Origin: an uncultured SAR116 cluster alpha proteobacterium
GTDB lineage: Bacteria > Pseudomonadota > Alphaproteobacteria > Puniceispirillales > Marisalimonadaceae
DNA length: 64,000 bases
Assembly: GCA_902593735.1 (NCBI GenBank)
Contig: CACJJL010000001.1
Location: 1 to 64,000 of the forward strand
Reading direction: 5' to 3'
Every line of letters starts with the position of its first letter. The stretch's first letter is position 1. The notes beneath the pieces are model-generated. The model was given only the letters and a program-made list of their open reading frames with translations, searched no databases and was not told the origin of the DNA. Of the stretch, positions 1 through 64,000 are shown in pieces. A program made the position numbers and the translations under genes.

Positions 1-654
1 TCCGTTAGAGATATTAATAACAATACAATTAATGAATTAGATACAGATGTAGTGCTGGTATCCGTTGGAAGAAAACCAAATATTAATGGATTGGGTTTAG
101 AAAAATTAAATTTGAAAATAGACAAGCATGGATTTATAGAAACAAATGAAAATTTTCAAACTTCAGTATCAAACATTTATGCAATTGGTGATGTAATTAA
201 GGGACCAATGTTAGCTCACAAAGCCGAAGAAGACGGTGTGGCGGCTGTAGAGATAATGAATGGGGAAGCTGGCCACGTTGATTACAATCTTGTGCCAGGT
301 ATCATATATACTTCGCCTGAAGTGGCTGTTATTGGCAAGACAGAAGAAGAATTGAAAGCAGAGGGTATTTCATATAATAAAGGAACATTTCCTCTAATGG
401 CTAATAGTAGAGCTAAAGCTATTAGACATACGGATGGCATGGTAAAGATCCTATCAGATAAATCTACAGATAAGATACTAGGGGCTCACATGATAGGCCA
501 CGAAGCAGGAACTGTAATACACGAGTTATCTATTGCAATGGGATTTGGTGCGTCGTCAGAGGATGTAGCTAGAATTTGTCACGGACATCCTACGGTAAAT
601 GAGGCAGTCAAAGAAGCGGCTTTAGCAACCTACTCCAAAGCGATACATTTTTAA
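1..654 (+). CDS. lpdA: Dihydrolipoamide dehydrogenase, C-terminal part (cut by window edge)
   Basis: The reading frame is open from base 1, so the gene begins outside the window; the GTG at 52 is an internal codon. The visible part holds the end of the NAD/FAD region (SVGRKPN, then AIGDVIKGPMLAHKAEEDG, the second FAD contact) and the whole dimerisation domain. The ending CHGHPTVNEAVKEAAL is the family's His-Glu active-site signature. The enzyme is the E3 subunit of 2-oxoacid dehydrogenase complexes and reoxidises the lipoyl arm with NAD+ in the cytosol. Which complex it serves cannot be told without the upstream genes. Its stop shares a TTAA with the stop of the convergent efflux gene. Confidence 0.95.
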   Translation, partial: SVRDINNNTINELDTDVVLVSVGRKPNINGLGLEKLNLKIDKHGFIETNENFQTSVSNIYAIGDVIKGPMLAHKAEEDGVAAVEIMNGEAGHVDYNLVPGIIYTSPEVAVIGKTEEELKAEGISYNKGTFPLMANSRAKAIRHTDGMVKILSDKSTDKILGAHMIGHEAGTVIHELSIAMGFGASSEDVARICHGHPTVNEAVKEAALATYSKAIHF

Positions 655-980
655 TTTGTACCCATTTTACTATAAAAAACCAATAATATTACCCCAAGAA
701 TAATAAGGCCTAGACCTAAAATAGCCAATAAATCTGGTATTTCTTTATATTTTAATGCGCCTAAAATTGTTATTGCAGAAATTCCAATAGCTGCCCAAAT
801 TGAATATGCTATGGCAATAGGAATGGTTTTCATAGCAAGCATCATAAAATAAAAAGCTGTCCCAAAACCTAGTACAACGTAGGTGGTAGGTAATAACTCC
901 GTGAAATTATTTGTACTCTTAAGATGAGTGGTGCCAATTACCTCACCAATAATTGCGATTAAAAGATAAATATATCCCAT
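651..980 (-). CDS. SMR-family small multidrug efflux protein (EmrE/QacE-like)
   Basis: This 109-residue inner-membrane protein has four hydrophobic helices. It matches the SMR layout: an N-terminal GYIYLLIAIIGEVIGTT segment with the essential proton/drug-binding Glu13, then IPIAIAYSIWAAIGI in helix 3 and a final LGLGLIILGVILL helix. A longer frame reaches 1031, but the ATG at 980 is preceded by a good ribosome site (AAGGAAAA) and gives the family's usual length, so it was chosen. SMR proteins exchange protons for cationic compounds such as quaternary amines, as antiparallel dimers. The gene is alone on this strand. The substrate (drug, polyamine, betaine or guanidinium) is unknown. Confidence 0.9.
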   Translation of the reverse strand: MGYIYLLIAIIGEVIGTTHLKSTNNFTELLPTTYVVLGFGTAFYFMMLAMKTIPIAIAYSIWAAIGISAITILGALKYKEIPDLLAILGLGLIILGVILLVFYSKMGTN

Positions 981-1064
981 ATGTTTTCCTTCACTTTGTT
1001 TTTTTATACTATTTGACTTTTTTAAATACAATATGAGAGAATTAAAATTTTATGGTGTTATAAA

Positions 1065-1841
1065 ATGGATGAAATAAAACTAACAGAAAATTATTTATCA
1101 AATGATAATTATCTTCAAGAACGAAAAGACTTGGCCGCTGCATTTAGATGGGCAGAAAGAATTAATTTGCATGAAGCAGTAGCTAATCACTTCAGTCTTG
1201 CGGTAAATCCAGAAGGCACTCAATTTTTAATGAATCCAAATATGTGGCATTTCTCAAGGATAAAGGCTTCTGATTTACTATTATTAAATGTTGATGATAA
1301 GTCAGTCCTTTCAGGAGATAATCCACCAGATGCAACAGCATGGGGATTACATGGAGCTATTCATAAATTATGTCCACACGCTAAATGCATAATGCATGTT
1401 CACTCTGTTTATGCAACGACTTTAGCTTCTATTGATGAATGTATTTTACCTCCAATTAATCAAGTTGCATCTATGTTTTTCAACAGACAAGTAGTAGATA
1501 AAAACTATGGAGGACTGGCTTTTGAAGAAGAGGGTAAAAGATGCGCAGATTTACTTTCTGACTCAAAAAAACATACCTTTATAATGGGCAATCATGGAAT
1601 ATTAATATTTGGGCAAAATGTTGCTGAAACTTTCAATAGACTATTTTATTTTGAAAGAGCAGCTAAAATATATGTACAAGCTCTTCAAACTGGAAAAACA
1701 CTTAGCATATTAGATGACGTTATTGCCGAGAAAACTGCTCAGGAATTGGAAAATGAAGAGTTTCCCAATCCTGCGGGAACTGCTTTTTTGAGAGAGATAA
1801 AACTTATTCTTGATCAAGAAAAGTCTGATTATTCTCAATAA
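1065..1841 (+). CDS. Class II aldolase/adducin-domain protein
   Basis: A 258-residue cytosolic protein with the class II aldolase/adducin fold. The zinc-binding histidines are visible as MHVHS (His111, His113) and GNHG (His177). The region where true class II aldolases carry the catalytic Glu before an LH motif reads DATAWGLHGAIH instead. Fuculose/ribulose-phosphate aldolase chemistry is therefore not assured, and decarboxylase- or adducin-like members are possible. It stands alone, with an SMR gene divergently upstream and htpG downstream. A metal-dependent sugar- or hydroxyacid-processing role is the most that can be claimed. Confidence 0.8.
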   Translation: MDEIKLTENYLSNDNYLQERKDLAAAFRWAERINLHEAVANHFSLAVNPEGTQFLMNPNMWHFSRIKASDLLLLNVDDKSVLSGDNPPDATAWGLHGAIHKLCPHAKCIMHVHSVYATTLASIDECILPPINQVASMFFNRQVVDKNYGGLAFEEEGKRCADLLSDSKKHTFIMGNHGILIFGQNVAETFNRLFYFERAAKIYVQALQTGKTLSILDDVIAEKTAQELENEEFPNPAGTAFLREIKLILDQEKSDYSQ

Positions 1842-1938
1842 CAATCTGAATTCAGAATAGTATTTTTTGAACTAATTTACGATTATTTTTATTAGTAAAT
1901 TAAAAGATTTTAACAAAATCAAAAATATAAATTTTACA

Positions 1939-1967
1939 CTTGAAAAACTAGTTTTAATTACCAATTT
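1939..1967 (+). promoter_or_regulatory. Possible RpoH (heat-shock) promoter of htpG
   Basis: CTTGAAA at 1939-1945 and CCAATTT at 1961-1967 resemble the sigma-32 minus-35 (CTTGAAA) and minus-10 (CCCCATNT) elements, with about 16 bases between. They sit roughly 35 bases before the htpG start, where a heat-shock promoter would be expected. The match of the minus-10 box is only partial and the surroundings are AT-rich, so this is tentative. Confidence 0.35.
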
Positions 1968-2000
1968 ACAATATAAACCATCAAAATTAAGGTAATTCCT

Positions 2001-3899
2001 ATGACTAATATGAACAACAAATTTGAAGCTGATACCGGGAAAATTCTAGATATAGTCATTAATTCTTTGTACTCAGAAAGAGAAATATTTTTGCGTGAGT
2101 TGATTTCAAACGCTTCAGATGCGCTAGATAAAAGAAAATATCTTGCTTTGACAGATAAAAAAATTGCTAACTCATCAGAAACCCCAGAAGTAATAATAGA
2201 AGTGGATAATAAAGAAAAAACTCTAACTATTTCTGATAATGGTATAGGTATGAATGAGGAAGACCTTAAGTCATCATTAGGAACAATAGCAAGGTCAGGA
2301 ACAAAAGCTTTTTTAGAACAAATTTCAAAAAGCAATAAAGATAAAAAAACTGACATTTCAATGATTGGTCAATTTGGTGTAGGTTTTTATGCTTCATTTA
2401 TGGTAGCTGATGACGTTGAAGTAATATCTAAGAAAGCTGGAGACAACCAAGCTTGGAAGTGGTCTTCAGATGGTAAAAATGGTTTTAATTTAGCTAAAGC
2501 TGACAAAGATAATTTTGGGACATCTATTTTATTAAAACTTAAAAAAGATGCAAAAGAGTTTCTAGAAGAAACTAGACTTCAATTTATTGTAAGAAAGTAT
2601 TCGGATCACATTTCTTATCCTGTAAATTTAAGCCAAAAAGATAAAAAAGACACTGAAATTAAAACATTAAATGAAGCTTCTGCCCTTTGGACTCGTCCTG
2701 CTAAAGAAATTAAAGATGAACAATATCAAGAATTTTTCTCTCATATAGGCGCGGGATTTGGAAAGCCACTCTTAACAATGCATAATAATACAGAAGGAAC
2801 AATTAGTTACACTAATCTTATTTGCATACCATCTACTAGACCTTTTGATTTATTTAATCCTGATAGAAAATCATCTTTAAAATTATATATTAATAGAGTT
2901 TTCATAACTGATAAATGCGATGCATTGATACCTAGTTATCTAAGATTTATAAAAGGACTTGTTGATACACAAGACATAGATTTGAATGTTAGTAGAGAAA
3001 TGCTTCAAAATAATCCTGCTGTTGCAAAAATTAGCAAATCTTTAGTTGGTAGAATCCTAAGAGAGCTTAAAAAAGTTAGTGAAAAAGATTTGGAAGGTTA
3101 TAAGAATTTCTGGAAAGAATATGGAGCCGTTCTTAAAGAAGGTTTATATGAGGATGCAGAAAGAAAAGAAACATTGTTAGATTTATGTAGGTTTTCGACT
3201 GATGAAAGTGAAGACCCAATATCTCTATCACAATATTTAGAAAAAATGCCTGATACACAAAAAGAAATTTATTACATTTCATCTGAAACAAGCGCTCAAG
3301 CATTAGCTAGTCCACATCTAGAAGGCTTTAAATCAAAAAACATACCAGTGCTTATAATGACAGATGCAATAGATCAATTTTGGTTACCAATGGTTGGATC
3401 TTTTAAAGAAAAGAAATTTACATCAATTACTCAAGGTAAGATAAATTTAGATGAATTAGACTCAAAAAATAAAGATAAAAAAAATAAGTCTAATGATGAT
3501 AAAGCTAAACAAGACAAAGAGTATGTAGATTTAATTGCTCAACTAAAAGTTGTTTTGGGAGATCAAGTTAAAGACATAAGGTTATCCTCTAAATTGACAG
3601 ATAGTCCGGTATGTCTAGTAGCAGACGAGGGTGATATGGATATAGCTATGGAACAATTAATGGCTCAAAGAGACTCTAACTATAAAGGAGCCCCGAGAAT
3701 ATTAGAAATTAATGGAGATCATTCTTTAATCAAAAATATGAAATCACTTTTAAGTAAAAAAGAAAGTAATGATTTAGTAAGTGATGCTGGAACGCTTTTA
3801 TTCGAACAAGCAAGACTAATGGAAGGTAAGATGCCAGCCGACCCTGCACAATTTAGTAAGATAATGAACCAATTTTTATTAAAGGCCATACCTAACTAA
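2001..3899 (+). CDS. htpG: Molecular chaperone HtpG (Hsp90)
   Basis: The 632 residues match bacterial Hsp90 in full. The N-terminal GHKL ATPase domain has SEREIFLRELISNASDA, DNGIGM and GQFGVGFYASFMV. The middle domain carries the LNVSREMLQ segment, and the C-terminal domain drives dimerisation. A lysine-rich stretch around residues 490-512 resembles a short charged linker. HtpG is a cytosolic ATP-dependent chaperone that remodels client proteins together with DnaK. AAGG lies 8 bases before the ATG. The gene is monocistronic; the convergent MFS gene ends 9 bases after its stop. Confidence 0.98.
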   Translation: MTNMNNKFEADTGKILDIVINSLYSEREIFLRELISNASDALDKRKYLALTDKKIANSSETPEVIIEVDNKEKTLTISDNGIGMNEEDLKSSLGTIARSGTKAFLEQISKSNKDKKTDISMIGQFGVGFYASFMVADDVEVISKKAGDNQAWKWSSDGKNGFNLAKADKDNFGTSILLKLKKDAKEFLEETRLQFIVRKYSDHISYPVNLSQKDKKDTEIKTLNEASALWTRPAKEIKDEQYQEFFSHIGAGFGKPLLTMHNNTEGTISYTNLICIPSTRPFDLFNPDRKSSLKLYINRVFITDKCDALIPSYLRFIKGLVDTQDIDLNVSREMLQNNPAVAKISKSLVGRILRELKKVSEKDLEGYKNFWKEYGAVLKEGLYEDAERKETLLDLCRFSTDESEDPISLSQYLEKMPDTQKEIYYISSETSAQALASPHLEGFKSKNIPVLIMTDAIDQFWLPMVGSFKEKKFTSITQGKINLDELDSKNKDKKNKSNDDKAKQDKEYVDLIAQLKVVLGDQVKDIRLSSKLTDSPVCLVADEGDMDIAMEQLMAQRDSNYKGAPRILEINGDHSLIKNMKSLLSKKESNDLVSDAGTLLFEQARLMEGKMPADPAQFSKIMNQFLLKAIPN

Positions 3900-3908
3900 T
3901 GGAATAAT

Positions 3909-5141
3909 TTAGCTTTTCCTAATTAAAAAATAAAAGCCAGTTGCAATAAGGCATATTAAACCAAGATATATGTTTATTCGAAGCGTTTGGTCAACAGGGA
4001 TTAGTGTTATTATCCATGACAAGTTTATCAATCCAAGTGGGGCTGTTCCAATACAAGTTACAAGTATACCAAAGTTATTACCCCTAGAAGTTGTTGAGGC
4101 CTGGTATACTAATGCTCCTTGCATTGTACTGAACCCTGAAAGAAAGATCCCTCCACAAGTTAAACTTATAAAAGCTATTAATAAGTTAGGTGAATAAGAA
4201 AACAAATACATACCAAAAAAGAAACCTCCCACACCAGTAATAAAAATTAAAGAAAGATATCTTTGAGGTGCAATATTTCCAATGAGTAAGGCACCTATAA
4301 GTGCTCCTAAACCTTCTGACGATGCCAGAATGCCAATATTAAATTCAGATAGCATTAGCTTTTCTCTACCTAATACAGGTATTAACGAAACTAATGGAAA
4401 CCCAAAAACATTAAAAATTAGAGTGGTTATTAATACGAACCTTAAACTTGTTAAACTATAAGCTTTTTTACTGGTTTTTAAGATTTCACCTAAAAGTCCA
4501 TGTGCCCAATGCTCTTTGATGTTTGAAACTATTTTGTTTGAAGAGTTTAAAAACTTTTTATTATTTGTATTATCTTTAAATTTAAATATTAATCCGAGTG
4601 CAAAAATATACATCAATAATTGAAGACAAAAAATACCTGATAAACCCACAAAAGCGTATAAAAATCCAGCACAAAGAGGTCCAATTAACCGTGTTGCGTT
4701 GTTAGAAAGAGTTTCCATTGCCAGAGATGAACTTAAAAGATTTTTTTTAATATTCTCTGCTAATACACGTCTTCTAACAGCAAGATCTACAACCCAAGTA
4801 ATTCCATTTATAAATGCAAGAGTAAATGCAAAATAAACATTAAAATTATTCGTGATGACTAATATTACGCTTGTTGCAGTAAAAATATTAGATAAAGAAT
4901 AAATAATTTTAATTAGTAATAATGGTGATATTCTTTCTGAGATAGTACCTATTATTATTCCCAAGAGGCTCATAGGTAACATTCTTGCTGCAAAAATCAT
5001 CGTAACTAAATATGGAAGTCCGAGCTCTTGCAGAGCGTATAAACTTAGTGCTAAAAACTCCATTGCTCTTGCAATGCCAGTCATTCCACCGGCACCCCAA
5101 AGAACTCTAAAGTTTCGATTTTTAAAACATTCTTTAATCAT
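3909..5141 (-). CDS. MFS transporter (EntS/MFS_3-like exporter)
   Basis: A 410-residue polytopic membrane protein with about 12 hydrophobic segments. It begins FKNRNFRVLWGAGGMTGIARA, a start typical of MFS_3-type exporters (EntS and macrolide-efflux relatives). The loop between helices 2 and 3 contains the usual glycine/arginine MFS signature in reduced form (GIIIGTISERISP). The central loop near residues 190-225 is polar. The substrate is unknown. The neighbouring VOC gene lies 8 bases upstream on the same strand, so the two are probably co-transcribed. A link between a VOC resistance-type protein and an efflux pump is conceivable but unproven. Confidence 0.85.
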   Translation of the reverse strand: MIKECFKNRNFRVLWGAGGMTGIARAMEFLALSLYALQELGLPYLVTMIFAARMLPMSLLGIIIGTISERISPLLLIKIIYSLSNIFTATSVILVITNNFNVYFAFTLAFINGITWVVDLAVRRRVLAENIKKNLLSSSLAMETLSNNATRLIGPLCAGFLYAFVGLSGIFCLQLLMYIFALGLIFKFKDNTNNKKFLNSSNKIVSNIKEHWAHGLLGEILKTSKKAYSLTSLRFVLITTLIFNVFGFPLVSLIPVLGREKLMLSEFNIGILASSEGLGALIGALLIGNIAPQRYLSLIFITGVGGFFFGMYLFSYSPNLLIAFISLTCGGIFLSGFSTMQGALVYQASTTSRGNNFGILVTCIGTAPLGLINLSWIITLIPVDQTLRINIYLGLICLIATGFYFLIRKS

Positions 5142-5149
5142 TTAAGTTG

Positions 5150-5566
5150 TTAGGAAATTTTTTGATGGACTTCAATGACATTACCCTCTGGATCTTGAAA
5201 GAAAACTTGGTGCCATTCTCTAGCAAAAGTAGTTCCGTAGTCTGAAAATGGTATATTATTATCCCTTAATATTTTTAAAAATGACCTAATATCATTTGTT
5301 CTAAATGCTATATGCCCATGATCAACAGGATTAATTGTTTGATTATTTTTAAAAGCAACATTTAAATCTCTCTCAGCTAAATGCATCTCTATTTTACCTT
5401 CAGTAACAAAATTTATTTTTCCACTATATCCACTATCAGCTGTTTCTTCTGTTCTAGGAAAGTTTTCAATAGGAATGCTATCCATAAACAAAATGTTTTT
5501 ATAAAAATCATTCATTTTGTCTACATCTTTAGATACAAAGTTAATGTGGTGAAATTCTAACTTCAT
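5150..5566 (-). CDS. VOC/glyoxalase-fold family protein
   Basis: A 138-residue protein with two beta-alpha-beta-beta-beta modules of the vicinal oxygen chelate superfamily. Candidate metal ligands are visible: His in the opening LEFHHINFVSKD, an acidic/His pair in EMHLAERD, His in DHGHIAFRTND and Glu in GNVIEVHQ. This pattern fits glyoxalase I, dioxygenases and antibiotic-inactivating enzymes equally well. The ATG at 5566 follows GGAG at good spacing and is preferred to an upstream TTG at 5578. It is probably transcribed with the MFS gene. The specific reaction is not known. Confidence 0.85.
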   Translation of the reverse strand: MKLEFHHINFVSKDVDKMNDFYKNILFMDSIPIENFPRTEETADSGYSGKINFVTEGKIEMHLAERDLNVAFKNNQTINPVDHGHIAFRTNDIRSFLKILRDNNIPFSDYGTTFAREWHQVFFQDPEGNVIEVHQKIS

Positions 5567-5700
5567 TTTAATCTCCAAAGTATTTATTGATTATCATTTT
5601 TTTGTTATTTAAATTAATATTAATTACTAGAAATAAGCTAGTAATATATAAATAAATTTATATATATATAATTCAAATTCACTTGCTAATGAGGACCAAC

Positions 5701-6891
5701 ATGCCAGACACCACAATTCAAGTAGAAAATTCTGTTACAAATGAAGATATGATCACAGAAGTAAGAGAATCTGTAGCTAAATTATGTGGGGATTTTCAAG
5801 GTGAGTATTGGCGGAAACTTGATAGAGAGCAGGCTTATCCAACAGAATTTGTAAAGGCATTAACAGATGCTGGATTTTTAGGAGCCCTTATACCAGAAGA
5901 ATATGGAGGTGTTGGTTTAGGAATGTTAGCTGCCTCTGTTATTTTAGAAGAAATTCATCATCAAGGATGCAATGCCGCAGCATGTCATGCGCAAATGTAT
6001 ACTATGGGAACCGTTCTTAGACATGGCTCTCCTGAACAAAAACAAGAATATTTACCAAAAATAGCTGATGGATCTCTAAGATTACAAGCGTTTGGTGTAA
6101 CAGAACCAACAAGTGGCACAGATACAACAAGTTTGCGTACAGTAGCAGTTCGTGATGGTGATGACTATGTAGTTAACGGTCAAAAAATTTGGACAAGCAG
6201 AGCAGAACATTCAGATCTAATGTTGCTCTTAGCAAGGACAACACCATTAAATGAAGTTAAAAAGAAAACGGAAGGTCTGTCTGTTTTTCTTTTAGATATG
6301 AGAAAAGCAAAAGGTAATGGCCTTACAATTAGACCAATACGAACAATGATGAACCATTCTACAACTGAAGTATTTTTTGATAATTTAAGAATACCAGCCT
6401 CAAGTCTTGTTGGCGATGAAAATAAAGGTTTTAGATATATTTTATCTGGTATGAATGCAGAAAGAATCCTCATAGCTGCAGAGTGTATTGGAGATGCTAA
6501 ATGGTTTACTAAAAAATCTACAAAATATGCTAATGATAGAAATATTTTCGGAAGAGCAATTGGTCAAAATCAAGGTATTCAATTCCCAATAGCAAGGGCA
6601 TATGCACAAATGAAAGCAGCTGAATTGATGGTTTACCACGCAGCAAGGCTTTATGAAGCCGGGAAGCCTATAGGAGAAGAGGCTAATACAGCTAAATTGC
6701 TTGCAGCGGATGCGTCATGGGCAGCAGCAGAAGCATGTGTTCAAACTCATGGGGGATTTGGGTTTGCAGAGGAATATGACGTAGAGAGAAAGTTTCGAGA
6801 GGCTAGGTTATATCAAGTGGCTCCAATATCAACTAATTTAATTTTATCTTATTTAGCTGAGCATGTTTTAGGAATGCCGAGGTCTTATTAA
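5701..6891 (+). CDS. Acyl-CoA dehydrogenase family protein
   Basis: A 396-residue flavoprotein with the complete acyl-CoA dehydrogenase architecture. FAD/substrate motifs include FGVTEPTSGTD and WTSRAEHSD. The C-terminal helical domain has the QTHGGFGFAEEYDVERKFREA segment. The usual catalytic IYEGT loop is replaced by LYQVAPISTNLI. A Glu in helix G (NAERI, Glu254) sits where isovaleryl-CoA and long-chain enzymes keep their base, so catalysis by that Glu is inferred. The ATG at 5701 has GAGG 6 bases before it; the TTG at 5683 is rejected. It oxidises an acyl-CoA of unknown chain type. Its stop overlaps that of the convergent DUF4340 gene in a shared TTAA. Confidence 0.92.
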   Translation: MPDTTIQVENSVTNEDMITEVRESVAKLCGDFQGEYWRKLDREQAYPTEFVKALTDAGFLGALIPEEYGGVGLGMLAASVILEEIHHQGCNAAACHAQMYTMGTVLRHGSPEQKQEYLPKIADGSLRLQAFGVTEPTSGTDTTSLRTVAVRDGDDYVVNGQKIWTSRAEHSDLMLLLARTTPLNEVKKKTEGLSVFLLDMRKAKGNGLTIRPIRTMMNHSTTEVFFDNLRIPASSLVGDENKGFRYILSGMNAERILIAAECIGDAKWFTKKSTKYANDRNIFGRAIGQNQGIQFPIARAYAQMKAAELMVYHAARLYEAGKPIGEEANTAKLLAADASWAAAEACVQTHGGFGFAEEYDVERKFREARLYQVAPISTNLILSYLAEHVLGMPRSY

Positions 6892-7919
6892 GAATTTTTG
6901 TCTTTTTCCGCAAGATCTTTAAGTTTCCATCTTAAAATATCGCTAGTAATTATGTTGGCTAAAAACTCATAGCCTTTAGTCTTTTTTGTAATTTCTTGAG
7001 CCATTTTTTCTGACTTCTTGTCATTAGACTTTGCATTAATAATTACCCAACTTTCTCCACCATCGTCAGAGTTAATAGAGGAAATTGTTAAGATTAATCC
7101 GTCTTTAACTTCATACGACAACGTAGGTAGATTTTTTGTATATTTTTGTGTGGATTTTTTAACATCATAAAAATAAAAGCTATTAATTACGTCTCTAGCA
7201 TCACTTAGTTGTGTATCGTCAATTTTAAATTTTACAGCTTTTGGTGTCGTCAAACTCAATTTATTCTCTTTGGATTGAATTTCAATTATCCCATTGTTAT
7301 TACTTAAGTTAATCTTCTGAACATCACCCTTTTTAATAGATAAAAGTAAACTTTCAAACCAATCAGATTTTGTTGTAGGCATCCTAATTGCACCTTTAAG
7401 AAGGTATGTCTGGTCTTCATTTGGAAATCTTGCAAACTGACCACCACTTATTCCACCAACACTTCTATCTACCATCCCAAAAAGTATTGAAGAATAAATA
7501 GTTCCGTCTTCTTTCTTCAATGTGATTTTTGTTCCATAACCTTCGTCCTCATCTTTACTTTTATTTTGTTCAGGAAGAAGCAGATTTAGTTGTGAGTGCC
7601 TAGATGGGTCATTTGTTTTCAACTCTTCAATTCTTAACAAAGATAAACTTGTAATCAAATTTTCCCACAATCCTTTTTTTAGTGGATAACTTGACTCAGA
7701 TATATAACTATTATTTTGTTTAACTAAATTAATATTATTTTCAAAAGACCTAATTGATATAGTTGTAATTTCATTAACGTTTTTGGTGAAGTTACCTAAA
7801 AATAGCTTACCTTTATTTTCATAACCATAATTACTTTTATTAAAGTTTATTGAAATAATCGCTAAAACAACGATTGCTACAGTTATTATAGACATGTTTA
7901 AAAATCTTTTTTTAGTCAT
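6888..7919 (-). CDS. DUF4340-domain membrane-anchored protein
   Basis: A 343-residue protein with one N-terminal membrane segment (about residues 8-26) and a long soluble, probably periplasmic, beta-rich domain. The composition and the place at the end of an ATPase-permease-GldG operon match DUF4340 proteins, which in many proteobacteria close this same gene set. The repeated pattern of short beta segments (for example TKITLKKEDGTIYSSILFG) suggests two related modules. The role is not established; it presumably works with the GldG-like partner 19 bases upstream. Confidence 0.8.
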   Translation of the reverse strand: MTKKRFLNMSIITVAIVVLAIISINFNKSNYGYENKGKLFLGNFTKNVNEITTISIRSFENNINLVKQNNSYISESSYPLKKGLWENLITSLSLLRIEELKTNDPSRHSQLNLLLPEQNKSKDEDEGYGTKITLKKEDGTIYSSILFGMVDRSVGGISGGQFARFPNEDQTYLLKGAIRMPTTKSDWFESLLLSIKKGDVQKINLSNNNGIIEIQSKENKLSLTTPKAVKFKIDDTQLSDARDVINSFYFYDVKKSTQKYTKNLPTLSYEVKDGLILTISSINSDDGGESWVIINAKSNDKKSEKMAQEITKKTKGYEFLANIITSDILRWKLKDLAEKDKNS

Positions 7920-7938
7920 TTTTTATCCAATATTTATT

Positions 7939-9747
7939 TTAGTAGAATAATTTTTTTCTTCTTGAAGATATAATTAATGCTAGACCAGCAAAAATTATAG
8001 GAATTATTGCTACGTTTAAAGCTATTACCCATCGTTTTAAATTTTCAACATCTCTTCTAAGGTCAAATTTAACACTTCTTAACTGTGATCTTGTTGACAT
8101 CATTTCAGCTTTAAAACCATCAATCGCTTCAATAGTTTCAGGAGATAAAACATCTGAGTTGTTGTCATTATTTTGCGTTAAATCTCTAATTTTATTTTCC
8201 ATTTCGTTTAATTTTTTAGCTAGTCTTTGTTCTTCTAAAAGAAATTTTTCCTCAGCGATTTTTTCTAATTCAATTATTTTATCAAATGGACGCCATGATG
8301 TACTCTTACCCCTAAGATCGGATAAGGCATTACCACCAACCATTTGTTCAACTACATTAAGAACGAAGTCGCCATTGTTAGCAAAAGCGCCTCGTTGCGT
8401 TAACCAATTTCGATCCATTAACATATCAGCGTCAGATACTAAAAGAATGTTTGATTTATTTTGAGATTTCAAAAGTTGACCATCTTTTTTACTAAATGAT
8501 GAGTTAAGATTTGTTTTTATCCATCCTGCTAAAATTAAATTTTCGTTATCAGACTTTATGCTTGATAAAAAATCTCTTGGGTCATTTTTAGGATCACCTG
8601 CTTTTTGTGCGTCACCTAAACCAGATTTTCTACTAGTGGTAATAATTGGTTCTAAAACTGTGTCTTTATTGGCTTTTTCTAATGAGCCAGCGGTAGTCAT
8701 TACAATTGTGCTTAAGTTTGATAATGAACCTTCGTTTTTATTCAAGCCATCTCCCCTAATATTTAGCCAAGGGTAGTTGGTAACTTGTATATCACGACCA
8801 TCAATATTCCTAGTGATCCTGAAACCAAATTCTGAGTCTAAAACAGTCTTTTTATTATCGAATTTTATTCCCCATGTATCTAATAATTTTTTTAGATTTG
8901 ATCTTGGGTTCATTGGGGGCATGCCTGGTTGTCTACTAACCTCTGTTTCAGCATAAGGATCTAAAAATATTAGGGTAGATCCTCCTTTAAGAACCCACTG
9001 ATCTATCATATATAAAGTCTCATCCGATAAAAACTTTGGATGAATAATCATAAGAACTTTTGTGTTTTCATTGAGCTTATTATCGCTTTCACTAACCATT
9101 TCAACTTTAAACATTTCATTCATTTGTTTTAAAATTTGTTGTTCTGGTTTACCAATTCTACTGTCTGCCATGAGTCCAAGGTTATCAAGAATACTTATGA
9201 CTGGCTTTTGAATCTGACTTATTTCTGAGATTAAACTTGAAAGATCATATTCAAGGAAAGTTTCTCTTTCCGGAGAAAAAATAGGAATATTTTTTTGCCC
9301 TGTAGTTGAATTTGTAGCTGCTAGTCCAAAATATAATGCATCTGACATTTCTGTTGCAGAAAATGAGTTAATACCCATTCCAACAGCTCTGTCTTCTTCA
9401 TCTGAGAAAGGTTTTGGATCAATCACCTCTAATGTTATTTTTCCATTAGAAATGTCACTATAAGTTTTCAGTATTGTCTCAACCCTGTTTGCATATGTGG
9501 AAAGCTGAGGTACTTCTTTAACCAAATTTCCTGATACAAAAAGCCTTATATGTATTGGCTCATTCAAATTTTTAAGAAGATTAGTTGTGCTATTAGATAA
9601 GGAGTAAAGTTTTTTTTCTGTGAAGTCTACCCTTGATGAATTGAATACATTGTTCGTAATTATATTTACACAAAGAAATATAATTACGGCAAATAGTATT
9701 GATAATTTAACAAGATTTTTGGGTTTTATCTTATTTAAAAAGTTCAT
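7939..9747 (-). CDS. GldG-family ABC transporter auxiliary protein
   Basis: A 602-residue protein with an N-terminal membrane anchor (about 12-33). A large extracytoplasmic ABC-auxiliary domain of the GldG type carries VDFTEKKLYSLSNST near the start and ITLEVIDPKP further on. A charged coiled coil spans about 500-560, and a C-terminal membrane helix precedes an arginine/lysine tail. The segment STLIFLDPYAETE is typical of the family. GldG was named for Bacteroidetes gliding, but homologues occur in many non-gliding bacteria, where the role is unknown. The gene lies 7 bases after the permease gene in the same operon. Confidence 0.88.
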   Translation of the reverse strand: MNFLNKIKPKNLVKLSILFAVIIFLCVNIITNNVFNSSRVDFTEKKLYSLSNSTTNLLKNLNEPIHIRLFVSGNLVKEVPQLSTYANRVETILKTYSDISNGKITLEVIDPKPFSDEEDRAVGMGINSFSATEMSDALYFGLAATNSTTGQKNIPIFSPERETFLEYDLSSLISEISQIQKPVISILDNLGLMADSRIGKPEQQILKQMNEMFKVEMVSESDNKLNENTKVLMIIHPKFLSDETLYMIDQWVLKGGSTLIFLDPYAETEVSRQPGMPPMNPRSNLKKLLDTWGIKFDNKKTVLDSEFGFRITRNIDGRDIQVTNYPWLNIRGDGLNKNEGSLSNLSTIVMTTAGSLEKANKDTVLEPIITTSRKSGLGDAQKAGDPKNDPRDFLSSIKSDNENLILAGWIKTNLNSSFSKKDGQLLKSQNKSNILLVSDADMLMDRNWLTQRGAFANNGDFVLNVVEQMVGGNALSDLRGKSTSWRPFDKIIELEKIAEEKFLLEEQRLAKKLNEMENKIRDLTQNNDNNSDVLSPETIEAIDGFKAEMMSTRSQLRSVKFDLRRDVENLKRWVIALNVAIIPIIFAGLALIISSRRKKLFY

Positions 9748-9754
9748 TGTAACC

Positions 9755-10501
9755 TCAATCTGCTTTTTTAACTTGGACTAACTGTACATTTATCCAAAGA
9801 CATAAAATTATCATTGAAACGAAGAAAACTAGAGTACTCAAATCAAAAACACCCATTTGTATCCTACTAAAATGTGATAGAAACGACATTGAACTTATTG
9901 TTTCTGTTATCCAATTTGGTGACCATGACCTTACAGCTGATAAAACCAGATTAAAGCCAGCCATTATAAGCACAAAACCACTTATGGATGATATTATAAA
10001 TGCTATGACTTGATTTTTAGTTAGTGCCGACAGACAAGAAGTAAGAGCTAAAAAGGCTCCTGCCATTAACCAGCTGCCAAAGTACGATATTAAAATAACA
10101 TGATTATCTGGTTCACCTAAATAATTAACTGTTATCCAGATAGGCATTGTTAGAATAAGAGCAATCAGAGTAAAAATCCAGCTTGCTAAAAATTTACCAA
10201 CGACTAGCTGTGTATTTGTAACAGGTAAAGTTATTAACAATTCAATTGTGCCGGATCTTCTTTCTTCAGCCCATAATCTCATACCGATAGCTGGCATCAA
10301 TACAAGGAATAACCAAGGATGCCATGAAAAAAATGCCGTTAAATCAGCCTGATCTCTCTCAAAAAACCTTCCCAAAAAGAAGGTCATACCTGATGATAGA
10401 GCTAAAAAGACAAGCAAAAAAATAGATGCTAACGGAGTTCTGAAATATCCCTTTAATTCTCTATCTAAGATTATATATGTTTTGTTTAAGTAGTTATCCA
10501 T
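9755..10501 (-). CDS. ABC-2 type transporter permease (GldF-like)
   Basis: A 248-residue inner-membrane protein with six predicted helices. It begins with the segment ILDRELKGYFRTPLASIF, which is characteristic of ABC-2 permeases of the GldF/NosY type. LWAEERRSGTIELLITLPVT is the cytoplasmic coupling-helix region found in this family. It pairs with the ATPase encoded 13 bases upstream and the GldG-like protein 7 bases downstream. Two permease copies presumably form the channel. The substrate is unknown. Confidence 0.9.
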   Translation of the reverse strand: MDNYLNKTYIILDRELKGYFRTPLASIFLLVFLALSSGMTFFLGRFFERDQADLTAFFSWHPWLFLVLMPAIGMRLWAEERRSGTIELLITLPVTNTQLVVGKFLASWIFTLIALILTMPIWITVNYLGEPDNHVILISYFGSWLMAGAFLALTSCLSALTKNQVIAFIISSISGFVLIMAGFNLVLSAVRSWSPNWITETISSMSFLSHFSRIQMGVFDLSTLVFFVSMIILCLWINVQLVQVKKAD

Positions 10502-10514
10502 GGGTTTTTACCAA

Positions 10515-11471
10515 TTATTTTGAATTGTTTTCTGAGGTTATTGTTCTAAAGATTTCTTCAAGACTTACCTTTTGAAAATTTGCCTCAATTACATCGAGCT
10601 TGAGTTTGCTTATCTGTTTTAAAACTATATTAAGATTTGGATTTTTCTTGCTGTCACTTACTAGAAGAGTATGAGTTGAAATGTCTGTTTTTTGAATTTT
10701 GACGTCATCATATTTTAATAATGATTTTATTTCTTTAGAGAAAACATTATTAATTTTATTAGACACTTTAATAGATAAAGTGTTTTTGTTTAAAAATTTA
10801 TTTTCTAAATTTTTAGGAGTGTCATTTGCAAGTAACTTTCCATTTGAAATAATTACAGCGCGTGAACATACTGCCTCAACCTCTTCTAAGATATGTGTTG
10901 AAATAACAATAGCTTTATTAGTAGATATTCTTTTTATGAGGTTTCTCATTTCGTGTTTTTGATTAGGGTCTAAACCGTCAGTTGGTTCGTCTAATATTAA
11001 TATATCAGGGTCATGTATTAATGCTTGAGCAATACCAACCCGTCTTTTAAAACCTTTAGAAAGTGTTTCTATAGGTCTGTTCCACATTTCTTTTAAGTTA
11101 ATTTGATTAGCCATTTCTTCTAAGCGATTGGTTAGAGAATTATCATTCAACCCTCTCATTTTTCCAATAAATGACAAAAAGTCTGCGACTATCATATCTG
11201 AATATGATGGAGCACCTTCAGGTAGGTAACCTATGTATTCTTTTGCTTTTAATGGATCAGATTTAAGATTAATATTGTTAATAAAAATCTTACCATTATC
11301 TGGTTCTAAAAAACCAGTTAGCATCTTCATAGTTGTAGACTTTCCTGCACCATTTGGACCAAGAAAGCCAACCACCTCACCCCTTGAGACTGACAAATCA
11401 ATATTATCTACAGCAATAAATTGATCAAAAGATTTTTTTAAGTTAGTTGCGTTTATAAGTTTATCAGACAA
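10515..11471 (-). CDS. ABC transporter ATP-binding protein (GldA-like)
   Basis: A 318-residue cytosolic ATPase. Walker A is GPNGAGKST (about residues 38-46), the signature is LSKGFKRRVGIAQAL, Walker B is ILILDEPTDGLDPNQ and the switch His is in ISTHILEE. A C-terminal extension of about 90 residues after the ATPase core is usual for the GldA/CcmA-like drug and polysaccharide ATPases. It is the first gene of a four-gene minus-strand operon (ATPase, permease, GldG-like, DUF4340). The roughly 120 bases before it hold the likely promoter, though no clear boxes stand out. Confidence 0.93.
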   Translation of the reverse strand: MSDKLINATNLKKSFDQFIAVDNIDLSVSRGEVVGFLGPNGAGKSTTMKMLTGFLEPDNGKIFINNINLKSDPLKAKEYIGYLPEGAPSYSDMIVADFLSFIGKMRGLNDNSLTNRLEEMANQINLKEMWNRPIETLSKGFKRRVGIAQALIHDPDILILDEPTDGLDPNQKHEMRNLIKRISTNKAIVISTHILEEVEAVCSRAVIISNGKLLANDTPKNLENKFLNKNTLSIKVSNKINNVFSKEIKSLLKYDDVKIQKTDISTHTLLVSDSKKNPNLNIVLKQISKLKLDVIEANFQKVSLEEIFRTITSENNSK

Positions 11472-11593
11472 AATATTTACCTTTTAGGGACGATACCTTA
11501 TTAATACTTGAATATTAGTTAATTTTTTAAATTATAAATTTCAAGATAAAAAAGTTATTTTTTTATATTTGAGTTAGTCTTTATAAATCTACA

Positions 11594-13012
11594 TTATAAA
11601 AACTTGCTGACTTCAGGAAGTTGAGGCTCTCCCAGATAATTTTCTAAAGCTAAAGCGATTTCAACTGCTTTCTCATCTTCGTTTTTACCACATATGATTT
11701 GTAAACCAATTGGTAATGTTTTGTTATCTTTATTATTCAATAAATTATGGATAGGAAAAGAAATTCCACATAATCCAAAAATATTTACAGGTTGTGTGTT
11801 TGCTGAAGCAAAAAGGCTTCTTTCGTGAAGTTCTCCACCTATTATTGATTTATCAACCTCAAGGGCCTGCATTACAGTTGTAGGTGAGATGAGAGCATCA
11901 TATTTTGTAAAATATTTTCCAATAATATTTTCTAGTTTTATGACTCTATTTTTGGCCTTAATGTATTCAAATGACGATACTTTAAGACCTAGCTTTGCCC
12001 TGTTGCCAGTTACTGGGTCCATTTTTTCAACATTTTTATTAAACCTATCTACTCCAAATGCACTAATAATTTCTGATCCAACAATTGCAGGAAACAAAGT
12101 TGTTTTTTCATTTGCTTCAGGAATTATAACGTCTTCAATAGTTGCACCTAGATTTTCCAATTTACTGGAAATAATTTCAAATGCTTCTGCAACTTCCACA
12201 TCCAAATTTGAGGTAAAGGGTTCCTTAAGTTTACCAAAATTCATATTTTCAAGTTTTATGGCCTGTTGATTTTTGGTAGTACCGTTGTATGTATCAAAAA
12301 TTAATTTTGTATCTTTTACATTTCTTGCTAAAGGTCCTGGAGTATCTAAAGTTGGAGATAAAGGAAAAATTCCGTCCGTTGGCCATCTATTTTTGGTAGT
12401 TTTTAATCCGACTATACCATTAAGTGAAGCTGGAATTCTAACTGAACCACCAGTGTCTGTGCCAATAGCAAAAGCAGCTAGTCCAGAAGCAACAGCTACA
12501 GCAGAACCGCTACTTGATCCTCCTGGCATCCTATGCTTATTTTCGTCCCACGGGTTTTTAGGGGTACCTTTATATTTATTTAACCCAGTTGCTCCAAGAG
12601 CAAATTCAACAGTATGTGTTTTACCTAAAATAATACAACCTAAGGATTTTAATCTTCTGACCAGATTTCCTTCTGGTCCTGATATATCGTCACTTTTAAT
12701 CTGAGATCCATTTGTTGTTGGCATTCCGTTAACAGAACAAATATCTTTTATTGCTATAGGAATGCCCATTAGAGGACCTAAATCAATGCCACAAGAAAAT
12801 AGTTTATCTATGCCATCTGCCCATATAAGTCCTTTTTCCTCATTTGTATGAATATAAGCGTGAAGGTGTGGATTTAAAATTTTTATTCTTTCAAAATAAA
12901 TTGATGTAACTTCTTTACATGTAATCAAACGATCTCTGAACTTCTTACCTAATTCATTGATTGTTATTCCATTTAGGGGATCGTTTGGCAAACCTTTATT
13001 TAAATTTTTCAT
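11594..13012 (-). CDS. Amidase (amidase-signature family)
   Basis: A 472-residue amidase-signature enzyme. The Ser-cisSer-Lys triad is intact: Lys89 in PIAIKD, the GGSSSGSA loop (164-171) and the nucleophile Ser190 in TGGSVRIPA. Members hydrolyse amides in the cytosol and include GatA. The absence of GatB or GatC here and the divergent C-terminus argue for a catabolic amidase rather than Glu-tRNA amidotransferase. The substrate is unknown. The gene follows a small membrane-anchored protein gene by 10 bases and is probably co-transcribed with it. Confidence 0.92.
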   Translation of the reverse strand: MKNLNKGLPNDPLNGITINELGKKFRDRLITCKEVTSIYFERIKILNPHLHAYIHTNEEKGLIWADGIDKLFSCGIDLGPLMGIPIAIKDICSVNGMPTTNGSQIKSDDISGPEGNLVRRLKSLGCIILGKTHTVEFALGATGLNKYKGTPKNPWDENKHRMPGGSSSGSAVAVASGLAAFAIGTDTGGSVRIPASLNGIVGLKTTKNRWPTDGIFPLSPTLDTPGPLARNVKDTKLIFDTYNGTTKNQQAIKLENMNFGKLKEPFTSNLDVEVAEAFEIISSKLENLGATIEDVIIPEANEKTTLFPAIVGSEIISAFGVDRFNKNVEKMDPVTGNRAKLGLKVSSFEYIKAKNRVIKLENIIGKYFTKYDALISPTTVMQALEVDKSIIGGELHERSLFASANTQPVNIFGLCGISFPIHNLLNNKDNKTLPIGLQIICGKNEDEKAVEIALALENYLGEPQLPEVSKFL

Positions 13013-13022
13013 TAAATATCCT

Positions 13023-13421
13023 TTAATTTTTAAACTGATTTTTCATTGAACCAAAAATACCTTTCAATCTTGGTGATGTTGAACAATCAGCTTCTAAAAT
13101 CATTTTTTTCTCTACAGGAACATGGATGCCAACATAGCGCACTGATTTATATTTTGGGTTAGATATCAGTTGTACTTTTCTATCTGATTTTAATCTATAC
13201 CTTGCCACCCCTTTTTTAAATGGAAAAATTATATCTGTTCCTGGAACTGCAACTGCAAAACTATCATTATCAACGGAACATTTATTATTTAAGGTAATTG
13301 TTACTGAAATAACCTCTACAGGTTTAAAAGCTTGTTGAATATTAGGCATGCCAAACCATAGCATTAGCCCAATAACACTAATTCCTGAGAGAAAAAAAAT
13401 AATTTTAGTAAAAAAACGCAT
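13023..13421 (-). CDS. Small membrane-anchored protein of unknown function
   Basis: A 132-residue protein I do not recognise. It starts with a positively charged end and one hydrophobic helix (about residues 6-24). A predicted extracytoplasmic beta-rich domain follows, with two cysteines (in NNKCSVD and EADCSTS) that could form a disulphide. The C-terminal tail is basic. AAGG precedes the ATG at a suitable distance, supporting translation. It is the first gene of a likely two-gene unit with the amidase. Topology (N-in, domain outside) is inferred from charge. Confidence 0.7.
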   Translation of the reverse strand: MRFFTKIIFFLSGISVIGLMLWFGMPNIQQAFKPVEVISVTITLNNKCSVDNDSFAVAVPGTDIIFPFKKGVARYRLKSDRKVQLISNPKYKSVRYVGIHVPVEKKMILEADCSTSPRLKGIFGSMKNQFKN

Positions 13422-13531
13422 TGATACCTTAAAATAAACACATTACATCTTATCATAATGTTAAATATACCAAATTTATGACACAAGTAACTAATTTTTA
13501 GACAAAATTTTAAGGACTTATTGAATAATTT

Positions 13532-14719
13532 ATGCGAAACGAATTTGATAGAATTAAAAGATTACCGCCATATGTCTTTGCTGAAGTAAATAATCTCAAA
13601 GCTAAACTAAGATCTAAAGGTAAGGACATAATTGACTTTGGAATGGGAAATCCTGATATGCCAACACCAAAGCATATCAGACAAAAATTAAAAGAAACTG
13701 TAGAAAAACCTGGTATAGGTAGATATTCTACGAGTAAAGGTATCAATGGGCTTAGAAAAGCGCAGGCTGCTTACTATAAAAGGCGATTTGATGTTAATTT
13801 AGATCCTGAAGATGAAGTAATAGTTACCTTGGGCTCTAAAGAAGGCCTAGCTAATTTAGCTCAGGCAATAACATCACCAGGAGATATTATTCTATCCCCT
13901 AACCCCTCATATCCTATTCATCCTTATGGGTTTATAATCGCTGGTGCTTCCTTACGTCATTTACCTGCTATAGATGATGGCATCTTTAACCCTGATTTAT
14001 ATTTAGAACGATTAGAAAGATCTATCATTGAGAGTGTACCTGCTCCAGTGGCTATTATAGTGTCCTTTCCATCTAATCCAACAGCACAAGTTGTGTCCTT
14101 AGATTTCTATCAAGAAGTTGTAAAAATTGCTCTTAAATACAATGTCTATATATTATCTGATCTTGCATATGCAGAAATATATTATGATAACTTCCCACCT
14201 CCTTCAATCCTTCAAATATCAAAAGCAAAAGAAGTGGCAGTTGAGTTTACTTCAATGTCTAAAACTTATGCTATGGCAGGATGGAGAATTGGTTTTGCTG
14301 TTGGTAATAAAACACTAATAAACGCACTTACTAGAATTAAGTCGTATTTAGATTATGGAGCTTTTACACCTGTTCAAGTTTCAGCTGCTGCTGCATTGAA
14401 TGGTCCTCAAGATTGTGTTCAAGAGATAAGAAATATTTATCAAAAAAGAAGAGACGTTCTCATAAACTCTATGGCCAGGGCTGGATGGAATATTCCTAGT
14501 CCAAAAGCAAGCATGTTTGCATGGGCTCCAATACCAGATAAATACAAAGATAAAGGCTCTTTAGAGTTTGCAAAAGAATTGATGCTTAAAGCAGATGTTG
14601 CAGTATCTCCAGGTGTAGCTTTTGGTGAATTTGGAGAGGGCTTCGTACGAGTAGGTTTAGTAGAGAATGAACAAAGGATTAGACAAGCTGCAAAAAATAT
14701 TAAAAAGTTATTAATATAG
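13532..14719 (+). CDS. Class I/II aminotransferase, AlaC-like
   Basis: A 395-residue PLP enzyme of fold type I. The opening RIKRLPPYVFAEVNNLK and the motif IDFGMGNPDMPTP are typical of AlaC (alanine/glutamate transaminase) and related LL-diaminopimelate aminotransferase-like proteins. The PLP lysine lies in SMSKTYAMAGWRIGFAVG. SFPSNPTAQ holds the Asn that contacts the cofactor, and FVRVGLVENEQRI holds the carboxylate-binding Arg. It probably interconverts pyruvate/glutamate and alanine/2-oxoglutarate. The gene is single, followed 43 bases later by the gamma-glutamyltransferase-like gene in the same direction. Confidence 0.88.
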   Translation: MRNEFDRIKRLPPYVFAEVNNLKAKLRSKGKDIIDFGMGNPDMPTPKHIRQKLKETVEKPGIGRYSTSKGINGLRKAQAAYYKRRFDVNLDPEDEVIVTLGSKEGLANLAQAITSPGDIILSPNPSYPIHPYGFIIAGASLRHLPAIDDGIFNPDLYLERLERSIIESVPAPVAIIVSFPSNPTAQVVSLDFYQEVVKIALKYNVYILSDLAYAEIYYDNFPPPSILQISKAKEVAVEFTSMSKTYAMAGWRIGFAVGNKTLINALTRIKSYLDYGAFTPVQVSAAAALNGPQDCVQEIRNIYQKRRDVLINSMARAGWNIPSPKASMFAWAPIPDKYKDKGSLEFAKELMLKADVAVSPGVAFGEFGEGFVRVGLVENEQRIRQAAKNIKKLLI

Positions 14720-14762
14720 ATTTGACATATTGTCTCAACCCTAATTATTTAAATGTATCCTT

Positions 14763-16367
14763 ATGAAGTCATTTGATAAATTTATTACTCGAGATTTTAC
14801 AAACCCCGGCAAATCTAATGTAATAAGCTCAAATTTTATGACGACTTCGTCACATTATGTAGCATCATCAACAGGTGTTGAGATTTTAAAAAATGGAGGT
14901 AATGCTATTGATGCAGCATTAGCAATGAGCGCTGTTTTGTGTGTTGCAGAACCACACATGACTGGTATTGGTGGAGACTGCTTTGCAATGCTTTCAATCG
15001 ATGGTAGTGCTAATATAAAAGCACTAAATGGTTCAGGAAAATCTTCTGAAAATTCAAGTGCTAACCATCTTCGAAATAAAGGCATAAATTTTATTAAACC
15101 CGACATGCCTGATGCAATCACAATACCAGGTGCTGTTGCAGGGTGGAGTTTGCTTCATAACGAACATGGTTACATGCCTTGGAATGAAATATTCCAGCCT
15201 GCAATAAACTATGCTAAATCAGGTATAATCGTTCATGAAAGAGTAGCACATGACTGGGCCAAAAATACAGAAAAACTTTTAGCTGATAGAGATACATCTA
15301 AAATTTTTTTAAATAATCAAAAACCATATAATGTTACTGAAAACTTCAAAAATGTAAAATTATCCAAAACTTTTGAAACAATTGCAAAAGAAGGATCAGA
15401 AGGGTTTTACAATGGTTGGGTGGTAGACGATATGCTTGAAAAATTAAATAATATTGGAGGATCGCATACTAAAAATGATTTTAAAAATTCATGTGCAGAA
15501 TGGGTAAAACCAGTATCTCAAAATTACAGAAACATTAAAATTCACGAATGTCCTCCAAATGGTCAAGGTATAGTTGCTCTAATTATAATAGGAATTCTCG
15601 AACATTTTAATGTTAAAAGCATGTCTAAAAGTGATTACATTCACTTATTTTGTGAAGCAGTTAAGATAGGATACTTTCTGAGAGATCAATATCTTTCAGA
15701 TGCTTATTATAATAAATTGTCTGTGACAAATTTTTTAAGCAAAAAGTCACTGAAACAATACGCATCTAAAATTGATTTTAACAAATCTAAAATATATGAG
15801 AAAAGCTTATTTCCTGATCATCCTGATACAATTTATTTAACTGTGAGGGATAAAAAGGGGATGACAATTTCCTTTATTAACTCACTTTTTGATCCCTTCG
15901 GCAGTGGAATTACAGCACCAAGAAGTGGTGTTCTTTTCCATTGCAGAGGGCGAGCGTTTAATTTAATAAAAGATCATCCAAATGAACTTCATCCAAATAA
16001 AAGACCTCTACATACTATCATTCCAGCAATGATTTCGAAAGAAAACAAATTAATTGGTTCTTTTGGAGTTATGGGTGGTCAATATCAAGCGGCTGGCCAT
16101 GCATATGTATTATCACAAATGATTGATTTTGGTTTGAGCCCTCAAGAAGCTCTCGATTTGCCTAGAGTTTTCCCAAATGACAATGTTTTAGATTTTGAAA
16201 AAAACTTTGATAATTCAATAATTGAAGATATGGTTTCAAGAGGACATGAAGTTAACTATCCTGTGTCGCCAATTGGTGGTGGTCAAATAATACTTATAGA
16301 TATTAAAAAAAATATTTTAATTGGTGCTAGTGATTTTAGAAAAGATGGGTGTGCAATAGGATATTAA
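14763..16367 (+). CDS. Gamma-glutamyltransferase family protein
   Basis: A 534-residue Ntn hydrolase that should cleave itself into large and small subunits. The large-subunit opening has ASSTGVEILKNGGNAIDAA and PHMTGIGGDCFAMLS. The small subunit would begin at Thr356 in PDTIYLTVRDKKG, followed by SLFDPFGSGITAP. This form of the cleavage site (DTxYLT) resembles the YwrD-like branch rather than classical Ggt. No signal peptide is evident, so it is probably cytosolic, unlike E. coli Ggt. It may act on gamma-glutamyl compounds or be an acylase. Its stop overlaps the convergent EamA gene by a shared TTAA. Confidence 0.88.
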   Translation: MKSFDKFITRDFTNPGKSNVISSNFMTTSSHYVASSTGVEILKNGGNAIDAALAMSAVLCVAEPHMTGIGGDCFAMLSIDGSANIKALNGSGKSSENSSANHLRNKGINFIKPDMPDAITIPGAVAGWSLLHNEHGYMPWNEIFQPAINYAKSGIIVHERVAHDWAKNTEKLLADRDTSKIFLNNQKPYNVTENFKNVKLSKTFETIAKEGSEGFYNGWVVDDMLEKLNNIGGSHTKNDFKNSCAEWVKPVSQNYRNIKIHECPPNGQGIVALIIIGILEHFNVKSMSKSDYIHLFCEAVKIGYFLRDQYLSDAYYNKLSVTNFLSKKSLKQYASKIDFNKSKIYEKSLFPDHPDTIYLTVRDKKGMTISFINSLFDPFGSGITAPRSGVLFHCRGRAFNLIKDHPNELHPNKRPLHTIIPAMISKENKLIGSFGVMGGQYQAAGHAYVLSQMIDFGLSPQEALDLPRVFPNDNVLDFEKNFDNSIIEDMVSRGHEVNYPVSPIGGGQIILIDIKKNILIGASDFRKDGCAIGY

Positions 16368-17284
16368 TTATTATTTTTCTTGATTTCTCTATAAGTTATC
16401 AAAAGACAAGAGCCAATTACAATTAATCCACCAATAATTTGATTGAATGTTGGAATTTCATTCCAAATTAAATATCCAAAGACCGTAGCTATTGGAATGG
16501 CTAAATATCTAAGTGTTACTAATATAGTAGCTTCTGCATACTTGTAGCTTTGCGCCATTAAATATTGTACGAATGAACCTACAAATCCTAAAAAAATTAA
16601 AGAATAAAATATAGAATTTGGTGTAATCAAAATTTCAGAACCGTATTTTCCTATAGTTCCATAAAATTTTGTACCAAAAAAAATCATTGCAATAATAATT
16701 ATTATTGAAGTTATAAAATTATGTATTAGAGCTGTTGAAGCAGGATGTTCTGTTTTACCAATTTTTCTTAGAATTAATGCTAATCCAGCATGAGTAATTG
16801 CGCTACTAAAAGCTAGTAATAATCCTAATGTAGATAATTCACTAGTTTCTTTAATAATGCCAATTGGATTAATCATTAAAAAAACCCCAATTAATCCAAT
16901 TATTACAGCTGTCCACCTTACAACCCCAATTTTCTCTCCTAGAAATAATGGAGATAATAATGTTACATATATTGCAGAACTTTGAGCTAGAGCTGTAGTT
17001 AAGCCAATAGGAATAAGTTGTAAAGATGAAAAAACCATAATCATTGTCACAAAACCGAATAAGGAGCGAATAAATATATTACTCCAATTATTTATTTGTA
17101 AAAAAAGCATCTTTCTGGCAATTAAAGCTAAAATAAAAAGAATTGGTAATGAATAAACAAACCTAGCAAATAAAGTAATTATAAAATCAACTTCACCTGT
17201 CAGAGACTTTATTATCATATGAGAAAACACTGATAAAAAAATAAATAACAACCAGATCAATGATCCAATTAAATTTGGTGACAT
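16364..17284 (-). CDS. EamA/DMT-family transporter
   Basis: A membrane protein of about 306 residues with ten hydrophobic helices in two EamA repeats. The first repeat ends with GEKIGVVRWTAVIIGLIGVF and the second with NEIPTFNQIIGGLIVIGSCL. An in-frame upstream ATG would add 17 residues (to 17335). The ATG at 17284 has TTAGG 6 bases before it and starts directly at the family's first helix, so it is preferred. EamA proteins move amino acids, purines or other metabolites, but the substrate cannot be read here. It is divergent from the FAD dehydrogenase gene. Confidence 0.85.
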   Translation of the reverse strand: MSPNLIGSLIWLLFIFLSVFSHMIIKSLTGEVDFIITLFARFVYSLPILFILALIARKMLFLQINNWSNIFIRSLFGFVTMIMVFSSLQLIPIGLTTALAQSSAIYVTLLSPLFLGEKIGVVRWTAVIIGLIGVFLMINPIGIIKETSELSTLGLLLAFSSAITHAGLALILRKIGKTEHPASTALIHNFITSIIIIIAMIFFGTKFYGTIGKYGSEILITPNSIFYSLIFLGFVGSFVQYLMAQSYKYAEATILVTLRYLAIPIATVFGYLIWNEIPTFNQIIGGLIVIGSCLLITYREIKKNNN

Positions 17285-17376
17285 ATTAAGCCTAAAAAAA
17301 TACAACTTGAAAATTGTAATCTTAAATAATAACAATAATTAAACAATCTTTAAAAATATTTAGTTAGGTATTTGTG

Positions 17377-18843
17377 ATGACTAGTAAAGTTATAATTGTG
17401 GGTTCTGGCAATGCTGCATTATCAGCAGGCATAGCCTCATTAGAAAAGGGCTCAAATGTAACAATTTATGAAAAAGCTGATAAAAAAATGTCTGGTGGAA
17501 ACACTAAGTATACTGCAGGGGCAATGAGGTTTTCCTATGAAAGTGGTGATCAATTAATAGGCTTGTTAGAAAATCCAAATGATGAAAGAATTAAAGACAC
17601 TGATTTTGGTTCTTACACACAAGAAAAATTTAAAAGTGATCTTCTCAATTTTAATGATGGTAGACCATTGAGTTGGGAACAAGAAATACTAGTATCTAAG
17701 TCACATGAAACAATCCAGTGGCTTTCTTCTCATAATGTAAAATTTGAGCCAATATATTCAAGACAAAGTTTTTTAAAAGACGGGAAACACATTTTTTGGG
17801 GAGGTCTAACTCTTGCTGCTGAAAATGAAGGCGTAGGATTGTTCAACCAAGAATTAGCTGCTTTCTTATCTTTAGGTGGAAAAATCTTTTATGAAAGTCC
17901 TGTTACAAATTTATTATTTAAAGAAAATAAAGTTACAGGGATTTATGTTGGGAATAAAAAAATAGAAGCTGATGCAGTTATATTAGCCTCAGGTGGTTTT
18001 GAAGCTAATGACAAATTACGTAAATCTTTTATTGGAGATGATTGGTTAAAAGCTAAGGTAAGGGGTACACCTCACAACACTGGTGACGGTCTAACGATGG
18101 CTTTGGAAATTGGAGCTATAAAACATGGTTTATATGGAGGTTGTCATGCAACTCCAATGGATCTTCATATGAAAAATTATGGTGGATTAGATTTGGAACC
18201 AAAGGAACGAAAAAATTATCGTAAAATTTGTTACTTTTTAGGGATTATGATAAATGCAAAAGGTCAAAGATTCCTTGACGAGGGAAAAAATTTTAGAAAT
18301 TACACCTATGCTCAATATGGTAGAAAAGTTTTAGAACAACCAGGACATTTTGCTTGGCAAATATTTGATAGTAAAGTTTATGATTTGCTCTATGAAGAAT
18401 ATAGATTTCATGATGCTCATTTTGTTGAAGGCAAATCCATAGATGAACTTATTGAAAAAATGGATGGAATTGACAAGATTGAAACAAGAAAAACTATCGT
18501 AGAATACAACAAAGCTGTAGATTTAACAACTTCTTTTGATCCAACCACATTAGATGGAAAATCTACCAAAGGTTTAGAAATTAAGAAATCTAATTGGGCT
18601 CAGAGAATTGATAAAGGACCGTTTAGAGCTTTTCCGGTTACTGGAGGCATTACGTTCACTTATGGAGGACTAAAAATAAATTCACAAGGTTCTGTTTTGA
18701 GTAAATATAATAAACCAATAAGTGGTTTGTTTGCTTGTGGAGAACTAGTAGGAGGTGTTTTTTTTAATGGATATCCTGGAGGTTCAGGATTAACTTCTGG
18801 AGCAGTATTTGGAAGAATAGCTGGATATGGTGCATCGAAATGA
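17377..18843 (+). CDS. FAD-dependent dehydrogenase, tricarballylate dehydrogenase (TcuA)-like
   Basis: A flavoprotein of the fumarate-reductase/succinate-dehydrogenase type. The N-terminal dinucleotide motif is VGSGNAALSAGIAS, followed by NTKYTAGAMRFSYES, the FAD/substrate segment seen in TcuA. The C-terminal GGITFTYGGLKIN and GGSGLTSGAVFGRIAG complete the FAD-binding region. TcuA oxidises tricarballylate to aconitate. The same subfamily includes other 3-ketosteroid- or fumarate-reductase-like enzymes, so the substrate is unsure. A GTG at 17374 and the ATG at 17377 compete; both follow TTAGG. The stop overlaps the next start in ATGA. Confidence 0.82.
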   Translation: MTSKVIIVGSGNAALSAGIASLEKGSNVTIYEKADKKMSGGNTKYTAGAMRFSYESGDQLIGLLENPNDERIKDTDFGSYTQEKFKSDLLNFNDGRPLSWEQEILVSKSHETIQWLSSHNVKFEPIYSRQSFLKDGKHIFWGGLTLAAENEGVGLFNQELAAFLSLGGKIFYESPVTNLLFKENKVTGIYVGNKKIEADAVILASGGFEANDKLRKSFIGDDWLKAKVRGTPHNTGDGLTMALEIGAIKHGLYGGCHATPMDLHMKNYGGLDLEPKERKNYRKICYFLGIMINAKGQRFLDEGKNFRNYTYAQYGRKVLEQPGHFAWQIFDSKVYDLLYEEYRFHDAHFVEGKSIDELIEKMDGIDKIETRKTIVEYNKAVDLTTSFDPTTLDGKSTKGLEIKKSNWAQRIDKGPFRAFPVTGGITFTYGGLKINSQGSVLSKYNKPISGLFACGELVGGVFFNGYPGGSGLTSGAVFGRIAGYGASK

Positions 18844-19808
18844 TAACTAATAGGAAAAAATTAAGTGTTGCTGTTCTTGACGATTACCAAAATGTCTCAC
18901 ATGAATTTGCAGACTGGGACAAATTAAGTGAAAAAATAGAGTTGGATGTTTTTAAAGATTATATCGGACAAGAAGAAAATTTATCAAATATTTTACTTAA
19001 ATATGACATTTTATGTTTAATGAGAGAAAGAACACCTTTACCTGAAGAATTAATTAATAAACTTCCAAATCTCAAGTTGGTTATTACAAGTGGAATGTGG
19101 AATGCTTCAATAGATGCAAATGCACTTAAAGATAGAAATATAGTTTATTGTGGAACTGATACTAAAATTCATTCTACAGCAGAATTAGCTTGGGCACTTA
19201 TTATGAATAGTTGGAGAGGGTTACAGATTGAAATTGAAAATATGAAAAATGGTAAATGGCAAACAACTATAGGAAGAGCTTTAAAAGGTAATACATTGGG
19301 AATTTTGGGGCTTGGTAAACAAGGAAAGCAAGTTGCTAATTTTGCTAAAGCTTTTGGAATGAAAGTTATTGCATGGAGCCATAATTTAAGTAAGGAAGAA
19401 TGTAAAAAAATAAATATAGAGTATGTTGAAAGCATAGATTTATTTAAGAGGTCAGACATTTTAACAATACATACTAGATTGTCAGAAAGAACAAAAGGAT
19501 ATATTGATAAAAATAAGTTAAAGTTAATGAAAAAAAAATCAGTAATAGTTAATACTAGTAGAGGTCCAATAATTAACGAACAAGACCTTATAAACGCTTT
19601 AAATGACGGTATAATTTCTTATGCTGCCTTAGATGTTTATGATCAAGAACCTCTTCCAAAAGAACACATATTAAGAACGACTAAAAATACCTTACTTACT
19701 CCTCACATTGGTTATGTTTCATCAGAAGCATATGAAAAATTTTTTAACGGGTATTTATTAGCTATAAATGCTTATTTAAATAATAAACCAATAAATCAAA
19801 TAAATTAG
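18840..19808 (+). CDS. D-2-hydroxyacid dehydrogenase family protein
   Basis: A 322-residue cytosolic NAD(P)-dependent dehydrogenase. The Rossmann motif is LGILGLGKQGKQVANFAKAF. The catalytic triad is visible as Arg in VIVNTSRGPIIN, Glu in DVYDQEPLP and His in LLTPHIGYVS. The family includes phosphoglycerate, glyoxylate and hydroxypyruvate reductases. The substrate-binding part (TSGMWNASIDANALKDR) does not fix which. It starts inside the stop of the preceding flavoprotein gene (ATGA), so the two are translationally coupled and likely act in one short catabolic route. Confidence 0.9.
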   Translation: MITNRKKLSVAVLDDYQNVSHEFADWDKLSEKIELDVFKDYIGQEENLSNILLKYDILCLMRERTPLPEELINKLPNLKLVITSGMWNASIDANALKDRNIVYCGTDTKIHSTAELAWALIMNSWRGLQIEIENMKNGKWQTTIGRALKGNTLGILGLGKQGKQVANFAKAFGMKVIAWSHNLSKEECKKINIEYVESIDLFKRSDILTIHTRLSERTKGYIDKNKLKLMKKKSVIVNTSRGPIINEQDLINALNDGIISYAALDVYDQEPLPKEHILRTTKNTLLTPHIGYVSSEAYEKFFNGYLLAINAYLNNKPINQIN

Positions 19809-19809
19809 T

Positions 19810-20547
19810 TTATAGCCAATTCTCTATAACCCACTCAGGAGTTTTAAGTTGTTTATAAATTTTTTTATAAAATTGATATTTTTTTACTGGCCATTTTCCT
19901 TTTAATACATCATCAGGATCAGGTTTACCTGTAAAAGCAACTATACTGGTTTCTTTAGGAAGTTTTGCAGCTTTCCAAATTCTAAGTGGCCAAGACGGAA
20001 GAAGATTATGTTTAAAACTTTGACACCAATTTGTGGGCCAAAAGATTTGATCTTTTATTTCATCACTAATATAGATTTGTTCGATGTGATATTTTTTCCA
20101 AATTTTTACAGGTTCTTTTTGAAATTTACTAAAAATTGAAGTGTATTTTCCAGCAGGAAATCTAAAGCAACTTGTGTTGCCTATATTTTGACCTTTTTGT
20201 GTCCAATTTTCAATAACACAATACTTACCAGGTTGATAATCAAAAAATCTATCAAGGTTCCCTGTAATTACCAAATCAAGATCTAAAAATAATATATCTC
20301 CACTTAATTGACTTAATGGATATTGCCAGACACTTATTTTTCTCCATGGTGTATTTGTAATAGTTCTAGGCAAATTGATTTCAGGTAGTAGATTACAAAT
20401 AACGTTTGTATTTATACCATCTTTATTATCTGTAAAGCAGTAAAGACTAGTAGGTCTGTTGGTATGTCTTTTAATTGAATTAAAGAGTCTATTCACAAAA
20501 TTAGGCCCATATCTAGAACCCCATTTCATACATATAATTGTTTGCAA
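19810..20547 (-). CDS. Putative glycosyltransferase (GT8-like, DxD motif)
   Basis: A 245-residue protein beginning MQTIICMKWGSRYGPNFVNR, a start I associate with a group of bacterial glycosyltransferase-like proteins. The metal/nucleotide-sugar site is ILFLDLDLVITGNLDRFF (DxD). WPTNWCQSFKHNL and AFTGKPDPDDVLKGK follow. The start codon is TTG, supported by the conserved opening rather than by a clear ribosome site. It is probably a cytosolic transferase adding one sugar in envelope glycan synthesis; donor and acceptor are unknown. It sits at the left edge of the envelope-glycan region and converges with the hydroxyacid dehydrogenase gene. Confidence 0.72.
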   Translation of the reverse strand: MQTIICMKWGSRYGPNFVNRLFNSIKRHTNRPTSLYCFTDNKDGINTNVICNLLPEINLPRTITNTPWRKISVWQYPLSQLSGDILFLDLDLVITGNLDRFFDYQPGKYCVIENWTQKGQNIGNTSCFRFPAGKYTSIFSKFQKEPVKIWKKYHIEQIYISDEIKDQIFWPTNWCQSFKHNLLPSWPLRIWKAAKLPKETSIVAFTGKPDPDDVLKGKWPVKKYQFYKKIYKQLKTPEWVIENWL

Positions 20548-20633
20548 AATGATATCCAGTTATAAATATTAATTTCAAAAATAGTAAATGCCATTTATAA
20601 CATTATTAAATAAATTATAAAGACATAAATATT

Positions 20634-21734
20634 ATGAAAATTAACATTCTATTACCTTACAAAGAAAAGTTTGACGAAAACAAAGCTTCTTCTGTTTCAA
20701 TTACTGTTAAAAATAATTTAATGCATACTAAATTTTTAAATAGGATAAAAGTTTATGGTCAAAATGTTGAAAATGCACTTTTTAAAGATAACTTTGTAGG
20801 CCTTAATTACTCTATTTTTTCACTTAAAAGTAAAAATGCATTTTTGTTACATAGAATGTTAAAGATGATATCTGCCGATAATTGTAAGCAACAATTAATA
20901 GAGATACACAACAGACCCTACTTAATTAATCAAATTAGTAGGTATAATGATTTTCCTGTATCGTTGTTTTTTCATAATGATCCTTTAACTATGAAAGGAT
21001 CAAAGTCAATTAGTGATCGACAAAATATTATTGAAAAATGTGCTGCTATTTTTTGTGTAAGTGAATACATAAAGCAACAATTTATGAAAGATATTTCTAA
21101 TGAAAAAAAGAAAGTTCATGTGTTGTATAATGGTGTGAATAGAAAAATTGCGCATTTTCCTGAGAAGAAAAAAGAGATCTTATTTGTTGGAAGATTAGTA
21201 ACTGAAAAGGGGGTTGATTTATATGTAGAAGTAGTAAAATCAATTGCCCCTAATTATCCTGATTGGAATTTTGATATTATTGGATCATTAAAATTAGGAG
21301 ATCAAAATAAAACTAATTACTTCGGAAAAAAAGTAATTGAAAAATTCAAAAGTATTGGATCCCAAGCTAGATACTATGGATTTAAAGATTACAGTTTTGT
21401 TGAAGAAAAAATGAATACAGCTTCTATCATAATCATACCTTCTTTATGGCAAGAACCATTTGGTTTAGTTGCTGCAGAAGCAATGAGTAATGGAATATGT
21501 ATAATTGCCTCTAAAGTAGGAGGAATACCTGAAATTATTAGAGACAATGGCGTTTTAATAGAAAATATAAATTTTCAAAAACTAAAAAAAAGTTTAATTG
21601 AACTTTTAAATGATGACAAATTAAGGAACTTTTATCAAAAAAAAGCATGGAAAGATTTCGAATTCTCTGCAGAGTATAGTTCTAAAAAATTAGATAATTA
21701 TAGACAAATTATTTTTAATCAGAATGACTGTTAA
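20634..21734 (+). CDS. Glycosyltransferase family 4 protein
   Basis: A 366-residue GT-B glycosyltransferase. The C-terminal nucleotide-sugar domain starts at ILFVGRLVTEKGVDLYVEVV. It contains the GT4 signature PSLWQEPFGLVAAEAMSNG, with the two acidic residues eight apart. The N-terminal domain has IEIHNRPYLINQI and SLFFHNDPLTMKGSKS, as in heptosyl/lipopolysaccharide-type GT4 members. It should use a retaining mechanism at the cytosolic face of the inner membrane. The acceptor is unknown. Its last 20 bases overlap the end of the convergent methyltransferase-like gene. Confidence 0.88.
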   Translation: MKINILLPYKEKFDENKASSVSITVKNNLMHTKFLNRIKVYGQNVENALFKDNFVGLNYSIFSLKSKNAFLLHRMLKMISADNCKQQLIEIHNRPYLINQISRYNDFPVSLFFHNDPLTMKGSKSISDRQNIIEKCAAIFCVSEYIKQQFMKDISNEKKKVHVLYNGVNRKIAHFPEKKKEILFVGRLVTEKGVDLYVEVVKSIAPNYPDWNFDIIGSLKLGDQNKTNYFGKKVIEKFKSIGSQARYYGFKDYSFVEEKMNTASIIIIPSLWQEPFGLVAAEAMSNGICIIASKVGGIPEIIRDNGVLIENINFQKLKKSLIELLNDDKLRNFYQKKAWKDFEFSAEYSSKKLDNYRQIIFNQNDC

Positions 21735-22677
21735 TGACAAGAGAACATTGACTATGGTTTTTATATCCTGTTATGGGAAAGAGTTCAGGAAAAATTTTAT
21801 GAAAAAATATGTTTCTTACAATTCTTGTGTCAGTTATATTTTTTAAATATACGATCCCTTCTCTGTTTCTAGATATCCATCTAAAATCCTGATTATTTAT
21901 TTTACCATTCTCCAGATCTTTTAACATTGATATAGTAGGGATAGGCGGCCACCCATCTGCGTGAATGTTCAATGAACTTAAATCGTCATCAAAAAAATTA
22001 TATTTAATACCATGTATTAAAGAAAACTTAAGACGATCAATTTGTGACGTGTGATCATCCCATAGTGCCACTACTTTTTCGTTTTGAATAGAAGGAACAT
22101 TTTTCGTAATATCTGTATTTATATAAGTTGCTTTTTTGGAATTATACAAATTATTCTCAAGATTAATATCATAGCAATAGATTTTACAATTTTCATTTGT
22201 AGCTACGTCAATTAAATAAGTAGTGAAACCTTTCATTATACCAGACTCAATTACAACAGTCGGATTGATAATTTTTAAAATAGTATAAAAAAATACCCCC
22301 TCATTAAAACCAAAACCGCTTCCTTGTTCCTTTATAGGGCTTTTCATGAAAACGTCTTCAAATTCGTTAATATAGCTTTCAATGTCAAATTTGTTTAATT
22401 TCAAACCAGAAGATTTTAAGAATGATATAATTTGTTTTAGAATTAAATCATTCCTGTATTTTTTAACTTTTAAATCAACAACAAAAGATGAATAAGCTTC
22501 ATCTTTTTGAGATTGGTTTTTAATTAATCTTACACTTAATTTAAAGCCAAAAAAGTTATAGATTGAATTTTTGAATTTTTTTAAAAAAACAGAAAATGAA
22601 TTATTTTTTCTAGGTTTTGTACTGAAATTATTCCAATATTGAGTAAATGTTTTCTTTTTGTGAAAATCAAATTCCAA
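21715..22677 (-). CDS. Putative class I SAM-dependent methyltransferase-like protein
   Basis: A 320-residue protein whose middle part carries a SAM-type Rossmann motif, TVVIESGIMKGFTTYLIDVA. An acidic end of strand 2 follows (YCYDINLE), then VALWDDHTSQIDRLK, where the Asp-Asp-His could bind metal as in CmcI-like enzymes. An N-terminal basic part of about 60 residues precedes this domain. The likely start is a TTG without a clear ribosome site, so the N-terminus is uncertain. A role in modifying a surface glycan is inferred from the flanking glycosyltransferases; it could also be a non-methylating relative. Confidence 0.6.
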   Translation of the reverse strand: MEFDFHKKKTFTQYWNNFSTKPRKNNSFSVFLKKFKNSIYNFFGFKLSVRLIKNQSQKDEAYSSFVVDLKVKKYRNDLILKQIISFLKSSGLKLNKFDIESYINEFEDVFMKSPIKEQGSGFGFNEGVFFYTILKIINPTVVIESGIMKGFTTYLIDVATNENCKIYCYDINLENNLYNSKKATYINTDITKNVPSIQNEKVVALWDDHTSQIDRLKFSLIHGIKYNFFDDDLSSLNIHADGWPPIPTISMLKDLENGKINNQDFRWISRNREGIVYLKNITDTRIVRNIFFHKIFPELFPITGYKNHSQCSLVINSHSD

Positions 22678-22856
22678 AGATTCAAACTTTCTAAATTTTT
22701 AAGCAAGAATTAAATTATTTATTATATATTTTATTCTTAAAAACAAGAAGTAATGTCATGATTGTTAATGTCAATGTTTGAAGTAAACTTATTATATATA
22801 TAAATTAGGCTAAAAACAGTTTTAATTTTACTAATTGTAATTATAGATAATAATTA

Positions 22857-24230
22857 CTATACCCCAATTTTAATTTTATTTTTAATTATCCACAAGAAAA
22901 TTAAAGAAGGAATAACCATTATTGTAGTTAAAATAAAAAAGGTTCCCCAATCACCATTTAGCCAATCTACTAGAGCTCCTGAAGATGATGCAAGAGTTGT
23001 TCTTCCTGCAGTTCCTATAGAAGCAAGCAATGCGTATTGAGTAGCTGTATATGTCCTATCAACCAATAACGAAATAAATGCAACGAAGGCTACAGTTGCA
23101 AATGCTGCTGTAATATCATCAGCTATAACAGCAATTGCGAACAATAATTCGGATTTGCCTGTCCATGCCAAAATTGCAAACAGTAGGTTAGTAAGAGCCA
23201 TTAATCCTCCAGCACAGAATATTGTTTTAATTGTTCCTGCTTGCATTGCCATTATGCCGCCTAACAATGTAAAGATAACTGTTGTAATCCAACCAAGTCC
23301 TTTTGAATAAATGCCAATTTGTACCTTGGAAAAACCTATTTCTTTGTAAAAAACGATAGACATACGACCAAGAAATGCTTCTCCAATTTTGAATAAGAAA
23401 ACAAAACCTAATATTCCGAATGCTATAGAAAATCCATTTCTTTTAAAAAAGCTAATTATAGGTCCTATAATTGTCCCTATAATATATGTAGCAAGGTTAT
23501 TTATAAAGCTATAGGACACACCAAGTTTTTTTGAAATTATTCTGTCGTTTACTTTTTGTTTTGCCTTCCTGTCAGTTACTACAGGCTCATGAACAAACAT
23601 CAAAGCAATATTCATTAAAATTATGATTGCGCCTAATACTAAAAAAGTAACTTGCCAATAATCACTAATACCTGTGTTCTGAAAATATTCTGCTGTGAAT
23701 AAAGAGATAATACCACCTAGTTTATACCCAGTCCACCACCCAACAACGGCCATAGCAGCACCAGCAGCCATGGCCTTTCCTTCATTTTCATCAATTTGTT
23801 CTATTCTTAATGCATCAACTGTTATGTCTTGCGTAGCTGAAGCTATTGCAATAATTAAACCAACAGAAATTAGTATAGTAAAGTGTTTGGTTGGATTAAT
23901 TAAACTCCAAATTATTAAACTAATTAAAATTGTAGTTTGCATTAATATTATCCACCCTCTTCTATGGCCAATTTTTTTTGTTAATAGAGGTATTTGAATT
24001 CTATCTATAATTGGAGCCCACAAATAATTAAATGCGTAAACACCAAAAATTAAACCTGCCCATCCAATGGTAGATCTACTCAAACCTTCTTCTTTTAACC
24101 AAATACTTAAACTGCTTGCAATCAAAACCCATGGAAAGCCACTCATGGCACCAAGAAGTAAAATTTTAAACATTCTGATATCTTTATAAACTGTGATTGT
24201 TTGAAACCAGCTTTGTTTTTTTTTAACCAT
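22857..24230 (-). CDS. ampG: AmpG-like muropeptide permease (MFS)
   Basis: A 457-residue inner-membrane protein with 12 or more helices. The N-terminal part follows AmpG closely: MFKILLLGAMSGFPWVLIAS, then WLKEEGLSRSTIGWAGLIFGVYAFNYLWAPIIDR and RRGWIILMQ. SATQDITVDALRIEQ is another AmpG hallmark. AmpG imports GlcNAc-anhydroMurNAc peptides from the periplasm for cell-wall recycling. AnmK and MurQ, which act on the products, are encoded about 33 kb to the right, supporting this role. No nagZ or ampD is visible. Some AmpG relatives carry other cargoes, so function is likely rather than certain. Confidence 0.82.
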   Translation of the reverse strand: MVKKKQSWFQTITVYKDIRMFKILLLGAMSGFPWVLIASSLSIWLKEEGLSRSTIGWAGLIFGVYAFNYLWAPIIDRIQIPLLTKKIGHRRGWIILMQTTILISLIIWSLINPTKHFTILISVGLIIAIASATQDITVDALRIEQIDENEGKAMAAGAAMAVVGWWTGYKLGGIISLFTAEYFQNTGISDYWQVTFLVLGAIIILMNIALMFVHEPVVTDRKAKQKVNDRIISKKLGVSYSFINNLATYIIGTIIGPIISFFKRNGFSIAFGILGFVFLFKIGEAFLGRMSIVFYKEIGFSKVQIGIYSKGLGWITTVIFTLLGGIMAMQAGTIKTIFCAGGLMALTNLLFAILAWTGKSELLFAIAVIADDITAAFATVAFVAFISLLVDRTYTATQYALLASIGTAGRTTLASSSGALVDWLNGDWGTFFILTTIMVIPSLIFLWIIKNKIKIGV

Positions 24231-24324
24231 AATAAAAGCAAATCAAAAATTATAAGTAGAATTTTACGCTTATTTTAAATAATAATATATATTTTTCGTT
24301 TGAATTGATAATTTATAATAAGTT

Positions 24325-24861
24325 ATGAAGAAAAATTGGTTAGTAACAAATCTAAATAAAAAATATTTCATTACAGTTGGAAATAAAACTTTTGATTGTC
24401 AAATAGGTTCTGGAGGTCTTAAAAACCCAGCAAAAAAAATAGAAGGTGACAAAACAACTCCAATTGGCAAATGGTTTTTGAACTCTATATATTATAGACC
24501 GGATAGAGTTTTAAGACCAAAACTTAAGAAAAAATATATTTTAAAAATTAAAAAAATTACAAAAAATTGTGGTTGGTGCGATGATGTTAATAGCAATCTA
24601 TATAACAAATATATTAAGATTAACAATTTTCAATCACTTAATATAAGTCATGAAAAATTATGGAGAGAAGACGAGGCTTATGATATTGTTATTGTAATAT
24701 CACATAATATTAATCCAACAATAAAAAATAAAGGAAGTGCTATATTTATTCACTGTAGCTTTAACGACAAAAGAGCCACTTCAGGATGTCTAGCTTTGTG
24801 TAAAAAAGATTTGATTGGGCTAATAAAAAATGTAAAAAAAAACACAGTCATCATAATTTAA
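24325..24861 (+). CDS. L,D-transpeptidase catalytic (YkuD) domain protein
   Basis: A 178-residue protein containing the YkuD active-site signature. His143 in IFIHCSFNDKRATSGCLAL is followed 12 residues later by Cys155 in the TSGC motif. An N-terminal segment, PAKKIEGDKTTPIGKW, is also typical of the fold. YkuD enzymes form 3-3 peptidoglycan cross-links, attach lipoproteins or trim peptides. No clear signal peptide is seen, which is unusual for a periplasmic enzyme. Either the start lies elsewhere, export is atypical, or this is a cytosolic L,D-carboxypeptidase-like member. The AmpG-like gene is divergent next door. Confidence 0.82.
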   Translation: MKKNWLVTNLNKKYFITVGNKTFDCQIGSGGLKNPAKKIEGDKTTPIGKWFLNSIYYRPDRVLRPKLKKKYILKIKKITKNCGWCDDVNSNLYNKYIKINNFQSLNISHEKLWREDEAYDIVIVISHNINPTIKNKGSAIFIHCSFNDKRATSGCLALCKKDLIGLIKNVKKNTVIII

Positions 24862-24923
24862 ACTTTACACGCATCGATAATATTACTAAGTAAATAATAT
24901 TCAAATTACTTTTGGAGTAAAAA

Positions 24924-26930
24924 ATGTCAAATGCTATCTTTCCAATAATATTAGGAATTCTTGGCCTCTTATCAGCTTTAATTGTTTACAAAAAAGTTAA
25001 AAGTTCACCTGAGGGTGTAGGAAGGGTAAAAGAAATTGGAGATGAAATTCATTTAGGAGCAATGGTTTTTATGGCTGCCGAATATAAAAGGTTAGCCATT
25101 TTTTGTATTGTTTGTATCGTAGCTTTATATTTTTCATTGGGTGTCGAAACAGCATTGGCATTTTTACTTGGTTCAATTTGTTCAGGTGTTGCCGGTTATA
25201 TAGGTATGTATTCAGCAACAAAAGCCAATGTTAGAACAGCAGTTGCCGCGAATGAAAAGGGAGCTCCAGAAGCATTAAATGTTGCTTTTTTTGGGGGCTC
25301 AATAATGGGGTTGACCGTTGCCTCTATGGGATTGCTAGGTATTGGTATTTTATTTTATTTTTTTGCTAATAATGTTGAGACAGTTCATGCAATTGAAGGA
25401 TTTGCAATGGGTGCATCATCGGTTGCTTTGTTTTCAAGAGTTGGTGGAGGTATTTTTACCAAAAGTGCTGATGTAGGTGCAGACCTCGTTGGAAAAGTGG
25501 AAGCTGGTATTCCAGAGGATGACCCTAGAAACCCAGGTGTTATCGCAGATAATGTTGGTGATAATGTAGGGGATGTTGCTGGTATGGGGTCTGATATTTT
25601 TGAATCCTATTGTGGTTCTATGATTGCATCTATAGCATTAGCTGCCTCTATGACTAGTGCGACAGTTAATTCATTAGGAGAAAGTAAGGCAATTTTACAA
25701 TTTATGCCTCTGGCTCTTGCTTCTCTCGGCCTTGTTTGTTCATTAATTGGTATACTTACTGTAAAAATTTTTTCAAGTAAGAGTCCTGAAACTGCACTGA
25801 GATTTGGAACTATTGGTTCTGCAATCATTTTTGTAATATCATCTTATTTTCTTATTTATCAAATGGATGTGTCATTGGGAGTATGGATAGCAGTGCTAAT
25901 AGGTGCAATTGGTGGAATTATAGTTGGTTTAGTAACAGAGTTTTATACAGGTGGTCCACCTGTAAAAAAAATAGCTAAGGATGGTGAAACAGGTTCTGCC
26001 ACTATAATGATTTCAGGATTATCTGTGGGTATGCAATCTGTAGCTATTCCAGTTTTAACGATAGTTGGAATTATTTTTGTAGCTAATTATTTTGCTGGCC
26101 TTTATGGGGTAGGCATTGCAGCAGTAGGAATGCTAAGTACGGTTGGTATAACAATGGCCATAGACGCATATGGACCTGTTGCAGATAATGCTGGAGGAAT
26201 TGCAGAAATGGCTGAAATGGGTTCTAATACAAGACAAATAACTGATTCACTTGATGAGGTAGGAAATACTACTGCAGCTATTGGGAAAGGATTTGCAATT
26301 AGTGCGGCAGCTTTAGCTGCTTTGGCTTTAATAAGTGCCTATATCGAGAAAGTATCCGCTAATGATGAAAGTTTTGTTCTCGCTATTAACGACCCATATG
26401 TATTGTGTGGTATGTTTTTAGGAGGGATTTTTCCATTTTTAGTAAGTTCTATGACAATGACTGCTGTTGGTGACGCTGCATTTGATATGATTAAGGAAAT
26501 AAGACGGCAATTTAGAGAAATACCTGGTCTCCTTGAAGGTAAAGCGAAACCAGACACAGCCAAATGTGTTGATATAGCAACTGTCGCAGCATTAAAAAAA
26601 ATGATTGCACCAGGATCTTTGGCTGTATTAGCTCCTGTTGTAATAGGGTTTATTTTAGGACCAAAAGCTTTAGGAGGGATGCTAGGAGGTGCGCTTATTT
26701 GTTGTGTTATGATGGCATTAATGATGTCAAATGCTGGCGGTGCTTGGGATAATGCAAAAAAATACGTTGAGAAAGGTAACTTTGGTGGAAAAGGTTCAGA
26801 TGTTCACAAAGCAGCTGTTGTTGGAGATACAGTAGGTGATCCTTTAAAAGACACTTCGGGTCCATCAATGAATATCTTAATTAATGTAATGGCTATTGTA
26901 AGCCTAGTTATTGCACCATTGATAATTTAG
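24924..26930 (+). CDS. hppA: Membrane-bound pyrophosphatase (pyrophosphate-driven H+ or Na+ pump)
   Basis: A 668-residue protein with about 16 membrane helices. Substrate-binding motifs are [20 protein letters not shown] and, late in the protein, [37 protein letters not shown] and [19 protein letters not shown] are also family blocks. The motif [10 protein letters not shown] has Ala451 and Gly454 at the sites that set potassium dependence. Ala/Gly marks the K+-dependent class, whereas K+-independent H+-pumps have Lys/Thr. K+ dependence is therefore predicted, and Na+ pumping is possible. It couples PPi hydrolysis to ion export. GGAG precedes the ATG; the gene stands alone. Confidence 0.97.
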
Positions 26931-26988
26931 AATTTAAATTTAATTTTGTAATTTTTAAATTATATACGTATTAACTTAAGGTGTTTTT

Positions 26989-27969
26989 ATGAAAATCTTA
27001 ATTACTGGTGTTGCAGGTTTTATAGGTTTTCATTTGTCTAGATATTTACTAAAAAAAAAATTTGATGTTTTTGGGATTGATAATTTAAATGACTATTATG
27101 ATATCGATTTGAAAAGTTGTCGCTTAAAGATACTAAAGGATGAAAAATTAAGATTTAAGAAAATTGATATATCAAACAAGGCTCATGTAGATAAAATTTT
27201 TCTAAAAGAAAATCCAAGTCATGTTATTCATCTTGCTGCTCAGGCTGGGGTTAGATTTTCTATAGATAATCCATTTAATTATATAAACTCAAATATTGTT
27301 GGTTTTCAGAATATTATTGAAAATTGCAGAAAATATAATATAAATCACTTCATATATGCATCATCATCATCAGTCTATGGTCTTAACAAAAAAATTCCAT
27401 TTTCAGAAAATCATATTACTGACAGTCCAGCAAATCTTTATGGGGCTACCAAGAAATCGAATGAGCTAGTAGCTTTTTCATATTCAAACCTTTACTCTCT
27501 TCCCACAACTGGTTTAAGATTTTTTACAGTATATGGCCCTTGGGGTAGACCAGATATGGCATATTTTAAATTTACAAAAAACATAATTGAACAAAACCCA
27601 ATCGAGGTTTATGGCTACGGAAATATGTACCGAGATTTTACATATATTGACGATGTTGTTTACGTTATTGGAAAGTTAATTAACATTTTACCAAAAAATA
27701 ATGGTGATAATAAAAATAGATCAATACCCGCAGAAATATATAATATTGGAAATAATAAACCAGAACATTTAGAAAATTTTATAAAAATAATAGAAGATAC
27801 AACAAAACTAAAAGCAATTAAAAATTATTTACCTATGCAAATGGGTGATATTATTAAAACTTTTGCAAATATAAATAAAATTTACAAAAAAATTGATTAT
27901 ATACCTAAAATAAACATAAGCACAGGTCTACCTATGTTTATTGATTGGTATAAAAGCTTTTATAAATAA
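26989..27969 (+). CDS. NAD-dependent epimerase, UDP-glucuronate 4-epimerase-like
   Basis: A 326-residue extended short-chain dehydrogenase. The NAD motif is ITGVAGFIGFHLSRYLL, followed by GIDNLNDYYDIDLK, which is characteristic of UDP-glucuronate/galacturonate 4-epimerases. The catalytic Ser/Tyr/Lys are in ASSSSVYGLN and ANLYGATKKSNEL. FFTVYGPWGRPDMAYFKFTK also matches that subfamily. It would supply UDP-galacturonate for surface glycan. Two bases separate it from the PgpA-like frame, so the genes are probably co-transcribed. Confidence 0.88.
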   Translation: MKILITGVAGFIGFHLSRYLLKKKFDVFGIDNLNDYYDIDLKSCRLKILKDEKLRFKKIDISNKAHVDKIFLKENPSHVIHLAAQAGVRFSIDNPFNYINSNIVGFQNIIENCRKYNINHFIYASSSSVYGLNKKIPFSENHITDSPANLYGATKKSNELVAFSYSNLYSLPTTGLRFFTVYGPWGRPDMAYFKFTKNIIEQNPIEVYGYGNMYRDFTYIDDVVYVIGKLINILPKNNGDNKNRSIPAEIYNIGNNKPEHLENFIKIIEDTTKLKAIKNYLPMQMGDIIKTFANINKIYKKIDYIPKINISTGLPMFIDWYKSFYK

Positions 27970-27971
27970 CA

Positions 27972-28532
27972 TTGCATTTTTCAAAAATTATAAAAGTAAT
28001 AGATAAAAAATTTAAAAATGAAAATTATTTAAAGATGTTTTTTTTTAGAAATATATATAATAATCAAAATTTTCTATCTATTCACGTTTTAATTTGCACC
28101 TGGTTTGGTTCTGGTTTATTAAGCCCCATGTCTGGAACATGGGGAACTTTGGCTGCCTTACCTATAGCTTATATTGTTACCATGTACGGCAATATAACTA
28201 TTTTAATTTTTTTAATACTAATTTTTTATGTTGTAGGAATTCTTTCTATTAATAAATATTTTTTAAATTACAAAATTATCGACCGCTCTGAGATCGTCAT
28301 TGATGAAGTTGTTGGAGTTTGGATTGCTACTTTGAATTGTAACAATATAACTTTTAAGTGGATATTAGCATTTGTAATTTTTAGAATTTTAGATATAGCC
28401 AAGCCATGGCCTGCAAACTTTTTTGATAAAAAAACAACAAGCCCTCATAGTATAATGTTAGATGACATAATTGCAGGAATATATGCGCTAATTTTTTCCG
28501 AGACTATTTGGATATTATATAATTCAATTTGA
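27972..28532 (+). CDS. pgpA: Phosphatidylglycerophosphatase A
   Basis: A membrane enzyme of up to 186 residues that dephosphorylates phosphatidylglycerol phosphate in phospholipid synthesis. Family motifs are WFGSGLLSPMSGTWGTLAALP, EIVIDEVVGVWIA (metal-binding acidic cluster) and ILDIAKPWPANFFD, ending LDDIIAGIYA. The start is uncertain. The TTG at 27972 follows the epimerase stop by 2 bases and gives a charged leader; the ATG at 28035 begins nearer to the conserved core. Neither has a strong ribosome site. Confidence 0.88.
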   Translation: MHFSKIIKVIDKKFKNENYLKMFFFRNIYNNQNFLSIHVLICTWFGSGLLSPMSGTWGTLAALPIAYIVTMYGNITILIFLILIFYVVGILSINKYFLNYKIIDRSEIVIDEVVGVWIATLNCNNITFKWILAFVIFRILDIAKPWPANFFDKKTTSPHSIMLDDIIAGIYALIFSETIWILYNSI

Positions 28533-28624
28533 ATTAAAAAAACTTTACATGCTTATTATTGATGATTGGTCAATTAAAATGTTTATGATAATTAAATGTA
28601 AACAAGTATTTTTAGGATATTTTT

Positions 28625-29905
28625 ATGTTAACATTTTTATCATCTGATTATTTTGATATCAATAAAAGTTTTCTGGAGGCAGTCAAAAAAATTCGAAAGC
28701 TTTCAAACTTTGATAAAATAATTACAATTTTTTGGTTATTAGGACCTCTAATTTTTTTAATAGAACGTGATCCAGCTGATCTTTGGTTAACCTTAATAGC
28801 TATTTTATTTTTGATAAATTGCTATAAAAATAAAGACTGGTTATGGGTAAAACAAACATGGTTTAAGTTGTCAATTCTTTTATGGTTAATAAGTTTATTG
28901 TCCAGTTTAATTAGTCCGACTCCAATTTTTTCATTTTGGCAAGGTTTTATCTGGATAAGATTTCCATTGTACGCAGCTGCAGCTCAAGCTTGGCTAGGTA
29001 AAGACAGAGATATAAGAATATTTATGTTCTTGATAATGCTTTTAGGAACTATAATTATGTGTTTTATTTTAACAATTGAATTTTTACATGCAAATTTTTT
29101 TTGGGAAGAACCACATCCAAAATTAAGGCTTGAATGGCCATACGGAGATAAAATACCCGGTTCATATTTATCGAAAGCGATGCTTCAAGTTTTTTGTGTT
29201 TTAATTGCATTATCTCTTTATGTGAAAAACAAATCAGCCATTTGGTTAGGCGTATTAGCTATTTATTCTTTAGTAATTGCTTTTTTAACTGGTGAAAGAA
29301 TAAATTTTATTGCTAGGACATGTGCAGGTGTTTTAAGTGCAATGATATGGAAACCTATTAAGTCAAGGTTGTTAATAATTTTAATTTTGTTTATGTCCAT
29401 TATTGGAACAATATTATACGTTAAACCAATATTATTAAATAGATATTCAACAGACTTTGTTGATAAAATTAACTTCTCTTCAGGTAATTGGGGAGCTTGG
29501 AGGGCTGGAATACAACAAGGATTAGAGACACCATTTTTAGGTATTGGGCCAAGTGGTACAAGATATTCTTGCAAAGAATTATCACAAAAAGAACACTGGT
29601 TACCTGGGAAAAATTACTGCGGTAATCATCCTCATAATTTTTATGTTCAATTATTTGCTGAAACAGGTTTGCTTGGATTAATTATTGGTTTCTTTTTATT
29701 TTTAAATATCATATGGACTTGTTTTAAAGAAAAAATTAATAATACCAAGTGTCCTTTAGTTGCTACAAGCTTTATAATACCTCTAGCAGCTTTTTTCCCT
29801 TTACAACAATTCGGAAGTTTTTTTGGGCAGTGGGGTAATTTATTTATATGGTTTGGTATAGGGTTTGCACTTAGTCAGGTTCAAAAATGGAGAAATGGTA
29901 AGTAA
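28625..29905 (+). CDS. O-antigen ligase/polymerase family membrane protein (WaaL/Wzy_C-like)
   Basis: A 426-residue protein with about ten membrane helices. The conserved Wzy_C segment GIGPSGTRYSCKE is followed by GNHPHNFYVQLFAETGLLGL. The HPHN-x-Y and ETG elements mark the WaaL ligase and Wzy polymerase group. It would act at the periplasmic face, either joining undecaprenyl-linked glycan to lipid A core or polymerising repeats. A separate Wzy-like protein is encoded at 53,984-55,444, so a ligase role is somewhat more likely here. AGGA precedes the ATG at good spacing. Confidence 0.85.
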   Translation: MLTFLSSDYFDINKSFLEAVKKIRKLSNFDKIITIFWLLGPLIFLIERDPADLWLTLIAILFLINCYKNKDWLWVKQTWFKLSILLWLISLLSSLISPTPIFSFWQGFIWIRFPLYAAAAQAWLGKDRDIRIFMFLIMLLGTIIMCFILTIEFLHANFFWEEPHPKLRLEWPYGDKIPGSYLSKAMLQVFCVLIALSLYVKNKSAIWLGVLAIYSLVIAFLTGERINFIARTCAGVLSAMIWKPIKSRLLIILILFMSIIGTILYVKPILLNRYSTDFVDKINFSSGNWGAWRAGIQQGLETPFLGIGPSGTRYSCKELSQKEHWLPGKNYCGNHPHNFYVQLFAETGLLGLIIGFFLFLNIIWTCFKEKINNTKCPLVATSFIIPLAAFFPLQQFGSFFGQWGNLFIWFGIGFALSQVQKWRNGK

Positions 29906-29962
29906 CAGAAAGCCAATAATAATTTAAAATAGGTTATTACTCATTTAAAATAACATTTATTA

Positions 29963-30832
29963 TTAAACATTATTAACAATTTCTGAGAAATCATTTTTTC
30001 CTTTACCGATTTCACTCATTTTTTTGTATTTTTCAAGAGCTTGTTCCAAAAAAGAAAGAAATTCTGATCCATTTTTTGAGGCATCTACTGCTAGTGACAA
30101 GTCCTTTTTCATCAAATCTGTAGAAAATCCTGCAGTAAAATTTTTGTCTGCAGGGCTAACTGGCCCTATTCCAGAAACTGGAAAGTAATTGTTAATAGCC
30201 CAACAGGAAGCGCTTGAAGTAGATGTTACTTCGTATAATTTCTTCAGATCTAAGTTTAATTTTTTTGCCAAACTTATAGCCTCACCAACTCCAATCATTG
30301 AAATAGCCAATATCAGATTATTGCAAATTTTCACAGCTTGCCCAGAACCATCCTCTCCGCAGTAAATTGCCTTATTACCCATTAGATTGAAAATAGGCAA
30401 AACTAAATTATAAGTTGCTTTATCCCCACCAACCATAAAAGTTAATGTCGCAGACTTTGCGCCTGAAACACCACCAGACACAGGGGCATCTAAGGAGAGT
30501 AGATTTAGTTTTTTTGCTGAATTGTGTATATGCTTTGTTGTTTCAATATCTATGGTAGAGCAATCTACTATTATACTTTCTTCAGAAGCATAATTTATAT
30601 TTCCAGAAATAACTTTATTGACAGCTTCTCCGTCTGGTAGCATTGTGATAATTACTTCACAATTTTTAAAAATTTCTTCAATATTATTAGTGGTTTTTAT
30701 ATTTTTAGCATTTAGACTCTGATAAATGTCTTTATTAATATCATAGCCTATTATATCACTACTAGAATTATTAAGGTTTTGGATCATTTCAAACCCCATA
30801 TTTCCTAAACCAATAAAACCAATTTTTTTCAT
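29963..30832 (-). CDS. mmsB: 3-hydroxyisobutyrate dehydrogenase-family enzyme (MmsB/GarR-like)
   Basis: A 289-residue beta-hydroxyacid dehydrogenase. The N-terminal NAD motif is IGFIGLGNMGFEMIQNL. The substrate motif is DAPVSGGVSGAKSATLTFMV, and the catalytic Lys is in GQAVKICNNLILA. The C-terminal helices include LMKKDLSLAVDASK. The features fit 3-hydroxyisobutyrate dehydrogenase of valine degradation, though tartronate-semialdehyde reductase is a close alternative. A very good ribosome site (GGGAGGA) precedes the ATG. It lies as an isolated metabolic gene between polysaccharide genes. Confidence 0.85.
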   Translation of the reverse strand: MKKIGFIGLGNMGFEMIQNLNNSSSDIIGYDINKDIYQSLNAKNIKTTNNIEEIFKNCEVIITMLPDGEAVNKVISGNINYASEESIIVDCSTIDIETTKHIHNSAKKLNLLSLDAPVSGGVSGAKSATLTFMVGGDKATYNLVLPIFNLMGNKAIYCGEDGSGQAVKICNNLILAISMIGVGEAISLAKKLNLDLKKLYEVTSTSSASCWAINNYFPVSGIGPVSPADKNFTAGFSTDLMKKDLSLAVDASKNGSEFLSFLEQALEKYKKMSEIGKGKNDFSEIVNNV

Positions 30833-30893
30833 TTTTATTCCTCCCTTATTTATAAATTAATTATAATTTATATTTTAATGAAATATTCAATCA

Positions 30894-32045
30894 TTACAGG
30901 TGTATCCAGTCAGGCTTGTTTTTTTTTGATAATAACCATTCATAACTAAAAATCATTTTTTTAGCCACTTGATCCCAGCTATAATTTCTTTTCATCCAAA
31001 ATCGACCATTTTTACCTTTATTAAATAAATCAGTTTTTGACATTGAAAAAACTTCTAATAATGTACTTTCTATACTTTTAGAATTGTTAGGTATGTGCCA
31101 TCCACAATCCATTTTAACAACCTGAGACCAAGGTGTATCTGCACCGCATATTACAGGTGTGTTGTTTGAAAGTGCCTCAGCTGCAACCATACCAAAATTT
31201 TCATTATATGATGGCATTATTAATATGTCTGCAGTTTGGATAAATTTAATTTTTTCTTTTCCATAAACAGGCCCAATATACTTAATTTTTGTCGATTTGC
31301 TTGTAGAAATAATTTTTTTAATTTTTTTTTCATATTTTACTTCACCTTGACCAGCAATCTCGAAAACCCAATCTGGGAAATTGCCAGCCACAGAAGACCA
31401 AGCCTTAATAGTATTTTCAATACCTTTTTTAGGATGAATTCTTCCTAAGAAAATTAATTTAAATCTTTTACTGTGTTTCTTATATTGTATTTTTGGTATG
31501 TCAATTCCATTTGGAATTATGGTTACAGGTTGGGTAAGTCCAAAATCCCTAACATCTTTAAGTTCTTCAGAGCTGGTAACATGTATCAAGTCTACGTTTT
31601 TTAAAATATTTCTTTGAAATAAAAAATAGAAAATAAATTTTTTAATTTTTGAATATTTTAAAGATTCTTTGCTCATCGTTCCTCTTGGTGAGAGAACAGA
31701 TTTTTTACCTTGTTTATAAGCTAATCTTATTGGTATGACATTTGGAAACATCCATAAACCATTTGTATGAATGATATCGTAATTTTTAATATTAATTTTA
31801 AACCATTTATTTTCTTCATTAGACCAACCTATTCTACTAAAAAAAAGGTTAGGTTTATGTTGTATAACTTTCAAAGGCCAATTTACTGATTTTTTTTTAA
31901 TATATAATGTTTTAAGAACAATTTTGTGATGAAGTTTTTTTATAGCAACACTTAAGCTAGGAACAGAATATGATGGTCCGCTAATTTCGTTATAGATATA
32001 CGGTACAATTTGACATATTCTTAATTTAGTCATATTACAGCACAT
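30894..32045 (-). CDS. Glycosyltransferase family 4 protein
   Basis: A 383-residue GT-B glycosyltransferase. The N-terminal domain opens RICQIVPYIYNEISGPSYSV, an acceptor-side pattern seen in exopolysaccharide GT4 enzymes. The C-terminal domain has LIFLGRIHPKKGIENTIKAW and the signature PSYNENFGMVAAEALSNN. Two ATGs four codons apart (32045 and 32033) could serve as start; neither has an obvious ribosome site. It is divergent from gmd, with about 70 bases between for promoters. Donor and acceptor are unknown. Confidence 0.88.
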   Translation of the reverse strand: MCCNMTKLRICQIVPYIYNEISGPSYSVPSLSVAIKKLHHKIVLKTLYIKKKSVNWPLKVIQHKPNLFFSRIGWSNEENKWFKINIKNYDIIHTNGLWMFPNVIPIRLAYKQGKKSVLSPRGTMSKESLKYSKIKKFIFYFLFQRNILKNVDLIHVTSSEELKDVRDFGLTQPVTIIPNGIDIPKIQYKKHSKRFKLIFLGRIHPKKGIENTIKAWSSVAGNFPDWVFEIAGQGEVKYEKKIKKIISTSKSTKIKYIGPVYGKEKIKFIQTADILIMPSYNENFGMVAAEALSNNTPVICGADTPWSQVVKMDCGWHIPNNSKSIESTLLEVFSMSKTDLFNKGKNGRFWMKRNYSWDQVAKKMIFSYEWLLSKKNKPDWIHL

Positions 32046-32113
32046 GAAAATTAACTACAAAATATCATATAACAATATTTTTCTATAAAGTTACAACAAT
32101 AATAAGGAATTTC

Positions 32114-33130
32114 ATGAAAAAAGCTCTAATTACAGGTGTAACTGGCCAAGATGGTGCATATCTAGCTAATTTTCTGCTTGAAAAAGGGTACAAAGTATTT
32201 GGTACAAGACGGCGAAGTTCTAGTTCTAATACATGGAGACTTGATTATCTTGGGGTTCTTAATAATCCTAATTTTGATCTAGTGGTCTCTGATGTTACAG
32301 ATTTGGGAGACAATATTAGATTATTAGAACGATGCCTACCAGACGAAGTTTATAATTTGGCAGCTCAAAGTTTTGTTGGAACCTCTTTTTTTCAACCAAA
32401 ACTAACAGCTGGAATTACTGGGCTAGGTGCTTTAACAATTCTTGAAGCAATAAGAATTGTAAATAAAAAAATTAAATTTTATCAAGCCTCATCTTCAGAA
32501 ATGTTTGGAAAAGTTCAAGAAACACCTCAAAGCGAAAAAACATATTTTTATCCTAGAAGTCCATATGCTGTAGCTAAACTTTTTGCACATTGGAGTACTA
32601 TTAACTATAGAGAAAGTTTTGACATGTTTACAGCTTGCGGTATTTTATTTAACCATGAATCCCCTTTGCGAGGTGAAGAATTCGTTACAAAAAAAATAAC
32701 TAAAGGTTTAACTAATATTAAAAAAGGAAAACAGAAAGTTCTATATCTTGGTAATTTGTACGCAAAAAGGGATTGGGGACATGCAAGAGATTATGTTAAA
32801 GCTATGTGGTTGATGTTACAAAGTAATAAACCAGATGATTATGTTATTTCAACAGGTAGAACAGAAACAATAAAAACATTTGTAAACTTGTCTTGCCAAA
32901 ATTTAGGTTTTAAAACCAAATGGCAAGGTAGAGGTTTAGATGAACAATGTATAAATACTGAAAATGGAAATATACTAGTTAAAATAAAAGAAGAGTTTTT
33001 TAGACCAAACGAAGTGGATTTGTTAATAGGTGACTCATCAAAAGCTAAACTAAAGCTTGATTGGCAAATCACTAGTACACTTGAGGAGCTATGCCAGGAA
33101 ATGGTTGATTTTGATTTTGAGTATAAATAG
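32114..33130 (+). CDS. gmd: GDP-mannose 4,6-dehydratase
   Basis: A 338-residue short-chain dehydrogenase-type enzyme that converts GDP-mannose to GDP-4-keto-6-deoxymannose. NADP motif: ITGVTGQDGAYLANFLL, then GTRRRSSSSNTWRLDYL. Catalytic residues are in QASSSEMFGKVQETPQSE and YPRSPYAVAKLFAHW. The block GILFNHESPLRGEEFVTKKI is diagnostic for Gmd. AAGGA precedes the ATG. The next gene, 6 bases after its stop, encodes the matching reductase, so the pair should produce GDP-rhamnose or a related GDP-deoxyhexose for the surface glycan. Confidence 0.95.
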   Translation: MKKALITGVTGQDGAYLANFLLEKGYKVFGTRRRSSSSNTWRLDYLGVLNNPNFDLVVSDVTDLGDNIRLLERCLPDEVYNLAAQSFVGTSFFQPKLTAGITGLGALTILEAIRIVNKKIKFYQASSSEMFGKVQETPQSEKTYFYPRSPYAVAKLFAHWSTINYRESFDMFTACGILFNHESPLRGEEFVTKKITKGLTNIKKGKQKVLYLGNLYAKRDWGHARDYVKAMWLMLQSNKPDDYVISTGRTETIKTFVNLSCQNLGFKTKWQGRGLDEQCINTENGNILVKIKEEFFRPNEVDLLIGDSSKAKLKLDWQITSTLEELCQEMVDFDFEYK

Positions 33131-33136
33131 TTTATC

Positions 33137-34000
33137 ATGATGAATTATAAAGTTTTAGTAACTGGCTCTGACGGTTTTACTGGTAAGATATTAGTTAAAA
33201 AACTTAAAAAAAAAAATTTTAAAGTTATTACTCTAAATTGTGATATTACTAAAAAAAATGACTTAGAAAAGTTCATTAAAAATGTTGAATTAGATTTTGT
33301 TATTCATCTTGCAGCAATCTCAAATGTTGCTTTCCTAGACCACGATAAAATTAATAATGTTAACATAAACGGAACCAGAAATCTTCTATCAATATTAAAT
33401 AATAAGGATAATCCGCCAAAATTAGTTGTTATACCAAGTAGTGCGTATGTTTACGGTATTCCAAAAAATTATATTTTAAATGAAAATTCTAAAATAGATC
33501 CTTCCAATATTTATGGAAAAAGCAAGCTTGCGGTCGAGAATTTATGTAAGATTTACAGAAATTTTCAAATTTTAGTTACAAGACCATTTAATTATACTGG
33601 TGTTGGCCAAAGCGAAACATTTTTAATTCCCAAAATAGTCAATCACTTTAAGCTGAGAAAAAAAGAAATTGAGTTGGGAAATACAAATATTATAAGAGAG
33701 TTTAATGATGTAAGAGATGTTTGTGAAATTTATATCAAATTAATTGAATGTATAAGATCTTCTGACACGGTCAATATTTGTTCTAATAAAGGTTATTCCA
33801 TTAAAGAAATTATGCAACTTTGTAAGAAATTGACTGGCCATGAAATAGTAATTAAAGTCAATGAAAATCTTAAGAGAAAAAATGACACACCTATTATAAT
33901 TGGTGACGCAACTAAAATGTTGTCTTTAATTAGCAAACATGAGTTTAGAAATTTAGAAAACACTCTTAAATGGATGTTGTTTGATAATAAGAATATTTAA
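33137..34000 (+). CDS. GDP-4-keto-6-deoxy-mannose reductase-like (Rmd family)
   Basis: A 287-residue NAD(P)-dependent short-chain dehydrogenase. The nucleotide motif is VTGSDGFTGKILVKKL. The catalytic residues lie in IPSSAYVYGIPKN and SNIYGKSKLAVENL. RPFNYTGVGQSETFLIPKIV closely follows the Rmd family, which reduces the Gmd product to GDP-D-rhamnose. Tight linkage to gmd supports this. Another 4-keto reductase or epimerase activity giving a different GDP-deoxyhexose cannot be excluded. Two adjacent ATG codons could be the start. Confidence 0.85.
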   Translation: MMNYKVLVTGSDGFTGKILVKKLKKKNFKVITLNCDITKKNDLEKFIKNVELDFVIHLAAISNVAFLDHDKINNVNINGTRNLLSILNNKDNPPKLVVIPSSAYVYGIPKNYILNENSKIDPSNIYGKSKLAVENLCKIYRNFQILVTRPFNYTGVGQSETFLIPKIVNHFKLRKKEIELGNTNIIREFNDVRDVCEIYIKLIECIRSSDTVNICSNKGYSIKEIMQLCKKLTGHEIVIKVNENLKRKNDTPIIIGDATKMLSLISKHEFRNLENTLKWMLFDNKNI

Positions 34001-34019
34001 TTTAGATTAAGAATTATTA

Positions 34020-35750
34020 ATGAGTATATTAAAAAAATTATTTAATATTTTAGATGCAAAAAATAAAGTCCAAATATATATATTAGTATTTCTTTCGTTA
34101 ATTGGAATGATATTAGAAACTATCGGCATAGGAATGGTTATGCCCTTACTAATAATGCTTACACAAAGTGATTCCGTTCCACTAGAAATAAAATATGTTC
34201 TTCAAGTTTTTGGCATTAATTTAAATTCTACACAAAATATTATGATTATGCTTATTTTTATGGTTTTTTACTTTTTTGTGAAATTTTTATTTTTACTATA
34301 TTTATCTTTCAAACAAAACTCGTTTGTTTACAAACTACAGTCACAAATATCTACATTGTTATTTAAGGGTTATCTTATGTCCCCTTACGCCTTTCATTTA
34401 CAGCATAATTCAAGCGAACTTATCAGAAATGTTATTGGAGAAGTAAATCAATTTACAGGAGCAATTCTTGCACTTTTAGTGTTTGTCACTGAGTTTTTTG
34501 TTTTAATAGGTATAATAATTTTATTACTTTTTATTGAGCCATTTGGAGCTATTATCACGCTACTAGTTTTGGGGACAAGTGCTCTTCTTTTTGATAAAAT
34601 AAGTAAAAATTACGTAAAAAGCTGGGGTTTTTTTAGGCAAGAAAATGAGGGCATTAGATTAAAAAACCTTAATCAAGGGTTAAATGCATATAAAGAAATT
34701 AAAATTTCTGGAACTGAAAAGCTATTTATAAAAAAATTTGAAACTAACTCTTTGAAAGTAGCTGACATGGAAATTAGATCAAATGTTTTGTCATCTACAC
34801 CAAGACTTGGTTTAGAGTTTTTAGCAGTAATTGGTGTCTTTACATTAATTTGTATCTTATTAAATCAAGGTAACTCTTTTAAAGAAATAGTTCCTACTAT
34901 TGGTATATTTGGAGTAGCCGCATTCAGAATCATGCCTTCTATAAATAGGTTAATAAATACTGGTCAGGTAGTAAGATACCATCTTTCAGTCATAATAATG
35001 TTAGAAAAAGATATACTTTCCTTTAAAAAAATTAGGGAGAGAAGTAACAAAGAGTTTATTAAAATTAATAGTATTGAAGTTGAAGATGTAAGCTTTAGGT
35101 ATCCTGGAAATAAAGATTTCACATTGAAAAACTTAAATCTTAAAATAAAAAACAAAGAATTTATCGGAATAATTGGTGCTAGTGGTGTTGGTAAAAGTAC
35201 ATTTATTAGTATTCTTTTAGGACTTTTAAAACCTAATAAAGGATATATAAAGAATAATAAAAAAAATATTCATGATAATATTGATAATTGGCAAGACGCA
35301 ATAGGATATGTACCTCAGGATGTTTATCTAATAGATGATACCATTAAAAATAATATTGCATTTGGATTAAAATCTAATGAGATTGATAAAGACAAATTAA
35401 AAGAGGCTATTGAATTTTCGTCTTTGAAGCATTTTTTAAATCAACTTCCAAAAGGCATAAATACTATTGTAGGAGAAAAGGGTGTTTTGATATCAGGAGG
35501 TCAAAAACAAAGGATTGGTATTGCTAGATCTATTTATAACAAACCTCAGTTGCTGATCTTAGATGAAGCAACTAGTGCTTTAGATACTAAAACAGAAAAA
35601 TTGATAATAAATAATATTAAAAAATTGCCATTTAAGCCAATTATTCTGATGATTACTCACAGAGAAAACTCATTAAATTTGTGTGATAGAATATATGAAT
35701 TTTCTAATAATATTTTAAAAAAATATAAAAAAGGAAAAAAAGTTGACTAA
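34020..35750 (+). CDS. ABC transporter fused permease/ATPase (PglK/MsbA-like glycan flippase)
   Basis: A 576-residue half-transporter. An N-terminal six-helix membrane domain occupies about residues 15-310. The ATPase domain has Walker A IGASGVGKSTFI, signature LISGGQKQRIGIARS, Walker B QLLILDEATSALDT and the switch His in MITHRENSL. It lies between GDP-sugar and dTDP-sugar genes, a position typical for PglK-like flippases of lipid-linked oligosaccharides. It would form a homodimer moving undecaprenyl-glycan across the inner membrane. Its stop overlaps the rfbB start region by 8 bases, indicating one operon. Confidence 0.87.
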   Translation: MSILKKLFNILDAKNKVQIYILVFLSLIGMILETIGIGMVMPLLIMLTQSDSVPLEIKYVLQVFGINLNSTQNIMIMLIFMVFYFFVKFLFLLYLSFKQNSFVYKLQSQISTLLFKGYLMSPYAFHLQHNSSELIRNVIGEVNQFTGAILALLVFVTEFFVLIGIIILLLFIEPFGAIITLLVLGTSALLFDKISKNYVKSWGFFRQENEGIRLKNLNQGLNAYKEIKISGTEKLFIKKFETNSLKVADMEIRSNVLSSTPRLGLEFLAVIGVFTLICILLNQGNSFKEIVPTIGIFGVAAFRIMPSINRLINTGQVVRYHLSVIIMLEKDILSFKKIRERSNKEFIKINSIEVEDVSFRYPGNKDFTLKNLNLKIKNKEFIGIIGASGVGKSTFISILLGLLKPNKGYIKNNKKNIHDNIDNWQDAIGYVPQDVYLIDDTIKNNIAFGLKSNEIDKDKLKEAIEFSSLKHFLNQLPKGINTIVGEKGVLISGGQKQRIGIARSIYNKPQLLILDEATSALDTKTEKLIINNIKKLPFKPIILMITHRENSLNLCDRIYEFSNNILKKYKKGKKVD

Positions 35751-36783
35751 TTATCTTATTACAGGTGGAGCAGGTTTTATTGGTTCAGCATTAATCAGAT
35801 ATCTAAGTGGTTTTCAAGATGTAAATATTGTTAATATAGATAAACTAACATATGCAGGTAATTTAGAAGCTTTGAAAAGTGTGGAATATAAAGAAAACTA
35901 TAAGTTTTTAAAATTTGATATATGCAATCAATCAAAAATGGAAGATGTTTTTGAAACTTTTAAGCCTGATATTGTTTATCATTTAGCTGCTGAAACCCAT
36001 GTAGATAGGTCAATAAATAATCCGACAAATTTTTTAAATACTAACGTATTTGGAACAGCTAGTTTGTTATCTGCCGCTTTATCATATTGGAACAAGCTTA
36101 GTGGTTCAAAAAAAGATAGATTTAGATTTATTTCAGTTTCAACAGATGAAGTTTATGGAAGTATTGAAGAAAATAATTTTTTTGATGAAAAAAGTCCTTA
36201 CATGCCAAATTCGCCATATGCAGCTTCAAAAGCATCCTCTGATCATTTGATCAGAGCATGGAATAAAACTTATGAATTGCCAACAATAATAACTAATTGC
36301 TCAAATAACTATGGTTCTTTTCAATATCCAGAAAAGCTTATTCCTTTGATAATTATAAATGCTATTAATTATATAAAGTTGCCTGTATATGGTGATGGAA
36401 AGCAGATTAGGGATTGGTTGCATGTTAGTGACCATGTGGACGCATTAATAAAAATTTCTAAAAAAGGTGTTGTAGGAGATAAGTATAACATAGGTGGCAA
36501 TGTACAAATTGCTAATTTAGAAGTTGTACACAAAATTTGTGATATACTCGACAATTCATCCTTAGAAAAAACTAATATTAAATCATTTAAAGATTTAATA
36601 GCTTTTGTTGATGATAGACCAGGTCATGATCGAAGATATGCAATTAATTTCAACAAGATTAAAAATGACATTGGATGGTCACCTAGTATATTATTCGATC
36701 AAGGTTTATTTGATACTGTTAACTGGTATATTGATAATAAAAGTTGGTGGCATAGAAAATTTCAAAATACTAAATATTTTTAA
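35743..36783 (+). CDS. rfbB: dTDP-glucose 4,6-dehydratase
   Basis: A 346-residue extended short-chain dehydrogenase forming dTDP-4-keto-6-deoxyglucose. NAD motif: ITGGAGFIGSALIRYL. Catalytic Thr-Asp-Glu are in SVSTDEVYGS, and Tyr/Lys in SPYAASKASSDHL. NCSNNYGSFQYPEKLIPL and FVDDRPGHDRRYAI are hallmarks of RfbB/RmlB. The TTG start at 35743 is supported because the nucleotide-binding strand begins at residue 4 and AAGGAAAAAAAG lies just before. It overlaps the exporter gene by 8 bases. Confidence 0.96.
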   Translation: MTNYLITGGAGFIGSALIRYLSGFQDVNIVNIDKLTYAGNLEALKSVEYKENYKFLKFDICNQSKMEDVFETFKPDIVYHLAAETHVDRSINNPTNFLNTNVFGTASLLSAALSYWNKLSGSKKDRFRFISVSTDEVYGSIEENNFFDEKSPYMPNSPYAASKASSDHLIRAWNKTYELPTIITNCSNNYGSFQYPEKLIPLIIINAINYIKLPVYGDGKQIRDWLHVSDHVDALIKISKKGVVGDKYNIGGNVQIANLEVVHKICDILDNSSLEKTNIKSFKDLIAFVDDRPGHDRRYAINFNKIKNDIGWSPSILFDQGLFDTVNWYIDNKSWWHRKFQNTKYF

Positions 36784-36799
36784 AGAGTAGGCTTGTAAA

Positions 36800-37675
36800 A
36801 TGAATAAAGGTATTGTTTTAGCTGGTGGACTAGGAACTAGACTCTACCCTGCTACTAAAGTTATAAGCAAACAGTTACTTCCTCTTTATGACAAGCCAAT
36901 GATTTATTATCCTATATCAGTTTTGTTGTTAGCTAATATAAGAGATATTTTAATTATAAGTGATCCCTATAATTTAAAATCTTTTAAAAATTTGTTAGGT
37001 GATGGGAATGATCTCGGTATTAAATTTTCCTATGAAGTTCAGCAAGAACCAGATGGTATTGCTTCCGCATTTCTAATAGGTGAAAGTTTTATAGGTAACT
37101 CTAATGTATGTCTAATACTTGGAGATAATTTATTTTTTGGTCCTGGTTTTAGTAGTATTCTTCAAGAGGTATCTTCTAACGTTGTTGGCGCAAATTTATT
37201 TGCTTACGAGGTTAGAGATCCTGAAAGATTTGGAGTAGTTGATATTGGAAAAAGTGGAGAGATAAATAATATTTATGAAAAACCGATTAAGCCAAAATCA
37301 AATTTAGCTATAACTGGTCTATATTTTTATGATAATAGCATTATAGAGGTGACAAAAAATACTAAGATTTCAAAAAGAGGAGAAAGAGAAATTACAAGTA
37401 TAAATAATTTTTATTTAAAGACTAATAATATTAAGGTCAAAACTCTAGGAAGAGGTTTTACATGGTTAGATACTGGTACACATGACTCTTTTTTGATCGC
37501 ATCGCAATTTATTCAAATGTTAATAAAACAACAAGGTCTTCAAATTGCTTGTTTGGAAGAAATTGCTTGGAGACAAGGCTGGATAAGTGATGAAAAGCTT
37601 GAAGAACACAGCTCTTATTATAATAATAATGATTATGGACGCTATCTAAAAAAAATACTAGTTTCTCAAAAATAG
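36800..37675 (+). CDS. rfbA: Glucose-1-phosphate thymidylyltransferase
   Basis: A 291-residue nucleotidyltransferase making dTDP-glucose. The substrate motif is GIVLAGGLGTRLYPAT, with the Lys of KQLLPLYDKPMIYYPIS. LGDNLFFGPGF and RGFTWLDTGTHDSFL are standard RfbA/RmlA blocks. It follows rfbB by 16 bases. The pair supplies the common intermediate for every dTDP-deoxysugar encoded further on. Confidence 0.96.
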   Translation: MNKGIVLAGGLGTRLYPATKVISKQLLPLYDKPMIYYPISVLLLANIRDILIISDPYNLKSFKNLLGDGNDLGIKFSYEVQQEPDGIASAFLIGESFIGNSNVCLILGDNLFFGPGFSSILQEVSSNVVGANLFAYEVRDPERFGVVDIGKSGEINNIYEKPIKPKSNLAITGLYFYDNSIIEVTKNTKISKRGEREITSINNFYLKTNNIKVKTLGRGFTWLDTGTHDSFLIASQFIQMLIKQQGLQIACLEEIAWRQGWISDEKLEEHSSYYNNNDYGRYLKKILVSQK

Positions 37676-37740
37676 TGTTGAATGATAAGATTAAATATTA
37701 TTTAACTGCTTAAATAATTATTTTTTTAAAGGGGTTAATT

Positions 37741-38955
37741 TTGAATTCTTGTAGAGTATGTGGAAATAATTTAGAGGAATTTATTAATTTTGGAATGATG
37801 CCCATAGCTAATTCATTCAAAAAATCAATACAAATTAGTGAGTATAAATTTCCCATGTCGGTTGGTTTTTGTAAAAATTGTATGACTGTTCAATTAATAC
37901 ATCAACCTGACCCTAAGAAGATGTTTCATGAAAACTACGCTTTTTTTTCGTCAACATCCTCTTATATGAAAAAACATTTTTATGAATTTGCTAATAAATT
38001 AATTGAAGATCGTAATTTAAATAATAAATCTTTTGTAGTTGAAATTGGGTGTAATGATGGAATTTTATTAGAAAATTTTTTAGAAAAAAAAATAAAATCG
38101 TTAGGTATTGAGCCCTCTCAAAATGTTGCACAAATAGCTAAAAAAAAAGGTATAAACGTAATTAATGATTTTTTTAATGATAATGTGATTGACAAAATTC
38201 TTACTACATTTAATAAAGCAGATGTTATTGTTAGTGCTAATGTAATTTGTCATATTCCAGATATTAACATTATTTTTTCTTGTGTAAAAAAATTATTGGC
38301 GGATGATGGTGTTTTTATTTTTGAAGACCCATATCTACTTGATATAATGAATAAAAACTCTTTTGATCAAATTTACGATGAACATGTATTCTTTTTTTCT
38401 GCGATGTCTATTTCTTATATAGCCAAAAAAAATGGTTTAGATTTAATATCTTTAGAACCTCAAAAAACTCATGGTGGTTCTATGCGATATTCAATTGGAC
38501 ACAAAAACATTAATAAAATAGACAAATCTGTTTCCAAACAAATTTCTTTAGAAAAAGATAGGGGACTACATTTAATTAAGTCGTATTACGATTTTGAAGT
38601 TAATGTTATGAAAATTAAGTTAGATTTAATAAAATTACTAAAAAAAATTAAATCAGACAAAAAAACTGTTGTTGGTTATGCTGCTACTTCGAAAAGTACT
38701 ACATTAATAAATTTTTTCGGAATAAGTTCGGATCTTTTACCAGTTATTTTTGATACAACTCCAAGTAAACACAATACATACTCTCCAGGTGCCAATATTC
38801 CGATTTTACCTTATTCTATGTTTCATAAAAGTGATCCTGCTTATGTTTTACTTTTTGCATGGAATCATTCTGAAGAAATTATGAAAAAAGAAGCAAATTT
38901 TATGAAAGAAAATAGAAAATGGATCCTATACGTACCAGAAGTAAAAATGATTTAA
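37741..38955 (+). CDS. Sugar C-methyltransferase (TylCIII/NovU-like, zinc N-domain)
   Basis: A 404-residue protein with three parts. An N-terminal zinc-binding domain has CRVCG and FCKNCM, four cysteines in two pairs. A central SAM domain has VVEIGCNDGILLENFL and SANVICHIPD. A C-terminal domain has GYAATSKSTTLINFFG and SPGANIPIL. This arrangement is that of NDP-4-ketosugar C-methyltransferases such as TylCIII, EvaC and NovU, which add a branch methyl at C3 or C5. The start is a TTG with AGGGG before it. With the RmlB product available next door, a branched dTDP-6-deoxysugar is predicted; the exact carbon is unknown. Confidence 0.82.
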   Translation: MNSCRVCGNNLEEFINFGMMPIANSFKKSIQISEYKFPMSVGFCKNCMTVQLIHQPDPKKMFHENYAFFSSTSSYMKKHFYEFANKLIEDRNLNNKSFVVEIGCNDGILLENFLEKKIKSLGIEPSQNVAQIAKKKGINVINDFFNDNVIDKILTTFNKADVIVSANVICHIPDINIIFSCVKKLLADDGVFIFEDPYLLDIMNKNSFDQIYDEHVFFFSAMSISYIAKKNGLDLISLEPQKTHGGSMRYSIGHKNINKIDKSVSKQISLEKDRGLHLIKSYYDFEVNVMKIKLDLIKLLKKIKSDKKTVVGYAATSKSTTLINFFGISSDLLPVIFDTTPSKHNTYSPGANIPILPYSMFHKSDPAYVLLFAWNHSEEIMKKEANFMKENRKWILYVPEVKMI

Positions 38956-40055
38956 AACCTATATATTGTTCCAATCCACTGGAAGAAAATAAGAATTTAG
39001 GCGTAGAAATAGAAAAAAGTATTCTTAAAGTCATAAGAAGTGGGAATTATATTCTAGGTAAAAATGTTGAGCATCTCGAAGAATATTTTGCAAGATATAT
39101 TGGTAGTCCATATTGTATTGCTGTTGCAAATGGGACTGACGCATTATCATTATCACTTACAGCAATGGGAATTGGGAAAAAAGATGAAGTTATAACAGTA
39201 TCTCATACTGCTATTGCAACGATCGCAGGAATTGAGATAACAGGTGCAAAAGCGGTCTTAGTAGACATTAATAAAACTAATTTTACTATTGATACCTCCA
39301 AAATTGAAGCTGCAATTACTAGCAGAACAAAAGCAATTGTAGTTGTTCATTTATATGGCCATGCAGCACAGATAAAAAAAATTAAGTTTTTATGTGAAAA
39401 GCATAATTTGAAGTTAATTGAAGACGTATCCCAAGCACATGGTGCTAAATATGAGGGGAAATTTCTAGGTTCAATAGGTGATGTAGGTTGCTTCAGCTGC
39501 TATCCTACAAAAAATCTTGGTGCTTGTGGAGATGCTGGCTTGATAACTACAAAGACTAAAAATTTGAGTAACAAAATAAAAATGTTAAGACAATATGGTT
39601 GGGTTAATAGGGTAAGCCAAATTGCAGGTCAAAATTCCAGAATGGATGAAATTCAAGCAGCTATTTTAATAATAAAGCTTAAAAAATTAAAAGAACATAA
39701 TTTTGATCGAAATAAAATAGCAAATTTTTATAGAAATAATTTGTCAAAAACACCCTTAGAGCTTCCAATTGAGGAAAGTGGATGCACTCACGTTTATCAT
39801 CAATATGTTGTTAAAACTAAACATAGAGATAAACTCAAATCATTTTTAGAGAAGAGTTTGATTTTTCCAGGAATACATTACTCTCTACCAGTTCACAAAC
39901 ATCCTGCTTATTTAAATAAAATTTTAATATCAGGAAGATTAACTAATACTGAATTAGTTTCAAATCAAATCTTATCATTACCTATATATCCTGGCTTAGA
40001 AGAAAAAAAATGTGCTAGGGTAGTAAATGAAATTTATAAATTTTTTGGAATGTAA
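38919..40055 (+). CDS. DegT/DnrJ/EryC1/StrS-family sugar aminotransferase
   Basis: A 378-residue PLP-dependent aminotransferase acting on nucleotide ketosugars. AVANGTDALSLSL holds the phosphate-binding region. LIEDVSQAHGAKYEGK is followed by the PLP Lys in SCYPTKNLGACGDAG. QNSRMDEIQAAIL and YHQYVVKTKHR are standard family blocks. Its start lies 37 bases inside the C-methyltransferase gene. Together with the FdtA-like isomerase two genes later it resembles FdtB/QdtB, which make 3-amino-3,6-dideoxyhexoses. The 3-amino position is inferred from that pairing. Confidence 0.9.
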   Translation: MDPIRTRSKNDLKPIYCSNPLEENKNLGVEIEKSILKVIRSGNYILGKNVEHLEEYFARYIGSPYCIAVANGTDALSLSLTAMGIGKKDEVITVSHTAIATIAGIEITGAKAVLVDINKTNFTIDTSKIEAAITSRTKAIVVVHLYGHAAQIKKIKFLCEKHNLKLIEDVSQAHGAKYEGKFLGSIGDVGCFSCYPTKNLGACGDAGLITTKTKNLSNKIKMLRQYGWVNRVSQIAGQNSRMDEIQAAILIIKLKKLKEHNFDRNKIANFYRNNLSKTPLELPIEESGCTHVYHQYVVKTKHRDKLKSFLEKSLIFPGIHYSLPVHKHPAYLNKILISGRLTNTELVSNQILSLPIYPGLEEKKCARVVNEIYKFFGM

Positions 40056-40057
40056 TA

Positions 40058-40609
40058 ATGATTTTCTTTCCCACTGAATTTAAAGGTATAACACTTATTA
40101 AAACTGATTTTTATAATGATCAACGAGGAAAATTTGGAGAAATATTCCGTAAGGATCTATATTACAAAAAAGAGATAAAAGTTAATTTTCTTCAAGACAA
40201 TTTTTCTATTTCAAATAAAAATTGTTTGCGGGGATTACATTATAGAAAATTTAAACCTCAAGCTCAATTATTAACCATATTGAAAGGAGAAATTTTTGAC
40301 GTAGTGCTTGATCTTAGAAAGGGTTCAGAAACATTTGGGAAATGGTACTCTGTAGAATTATCAGCAGAAGGTAACAATCAAATTTTTATGGATGCTGGTT
40401 TTGCTCACGGCTATTATGTAAAATCTTCAACTGCTGCAATTCATTATAAAGTAAGCGAAATATATGATCCAAAAGATGATCATGGAATTTATTGGAATGA
40501 TCCAAATCTCAATATAAATTGGCCGTCAAATGCACCATTCCTGAAAGAAAGAGACGCTAATTTCCCGTTTTTTAATAATCAAAAAGACACTAATTTTTTA
40601 GAATATTAA
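40058..40609 (+). CDS. rfbC: dTDP-4-dehydrorhamnose 3,5-epimerase
   Basis: A 183-residue cupin-fold epimerase. The catalytic His is in LRGLHYRKF, and the acid/base Tyr region is HYKVSEIYDPKDDHGIYWND. QDNFSISNKN precedes the active site as in RmlC. It converts dTDP-4-keto-6-deoxyglucose to the L-lyxo form, the precursor of L-rhamnose and other L-deoxysugars. Its presence beside the aminotransferase and ketoisomerase suggests two dTDP-sugar branches from one intermediate, or a modified substrate. Confidence 0.92.
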   Translation: MIFFPTEFKGITLIKTDFYNDQRGKFGEIFRKDLYYKKEIKVNFLQDNFSISNKNCLRGLHYRKFKPQAQLLTILKGEIFDVVLDLRKGSETFGKWYSVELSAEGNNQIFMDAGFAHGYYVKSSTAAIHYKVSEIYDPKDDHGIYWNDPNLNINWPSNAPFLKERDANFPFFNNQKDTNFLEY

Positions 40610-40610
40610 T

Positions 40611-40976
40611 ATGGCACATATTATTAAACTACCAATACATAATGACAAAAAAGGTTCTCTTGTAAGTATTGAAAAATGTTTGCCATTTGAAGTTAATAGA
40701 ACTTATTTTATTTATGATATAAAAGCACATGAAAGAGGTGGTCATCGGCATAAAGTCTGTGCACAAGCTCTTGTTGCAATTAGTGGCTCATGTATTGTAA
40801 ATTGCAATAATGGATTAAATAAAAATATTTTTATTATGGACAGTCCTCATAAGGTCTTAATATTAGAACCCAGAGATTGGCACAAAATGTACAAGTTTGG
40901 AAAAAACACAATACTACTAGTCTTAGCTTCACACTACTATGATATCAATGATTATATTTATGAAGATTACCAATGA
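40611..40976 (+). CDS. FdtA/QdtA-like dTDP-4-keto-6-deoxyglucose 3,4-ketoisomerase
   Basis: A 121-residue WxcM/FdtA-type cupin. The conserved opening HNDKKGSLVSIEK leads to IYDIKAHERGGHRHK, whose histidines form the active site. The end DSPHKVLILEPRDWHKMYKF and VLASHYYDINDYIYED is typical of the sugar 3,4-ketoisomerases. These shift the keto group so that a DegT aminotransferase can install a 3-amino group (Fuc3N or Qui3N). The adjacent aminotransferase fits. No Fuc3N/Qui3N N-acyltransferase is present nearby. The stop overlaps the next start as ATGA. Confidence 0.85.
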   Translation: MAHIIKLPIHNDKKGSLVSIEKCLPFEVNRTYFIYDIKAHERGGHRHKVCAQALVAISGSCIVNCNNGLNKNIFIMDSPHKVLILEPRDWHKMYKFGKNTILLVLASHYYDINDYIYEDYQ

Positions 40977-41932
40977 AAATAGTTGTTACGGGAGCGTTAG
41001 GTCATATTGGCTCAAGATTAATAAGAAAACTTCCATTATCATTCCCAAATTCAAATATTATTTTAATAGACAATTTATTAACTCAACGTTATTGCTCATT
41101 ATTTGACTTGCCTAAGGAAGGAAAATTCGCTTTTTTTGAAAAAGACATTGTTAATCAAAATATAAGACATTTGTTTGAAAATAGTTCAGTTGTTATTCAT
41201 CTTGCAGCAATTACTGATGCAACGAGAAGTTTTGAAAATGCATTAGAATTTGAAAATAATAACTTTAAGGCCACTAAAATAATAGCTGACATTTGTTTTG
41301 AAAAAAAAATACCACTTTTAACACTATCATCAACTAGTGTTTATGGATCACAAGAAAAAATTGTTGATGAAAATTGTGAGGTATCAGACTTAAATCCTCA
41401 AAGTCCTTATGCAGAAATAAAGTTAAAAGAAGAAAATCACCTTCGGAAACTTTATGAGAAGCAAGGCTTAATGTTTTCGTCTCTTCGTTTTGGAACAATT
41501 TTTGGGACTTCACCTGGTATGCGTTTCCATACTGCTGTAAATAAATTCTGTTGGCAAGCCGTTTCAGGTTCTCCACTAACTGTTTGGAAAACTGCACTAA
41601 ATCAAAAAAGACCATATCTTGATCTTGACGATGCAGTCAATTCCATTGTGTTTTTTATAAAACAAAATATTTTTAATGGAGAAGTATATAATATAGTGAC
41701 ATGTAACGCTACAGTTAAAGAAATAATTGATTGTATAAGAAATAATATTGAACAATTAGAAATACAATTTGTAGAAAGTAAAATAATGAACCAACTATCT
41801 TACAATGTATCTAACAAAAAGATTAAATCACTGGGATTTAAATTTGAAGGAAACCTTGAGAAAGGGATTTTTGAAACAATTAAATTGATAGAAAATCTTA
41901 ATTTTAAAAATAAATTAGGTTTGTATGAATAA
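40973..41932 (+). CDS. NAD-dependent sugar-nucleotide epimerase/dehydratase family protein
   Basis: A 319-residue extended short-chain dehydrogenase. Nucleotide motif VTGALGHIGSRLIRKL, catalytic residues in LSSTSVYGSQEK and SPYAEIKLKEENHL. The Tyr-x3-Lys is YAEIK. SLRFGTIFGTSPGMRFHTAVN resembles a motif in the paralogue at 62,905-63,840. The substrate is probably a nucleotide ketosugar made by the same operon, but whether it reduces or epimerises cannot be told. It is translationally coupled to the ketoisomerase upstream and overlaps the next gene by 8 bases. Confidence 0.85.
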   Translation: MKIVVTGALGHIGSRLIRKLPLSFPNSNIILIDNLLTQRYCSLFDLPKEGKFAFFEKDIVNQNIRHLFENSSVVIHLAAITDATRSFENALEFENNNFKATKIIADICFEKKIPLLTLSSTSVYGSQEKIVDENCEVSDLNPQSPYAEIKLKEENHLRKLYEKQGLMFSSLRFGTIFGTSPGMRFHTAVNKFCWQAVSGSPLTVWKTALNQKRPYLDLDDAVNSIVFFIKQNIFNGEVYNIVTCNATVKEIIDCIRNNIEQLEIQFVESKIMNQLSYNVSNKKIKSLGFKFEGNLEKGIFETIKLIENLNFKNKLGLYE

Positions 41933-43013
41933 AGTCAAAAACAAATATTTAACTATAATACTTCAAATAAGAGATAAACATGAGTATACTTTTCGATGGC
42001 TTGATTATGCTTATGACCAAAATTGTCCATTTCAAATTTACATAGCAGACGGATCTAGAAATTCTAAAGTTAAAAAATATATCATAAATAAAAATCTTCA
42101 TCATAGATTGAAAATTGAATATAAAAAAACAGATTATGATATTAATTGGAAAACATACTGTTCTAAAATATCATTTGCATTAAATAATATAAAGACTTCA
42201 TATATTCTCATAGCAGACAATGATGATTTTTATAATTTTAAGAATGTTGAAAAGTGTATTCATTATCTAAATCAAAATTCTGATTATGTTTCTTGTGGAG
42301 GAAATACTGTTAATTTTTGTATATTAGATGGTAATGTTCAAGGAAATAAGGTTCAATTTAAAAAGCAAAATAAACAATCGTTTATAAATAATAATTTATT
42401 TGAAAACGTTAAATTATATTTATCTAATGCCAGTGGAGGCCCATATTATTACGTTCATAGAAGAATAATTTATAAAGATGGATGGAGAAAAAATATTAAT
42501 TTAAATTTTTTAAATCCGCGCATGACAGAAATTTTTATGGAATTGTATATTTTATCGTCTGGAAAGGTAAATGTGCTACCTTTAAATTTTTATTATAGAC
42601 AGTATGGTGAGGGAATTGGAAACTCAGTTGGTTTAAGTAATAATTTTATTGAAGAAGTTTTTAGATTTAATTGGTATAATGATGTTAATAATATTTTTGA
42701 TATAATTAGCAAAAAAATTTCTAAGTTAAATAATTCTAAAGTCAATATAATTAAAAGTGAGCTTTTTGATTATTTCAAAGTTTTTTTAAGACCTTGGTTA
42801 ATAAATAGTATTGATTTAACTGGAAAATCATTAGAGGCAAAAAAAGCTAGAAGGTTAATGATAAAAAATGCTATTAAATATGGGTATTTAAATAATGTTT
42901 ATGTTTTTATTAGAGCAATAAAATCTAATCTTATTCAATTTTTTTTCAGTGGAAAAAAAGGAATCGACGATATTAAAATATTATCAGAATTTTTAAAAAA
43001 TCATAAAAATTGA
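41925..43013 (+). CDS. TIGR00180-type glycosyltransferase domain protein
   Basis: A 362-residue protein with a GT-A-like N-terminal domain. It opens YLTIILQIRDKHEYTFRWLDY and carries IYIADGS, SYILIADNDDFYNF (the DxD-like acidic cluster) and SASG-type loops; YYYVHRRIIYKDGW follows. This layout matches the TIGR00180 group found in polysaccharide loci. Unlike GT2 enzymes it starts with a longer strand and has DNDD in place of a simple DxD. It overlaps the previous gene by 8 bases. The sugar added is unknown. Confidence 0.75.
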   Translation: MNKVKNKYLTIILQIRDKHEYTFRWLDYAYDQNCPFQIYIADGSRNSKVKKYIINKNLHHRLKIEYKKTDYDINWKTYCSKISFALNNIKTSYILIADNDDFYNFKNVEKCIHYLNQNSDYVSCGGNTVNFCILDGNVQGNKVQFKKQNKQSFINNNLFENVKLYLSNASGGPYYYVHRRIIYKDGWRKNINLNFLNPRMTEIFMELYILSSGKVNVLPLNFYYRQYGEGIGNSVGLSNNFIEEVFRFNWYNDVNNIFDIISKKISKLNNSKVNIIKSELFDYFKVFLRPWLINSIDLTGKSLEAKKARRLMIKNAIKYGYLNNVYVFIRAIKSNLIQFFFSGKKGIDDIKILSEFLKNHKN

Positions 43014-43763
43014 ATGAAAATGAATAAACAAAAAACAATTTTGATCTCAGGCGGGGAAGGTGAATTAGCTAGAGCAATTTTAAAACACAATAAAAAACTT
43101 AAAATTTTAGCTCCAAAGAAACAAGATTTAAATATTCTGTGTCTTAAACAGTTGAGAGAATATTTAAAAGATAATAAGCCAGATATTTTTTTACATGCAG
43201 CCGCTTTTACAAGACCAATGTTAAATCATCAAAAATACCCACAAAAAAGCATTGAAACAAACATAATCGGCACTTCAAACATAGTTATGGAATGCATTAG
43301 ACATAAAATAAAGTTAGTATACATTTCAACAGACTATGTTTATCCAGGATTAAAAGGAAATTATAATGAAGAAGACGCTCTAAATCCATTTATAGGTAAT
43401 AGAGATGGAATAAATAAATACGCTTGGTCTAAATTAGGAGGTGAGTGTGCAGTGCGGATTTATGATAATTCTTTGATAATTAGGTTATGCATGTCAAAAA
43501 AACCATTTCCTCATAATCAAGCTCCAAGTGATGTAATTAAAAGTTATATTTATTCTGATAAAGCTGCAGAAATAATTTTAAAAGTAATAAACTTGAAAGG
43601 AATACTAAATGTTGGTGGAATAAGACAGTCAATTTATCATTTTGCACTAAAAGATAATCCTGAAATTAAAGAAATTAGCAGGCACGATATTAAAGATATT
43701 CTTATGGCACCAGATACGTCTATGGATCTAACTAAACTTAAAAAATTGATGAAAGAAAATTAA
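43014..43763 (+). CDS. RmlD-like NAD(P)-dependent sugar reductase
   Basis: A 249-residue short-chain dehydrogenase resembling dTDP-4-dehydrorhamnose reductase. The nucleotide motif is reduced to LISGGEGELARAIL. DKQDLNI-like KQDLNILCLKQ, then LHAAAFTRP, and the catalytic residues in YISTDYVYPGLKG and NKYAWSKLGGECAV follow RmlD. It is about 40 residues shorter than typical RmlD (near 290-300). It starts directly after the stop of the glycosyltransferase gene. The likely role is the final 4-keto reduction of a dTDP-deoxysugar made by the operon. Confidence 0.82.
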   Translation: MKMNKQKTILISGGEGELARAILKHNKKLKILAPKKQDLNILCLKQLREYLKDNKPDIFLHAAAFTRPMLNHQKYPQKSIETNIIGTSNIVMECIRHKIKLVYISTDYVYPGLKGNYNEEDALNPFIGNRDGINKYAWSKLGGECAVRIYDNSLIIRLCMSKKPFPHNQAPSDVIKSYIYSDKAAEIILKVINLKGILNVGGIRQSIYHFALKDNPEIKEISRHDIKDILMAPDTSMDLTKLKKLMKEN

Positions 43764-43774
43764 GGTAAGTATTT

Positions 43775-44824
43775 ATGGAGATTTTATGTCTTTCTTTATC
43801 AGCATTTGAAAAAATTGGAGGTATTCAGACATATAATCAATTTTTTTATAGAGCTCTTGATGAAAATAAAATTACCTATAAAGTAATTTCCTTACATGAC
43901 AAGATATCTCCAAAAGAAAACATTTACGTTTGTAATTCCAATTTTTTAAAGTTTATATATTTAATTTTAAAATTTTATAAACGCAAAAATATCATTGTTT
44001 GGCAGCACGTTTCTTTGACTATTTTTTTACCAATTTTGAAAGCTTTTGGAATGAAATCAAAAAATATTGTTACACTCTTTGGTACAGAAGTGTGGGGCAA
44101 AAACGTGTCAATTTTAAAAAAATTTGGTTTAAAACATAATGACTCTTATTGGTGCATCAGTAATTTTACAGCAAAAAAGATATCTTCTAAATTTAAAATA
44201 ACTAAGGATAAAATAAAGATCTTACCATGTTGCATTCAAATTCCAACTAAAGTTCTAAAGGAAAAAAATCCATATAAAAATAAATTAAATATTCTTACAA
44301 TATTAAGATTAGACAAATCAGGAAAGTTGAATGCTATTTTTGAGATATTAAAAGTAATGAAATTTCTACGCCAAGAATTTGAAGATCTTCATTTTACAAT
44401 TTTAGGTGATGGGAATTATAAAAAACAGATTTATAATATTATAAAAAAAAATAATCTTCAGGATAAAGTTTCTCTTCTTGGATATAAGAAAAACACAAAG
44501 CCATTTTTACAGCATTGTGATGTTTTTACCTTAACAAGTCCTCTTGAGGGATTTGGTATTGTTTATCTAGAGGCAATGTTATATAAAAAAGCTTGTATTG
44601 CATCAAATGGATGTGGTTCTGAAGATGTAGTTTTAAATAAAAAAACTGGCTATTCAACAAAACTTAATGATAGCTATCAACTGGCAAATGTAATTAGAAA
44701 AATTTTGATTGATAAAAAACACTCAAGAAAATTAGGATTAAACGGTTACAATCATTTGTTACAAAATTTTTCATTTAAAAAATTCAAAGAAAATCAGATG
44801 AGATTATTAAAAAGTCAATTTTAA
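43775..44824 (+). CDS. Glycosyltransferase family 4 protein
   Basis: A 349-residue GT-B enzyme. The N-terminal glycine-rich entry is SAFEKIGGIQTYNQFF. The C-terminal domain has NILTILRLDKSGKLNAIFEIL and the GT4 signature SPLEGFGIVYLEAMLYKK. The middle VTLFGTEVWGKNVS is common in capsule glycosyltransferases. It lies at the end of the dTDP-sugar operon, so a deoxysugar transferase role is plausible. AAGG precedes the ATG. Confidence 0.87.
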   Translation: MEILCLSLSAFEKIGGIQTYNQFFYRALDENKITYKVISLHDKISPKENIYVCNSNFLKFIYLILKFYKRKNIIVWQHVSLTIFLPILKAFGMKSKNIVTLFGTEVWGKNVSILKKFGLKHNDSYWCISNFTAKKISSKFKITKDKIKILPCCIQIPTKVLKEKNPYKNKLNILTILRLDKSGKLNAIFEILKVMKFLRQEFEDLHFTILGDGNYKKQIYNIIKKNNLQDKVSLLGYKKNTKPFLQHCDVFTLTSPLEGFGIVYLEAMLYKKACIASNGCGSEDVVLNKKTGYSTKLNDSYQLANVIRKILIDKKHSRKLGLNGYNHLLQNFSFKKFKENQMRLLKSQF

Positions 44825-44970
44825 CTATGAAATAAAACTAAATATTTTTACAGTTAATAAATTTTTTTAAGATACTAAAAAAAAATTAGAGAACCTTATT
44901 AGAACTTTTGACACATAGCATAATATCATGGGATTAATTAAAGATATAAGTTATATTGAAAGTAAAAAAA

Positions 44971-46239
44971 ATGACATTAATATTCAAATCACCAAGGGAT
45001 AAAAGTTACTTCTTTGGTTATTACGGCAAGTCTCAACTTGATAAAAAAAATTATAAACTTCTTGCCTTAGAAACTAATTTTACAAAAAGATTACCCCAAA
45101 AGGGTGACGAAGCAAAAATTGGTTATTTTGAAATAAAACAAAAGAAAGCACAGTTTAAACAATTGGCTATTACGAAGACCTTTAATTGGCAACAAGGTTG
45201 TATGCTTCAATGGCTAGGCCCAACATATAATAATTTAATTATATACAATGATCTTTATAAAAAGAAATTTTGTTCAATTATTATGAACATTATAACAAAA
45301 AAAAAAATTTTATTACCAATGCCAGTCTATGATGTCAATGCTGAGGGTACCAAAGCTATTTGCATTGACTTTGAAAGGCATTATTTTTGTAGACGAGGAT
45401 ATAGTTATGCAGGTATAGAAAATTTTGACAAAAACAAAAAAGTAGTTGATGACGATGGTATTTGGCTTTTATCCCTAAAAGAAAAGAAAACGCAAAAAAT
45501 AATTAACATTTTAGATTTAATAAACTTTAAGCCGCTATCAAATATGAAAGACGCAACCCATTATATAGAACATTTAATGTTTAGTCCAGATGGTAAGAGA
45601 TTTTGTTTTCTTCACCGCTGGAAGATGAAAGAAGGAGGTATCTATACTCGTTTTTATACTGCAAATTTAAATGGAACTGATTTATACTTATTGTTAGATA
45701 CAGGAAGAATGAGCCATTTTTGTTGGAGAAATAATAAAGAAATACTTGGTTATGGAGGAATGCCAAATCCGATAAATAAGTTAAGAAAAAATAAAAATTT
45801 TATTAAAATTATTTTTAAGCCACTCCTACCTATCTATCATTTTTTGTTCAAAGACAATAGTTTTGTTTCAAAAGTAGCTACTGGTGACAGTTACATTCTT
45901 TTAAAAGATAAAACGAGTGAAATAAAAAAAGTAGCTTCCGAGCTAAAATATGAAGATGGTCATCCAAGTTTTCTGCCTAACAATAAAAATATTTTTGTAA
46001 CAGATGTTTATCCTAAAAAATTTAATAATCATATCGCAAAATTAATGATATACGACTTAACAACTAAATCAATAATCATCATCGACAAATTAAAATCTAA
46101 TCCTATTTATAATGAAACCCCGATTAGATGTGATTTACATCCTAAAATTTCATTTGATGGAAAATACGTGGCAATAGATATTTTAGAAAATGAAACAAGA
46201 GGTATCAACCTATACATGATTAAGACCAATAAGAATTAA
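44971..46239 (+). CDS. Beta-propeller-like protein in polysaccharide locus, function unknown
   Basis: A protein of about 422 residues that I do not recognise as a characterised family. It has no signal peptide or membrane helix. At least three propeller-like blades are visible: LMFSPDGKRFCFLHRW, PSFLPNNKNIFVTDVYP and HPKISFDGKYVAIDILE, as in TolB/WD40-type or oligogalacturonate lyase-type folds. QQGCMLQWLGP and HYIEHLMFSPDG contain histidine and acidic residues that could form a site. The ATG at 44971 is chosen over a TTG at 44956; neither has a strong ribosome site. Its position among glycosyltransferases suggests a role in glycan synthesis or modification. Confidence 0.7.
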   Translation: MTLIFKSPRDKSYFFGYYGKSQLDKKNYKLLALETNFTKRLPQKGDEAKIGYFEIKQKKAQFKQLAITKTFNWQQGCMLQWLGPTYNNLIIYNDLYKKKFCSIIMNIITKKKILLPMPVYDVNAEGTKAICIDFERHYFCRRGYSYAGIENFDKNKKVVDDDGIWLLSLKEKKTQKIINILDLINFKPLSNMKDATHYIEHLMFSPDGKRFCFLHRWKMKEGGIYTRFYTANLNGTDLYLLLDTGRMSHFCWRNNKEILGYGGMPNPINKLRKNKNFIKIIFKPLLPIYHFLFKDNSFVSKVATGDSYILLKDKTSEIKKVASELKYEDGHPSFLPNNKNIFVTDVYPKKFNNHIAKLMIYDLTTKSIIIIDKLKSNPIYNETPIRCDLHPKISFDGKYVAIDILENETRGINLYMIKTNKN

Positions 46240-46243
46240 AGTC

Positions 46244-47197
46244 ATGAAATTTTCAATAATTATTCCTACTTATAATGAACAAAAAGATATAATAAACACA
46301 CTTAATACAATTTCACTACAAACATATAGAAATTTTGAAGTAATTGTAGTTGATGATTCTAGTGATGATACTTATAAAGTCATAAAAAATTATAAAAAAT
46401 TTCCCATCAATTTAATAAAACCCCAAAAGAGATATGGAAGAAGTGAGGCTAGAAATATTGGCCTTAAAAATTCAACTGGAGATGTGTGTATAATTTTGAA
46501 TGCAGATGTTCTATTACCAAAATTCTTCATTGAAAAAATAAAAGTTTATTATGATCAAGGCTATGAATCTGTAACTGTATACAGTGAAGTTGAAAATTTA
46601 AAGAATAATTATGCAAGATACGTTGGTCTTCATCATTACTGGAAAATTAAAAGAAATATATATAAAAAAAGAGAAAAAAATTTAAATAGTTTATGGTGGT
46701 GTGAAGGTTTTTCTGTGAAACGGAGTATAGCGATGAAAACTTCATTGTTTCCATCTGGTTTTTCAATGCCAATAGTTGCTGGAGAGGATGTTGCTTTTGT
46801 AAATAGTTTAAGAAAATTAAACTGTAGAGCAATTTTTGATGACTCAATCGCTGTAAAACATAAAGCGCCTGACACTTTTAAAGAATTTTGGAGTACTAGA
46901 GTTGGAAGAGGAGAAGGCACCCCACAAATTAGATCTTTCATAGATAAATGGAGTTTAAAAAAAATTTTTATAGTAATTACAATTAAATGTTTAATCAGAT
47001 TAATTAAGTTTTTATCAATAATTCCTATGTTAATATATTCTATACGGTTGGCACAGTTTTCAAATGAAAGGTATTATATGCTAGAAATATTAATAATGTC
47101 CAAACTTTGGTTCATAGAACAATTAGCTTTCAGCTTTGGAGAGTTTAGGTGTTTATTTAATCTAATTTTTGATAGAAAAAAAAATGATCAAAATTAA
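46244..47197 (+). CDS. Glycosyltransferase family 2 protein
   Basis: A 317-residue GT-A enzyme. It opens FSIIIPTYNEQKDIINTLNTI and has VIVVDDSSDDT (first Asp site), NIGLKNSTGDVCIILNADVLL (DxD) and IVAGEDVAFVNSLRK (the acidic ED base). A C-terminal hydrophobic region near residues 245-265 suggests peripheral or integral membrane association. It would transfer a sugar from a nucleotide donor by inversion. It lies 4 bases after the propeller gene and slightly overlaps the next GT4 gene, so the three are probably one transcript. Confidence 0.88.
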   Translation: MKFSIIIPTYNEQKDIINTLNTISLQTYRNFEVIVVDDSSDDTYKVIKNYKKFPINLIKPQKRYGRSEARNIGLKNSTGDVCIILNADVLLPKFFIEKIKVYYDQGYESVTVYSEVENLKNNYARYVGLHHYWKIKRNIYKKREKNLNSLWWCEGFSVKRSIAMKTSLFPSGFSMPIVAGEDVAFVNSLRKLNCRAIFDDSIAVKHKAPDTFKEFWSTRVGRGEGTPQIRSFIDKWSLKKIFIVITIKCLIRLIKFLSIIPMLIYSIRLAQFSNERYYMLEILIMSKLWFIEQLAFSFGEFRCLFNLIFDRKKNDQN

Positions 47198-48332
47198 TTT
47201 ATCCTCAGGTTTAAGATTCAATGCAGGTGCAACAGCACTTGCTTTATCTCAAAGTGACATGAAATTTGAAATCTTTTCTTCTACCCCTAAAAATAAATGG
47301 CCTGCTATTTCAAGAGAAGAATTATCTTTTAGACCTTTACCTTTTAAAATACTTGAATATTTAAACTTGATAAAAAGAAACAGATTTTTACGTGAAATTG
47401 ATGCAATAATTTTTGATAATATAGTTACTTTATTAAAAAGTGATTGTGATATTTTTCATGGCTGGGCCACATTTTCTTTAAATACTGGAAAAAAATATAA
47501 AAAAAAGGGGATACCATTTATCCTTGACAGAGCATGTCCACATATAAGTTTTCAGGAAAATTTACTTATCGAGGAAGCAGAATTAACAAAGTCAAATTAC
47601 ATTCCAAATAGTAAAATGTTTCTAGAAAGGTGTTTAGAAGAGTATGAATTAGCAGATAAAATTATCGTTCCATCAAATTATTCATATAAAAGTTTTATAA
47701 ATAAAGGTTTTAAAAAAAATAAAATACATAAATTAAAACTTAACATCAATTATATTCCTCAGAAGAAAAGAAAATTTATTAAAAATAATAATAAATTTGT
47801 TTTAGGAACAATAGGAGGTAATCCTTTAAGAAAAGGGATAAAATATTTAATCGATGCATGGCAATCACTAAAATTACACAATGCTACTCTATTGCTAAAA
47901 ACAAGTGAGTTTGAATTAAAAAAAAACAAAGACTTATTTAAAAAAGTTAAGAACGATCAAACTATTATGATCATGCCATATTTTAAAAATATTGAAGACT
48001 TTTATCTCAAATGTGATTTATTTTGTTTGCCCTCTGTAGATGATGGTTTTGGTTTAGCAGCTTTAGAAGCAATGGCATCTGGAGTTCCAGTAATTGTAAC
48101 TGAAAATGTTGGTGCAAGCGAAATGGTAGAAAACAATGTAAATGGTTTTGTTGGTAAAATAAGAGACGTTAATTTTTTATCAGAAAAAATTCTAGCTTTG
48201 TATCTTGATAAAAGTTTATTAAAATATTTTTCAGAGAACTCCTATTCATCTTACAATAATTATCTTAATTCAAAAGATAACTATAATAGCAACATTCTTA
48301 AAATTTATAGATCATTGTTTTACAAAAATTGA
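47184..48332 (+). CDS. Glycosyltransferase family 4 protein
   Basis: A GT-B enzyme of about 382 residues. The N-terminal domain opens INLSSGLRFNAGATALALS. FILDRACPHISFQENLL and DKIIVPSNYSYKSF lie in the acceptor side. The donor domain has LGTIGGNPLRKGIKYLIDAW and a GT4-like signature LPSVDDGFGLAALEAMASG. The ATG at 47184 is preferred to the TTG at 47169. It overlaps the end of the GT2 gene by 14 bases and the convergent CapK-like gene by 21 bases. Confidence 0.86.
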   Translation: MIKINLSSGLRFNAGATALALSQSDMKFEIFSSTPKNKWPAISREELSFRPLPFKILEYLNLIKRNRFLREIDAIIFDNIVTLLKSDCDIFHGWATFSLNTGKKYKKKGIPFILDRACPHISFQENLLIEEAELTKSNYIPNSKMFLERCLEEYELADKIIVPSNYSYKSFINKGFKKNKIHKLKLNINYIPQKKRKFIKNNNKFVLGTIGGNPLRKGIKYLIDAWQSLKLHNATLLLKTSEFELKKNKDLFKKVKNDQTIMIMPYFKNIEDFYLKCDLFCLPSVDDGFGLAALEAMASGVPVIVTENVGASEMVENNVNGFVGKIRDVNFLSEKILALYLDKSLLKYFSENSYSSYNNYLNSKDNYNSNILKIYRSLFYKN

Positions 48333-49628
48333 ATGTTTGCCTGCCAATGTTTTGGAGGAGGCTTGCTCTATGATAAAAAGTTTTTTTCTATCTGGAATAC
48401 CAAAATTTTGACTAATTTTTTTGAAACATCTTTCATAAATTTTTGAAATATTTACCTTATTTCTCGCATTTAATATTATGTAAACGGTGTCTTTTTTAAT
48501 TAGATACTGAACAGAGTAAATTTCAGGGATATATTTTAAAAAATGATCAAAAAAAATTGTACTTATTGTTGCTGTTTTCCCGTTAGTTAGCCTTATTGGT
48601 ATATTGTTTCTCGATTTACCTAAAATTTCTTTTATTTTTAAAATAGATCCATTAATAGTAAGTTTGGTTTTTACTCTATCTTCAGTGTCGTAATTGATTA
48701 AAGGGAAGATGCGTTTTGTTAGAGTTGTTAAATAAAGATTTGAGGTTTCATTTTCAGTTAAAATAAAGTTATTCCAAAAGATTATAATATTTTGGGTTTG
48801 GTTTTTTGAATATCCTATTACACCTGTTTCAGCCATCCCGTATTCATTAATGACATTATGTGCCATGGTTTTTTTAATTAATTTAATATCTTTTATATAA
48901 GCTGTCTCAGAAGTAAGAATGATATTATTCAATTTTCCAAATCTAAATTTTAACCCATTTTCACTCATAAACTTTGCTAATTTAAATATATTTCCTGAAT
49001 AAGAAATAATTGTTGGGGGATATGCCTTATTAATTTCATCAAAAAAATATCTAAGGTTTGTCTCTGATAGATCATACGAGCTTAATCTCTTAGTATTTAT
49101 AAGATAATCCTTTATCTTTCTAACAAACTTTTCTGAAATTCCTTTAAATCCACTAGCAAATAAGTGAGAATGACCCCACAACATTAAAATTTCAGACAAT
49201 GGTTTAATATTCCACCAATATCTTCCTGTGTAAGCAACTATGTATGCATTTAAGGATTCTATATTATCAGTTGGAAATAATGTTGTTTCACCACTCGTAC
49301 CTCCTGTAAATGTTGTTCTATGATTTGAACTATTAGCAACTATTAAATCATAATAATTATTGATAATTTTTTTATTTAATGGAGGAAAATTTTTTAAATC
49401 ATTAATATTAGTTATAATTTGAGGTAATTTATGCTTTTTTTTCCACATCTTATAAAAAGGGTTTGTTTCTTGTATATACTGCCAATAACAATTAAATCTA
49501 TTTATTTGGTTTAATACAATTATATCTGATTTTATAGTTTTGTTATAAAATCTTACAGATTTTTCAATTTCTTGTATCTTCTTTTTAAAAATAGTTTTTT
49601 TGAGTAAGAAAGTAATGTTGTTAGTCAT
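48312..49628 (-). CDS. CapK-like adenylate-forming protein (phenylacetate-CoA ligase relative)
   Basis: A protein of about 438 residues of the adenylate-forming superfamily, close to CapK/PaaK-like proteins of capsule clusters. The phosphate-binding loop is TTFTGGTSGETTLFP. SYSGNIFKLAKFM, ILTSETAYIKD and NEYGMAETGVIGYS carry the A4/A5-like motifs, and INYDTEDRVK the A7 region. The C-terminal subdomain is reduced. These proteins may activate a carboxylate (an organic or amino acid) for glycan decoration, but no substrate is proven. The ATG at 49628 overlaps the stop of the radical SAM gene in TAATG, so the two are translationally coupled. Confidence 0.8.
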   Translation of the reverse strand: MTNNITFLLKKTIFKKKIQEIEKSVRFYNKTIKSDIIVLNQINRFNCYWQYIQETNPFYKMWKKKHKLPQIITNINDLKNFPPLNKKIINNYYDLIVANSSNHRTTFTGGTSGETTLFPTDNIESLNAYIVAYTGRYWWNIKPLSEILMLWGHSHLFASGFKGISEKFVRKIKDYLINTKRLSSYDLSETNLRYFFDEINKAYPPTIISYSGNIFKLAKFMSENGLKFRFGKLNNIILTSETAYIKDIKLIKKTMAHNVINEYGMAETGVIGYSKNQTQNIIIFWNNFILTENETSNLYLTTLTKRIFPLINYDTEDRVKTKLTINGSILKIKEILGKSRNNIPIRLTNGKTATISTIFFDHFLKYIPEIYSVQYLIKKDTVYIILNARNKVNISKIYERCFKKISQNFGIPDRKKLFIIEQASSKTLAGKHSIFVKQ

Positions 49629-49630
49629 TA
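49626..49630 (-). promoter_or_regulatory. TAATG stop-start overlap coupling radical SAM and CapK-like genes
   Basis: On the minus strand the radical SAM stop TAA and the CapK-like ATG share one base. GGGA sits inside the end of the radical SAM gene 5 bases before that ATG and can serve as its ribosome site. This decides the CapK-like start and predicts re-initiation by the same ribosome. Confidence 0.65.
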
Positions 49631-50656
49631 CTTTTCCCATACTTTATCATAAAATATAATTTTTGAATTTGGTTTAATATCTTTCCAAGCTAAATCTATC
49701 TGTTTAATTAAATTATCTTTTTGACTTTTGCTTGCTACCATGAACTGTGAGCAATCGTTGCATGTTTTGACATCTCCAGTTAGGAATTCTTTTTGTATAC
49801 TTTTACGTTTATGATTTTTTAAAACATTATCAAAACCATTTTCTATGTTACCTAACGGAAGTTCGGCATGAAAATCCAAACAACATAAATGTACTTTTCC
49901 GTCAAACCCAATTACTATTTCATCAAATGGATCATAACATGTTTTGACCAACTTTTCTTCTAGTTGGTAAATTTCGTCTTTTAATTGTAGTGGAAATTTT
50001 GAAATAAAAGTATTATTTTCTTTGTTGAAATCATTGTAAGGTTGCATAAAATCAATCCTTATGGAGTCTACATTTCCCCACAATTTAAAAAATTTTTTAA
50101 GATTAGTAAGCTTAGTTACTGGCAAATGAATTTCTTTAAAGATTGATTTTAAATTTGGATCATTAATTAAAAATTTATAGTTTTCTCTTGCTCTTTCATA
50201 TTTTAAGGGAAACCTATACTTCTCGTATGAAATTTTATCCCATCCTTCAATTGAAAGTTGAAGTTTATTAACTTTTGCTAAATCATTTAGACGATGTTGT
50301 ACTACTGATAGGTTGGTAGAAACTTGCACTTCTAAATTTTTAGACTTTATAATATCTATAAATTTTGAAAACTTGGGATGTAAAAGTGGTTCAGATGTAA
50401 TGTATAATTTTATAGTTTTTATTCCAAATTTAGTTGCTTCTGTAATTATTGAAGAAAATTTTTCAAGAGACATTTTTCCTGATAAACGAGCATCAGGCAT
50501 AGCTATTCTCGGGCAGAAAGGGCATTTTGCATTACAAAATGCTGTTATGTCTATTCTAAGAGTTTTTGGATAGCCTGCTTTTTTTAAAAAATATTTTGTC
50601 CTAAGGACATTAAGGTCACCAAGATGTCTTTTTATAATTTTTTTTAAAAAAGTCAT
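49628..50656 (-). CDS. Radical SAM/SPASM-domain protein
   Basis: A 342-residue radical SAM enzyme. The 4Fe-4S cluster motif is ITAFCNAKCPFC (Cx3Cx2C) near residues 41-48. The SAM-binding region has IKLYITSEPLLHPKF, an altered GGEP-like segment (TSEP). The C-terminal part has HLCCLDFHAELPLGNI and KTCNDCSQF, a SPASM-type cysteine set for a second cluster. It is cytosolic and anaerobic-type chemistry is expected. The substrate is unknown. Coupling to the CapK-like enzyme suggests the two modify or attach the same group on the surface glycan. Confidence 0.85.
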   Translation of the reverse strand: MTFLKKIIKRHLGDLNVLRTKYFLKKAGYPKTLRIDITAFCNAKCPFCPRIAMPDARLSGKMSLEKFSSIITEATKFGIKTIKLYITSEPLLHPKFSKFIDIIKSKNLEVQVSTNLSVVQHRLNDLAKVNKLQLSIEGWDKISYEKYRFPLKYERARENYKFLINDPNLKSIFKEIHLPVTKLTNLKKFFKLWGNVDSIRIDFMQPYNDFNKENNTFISKFPLQLKDEIYQLEEKLVKTCYDPFDEIVIGFDGKVHLCCLDFHAELPLGNIENGFDNVLKNHKRKSIQKEFLTGDVKTCNDCSQFMVASKSQKDNLIKQIDLAWKDIKPNSKIIFYDKVWEK

Positions 50657-50685
50657 TATTTTATTATGATTAAATTATTTTAGAT

Positions 50686-51759
50686 TTAAATAGATACCAA
50701 TTTCTTTTCTAATAATCTATACAACAATGTAATAAATATATACAAAATTAAAAATAAAATAATTAGCATTTTAGGGTTGTGATAATAGAATAAGCTTAAA
50801 AGTGGTCCAATTGTTAAGATTGGTAATAGCATAGAAGTAGGTAAGAAATTATTAATAAATTTATTTTTATTAGAAAACTTTACTTTTACAAAAATATGGA
50901 TTAACGAATGTAAATGTTTATTATCAGCTCTCATTACTTTAGTTTTATTCAGAAATCTCCTCCATATTGAATAAGAAATCTCCCATATAGGAAAAAAAAA
51001 TAAAGTTAAAATAACTAAAAAAGACAATTGATTATCTAATATAGTCTTACAACTAATAACTGCTAAGATTACACCTAACAAGTATGCACCTGAATCCCCC
51101 AAAAAAATTGTTCCCCAAAACCAATTAATTACAAGAAATCCTACAATATTCGCAATTACTAAAATAATGAAAAAATTATTTATTATAAATGGTTCGTGAT
51201 TGTTTAATTTAAGCAAAGCAAATAATATTATTAAAGAAGCAACAGAAGCTAGTCCATTAATACCATCTATAATGTTTATAGAATTAATCGAACCTGCAAA
51301 AAACAGTATCGTAAGTAATGGAATTAGATTTAATAGATGGATTTGATTATCTAGTGTAACTATGTTTGTAACATTAATACTTAAACCAAATACAAAGTAG
51401 GCAAATATACCTACAATAAAACTAGTAAAGAATCTTAATATTATTGAAATATCTTTAACAATATCTTCTAATAAACCAATAAAAAAAGCAGGCATTGACA
51501 GCAATATTAAAGTTTGAACATTTTCTATCATTAAATTTTTTTCGTCTCCTGAATAGTATTTTAGTAATATTATGCTTAGGCCCAGGGTTAAAAAAACAGA
51601 AACACCACCAATTCTTGGTACTATATTTTTGTGAATTTTTTGAGGACCCTCATATGAGTCACCTGTAAAATTGATATGGAATTTTCTTGTTAATATTATT
51701 ATAATATTTACTAAAAAGCTATTAAGGAACATAAAAAACGTTAAAGTATATATGCTCAT
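50686..51759 (-). CDS. WecA/MraY-like polyprenyl-phosphate sugar-1-phosphate transferase
   Basis: A 357-residue inner-membrane protein with about ten or eleven helices. Family signatures: GLLEDIVKDIS, NSINIIDGINGLASVASLI (NxxNxxDGxxGLA type), GDSGAYLLGVIL and the cytosolic His motif ADNKHLHSL. It should move GlcNAc-1-phosphate or a similar sugar from UDP to undecaprenyl phosphate, starting repeat-unit assembly. It resembles WecA/TagO more than MraY, but the exact sugar cannot be told. GGGA precedes the ATG. It is the first of three minus-strand genes with the radical SAM and CapK-like genes. Confidence 0.9.
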   Translation of the reverse strand: MSIYTLTFFMFLNSFLVNIIIILTRKFHINFTGDSYEGPQKIHKNIVPRIGGVSVFLTLGLSIILLKYYSGDEKNLMIENVQTLILLSMPAFFIGLLEDIVKDISIILRFFTSFIVGIFAYFVFGLSINVTNIVTLDNQIHLLNLIPLLTILFFAGSINSINIIDGINGLASVASLIILFALLKLNNHEPFIINNFFIILVIANIVGFLVINWFWGTIFLGDSGAYLLGVILAVISCKTILDNQLSFLVILTLFFFPIWEISYSIWRRFLNKTKVMRADNKHLHSLIHIFVKVKFSNKNKFINNFLPTSMLLPILTIGPLLSLFYYHNPKMLIILFLILYIFITLLYRLLEKKLVSI

Positions 51760-51940
51760 AAAAAATCCCTAAATTTTTAATTAAAATTAGTATTTTAATA
51801 AAATAATCTGTACAAGTAATCGATATAAAAGTAATTGTCTACTACTAAAATATAATCTGGTAAATGTTAGTAAATTTTAAATTAAATGCTTCAAAAAAAA
51901 TAGGCTAAATAATTACTCTAATTAGGATAAACTGCAAATC

Positions 51941-52807
51941 ATGAAAAATTGTTGTGAAATGATGAATAAATTAAGGAGTAAAAAAAATTATTTTAATATC
52001 TTGAAACACAAGTTTTTACTTAAATATAAAAATATTTCAAAAAATAACTATCATTTTACATTTTTAAATAAAAAAATAAAAATTGATAATAAACATTTAG
52101 CTAATAGAAATTTGATTCATTGGTGTATTAACCAAAATCTTTTCAAAAAAAAATCACCATTTGCTACTGAGATTTTTTATGAAAAAAAAGAAATGAAAGT
52201 TTTTGAAAAGTTAATTAAAAATTCTAATCATTTTATAGATGTAGGATCTCAAACTGGAATATATTCGCTAGCTGCTTATTTATCAAAAAAAATAAAAAAA
52301 ATTATTTGTATAGACATTACAAAGGAATATATAAATGCCATCAAAAATAATATTGAAATTAATTGTTATAATCCAGACAAATTCGAAATACTTAATCTTG
52401 GTTTAGGGACAGGAAAGATTTGCCATAATGAATGGATATCTAAAACAGTAACTACAGGTCATTCTTTTAATGATATCTTAAATATTACAGGTTTGACGTT
52501 AAGTGAAGATGATTGTATTAAAATAGATATAGAAGGCTGGGAATTTTTCTTAGCTGGAGAAATCGGGCAATATTTTAAAACATATAAACCTAATTTATTG
52601 CTTAGTTTACATAAGTATGAAATTGAAAAATTATCAGATAGTAGTGTTTCAGAAAATAGTATTTTCGATTTTTTAAGTGCTAATTATAGACATAAATATG
52701 TAACAGATGAAAATTGTATTTTAAGAGAAATTAAATGTTTATCAGAATATCAATTTAAAGTTGAAAAAGATAAGACAATAATTTTCTCTAATAAAAAATT
52801 TTCTTAA
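51941..52807 (+). CDS. FkbM-like SAM-dependent methyltransferase
   Basis: A 288-residue protein with a basic N-terminal part of about 90 residues and a SAM domain. Motif I is HFIDVGSQTGIYSLAAYLS, the strand-2 acid is in IICIDITKEYINAIKNN, and SEDDCIKIDIEGWEFFLAG is the FkbM-type catalytic region (DxEG). FkbM-like enzymes O-methylate sugars or lipids, which here could cap or decorate the glycan. Upstream are about 180 non-coding, very AT-rich bases with no clear promoter boxes. It converges with the next radical SAM gene. Confidence 0.8.
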   Translation: MKNCCEMMNKLRSKKNYFNILKHKFLLKYKNISKNNYHFTFLNKKIKIDNKHLANRNLIHWCINQNLFKKKSPFATEIFYEKKEMKVFEKLIKNSNHFIDVGSQTGIYSLAAYLSKKIKKIICIDITKEYINAIKNNIEINCYNPDKFEILNLGLGTGKICHNEWISKTVTTGHSFNDILNITGLTLSEDDCIKIDIEGWEFFLAGEIGQYFKTYKPNLLLSLHKYEIEKLSDSSVSENSIFDFLSANYRHKYVTDENCILREIKCLSEYQFKVEKDKTIIFSNKKFS

Positions 52808-52828
52808 AAAAGTTAACACTTGTTGTCT

Positions 52829-53920
52829 TTATTCACTAAAAAATTGTTTATATCCAACATAATTTCTTATTTGTTTTTTGCCTAGTTCATAATGAGGTAA
52901 TGCATAAACAGGTCTATACATATCACATCCATTGCAAGGACCATTAAATTTGTCTTTTTCTTGATCATCAATCCATTTTTTGTATTTAGGATTTTTAATT
53001 GATATAATATCTTTTAATGAATTTTGTTTTAAGTTTCCAACTACCATTTCTCGCATTGCATCCCTGCACGCACACAAAATAACATCACAATTTGAAAGTA
53101 TCATGTAATTAAACAATCTCGCGCAAGGGCCAGATTTGTAACCTTTCTTGTCATCTTTAAGAATAATGGGCAATCCCTTAAGATCTGTATCGGATACATA
53201 ACCACCCCAATTAGTATAATGTCTATGAAAATCAACACTAACATTATCAGTTTTTTTCATGGATTTTATTAGATTAATCATAGATGTGTTCGAGCTATTA
53301 AGGTTAAAATCCATATAAGATCTTATACCAAACTGAACTTTAAAGTTAAAAAAAATAATATTATTTTTTAAACATAATAAATTTTTATATACTTTATTGT
53401 ATAGTTTTGTTTGCGTTATTTTATTAAAACTATCTTCGTCGTGCCCATAAATGCTAATTTTAAGATTCTTTAATTTTTTTAGTTTTTTTAGCAATGAAAT
53501 ATTTTTTTCATCTAAAAGTGATATATTAGTGGTAAATGAATAATTTTTAATACCCTCGTGTTTTTCTAAAAAATTTAATTTAGCATGTATACCTCGTCTA
53601 TCGGTAAAAATATCACCTGTCAATGGCGTCAATGTAATTGTATCACCGCCATTATTTGCTATTTCATTTACAGATAGTTTAAAATCATTTAAAGGCATTA
53701 TTTGTCTCATTTTCTTAGTTGTATGTTGATAAGCACAAAAAACACAATTGAAATTGCATATACTAGATGTTTCAATAGAATAACCAGATGGATTTTCAAT
53801 CATTGGTCTTTTTAAAAGTCTAAAAAATGGAACTGTAAGTCGATAATAAAAATTTTTCGACTTAACTCTTACCTTTGATCTGATTAAGCTATAAATGTTT
53901 TTCAAATAGACCTCTAACAT
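52829..53920 (-). CDS. Radical SAM/SPASM-domain protein
   Basis: A 363-residue radical SAM protein. The cluster motif is ETSSICNFNCVFCAYQ (Cx3Cx2C) near residues 53-60. LTPLTGDIFTDRRG replaces the usual GGEP region. C-terminal cysteines in GPCARLFNYM, CDVILCACRDAM and PCNGCDMYRP form a SPASM-like domain, probably holding extra clusters. It lies downstream of the Wzy-like and GH84 genes on the same strand, 63 bases after the Wzy stop. The target is unknown, and it is not closely similar to the other two radical SAM proteins of the window. Confidence 0.82.
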   Translation of the reverse strand: MLEVYLKNIYSLIRSKVRVKSKNFYYRLTVPFFRLLKRPMIENPSGYSIETSSICNFNCVFCAYQHTTKKMRQIMPLNDFKLSVNEIANNGGDTITLTPLTGDIFTDRRGIHAKLNFLEKHEGIKNYSFTTNISLLDEKNISLLKKLKKLKNLKISIYGHDEDSFNKITQTKLYNKVYKNLLCLKNNIIFFNFKVQFGIRSYMDFNLNSSNTSMINLIKSMKKTDNVSVDFHRHYTNWGGYVSDTDLKGLPIILKDDKKGYKSGPCARLFNYMILSNCDVILCACRDAMREMVVGNLKQNSLKDIISIKNPKYKKWIDDQEKDKFNGPCNGCDMYRPVYALPHYELGKKQIRNYVGYKQFFSE

Positions 53921-53983
53921 TTATCAATAATTTTTGATTTATATAGAACTAATTCGTTATTAGCAAGGAAATAGAAATAATAA

Positions 53984-55444
53984 TTAAACTATATTTTTCA
54001 AAGACGACTTAGAAATTTTTATAAAAATTTGACAACTAATATAAAAAATCAAAAAACCAATTAAAAAATGTAAAAAGCCTGGGATGACAGCATGAAAACT
54101 ATCATGTTTTACTAATTCAAATGAATAAAATGTAAAAAAACTATATCCAAAAACACTTTTGGAAAATATATAACAAATTAAATAAAAAAATATAGCTGTA
54201 AAAACAGATAAAAATAAACCTTTCCACTCAAAAACCAAAAAACTTTCACCAATTGGTCTAAGGCCTACTGCAAATAGATTTTTTTTTGGTATGGATTTTT
54301 CAAAGATACCAATTTTTTGAGCTAAAAAATCTGAATGATTAGTTATAATTGGTTTTGATGGCCATACAATTCTTGGAACAAGAGAAATAAAATTATTGTT
54401 GTAATAACTACTATCAATAGTTTTTTTGGTTTCAACGTGTTTTACTACTTTGGCATGTATTATAAGATAATTTAATCTTTGTGAAGAAATTTCTAAAATA
54501 TTATCAAAAAACATAAAAAAAACTTTTTCAAAACCTTGACGATCTCTAAGTTCTTGCTCATACAATTTACTGTAAATAAAATACTCAATTTTATCTATCG
54601 GATCTCTGACTATGTACGTCTTATTCGTATTATCAATAGATCCTGGTGAAAAATGCGCAGTATCAGATCTCATCAAATTTAATATTGGAAAAAACATAAG
54701 TGAAAAAAACGAAATAATTACTCCAAAAAAAATAAATTTTTTTATGTGAATTTTTATTATTTTTCTGAAGGAATATATTAACAGTATGCAAGGTAAAATG
54801 ACATAATATCTACTACTAATAATTACGCCAAAAAATAATAAATATAAAAAAAGTATTATTATATGTTTTGTGAGATTGATTTTAATAGCTGAATTATAAT
54901 GAAGCATAAATATAAAAAATGGATATTTCAAATTAGAAATAATTTTTAATGGTTGGACAAAACTATTAGGAAGAAAACCTTTTTCCAAAAAGGAAAATGA
55001 GCTATCAATCTTCGAGAGAGAAATTGAACCATTTTGAAATAAAATGCTATCAGTTATAAAAAACGTAAAAAACATAACAATATAGAAAAGTTTAATATCA
55101 ATTAATTTCAATTTTTCTAGAGTAAGTTTATTAATTGTTTCATTGGATTTTATTATGGGCTTTATCCTCAATAAAAAATAAATTGAAACGAATAAGATTC
55201 CGTCAAAACATATAATATATAGCATGGACTTTTGATAATAAGGGAAAAGTGAAATGTTATGTAAAGGATGGACGAAATTTTCACCAAGATGAAAATAATT
55301 ATAAAATATAAATGGAATTAAATAAATTACAGATTGGACAATTATATATAATCTTATTAAAAGGAAATTTATTTTCCTGTAAAAATAAATATACAGCATT
55401 AACAATGAACATATTATTATGATGTCTTGTATTTCTTCCTCCAA
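53984..55444 (-). CDS. O-antigen/exopolysaccharide polymerase-like membrane protein (Wzy)
   Basis: A 486-residue polytopic protein with about 11-12 helices and a large extracytoplasmic loop (about residues 265-395). That loop contains LVPRIVWPSKP and VGLRPIGESFLVFEWKG, patterns common in Wzy-type polymerases and the oligosaccharide repeat unit polymerase family. It would join undecaprenyl-linked repeats in the periplasm. Sequence conservation in Wzy proteins is low, so the call rests on topology, these motifs and context. It begins 17 bases after the GH84 gene, in the same transcript. Confidence 0.72.
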   Translation of the reverse strand: MEEEIQDIIIICSLLMLYIYFYRKINFLLIRLYIIVQSVIYLIPFIFYNYFHLGENFVHPLHNISLFPYYQKSMLYIICFDGILFVSIYFLLRIKPIIKSNETINKLTLEKLKLIDIKLFYIVMFFTFFITDSILFQNGSISLSKIDSSFSFLEKGFLPNSFVQPLKIISNLKYPFFIFMLHYNSAIKINLTKHIIILFLYLLFFGVIISSRYYVILPCILLIYSFRKIIKIHIKKFIFFGVIISFFSLMFFPILNLMRSDTAHFSPGSIDNTNKTYIVRDPIDKIEYFIYSKLYEQELRDRQGFEKVFFMFFDNILEISSQRLNYLIIHAKVVKHVETKKTIDSSYYNNNFISLVPRIVWPSKPIITNHSDFLAQKIGIFEKSIPKKNLFAVGLRPIGESFLVFEWKGLFLSVFTAIFFYLICYIFSKSVFGYSFFTFYSFELVKHDSFHAVIPGFLHFLIGFLIFYISCQIFIKISKSSLKNIV

Positions 55445-55461
55445 AAATTTTAATACTTGAA

Positions 55462-56598
55462 CTAACTTTTTGAAATTTCATTTATTATATATGTTGATAA
55501 AAAAAAGTTTTGTGATTTAAAAATATAACTTTTGTTAATGGGTTTTTCTAAAAATCTTAAGTCTTGTTTTGCACAAAATAAATAAATATACCACTCTCTA
55601 GAAAGAGGCGTGTGCCATTCCCACAATAGTTTGTCAAAAGCAAAGTTAATTTTATTAAAATTTAAACATTTAAATTTTATTTTAAAGTTGGTTTTATATG
55701 GATAAAAAAATTTCTCAATTAAGGAGAAATAGCATGGAATTTTATTTTTAAAGCATGCAAGTTCCCAGCCCTTTTTTGAAGATTTTTTAAGATTAGTATA
55801 AAACATAATATCCAGAATAAATAAGTCTGTTTCGATTAAACCTGTTGGATTTATCATTATGTTTTGCAAATTTTCTCTATACTTCCAAGGTCCTATTATT
55901 AATTTTCTAGGACAATAATCGTTGGCATAAAAATTATCCCAAAATATTATTTTATTTTTACATTTAATAGGTACTTTAAAATCCACTTTCTTCATAGCTA
56001 CTATTTTATTACCACAAAAAAGAATTTTATGACGACAATCTATGTATTTAAAAAAATTGTCTATGTATAATTTGTCTTTATCTTCTAATTCGTAAGCATA
56101 AATTTTAGGTACTACAAAAAAATCAATTTTTAGTAATTTACCCAAAAGATTTATAATTCTAGAATGATGTAATCCGTCAGTTTGAACGCCTTTTTCTTTT
56201 AAACTTATGTTGTTAGGTATATCATCAAATAAAATTGCTATTTCGTTAGCTCCACAACTTTGAAATAATTTAATTTTTTTAACTAATAATTTTAATTCTT
56301 TTTTAAGGAATTCTTTTTTAAAGTTAAAATTAATACCTGGAGAAATTCCTGCAATTATTGAGACATTTTTGTTATTTGCATAAGTGCAAAATCTTTGAAA
56401 TTTATTCAACCAATTTTTGGGATAACTTGCTCTCCAATCTTCCCTATGAAAAGTATCTTCCTTAGGAGCATATAAATAAAAAGAGAAATTTATTTCGCTT
56501 ATTTTGTCAATTATTCTTTTTCTATCGTTCCAACTTAATAACTTTCCATAGTAACCTTCGATATAACCGTTAAATGATTTTTTGACATTATTGTTCAT
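55462..56598 (-). CDS. GH84 family beta-N-acetylglucosaminidase (O-GlcNAcase-like)
   Basis: A 378-residue protein matching the GH84 catalytic barrel from its first residues: YIEGYYGKLLSWNDRKR (12-28) and FYLYAPKEDTFHREDWR (40-56). The catalytic pair Asp125-Asp126 is in AILFDDIPN. The substrate-binding block is FWDNFYANDYCPRKL (219-233), matching WDN-x2-AND in O-GlcNAcases. No signal peptide or C-terminal extension is present, so it should be cytosolic. GH84 enzymes remove beta-linked GlcNAc by substrate assistance from the N-acetyl group. Next door are PIG-L, AnmK and MurQ genes, and a Wzy gene follows in the operon. The acceptor could be a protein, a muropeptide or glycan precursor. Confidence 0.85.
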   Translation of the reverse strand: MNNNVKKSFNGYIEGYYGKLLSWNDRKRIIDKISEINFSFYLYAPKEDTFHREDWRASYPKNWLNKFQRFCTYANNKNVSIIAGISPGINFNFKKEFLKKELKLLVKKIKLFQSCGANEIAILFDDIPNNISLKEKGVQTDGLHHSRIINLLGKLLKIDFFVVPKIYAYELEDKDKLYIDNFFKYIDCRHKILFCGNKIVAMKKVDFKVPIKCKNKIIFWDNFYANDYCPRKLIIGPWKYRENLQNIMINPTGLIETDLFILDIMFYTNLKKSSKKGWELACFKNKIPCYFSLIEKFFYPYKTNFKIKFKCLNFNKINFAFDKLLWEWHTPLSREWYIYLFCAKQDLRFLEKPINKSYIFKSQNFFLSTYIINEISKS

Positions 56599-56642
56599 TA
56601 GTTTATTTTTAAATTTATATTAAATTTAATCAAGCAGGAAAA

Positions 56643-57332
56643 ATGAACATTCTAGCTTTTGGCGCACATCCCGATGATATTGAGATTTATATGTTTGGCC
56701 TACTAAAGGTTTATCTAGATAGAGGTAATAATGTTTTTCCAGTTGTCGTAACCGATGGTTCATTGGGAACAGTATTAATTAAAGAAAACTTAAAAAAAAT
56801 TAGAGAAAAAGAAGCTAGAAAATCATTGTCAATATTTAATCCTCCTACATTTCTTAATTCTAAAGATGGTAGTTTATCGTCTGATATTAAAGTTATCAAA
56901 AAAATTAAAGATATAATATTAAAAGTTAAACCTGATTTGATAATTACTCATTCCCCACTTGATTATCATCCAGACCACAGAGCATTATCCAAATATGTCA
57001 AAGAGGCTTCAGGTTTTACATCTCCAGTGATTTACGCAGACACATTAATGGGAGTAAATTTTAATCCAACAATATTTATAGATATAAGCGATCACATTGA
57101 AGAAAAGATAGTAGCTATAATGAATCACCAAAGTCAAAATCCTGAAAAATTTGTTCACGCTACAAAATTATTAAATAAGTTTAGGGCTGCGCAATGTAAT
57201 GGTAATGTAAATGGGTATGCAGAATCTTATTTTTTTGAAAAATATTTTCCCTTTAGTGACATAAAAGATTTACTTCCCCCATCACCTAAAACAAATAAAT
57301 ATTATAAAAACAAAGCAAAAAGTTTTTTGTAA
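56643..57332 (+). CDS. PIG-L family deacetylase
   Basis: A 229-residue zinc-dependent deacetylase. The metal-binding motif is AFGAHPDDIEIYMFG (HPDD) and the second ligand region is DLIITHSPLDYHPDHRALSKY. SPVIYADTLMGVNF and ESYFFEKYF complete the family. PIG-L/LmbE enzymes remove N-acetyl from GlcNAc-containing conjugates (lipid-linked GlcNAc, GlcNAc-Ins, BshB). No signal peptide is seen, so the substrate is cytosolic. AGGAAAA precedes the ATG. It is divergent from the GH84 gene with 44 bases between, suggesting that both act on N-acetylhexosamine compounds. Confidence 0.9.
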   Translation: MNILAFGAHPDDIEIYMFGLLKVYLDRGNNVFPVVVTDGSLGTVLIKENLKKIREKEARKSLSIFNPPTFLNSKDGSLSSDIKVIKKIKDIILKVKPDLIITHSPLDYHPDHRALSKYVKEASGFTSPVIYADTLMGVNFNPTIFIDISDHIEEKIVAIMNHQSQNPEKFVHATKLLNKFRAAQCNGNVNGYAESYFFEKYFPFSDIKDLLPPSPKTNKYYKNKAKSFL

Positions 57333-57334
57333 AA

Positions 57335-58435
57335 TTATGTTGCTAATTCGCCACATATAACAGGGCTTTTGACTCCAGTCGTTAAAGGATAAGTGGAAGG
57401 AAGTTTATTTAAAAATCTTACAGCTAAGTAAGCAATTAATTCAGCTTCAATATAATCTCCATCGATTTTATAGTCATCAATTGTAGTTATCATCAAGTTT
57501 GTTTTGTTTTGGATTAAATTAAGCAGATGGTTGTTGTGTCGACCGCCACCAGATATTAAAACAAATTTTGGTTTGGGAATTAAATTTTGAAGTGCAATTT
57601 TTATACTTTCTGCAGTCATATTACATAATGTTGAAATTCCATCTGAAATACTTAAATCTTGAAAATCCTTTTCATTTATAATTTTTTTAAATTCAAGTTT
57701 ATCAATAGACTTTGGTGGAGGTTTTTCAAAGAAAGGATTTTGTAAAAAATTGTTTATGACTTTTTTACTTGGAATTCCTTTTGATGCTAAACTTCCCTCT
57801 GAGTCAAATTCCTTATTATAGTGTTTTAATACAAACTCATCCATCAATCCACAACCAGGTCCAACATCATAGCCTGTCATTATTTTTTGGTTAACATATG
57901 TTAAGTTTGACACTCCTCCAATATTAATGATACAAGATGGTTCATTGCCGAATAAATTGTTTAGAATACATTTATGATATATTGGCGCTAATGGAGCACC
58001 TTCTCCACCATTTAATATATCATTGGATCGAAAATTAAAAACGACCATACAATTTGTTTTTTTTGCTAATAATTTTCCATTTCCTAATTGAATTGAGAGT
58101 TTTTGTTTTGAGTTATGATAAATTGTTTGTCCGTGAAAACCAATTAAAGAGGGTTCTACGCCATATTTTGCTTTAACAAAGTTTACAGCGTCTGCGTGCT
58201 CATTGGTAATAGCAACTTCTAAACTATTTATTAAAGATTGCTTAGACCAAATATATTGTGGGTTATTCATTATAAATCTTATATTTTCTTTTAATTTTGC
58301 TGAATAAGGAAAAATATAATTTTTTTTAGCACTTGAAAGATTAATTCCATTAGTGTTAACTAAGGAAACATCTATTCCATCAGCACTTGTGCCAGACATC
58401 AATCCAATAACGTTTGAATAATTTAAGTAAGTCAT
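57335..58435 (-). CDS. anmK: Anhydro-N-acetylmuramic acid kinase
   Basis: A 366-residue kinase of the ASKHA fold. The start VIGLMSGTSADGIDV is the family's ATP/substrate motif. FHGQTIYH, GGEGAPLAPIYHK and INIGGVSNLTY follow, then the catalytic Asp in GYDVGPGCGLMDEF. The C-terminal LISGGGRHN and TGVKSPVICGE are also diagnostic. It opens the 1,6-anhydro ring of imported anhMurNAc and phosphorylates it, giving MurNAc-6-phosphate for MurQ. Its start is only 23 bases from the divergent murQ start. Confidence 0.97.
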   Translation of the reverse strand: MTYLNYSNVIGLMSGTSADGIDVSLVNTNGINLSSAKKNYIFPYSAKLKENIRFIMNNPQYIWSKQSLINSLEVAITNEHADAVNFVKAKYGVEPSLIGFHGQTIYHNSKQKLSIQLGNGKLLAKKTNCMVVFNFRSNDILNGGEGAPLAPIYHKCILNNLFGNEPSCIINIGGVSNLTYVNQKIMTGYDVGPGCGLMDEFVLKHYNKEFDSEGSLASKGIPSKKVINNFLQNPFFEKPPPKSIDKLEFKKIINEKDFQDLSISDGISTLCNMTAESIKIALQNLIPKPKFVLISGGGRHNNHLLNLIQNKTNLMITTIDDYKIDGDYIEAELIAYLAVRFLNKLPSTYPLTTGVKSPVICGELAT

Positions 58436-58458
58436 ATTTTAATTTAGATTTTTTTTAG

Positions 58459-59226
58459 ATGAAAATAAATAATTTTAATAATTTTGAAAACACAGAAACA
58501 TTACCAATGAACAATAAGTACATTGACAAAATGTCTACTGAGAAAGCTACTGTTACAATGATAATGAATAGTGAAAAAGTAATTAAAAGTTTGATGGACT
58601 CTAATAAATATATAAGCATTGCAGTTGATAAAATTTATAAAATTTTAAAATCATCAAATTCTGGAAGACTTATTTATGCTGGATCTGGAACATCTGGTCG
58701 AATTGGGGTTTTAGATGCGGTAGAATTATTACCAACTTTTGGTTGGCCTTCTAATAGAATAGACTTTGTCATTGCTGGTGGCATTAATTCTTTAATAAAA
58801 TCTGTGGAAGGTGCAGAAGATATCTTCGAAGATGGATTTAATGAAATTATGAAAAAGAATTGTAATCAAAACGATGTCTTGCTTAGCCTTTCTGCAAGTG
58901 GTCAGTCTCAATTTACAGTTGGCACAGTTAAGGCTGCAAAAAAAACAAAAACCTTTTCAGTTGGCATTTCCAATAATACCAATTCACAATTAGCTGATAG
59001 TTGTGACTTATTTATACCTATTCTAACTGGAGCAGAAATTTTAGCTGGCTCTACTAGGTTAAATGCTGGCACTTCACAAAAAATTTGTCTAAACATTATT
59101 TCCACATTAGTAATGTCAAAATTAGGCAATGTGCAGAATGGCTTGATGGTAAATATGATACCATCAAACAAAAAGTTGAAAAAAAGAAAAAAGTTAATAA
59201 ATAATCAACTCAAGGATTTGGATTGA
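58459..59226 (+). CDS. murQ: N-acetylmuramic acid 6-phosphate etherase, C-terminally short
   Basis: A 255-residue SIS-fold etherase that splits MurNAc-6-phosphate into GlcNAc-6-phosphate and lactate. The phosphosugar site is IYAGSGTSGRIGVLDAVELL, with the catalytic Glu in the VEL segment and the second Glu in SVEGAEDIFEDG. SASGQSQFT, STRLNAGTSQKI and NGLMVNMIPSNKKL match the family. MurQ proteins usually reach about 300 residues; this one ends about 15 residues after SNKKL, so roughly 50 C-terminal residues are missing. No MurQ-like continuation is seen in the other frames. The SIS active site is complete, so activity remains likely. Confidence 0.93.
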   Translation: MKINNFNNFENTETLPMNNKYIDKMSTEKATVTMIMNSEKVIKSLMDSNKYISIAVDKIYKILKSSNSGRLIYAGSGTSGRIGVLDAVELLPTFGWPSNRIDFVIAGGINSLIKSVEGAEDIFEDGFNEIMKKNCNQNDVLLSLSASGQSQFTVGTVKAAKKTKTFSVGISNNTNSQLADSCDLFIPILTGAEILAGSTRLNAGTSQKICLNIISTLVMSKLGNVQNGLMVNMIPSNKKLKKRKKLINNQLKDLD

Positions 59227-59240
59227 CCCTGTCATTAAAT

Positions 59241-59294
59241 AATTGTCAGAGAGTCTAGGTTTGGAAAGCTAAAGCTATAATATCATTGACAATT
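59241..59294. repeat. Inverted repeat AATTGTCA / TGACAATT after murQ
   Basis: A perfect 8-base inverted repeat (59241-59248 and 59287-59294) with 38 bases between. It lies just behind the short murQ and before the cassette with different codon use. It could be a regulator half-site pair or a scar of recombination. A chance match is not excluded in AT-rich DNA. Confidence 0.3.
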
Positions 59295-59432
59295 TTCCAA
59301 TAACTATTACATTTAGTTTGTTTAATATACAAGTTCACAAAATAAATAATCATGAATTTTCAATGGTTTAGGATTGAGTTTGTAAAAGTGACGAATATTA
59401 TAACTAATAATTATTAGTTTTAGCAGTTTATT

Positions 59433-59438
59433 AGGAGG
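59433..59438 (+). promoter_or_regulatory. Consensus ribosome binding site AGGAGG of the GT2-radical SAM gene
   Basis: A full AGGAGG lies 7 bases before the ATG at 59446. Other genes of this window mostly have short or weak sites (AAGG, GGAG, GGGA). It fixes the start and predicts efficient translation of this gene. Confidence 0.85.
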
Positions 59439-59445
59439 TTCTTTT

Positions 59446-61533
59446 ATGGCAATTAAAGCTCATAAATCAGTAGTTAATCCTAAAGTTTCAGTAGTTATAC
59501 TCGTCCATAACAGAACTGATGTGTTTAAACGTTGCTTAGACAGCCTGCTGTCTCAAAATTATAACAAAGTAGAAATAATTGTTGTAGACAATAACTCCAT
59601 TAATCGCACAAAAGATCTTCTCTCCAACTACTCTGATAATTTGACGGTCATAACGTTGGATCAAGATCATGGCGCATGCATGCCAAGAAATCTTGCTGCA
59701 AACAAAGCTTCAGGCGAGTATATTCTCTTTCTAGATTCAGATGCAGTTTTAGTTGAAAAAGACACCATTTCGAATGCTGTTAAAGTGTTAAATAAACATT
59801 CAAATTTAGCTGCTATTGGTGGAGTAGCTTTTTCTGATGAAAAACTTAAAATCCTTCAACACGCACAATTAAAATTTAAATCCCCATTCGAAATTGATGA
59901 GGATAGCAAGATGAGTATTCCTAAAACTCTTTGTCTTGATATTGATTATATACAAACGGATTTCATGATGATTAGGCAGAAGATTTTTCGTGAAGTTGGA
60001 GGGTTCGATCACTTTTTTAGATATTATCCAGAGGATGTTGATATCTCTTTTCGAGTTTTACAAATGGGATATGAAATAGCTTTGTCACCAAAAATAAAAT
60101 ATTGGCATCAATACCGCCCACGAGCGGTGGCTATTGATCATGGTTATTTTCTAAAAGTCTGTTATATGTATATGAAAAACTTATCACTTGTACAAGTTTT
60201 TCATTACTATTTTAATTTTTTGAAAAAAGGTTTTCTAAAAGCTTTAGGTGCCAATAATAAAGTTAAGAAAATTTACTATTTAACCTGGTATTTAGTAAGT
60301 CCACTATTCCTAATTTGGTTAATAGCATTATGGCCACTTGTTAAAATGAGGAAACTAATTTCTTTTACAAAACAAGTTGAAACAGAGTCATTTTTTTCTA
60401 AAATAAGTGATAGACTAATTAAGTTACCTTTATTTTTAGAGTTAGGATGCTTTAATAAATTAAGTGCATTTTTATTTTTTCTTAAAAAAAACCGGCAAAA
60501 GCGAGGTTTATATGTATTTATTACTAATAGGTGTATGTACACTTGCCAACACTGTTTTTTAGGGGATGATGTTACAAAAAAACGGCCATTGCTGAGCGTA
60601 GAAGAAATCAAAAAAGCTTACTTGTCCTATGCTTTTAACATAGGTGGAGTTTCATTAACAGGTGGAGAGCCATTTATGCGTCCTGATATTGTAGAGCTTT
60701 GTAATGTATTCCAAGAAGATCGACCTGTAAAAAGTATAGCTATTAACACAAATGGATGGAATCCAGATTATATTGAAAATAAGGTTCGCGAAATACTATC
60801 CAACGCACCACGTAGTCAATCAATTAAGATGACTATATCTTTAGATGGTTTGGAGGAAACACATGATTTCATAAGAGAAAGAAAAGGGGCCTTTAAAAAT
60901 GCTGTTACATCCATTCGCAAGTTAAAAGCACTATCGATAAATGATAAAAGATTAACTATTAATGCGCAGGTTACGTTTGTTCAGTTTAACAAAAAAGAGT
61001 TCTATAAATTGTATAATTTCGTTAAGAACGATCTAGGAGTAAAATTAAGCTTTAATTGGTATCGTGATGGTAGGGCTTTTGGGGTTGATAAGAACCTTAT
61101 TTTTTCTCCAGATAATAGGGAAGATCCTATTCATGCTGATGTAAAGCTACCAAACATGTCTGAATGCGAAGAATTATTTGAATTTTTTGAAGAAGAGCGT
61201 TGGTACGATCGTCGATTTCGTCTCATTAACAAATATACCTTAGATATTTTAAAAAAAGGGCGTGCACCATTTTCTTGTGCTGCACCAAAACTTAACATGG
61301 TGATGTTTGCAGACGGGGGAGTAAGTTTTTGTGAACTCGTAAAGCCTTTTGCAAATTTGAGAGATTTTGATTTTAATCTTAAGGAAGTAGTTGAGTCTCA
61401 AATTATGAAACAGATGACAAATTCAGTTAAAAACTGCTCTTGTATTCACCCCTGTGTATTACCGGTTTCTATGCAGGAAAAGCATTTTGCTGATTTGAAA
61501 CTTGATAGACTAAGAAGTTTTCAGTCAACTTAA
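59446..61533 (+). CDS. Fusion of GT2 glycosyltransferase and radical SAM/SPASM domain
   Basis: A 695-residue protein made of two enzymes. Residues about 12-250 are a GT2 domain: VSVVILVHNRTDVFKRCLDS, LFLDSDAVLV with Asp97-x-Asp99, and YYPEDVDISFR with Glu196-Asp197. Hydrophobic helices near 270-295 follow. From about 355 a radical SAM domain begins, VFITNRCMYTCQHCFLG (Cys363, 367, 370), with SLTGGEPFMRPDIVELC and AINTNGWNP. The C-terminus has SCAAPKLNMVMFADGGVSFCE and NCSCIHPC, cysteines for auxiliary clusters. It may both build and modify a glycan at the membrane; the substrate is unknown. Arginine is often CGN here, unlike neighbours (mostly AGA), suggesting transfer. Confidence 0.88.
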   Translation: MAIKAHKSVVNPKVSVVILVHNRTDVFKRCLDSLLSQNYNKVEIIVVDNNSINRTKDLLSNYSDNLTVITLDQDHGACMPRNLAANKASGEYILFLDSDAVLVEKDTISNAVKVLNKHSNLAAIGGVAFSDEKLKILQHAQLKFKSPFEIDEDSKMSIPKTLCLDIDYIQTDFMMIRQKIFREVGGFDHFFRYYPEDVDISFRVLQMGYEIALSPKIKYWHQYRPRAVAIDHGYFLKVCYMYMKNLSLVQVFHYYFNFLKKGFLKALGANNKVKKIYYLTWYLVSPLFLIWLIALWPLVKMRKLISFTKQVETESFFSKISDRLIKLPLFLELGCFNKLSAFLFFLKKNRQKRGLYVFITNRCMYTCQHCFLGDDVTKKRPLLSVEEIKKAYLSYAFNIGGVSLTGGEPFMRPDIVELCNVFQEDRPVKSIAINTNGWNPDYIENKVREILSNAPRSQSIKMTISLDGLEETHDFIRERKGAFKNAVTSIRKLKALSINDKRLTINAQVTFVQFNKKEFYKLYNFVKNDLGVKLSFNWYRDGRAFGVDKNLIFSPDNREDPIHADVKLPNMSECEELFEFFEEERWYDRRFRLINKYTLDILKKGRAPFSCAAPKLNMVMFADGGVSFCELVKPFANLRDFDFNLKEVVESQIMKQMTNSVKNCSCIHPCVLPVSMQEKHFADLKLDRLRSFQST

Positions 61534-61534
61534 T

Positions 61535-62716
61535 ATGTCTGTCATAAAACTAGCAATTTATGGAATGCACCCTATTCCTTATCAAGCCCCCATATTTAAG
61601 AAAGCCGCACAACATAAACAATTAGATGTTACAGTATTATATGCTGAGTCTTTAGGAGTAGAGTTAAACTTCATTCCTGGGTTCAATACTACATTAAAAT
61701 GGGACGTACCTTTACTAGAAGGTTACAAATATCTCTTTTTTAAAAATTACTCTAAGAAAAGAATAACGGGATTTTTTTCTCGAGTTAATCCTGGCATATT
61801 TTGGTATGTTTTAAGAAACGATTTTCAAGTTTTGATGATCCATGGACATTTCACTTTAAGTGCTTGGCTTGCATTTTTTGCTGGGAAAATCTCTGGTAAG
61901 AAAATTATTATTCGTGGCGAAGCTATACCCAAAAAGGATAATATCAGTTGGAAAAAAGCTGTAGGTCGTTTTTTTTTACGTTTATATCTCAATTACGCAG
62001 ACGCAGTTATGTACTCATGTTCTCGTAACAAGTCCTATTGGCTTTCTTTGAAAGTGCCAGAAGAAAAAATGTTTTTTATAAAGTGTGCTGTCGATAATAT
62101 TCAACTCCAAAGAGATAGACTCAAATTATTACCAGAACGTGAAAAATTTCGTCACACGCTTGGTATTGGAGACAGTGATTTTGTGATTTTATTTTGTTCG
62201 CGATTTACTAATCGTAAAAGACCTTTGGACTTGATAGATGCTGTTGCATCTATAGGGATGCGTAATATTGTGCTTTTGCTTGTTGGTGACGGACCAGAGC
62301 GAAAAAAAATGGAAATTGCCTCGAAGAAAAAAAACATCAGAACTGTATTTACTGGGTTTGTCAACCAAAGTCAGTTACCTAAATACTACAGTATAGCAAA
62401 TTCCTATGCAATACTATCTGAGTATGATGCTTCACCAAAAACTTTAAATGAAGCTCTAAACTTTGGTCTGCCAATAATTTGTTCTAATATGGTTGGTACC
62501 TCAGATGATTTAGTTAGGAATAACTATAATGGTTTCATAGTAGAAGTTGGTGATATCCAAGGTATCAGCCAGCATTTGAAAAATTTGAGCAAATCACATC
62601 AGTTATCACTAAAAATGGGAAAGCGCTCAGAGCTTTTGGTTAGAGAGTGGAATTTTGATCAAAATGCAAAAGCAATTTTCAAAGCATGTAACTATGTCCT
62701 TTTAAAATCATATTGA
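61535..62716 (+). CDS. Glycosyltransferase family 4 protein
   Basis: A 393-residue GT-B enzyme opening IKLAIYGMHPIPYQAPIFK. The donor domain has VILFCSRFTNRKRPLDLIDAV, LLVGDGPERKKMEI and the signature SEYDASPKTLNEALNFGLP, a variant of the EX7E element found in exopolysaccharide GT4 enzymes. KIIIRGEAIPKKDN lies in the acceptor side. It starts 1 base after the fusion gene's stop and shares its CGN-rich arginine use, so the two form one cassette. It probably adds the sugar before or after the fusion protein's step. Confidence 0.88.
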   Translation: MSVIKLAIYGMHPIPYQAPIFKKAAQHKQLDVTVLYAESLGVELNFIPGFNTTLKWDVPLLEGYKYLFFKNYSKKRITGFFSRVNPGIFWYVLRNDFQVLMIHGHFTLSAWLAFFAGKISGKKIIIRGEAIPKKDNISWKKAVGRFFLRLYLNYADAVMYSCSRNKSYWLSLKVPEEKMFFIKCAVDNIQLQRDRLKLLPEREKFRHTLGIGDSDFVILFCSRFTNRKRPLDLIDAVASIGMRNIVLLLVGDGPERKKMEIASKKKNIRTVFTGFVNQSQLPKYYSIANSYAILSEYDASPKTLNEALNFGLPIICSNMVGTSDDLVRNNYNGFIVEVGDIQGISQHLKNLSKSHQLSLKMGKRSELLVREWNFDQNAKAIFKACNYVLLKSY

Positions 62717-62904
62717 TTTTTTACAAATTTAGTCAACTGTTTCGTTTAATTTCTAGGTTTTTTATCAAATTAATATGCTTTATATAAATATGTTTCTAAT
62801 TGAAATTAGAAAATTAAATTGAAAAATAAGAACAAATTAGTTACTTTAAATTATCAAAAAAATTAAGATACAATTATTGGCTATAACCTAAGATTTTAAT
62901 CCAA

Positions 62905-63840
62905 TTAAATATTTCCGTGTTTTTTGTGAGACAGACAGGGTAAACATTTTATCAGTTCAGAAATTCCTTTGCTTATAGTAACTTTAGGGAAAAAACCAAA
63001 TGTTTCTATTTTTTTATTTGAAACAATATAATTTCTCTGATCTGGATCTTTTCCTACTTCAGCATTCTTAAAATAAAATTCTGGTATTTGTTTTTTAATT
63101 TCTTCACAAAGTTCAATTTTAGATAAGTTAGCTTCTGAAAGTCCTATATTAAAAATCTCTCCCGAAAACTTTATTTCGTTTTCTAAGGCATAAATAAAAG
63201 ATCTAGCAACGTCTGAGACGTGAATATAGTTCCTTTTAAAATTTCCTTCAAACAAAATTATAAATTTATCATTTAGAGCTCTGTTTACAAAATCGTTAAC
63301 TAACAAGTCTAGTCTCATCCTTGGAGAGACGCCAAAAACTGTAGCAAGACGAAAACTTACAGATTTTTCTCTTTCCATCAAAAGCTTTTCTACTTCAACT
63401 TTATCAACTGCATATTTAGAAATTGGTTTTAATGGAGTTGACTCGTCACAATAAATATTGCCTTGACCATCTCCATAGGCACTATTAGTGGTTGGCATGA
63501 TTATAAATTGTTGATTAGAGACCTTTGATAAAAGGAATTTTATTGACTCTTTATTAACGGAATTAGCTCCAACAGGATCTTTTGAGCAAAGGGGTGCTCC
63601 CACATATGCAGCTAAAGGAATTATGATATCATTCTTGGAAATAAGTTTAGTCATTGTTCCTTCATTTCGAACATCATCCACTATTACCTTAAGTTTTTTG
63701 TTAGGTATAAGGTGACCTAAACTAAATTGGTCGTACATATGATTATCAATTATAGTTACATTATATTCGTTTTCTAAAAGATAACTTGTAAGTACTGAGC
63801 CTATATAACCAGCTCCACCTGTTAGAAGAATGTTTGTCAT
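62905..63840 (-). CDS. NAD-dependent sugar-nucleotide epimerase/dehydratase family protein
   Basis: A 311-residue extended short-chain dehydrogenase. NAD motif: LTGGAGYIGSVLTSYLL. Catalytic residues: PTTNSAYGDGQG and ISKYAVDKVEVEKLL (YxxxK). FRLATVFGVSPRMRLDLLVND and RNYIHVSDVARSFIYALE are typical of nucleotide-sugar epimerases and reductases near HddC/Gmd-like genes. PLAAYVGAPLCSKDP replaces the usual ALAA-type segment. It overlaps the nucleotidyltransferase gene at its start (ATGA). Together they may prepare one activated sugar. The specific substrate is unknown. Confidence 0.84.
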   Translation of the reverse strand: MTNILLTGGAGYIGSVLTSYLLENEYNVTIIDNHMYDQFSLGHLIPNKKLKVIVDDVRNEGTMTKLISKNDIIIPLAAYVGAPLCSKDPVGANSVNKESIKFLLSKVSNQQFIIMPTTNSAYGDGQGNIYCDESTPLKPISKYAVDKVEVEKLLMEREKSVSFRLATVFGVSPRMRLDLLVNDFVNRALNDKFIILFEGNFKRNYIHVSDVARSFIYALENEIKFSGEIFNIGLSEANLSKIELCEEIKKQIPEFYFKNAEVGKDPDQRNYIVSNKKIETFGFFPKVTISKGISELIKCLPCLSHKKHGNI

Positions 63841-64000
63841 AAATATTGCCTATCTTTAAAGTATTTTGGTATCAAGATTTGAGCTGATTTATAATCCAAA
63901 GGAGTCCCAATATCTATAAAAAAATTATTTTGCAAATATCCATATACTTTTTTTTCTCTGATTAATGTTATTAATATTTCATCTTCAAAAGATATTGAGG
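63837..64000 (-). CDS. Sugar-1-phosphate nucleotidyltransferase, C-terminal end (cut by window edge)
   Basis: An open minus-strand frame enters from the right edge and ends at 63837. Its last residues read ISFEDEILITLIREKKVYGY, then LQNNFFIDIGTPLDYKSAQ. FFIDIGTPxDY is the conserved C-terminal signature of NTP_transferase enzymes such as HddC and mannose-1-phosphate guanylyltransferase-like proteins. The stop overlaps the next gene's ATG by 4 bases, so the two are translationally coupled. The N-terminal nucleotide-binding part is outside the window, so the sugar and nucleotide are not known. Confidence 0.8.
   Translation of the reverse strand, partial: SISFEDEILITLIREKKVYGYLQNNFFIDIGTPLDYKSAQILIPKYFKDRQYL

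Follow-up and report, generated by a model that had tools for sequence, protein, structure and literature searches.

A candidate bifunctional enzyme of surface-glycan assembly: a GT2 glycosyltransferase-radical SAM fusion in a SAR116 cluster alphaproteobacterium

The window analyzed here, a 64,000-nucleotide stretch of DNA from an uncultured SAR116 cluster alphaproteobacterium, encodes a single protein in which a GT2 glycosyltransferase is followed by a radical SAM enzyme. We propose, with a probability of about 0.55, that this protein is a bifunctional inner-membrane enzyme of surface-glycan assembly, in which sugar transfer by the GT2 half precedes a radical change of the glycoside. Established here are the domain architecture, the intact motifs and twitch-type cysteines, the repeated fusion, and the operonic pairing with GT2 genes. 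The features of the locus are:

59446..61533, + strand: GT2-radical SAM fusion gene, 695 aa (ORF, Pfam, composition)
59488..59997, + strand: GT2 domain, residues 15-184, DSD at 97-99 (Pfam PF00535; GT-A fold, residues 10-229)
60187..60366, + strand: hydrophobic, predicted helical membrane segment, residues ~248-307 (hydropathy; AlphaFold2 helices)
60517..61020, + strand: radical SAM core, residues 358-525, with C363/C367/C370 and GGEP at 406-409 (Pfam PF04055; fold match over residues 350-676)
61276..61455, + strand: putative twitch-type auxiliary cluster region, C611-x12-G-x4-C629-x34-C664-x-C666-x3-C670 (sequence pattern)
61535..62716, + strand: GT4 glycosyltransferase gene (Pfam PF00534), starting 1 bp after the stop of the fusion gene

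The fusion gene is an unbroken reading frame of 695 codons with an ATG start, directly preceded by a strong ribosome-binding site (AGGAGG). Third-position GC content (GC3) is alike in the GT half (0.245) and the radical half (0.255), and the gene lies inside a 207-kb contig, away from its edges. The initial annotation, which had claimed a single frame joining the two domains, is confirmed by ORF reading and Pfam, and the residues it named (D97-S-D99, E196-D197, C363/C367/C370, GGEP and extra C-terminal cysteines) are all correct. Glycos_transf_2 (PF00535) matches residues 15-184 with an E-value of 7e-27 over profile positions 1-167 of 168 (94.8 bits; cut-off 23.3). The D97-S-D99 motif, the catalytic acidic pair E196-D197 and the modeled GT-A fold place this half in GT2. 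The membrane helices described earlier stand as a hydrophobic, predicted helical segment, with long AlphaFold2 helices at residues 248-268 and 272-307, but hydropathy gives only one clear hydrophobic stretch (residues ~276-305), so it is uncertain how many times the chain crosses the membrane.

The radical half matches Radical_SAM (PF04055) on residues 358-525 (E-value 8e-20, profile positions 2-165 of 166, 72.2 bits against a cut-off of 29.5). It belongs to the radical SAM superfamily by its CX3CX2C and GGEP motifs and a fold match to a partial TIM barrel. Five extra cysteines lie toward the C-terminus (C611, C629, C664, C666 and C670). The arrangement C611-x12-G624-x4-C629 followed by C664-x-C666-x3-C670 agrees with the twitch pattern (CX9-15GX4C, a gap and further cysteines), and on this cysteine pattern the radical half is assigned to the twitch subclass. 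Its family carries the signature CX3CX2C, CX12GX4C and CXCX3C. Mutated cluster cysteines in homologues had been named as a possible objection, and CX3CX2C is intact in 90 of 91 family members. The SPASM pattern (CX9-15GX4C-gap-CX2CX5CX3C-gap-C, with seven cysteines) was rejected because CXCX3C stands in place of CX2CX5CX3C, and the SPASM model PF13186 does not match the window protein. Among the matches listed, neither half scores as high as the cut-off of any NCBIfam model, and the radical family is therefore unnamed in NCBIfam; the best 25 of 73 NCBIfam matches of the window protein do not include TIGR04466 (BlsE).

The full-chain structure was predicted with AlphaFold2, as the initial annotation had proposed, and both folds were matched. 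The alignment consisted of fusions and radical SAM proteins only, since alignments mixing GT2 and radical SAM fragments misplaced the GT2 rows. The mean pLDDT was 76.6, with values mostly above 90 in the radical core, and the pTM of 0.55 makes the relative placement of the two active sites uncertain. The GT half matches the GT-A enzymes 6p61 (Z 21.3) and PcManGT (Z 20.9). For the radical half, BlsE (7vob; Z 23.7 over 283 residues, rmsd 3.0) ranks first among the fold matches, followed by SkfB (Z 23.2), SuiB (Z 22.9) and the sugar enzyme DesII (Z 19.2); BtrN is absent among the fold matches listed. The fold leaves the substrate unfixed because the peptide-modifying SkfB and SuiB score nearly the same Z as BlsE.

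In the proposed mechanism, the GT2 half would use an activated donor to add a sugar to a lipid-linked acceptor on the cytoplasmic side of the inner membrane. The radical half would then cleave SAM at the C363/C367/C370 cluster and abstract hydrogen from the glycoside just made, and the substrate electron would pass to an auxiliary cluster with C611, C629 and two or three of C664/C666/C670 as ligands. The most likely net outcome would be a two-electron oxidation (dehydrogenation or oxidative decarboxylation), the alternative being epimerization, for which a fifth auxiliary cysteine could instead serve as hydrogen donor. The hydrophobic linker and the polysaccharide loci make it reasonable to infer a common membrane-bound saccharide substrate for both halves. 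That the radical step is specifically an oxidation has clearly less than even odds, and is suggested by analogy with the decarboxylation of a glucuronoside by BlsE (PMC3715490) and the alcohol oxidation carried out by BtrN (PMC9012708). Of the reactions proposed earlier, dehydrogenation and epimerization would suit a twitch-type enzyme with a putative auxiliary cluster, but methylthiolation is unsupported, as there is no methylthiotransferase domain among the Pfam and NCBIfam matches listed.

A search of other genomes for the same domain order identified six further fusions of 683-741 aa, all with GT2 preceding radical SAM and all confirmed by Pfam (6/6), in Alphaproteobacteria, Magnetococcales, Gammaproteobacteria and Nitrospinota:

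G158, a genome of the same class: 683 aa (BLASTP 2e-24 over 486 columns)
Magnetococcales G380: 741 aa
Nitrospinaceae AH-679-O07: 727 aa
Rhodospirillaceae ARS16: 715 aa
Rhodospirillales PL24a: 706 aa
Gammaproteobacterium CSSed165cm_587: 690 aa

A first scan of genome contigs with the full-length fusion protein gave no match. An apparent 728-aa fusion (L129) was rejected because GC-rich DNA had produced a spurious reading frame at its N-terminus, and the long N-termini of L055 and L131 have the same origin. The Magnetococcales fusion adjoins a Bac_transf initiating sugar transferase. No published description of a GT2-radical SAM fusion was found in the open-access literature.

The two activities are also encoded as neighboring genes. 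The second copy in G158 is unfused, with radical SAM and GT2 genes overlapping by a few bases, and the same overlap occurs in the IMG/VR contig L094. This contig may be host rather than viral and holds at least five radical SAM genes (L094:227-8062), including the GT2-paired one. A GT2 is fused or co-directional within 200 bp in 35 of 80 loci (4 fused and 31 adjacent), although the loci were collected by radical SAM sequence in a scan seeded with paired members and the proportion is no population estimate. The loci span Pseudomonadota (including Pelagibacteraceae), Nitrospirota, Omnitrophota, Elusimicrobiota, Chloroflexota, Myxococcota, Planctomycetota and one archaeon. Some radical family members have no adjacent GT2. 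The family comprises a clade whose C-terminal ends are mostly CXCTxEC and a sister clade in which they are mostly CXCPxAN; the GT2 link occurs in 42 of 66 rows of the former and 1 of 25 of the latter (Fisher 1.6e-7, or 3e-6 without hand-picked rows, both uncorrected for kinship). This contrast is less open to seeding bias than the 35/80 count. In a Fermentibacteraceae MAG, a sister-clade relative is fused to an LPG_synthase_TM membrane domain (L174:4930-7032, +), and thus the same kind of radical enzyme has been joined to another membrane protein. When scored with a profile of radical-SAM-adjacent GT2s, the GT2 halves exceed other GT2s of their own neighborhoods, although the window GT2 half does so only modestly (154 vs 138 bits).

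The fused state requires five changes on the tree, and a single clade of all seven fusions is rejected (p-AU 2e-6); the fusion therefore arose several times. A grouping of the window fusion with those of G158, L145 and L160 is not rejected (p 0.21), and the long branch of the window protein leaves its own position unsure. Fusion that recurs with one domain order is a classical sign of functional coupling. The idea, put forward when the gene was first annotated, that sugar transfer is coupled to a radical reaction is well supported by this repeated fusion and by the frequent adjacency of the unfused genes. The variable order of the 31 unfused pairs (GT2 upstream in 17, downstream in 14) and the members without a GT2 neighbor count against the coupled-glycan model.

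The fusion locus is a polysaccharide cluster. The GT4 gene at 61535-62716 is a probable operon partner of the fusion, and it is not conserved beside the other fusions. Upstream (58459-59226, +) lies a gene for a MurQ-like N-acetylmuramic acid 6-phosphate etherase, apparently short by ~45 C-terminal residues (model coverage stops at 242-244 of 291-300). Genes for AnmK, a PIG-L deacetylase and an N-acetylglucosaminidase adjoin it, and insertion of the fusion gene may have occurred next to this etherase gene. Radical SAM enzymes are abundant in the cluster. At 48312-50656 (-), a radical SAM/SPASM gene overlaps the gene for a 442-aa protein, which judging from its sequence may be a CapK/phenylacetate-CoA-ligase-like enzyme, and another radical SAM/SPASM gene lies at 52829-53920 (-). 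About 5.3 kb downstream of the stop of the fusion gene, a 503-aa protein (L033:11790-13301, +) matches B12-binding radical SAM proteins encoded near other family members, including the gene directly after the Nitrospinaceae fusion. The relatives searched within the same genus and family lack the fusion. Across 385 genomes of the class, only 5 have a match to the radical SAM family that reaches an E-value of 1e-35. The fusion gene is thus accessory in the SAR116 genome and was probably acquired.

The radical half could instead modify a lipid carrier, or the lipid part of a glycolipid, that the GT2 half glycosylates. HpnH and the tetraether synthase Tes are lipid-modifying radical enzymes. The hydrophobic segment between the halves, the presence of Tes among the sequence matches of the family, a Parabacteroides member followed by a GT28-type glycosyltransferase gene and the LPG_synthase_TM fusion in L174 would agree with a lipid substrate. 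We nevertheless regard it as unlikely, since the matches are only at the superfamily level (39-46 bits for Tes, whose cut-off is 450) and the top fold match, BlsE, is a glycoside enzyme. Less likely again, the halves may share a pathway and differ in substrate, the fusion merely fixing their ratio or location. Glycosyltransferases and radical SAM enzymes do each occur several times in the clusters, and the order of unfused pairs varies, but the repeated fusion in one order and the overlapping unfused genes suggest a tighter coupling.

We consider it improbable that the protein acts as in mycofactocin biosynthesis, where a small ribosomal peptide would be modified by the radical half and the product glycosylated by the GT2 half. 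Mycofactocin loci encode a radical SAM enzyme and a GT2 together (PMC3023750), MftF is among the best NCBIfam matches of the GT2 halves and partners (85.6 bits in the window, 127.8 in L113), and the peptide enzymes SkfB and SuiB are near in sequence or fold. However, the window protein scores far under the 280-bit cut-off of the MftF model (TIGR03965), only random frames of 21-32 codons and no precursor-like ORF lie beside the fusion gene, Pfam found no RRE domain in the window protein, and the loci are polysaccharide clusters.

A join of two genes by assembly or sequencing error has a negligible probability: the source draft consists of 65 contigs and close relatives of the same genus and family lack the fusion, but the frame is continuous, the halves match in composition, the site is internal to the contig, six homologous fusions come from independent and unrelated assemblies, and the isolate name AH-679-O07 suggests a single-cell genome. 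Misassembly and chance are excluded by these homologous fusions.

As a rule, cells make unusual sugars at the nucleotide-sugar stage. If the proposed model of a transferase coupled to a radical enzyme is true, a residue would be edited after its transfer, on the growing glycan. The occurrence of fused and unfused pairs in many phyla, including Pelagibacterales, extends a single odd gene to a family for which a clear prediction can be tested. We tentatively suggest, at somewhat less than even odds, that a widespread, undescribed and repeatedly fused two-enzyme module adds a sugar to a lipid-linked glycan and then uses radical chemistry to rewrite that sugar in place, so that bacteria and archaea would gain surface sugars beyond those of nucleotide-sugar pathways.

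Several known systems resemble parts of the fusion. In mycofactocin, the radical SAM enzyme MftC and the GT2 MftF are likewise paired and encoded near each other, but they are separate proteins acting on a peptide and MftC is a SPASM enzyme, whereas the window protein misses the MftF cut-off and has no precursor peptide beside its gene. SkfB (6efn) is the best PDB sequence match of the radical family, with the CX12GX4C and CXC motifs aligned; its auxiliary cluster ligands lie in CX33CXC (PMC6231123), close to the C-x34-CXC of the window protein. Unlike the fusion, SkfB modifies peptides, has an N-terminal RRE and is not joined to a GT2. The twitch region of BtrN is a weak sequence match to the radical family, and BtrN differs in oxidizing an aminocyclitol, in its much smaller size and in having no joined GT2. 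BlsE is a weak sequence match (E-value 5e-5) to the radical half but its top fold match, acts on a sugar already joined to an aglycone, and has CXC-type C-terminal cysteines, whose CXCX2C motif has been suggested as a second cluster site (PMC3715490) and differs in spacing from the CXCX3C of the window protein. On the other hand, BlsE is a soluble, single-domain enzyme of antibiotic synthesis that acts on a nucleoside-like glycoside and lacks a GT2 half. No family test places the window protein within the BlsE family; by analogy, the fusion protein would work most like a BlsE joined to a membrane GT2.
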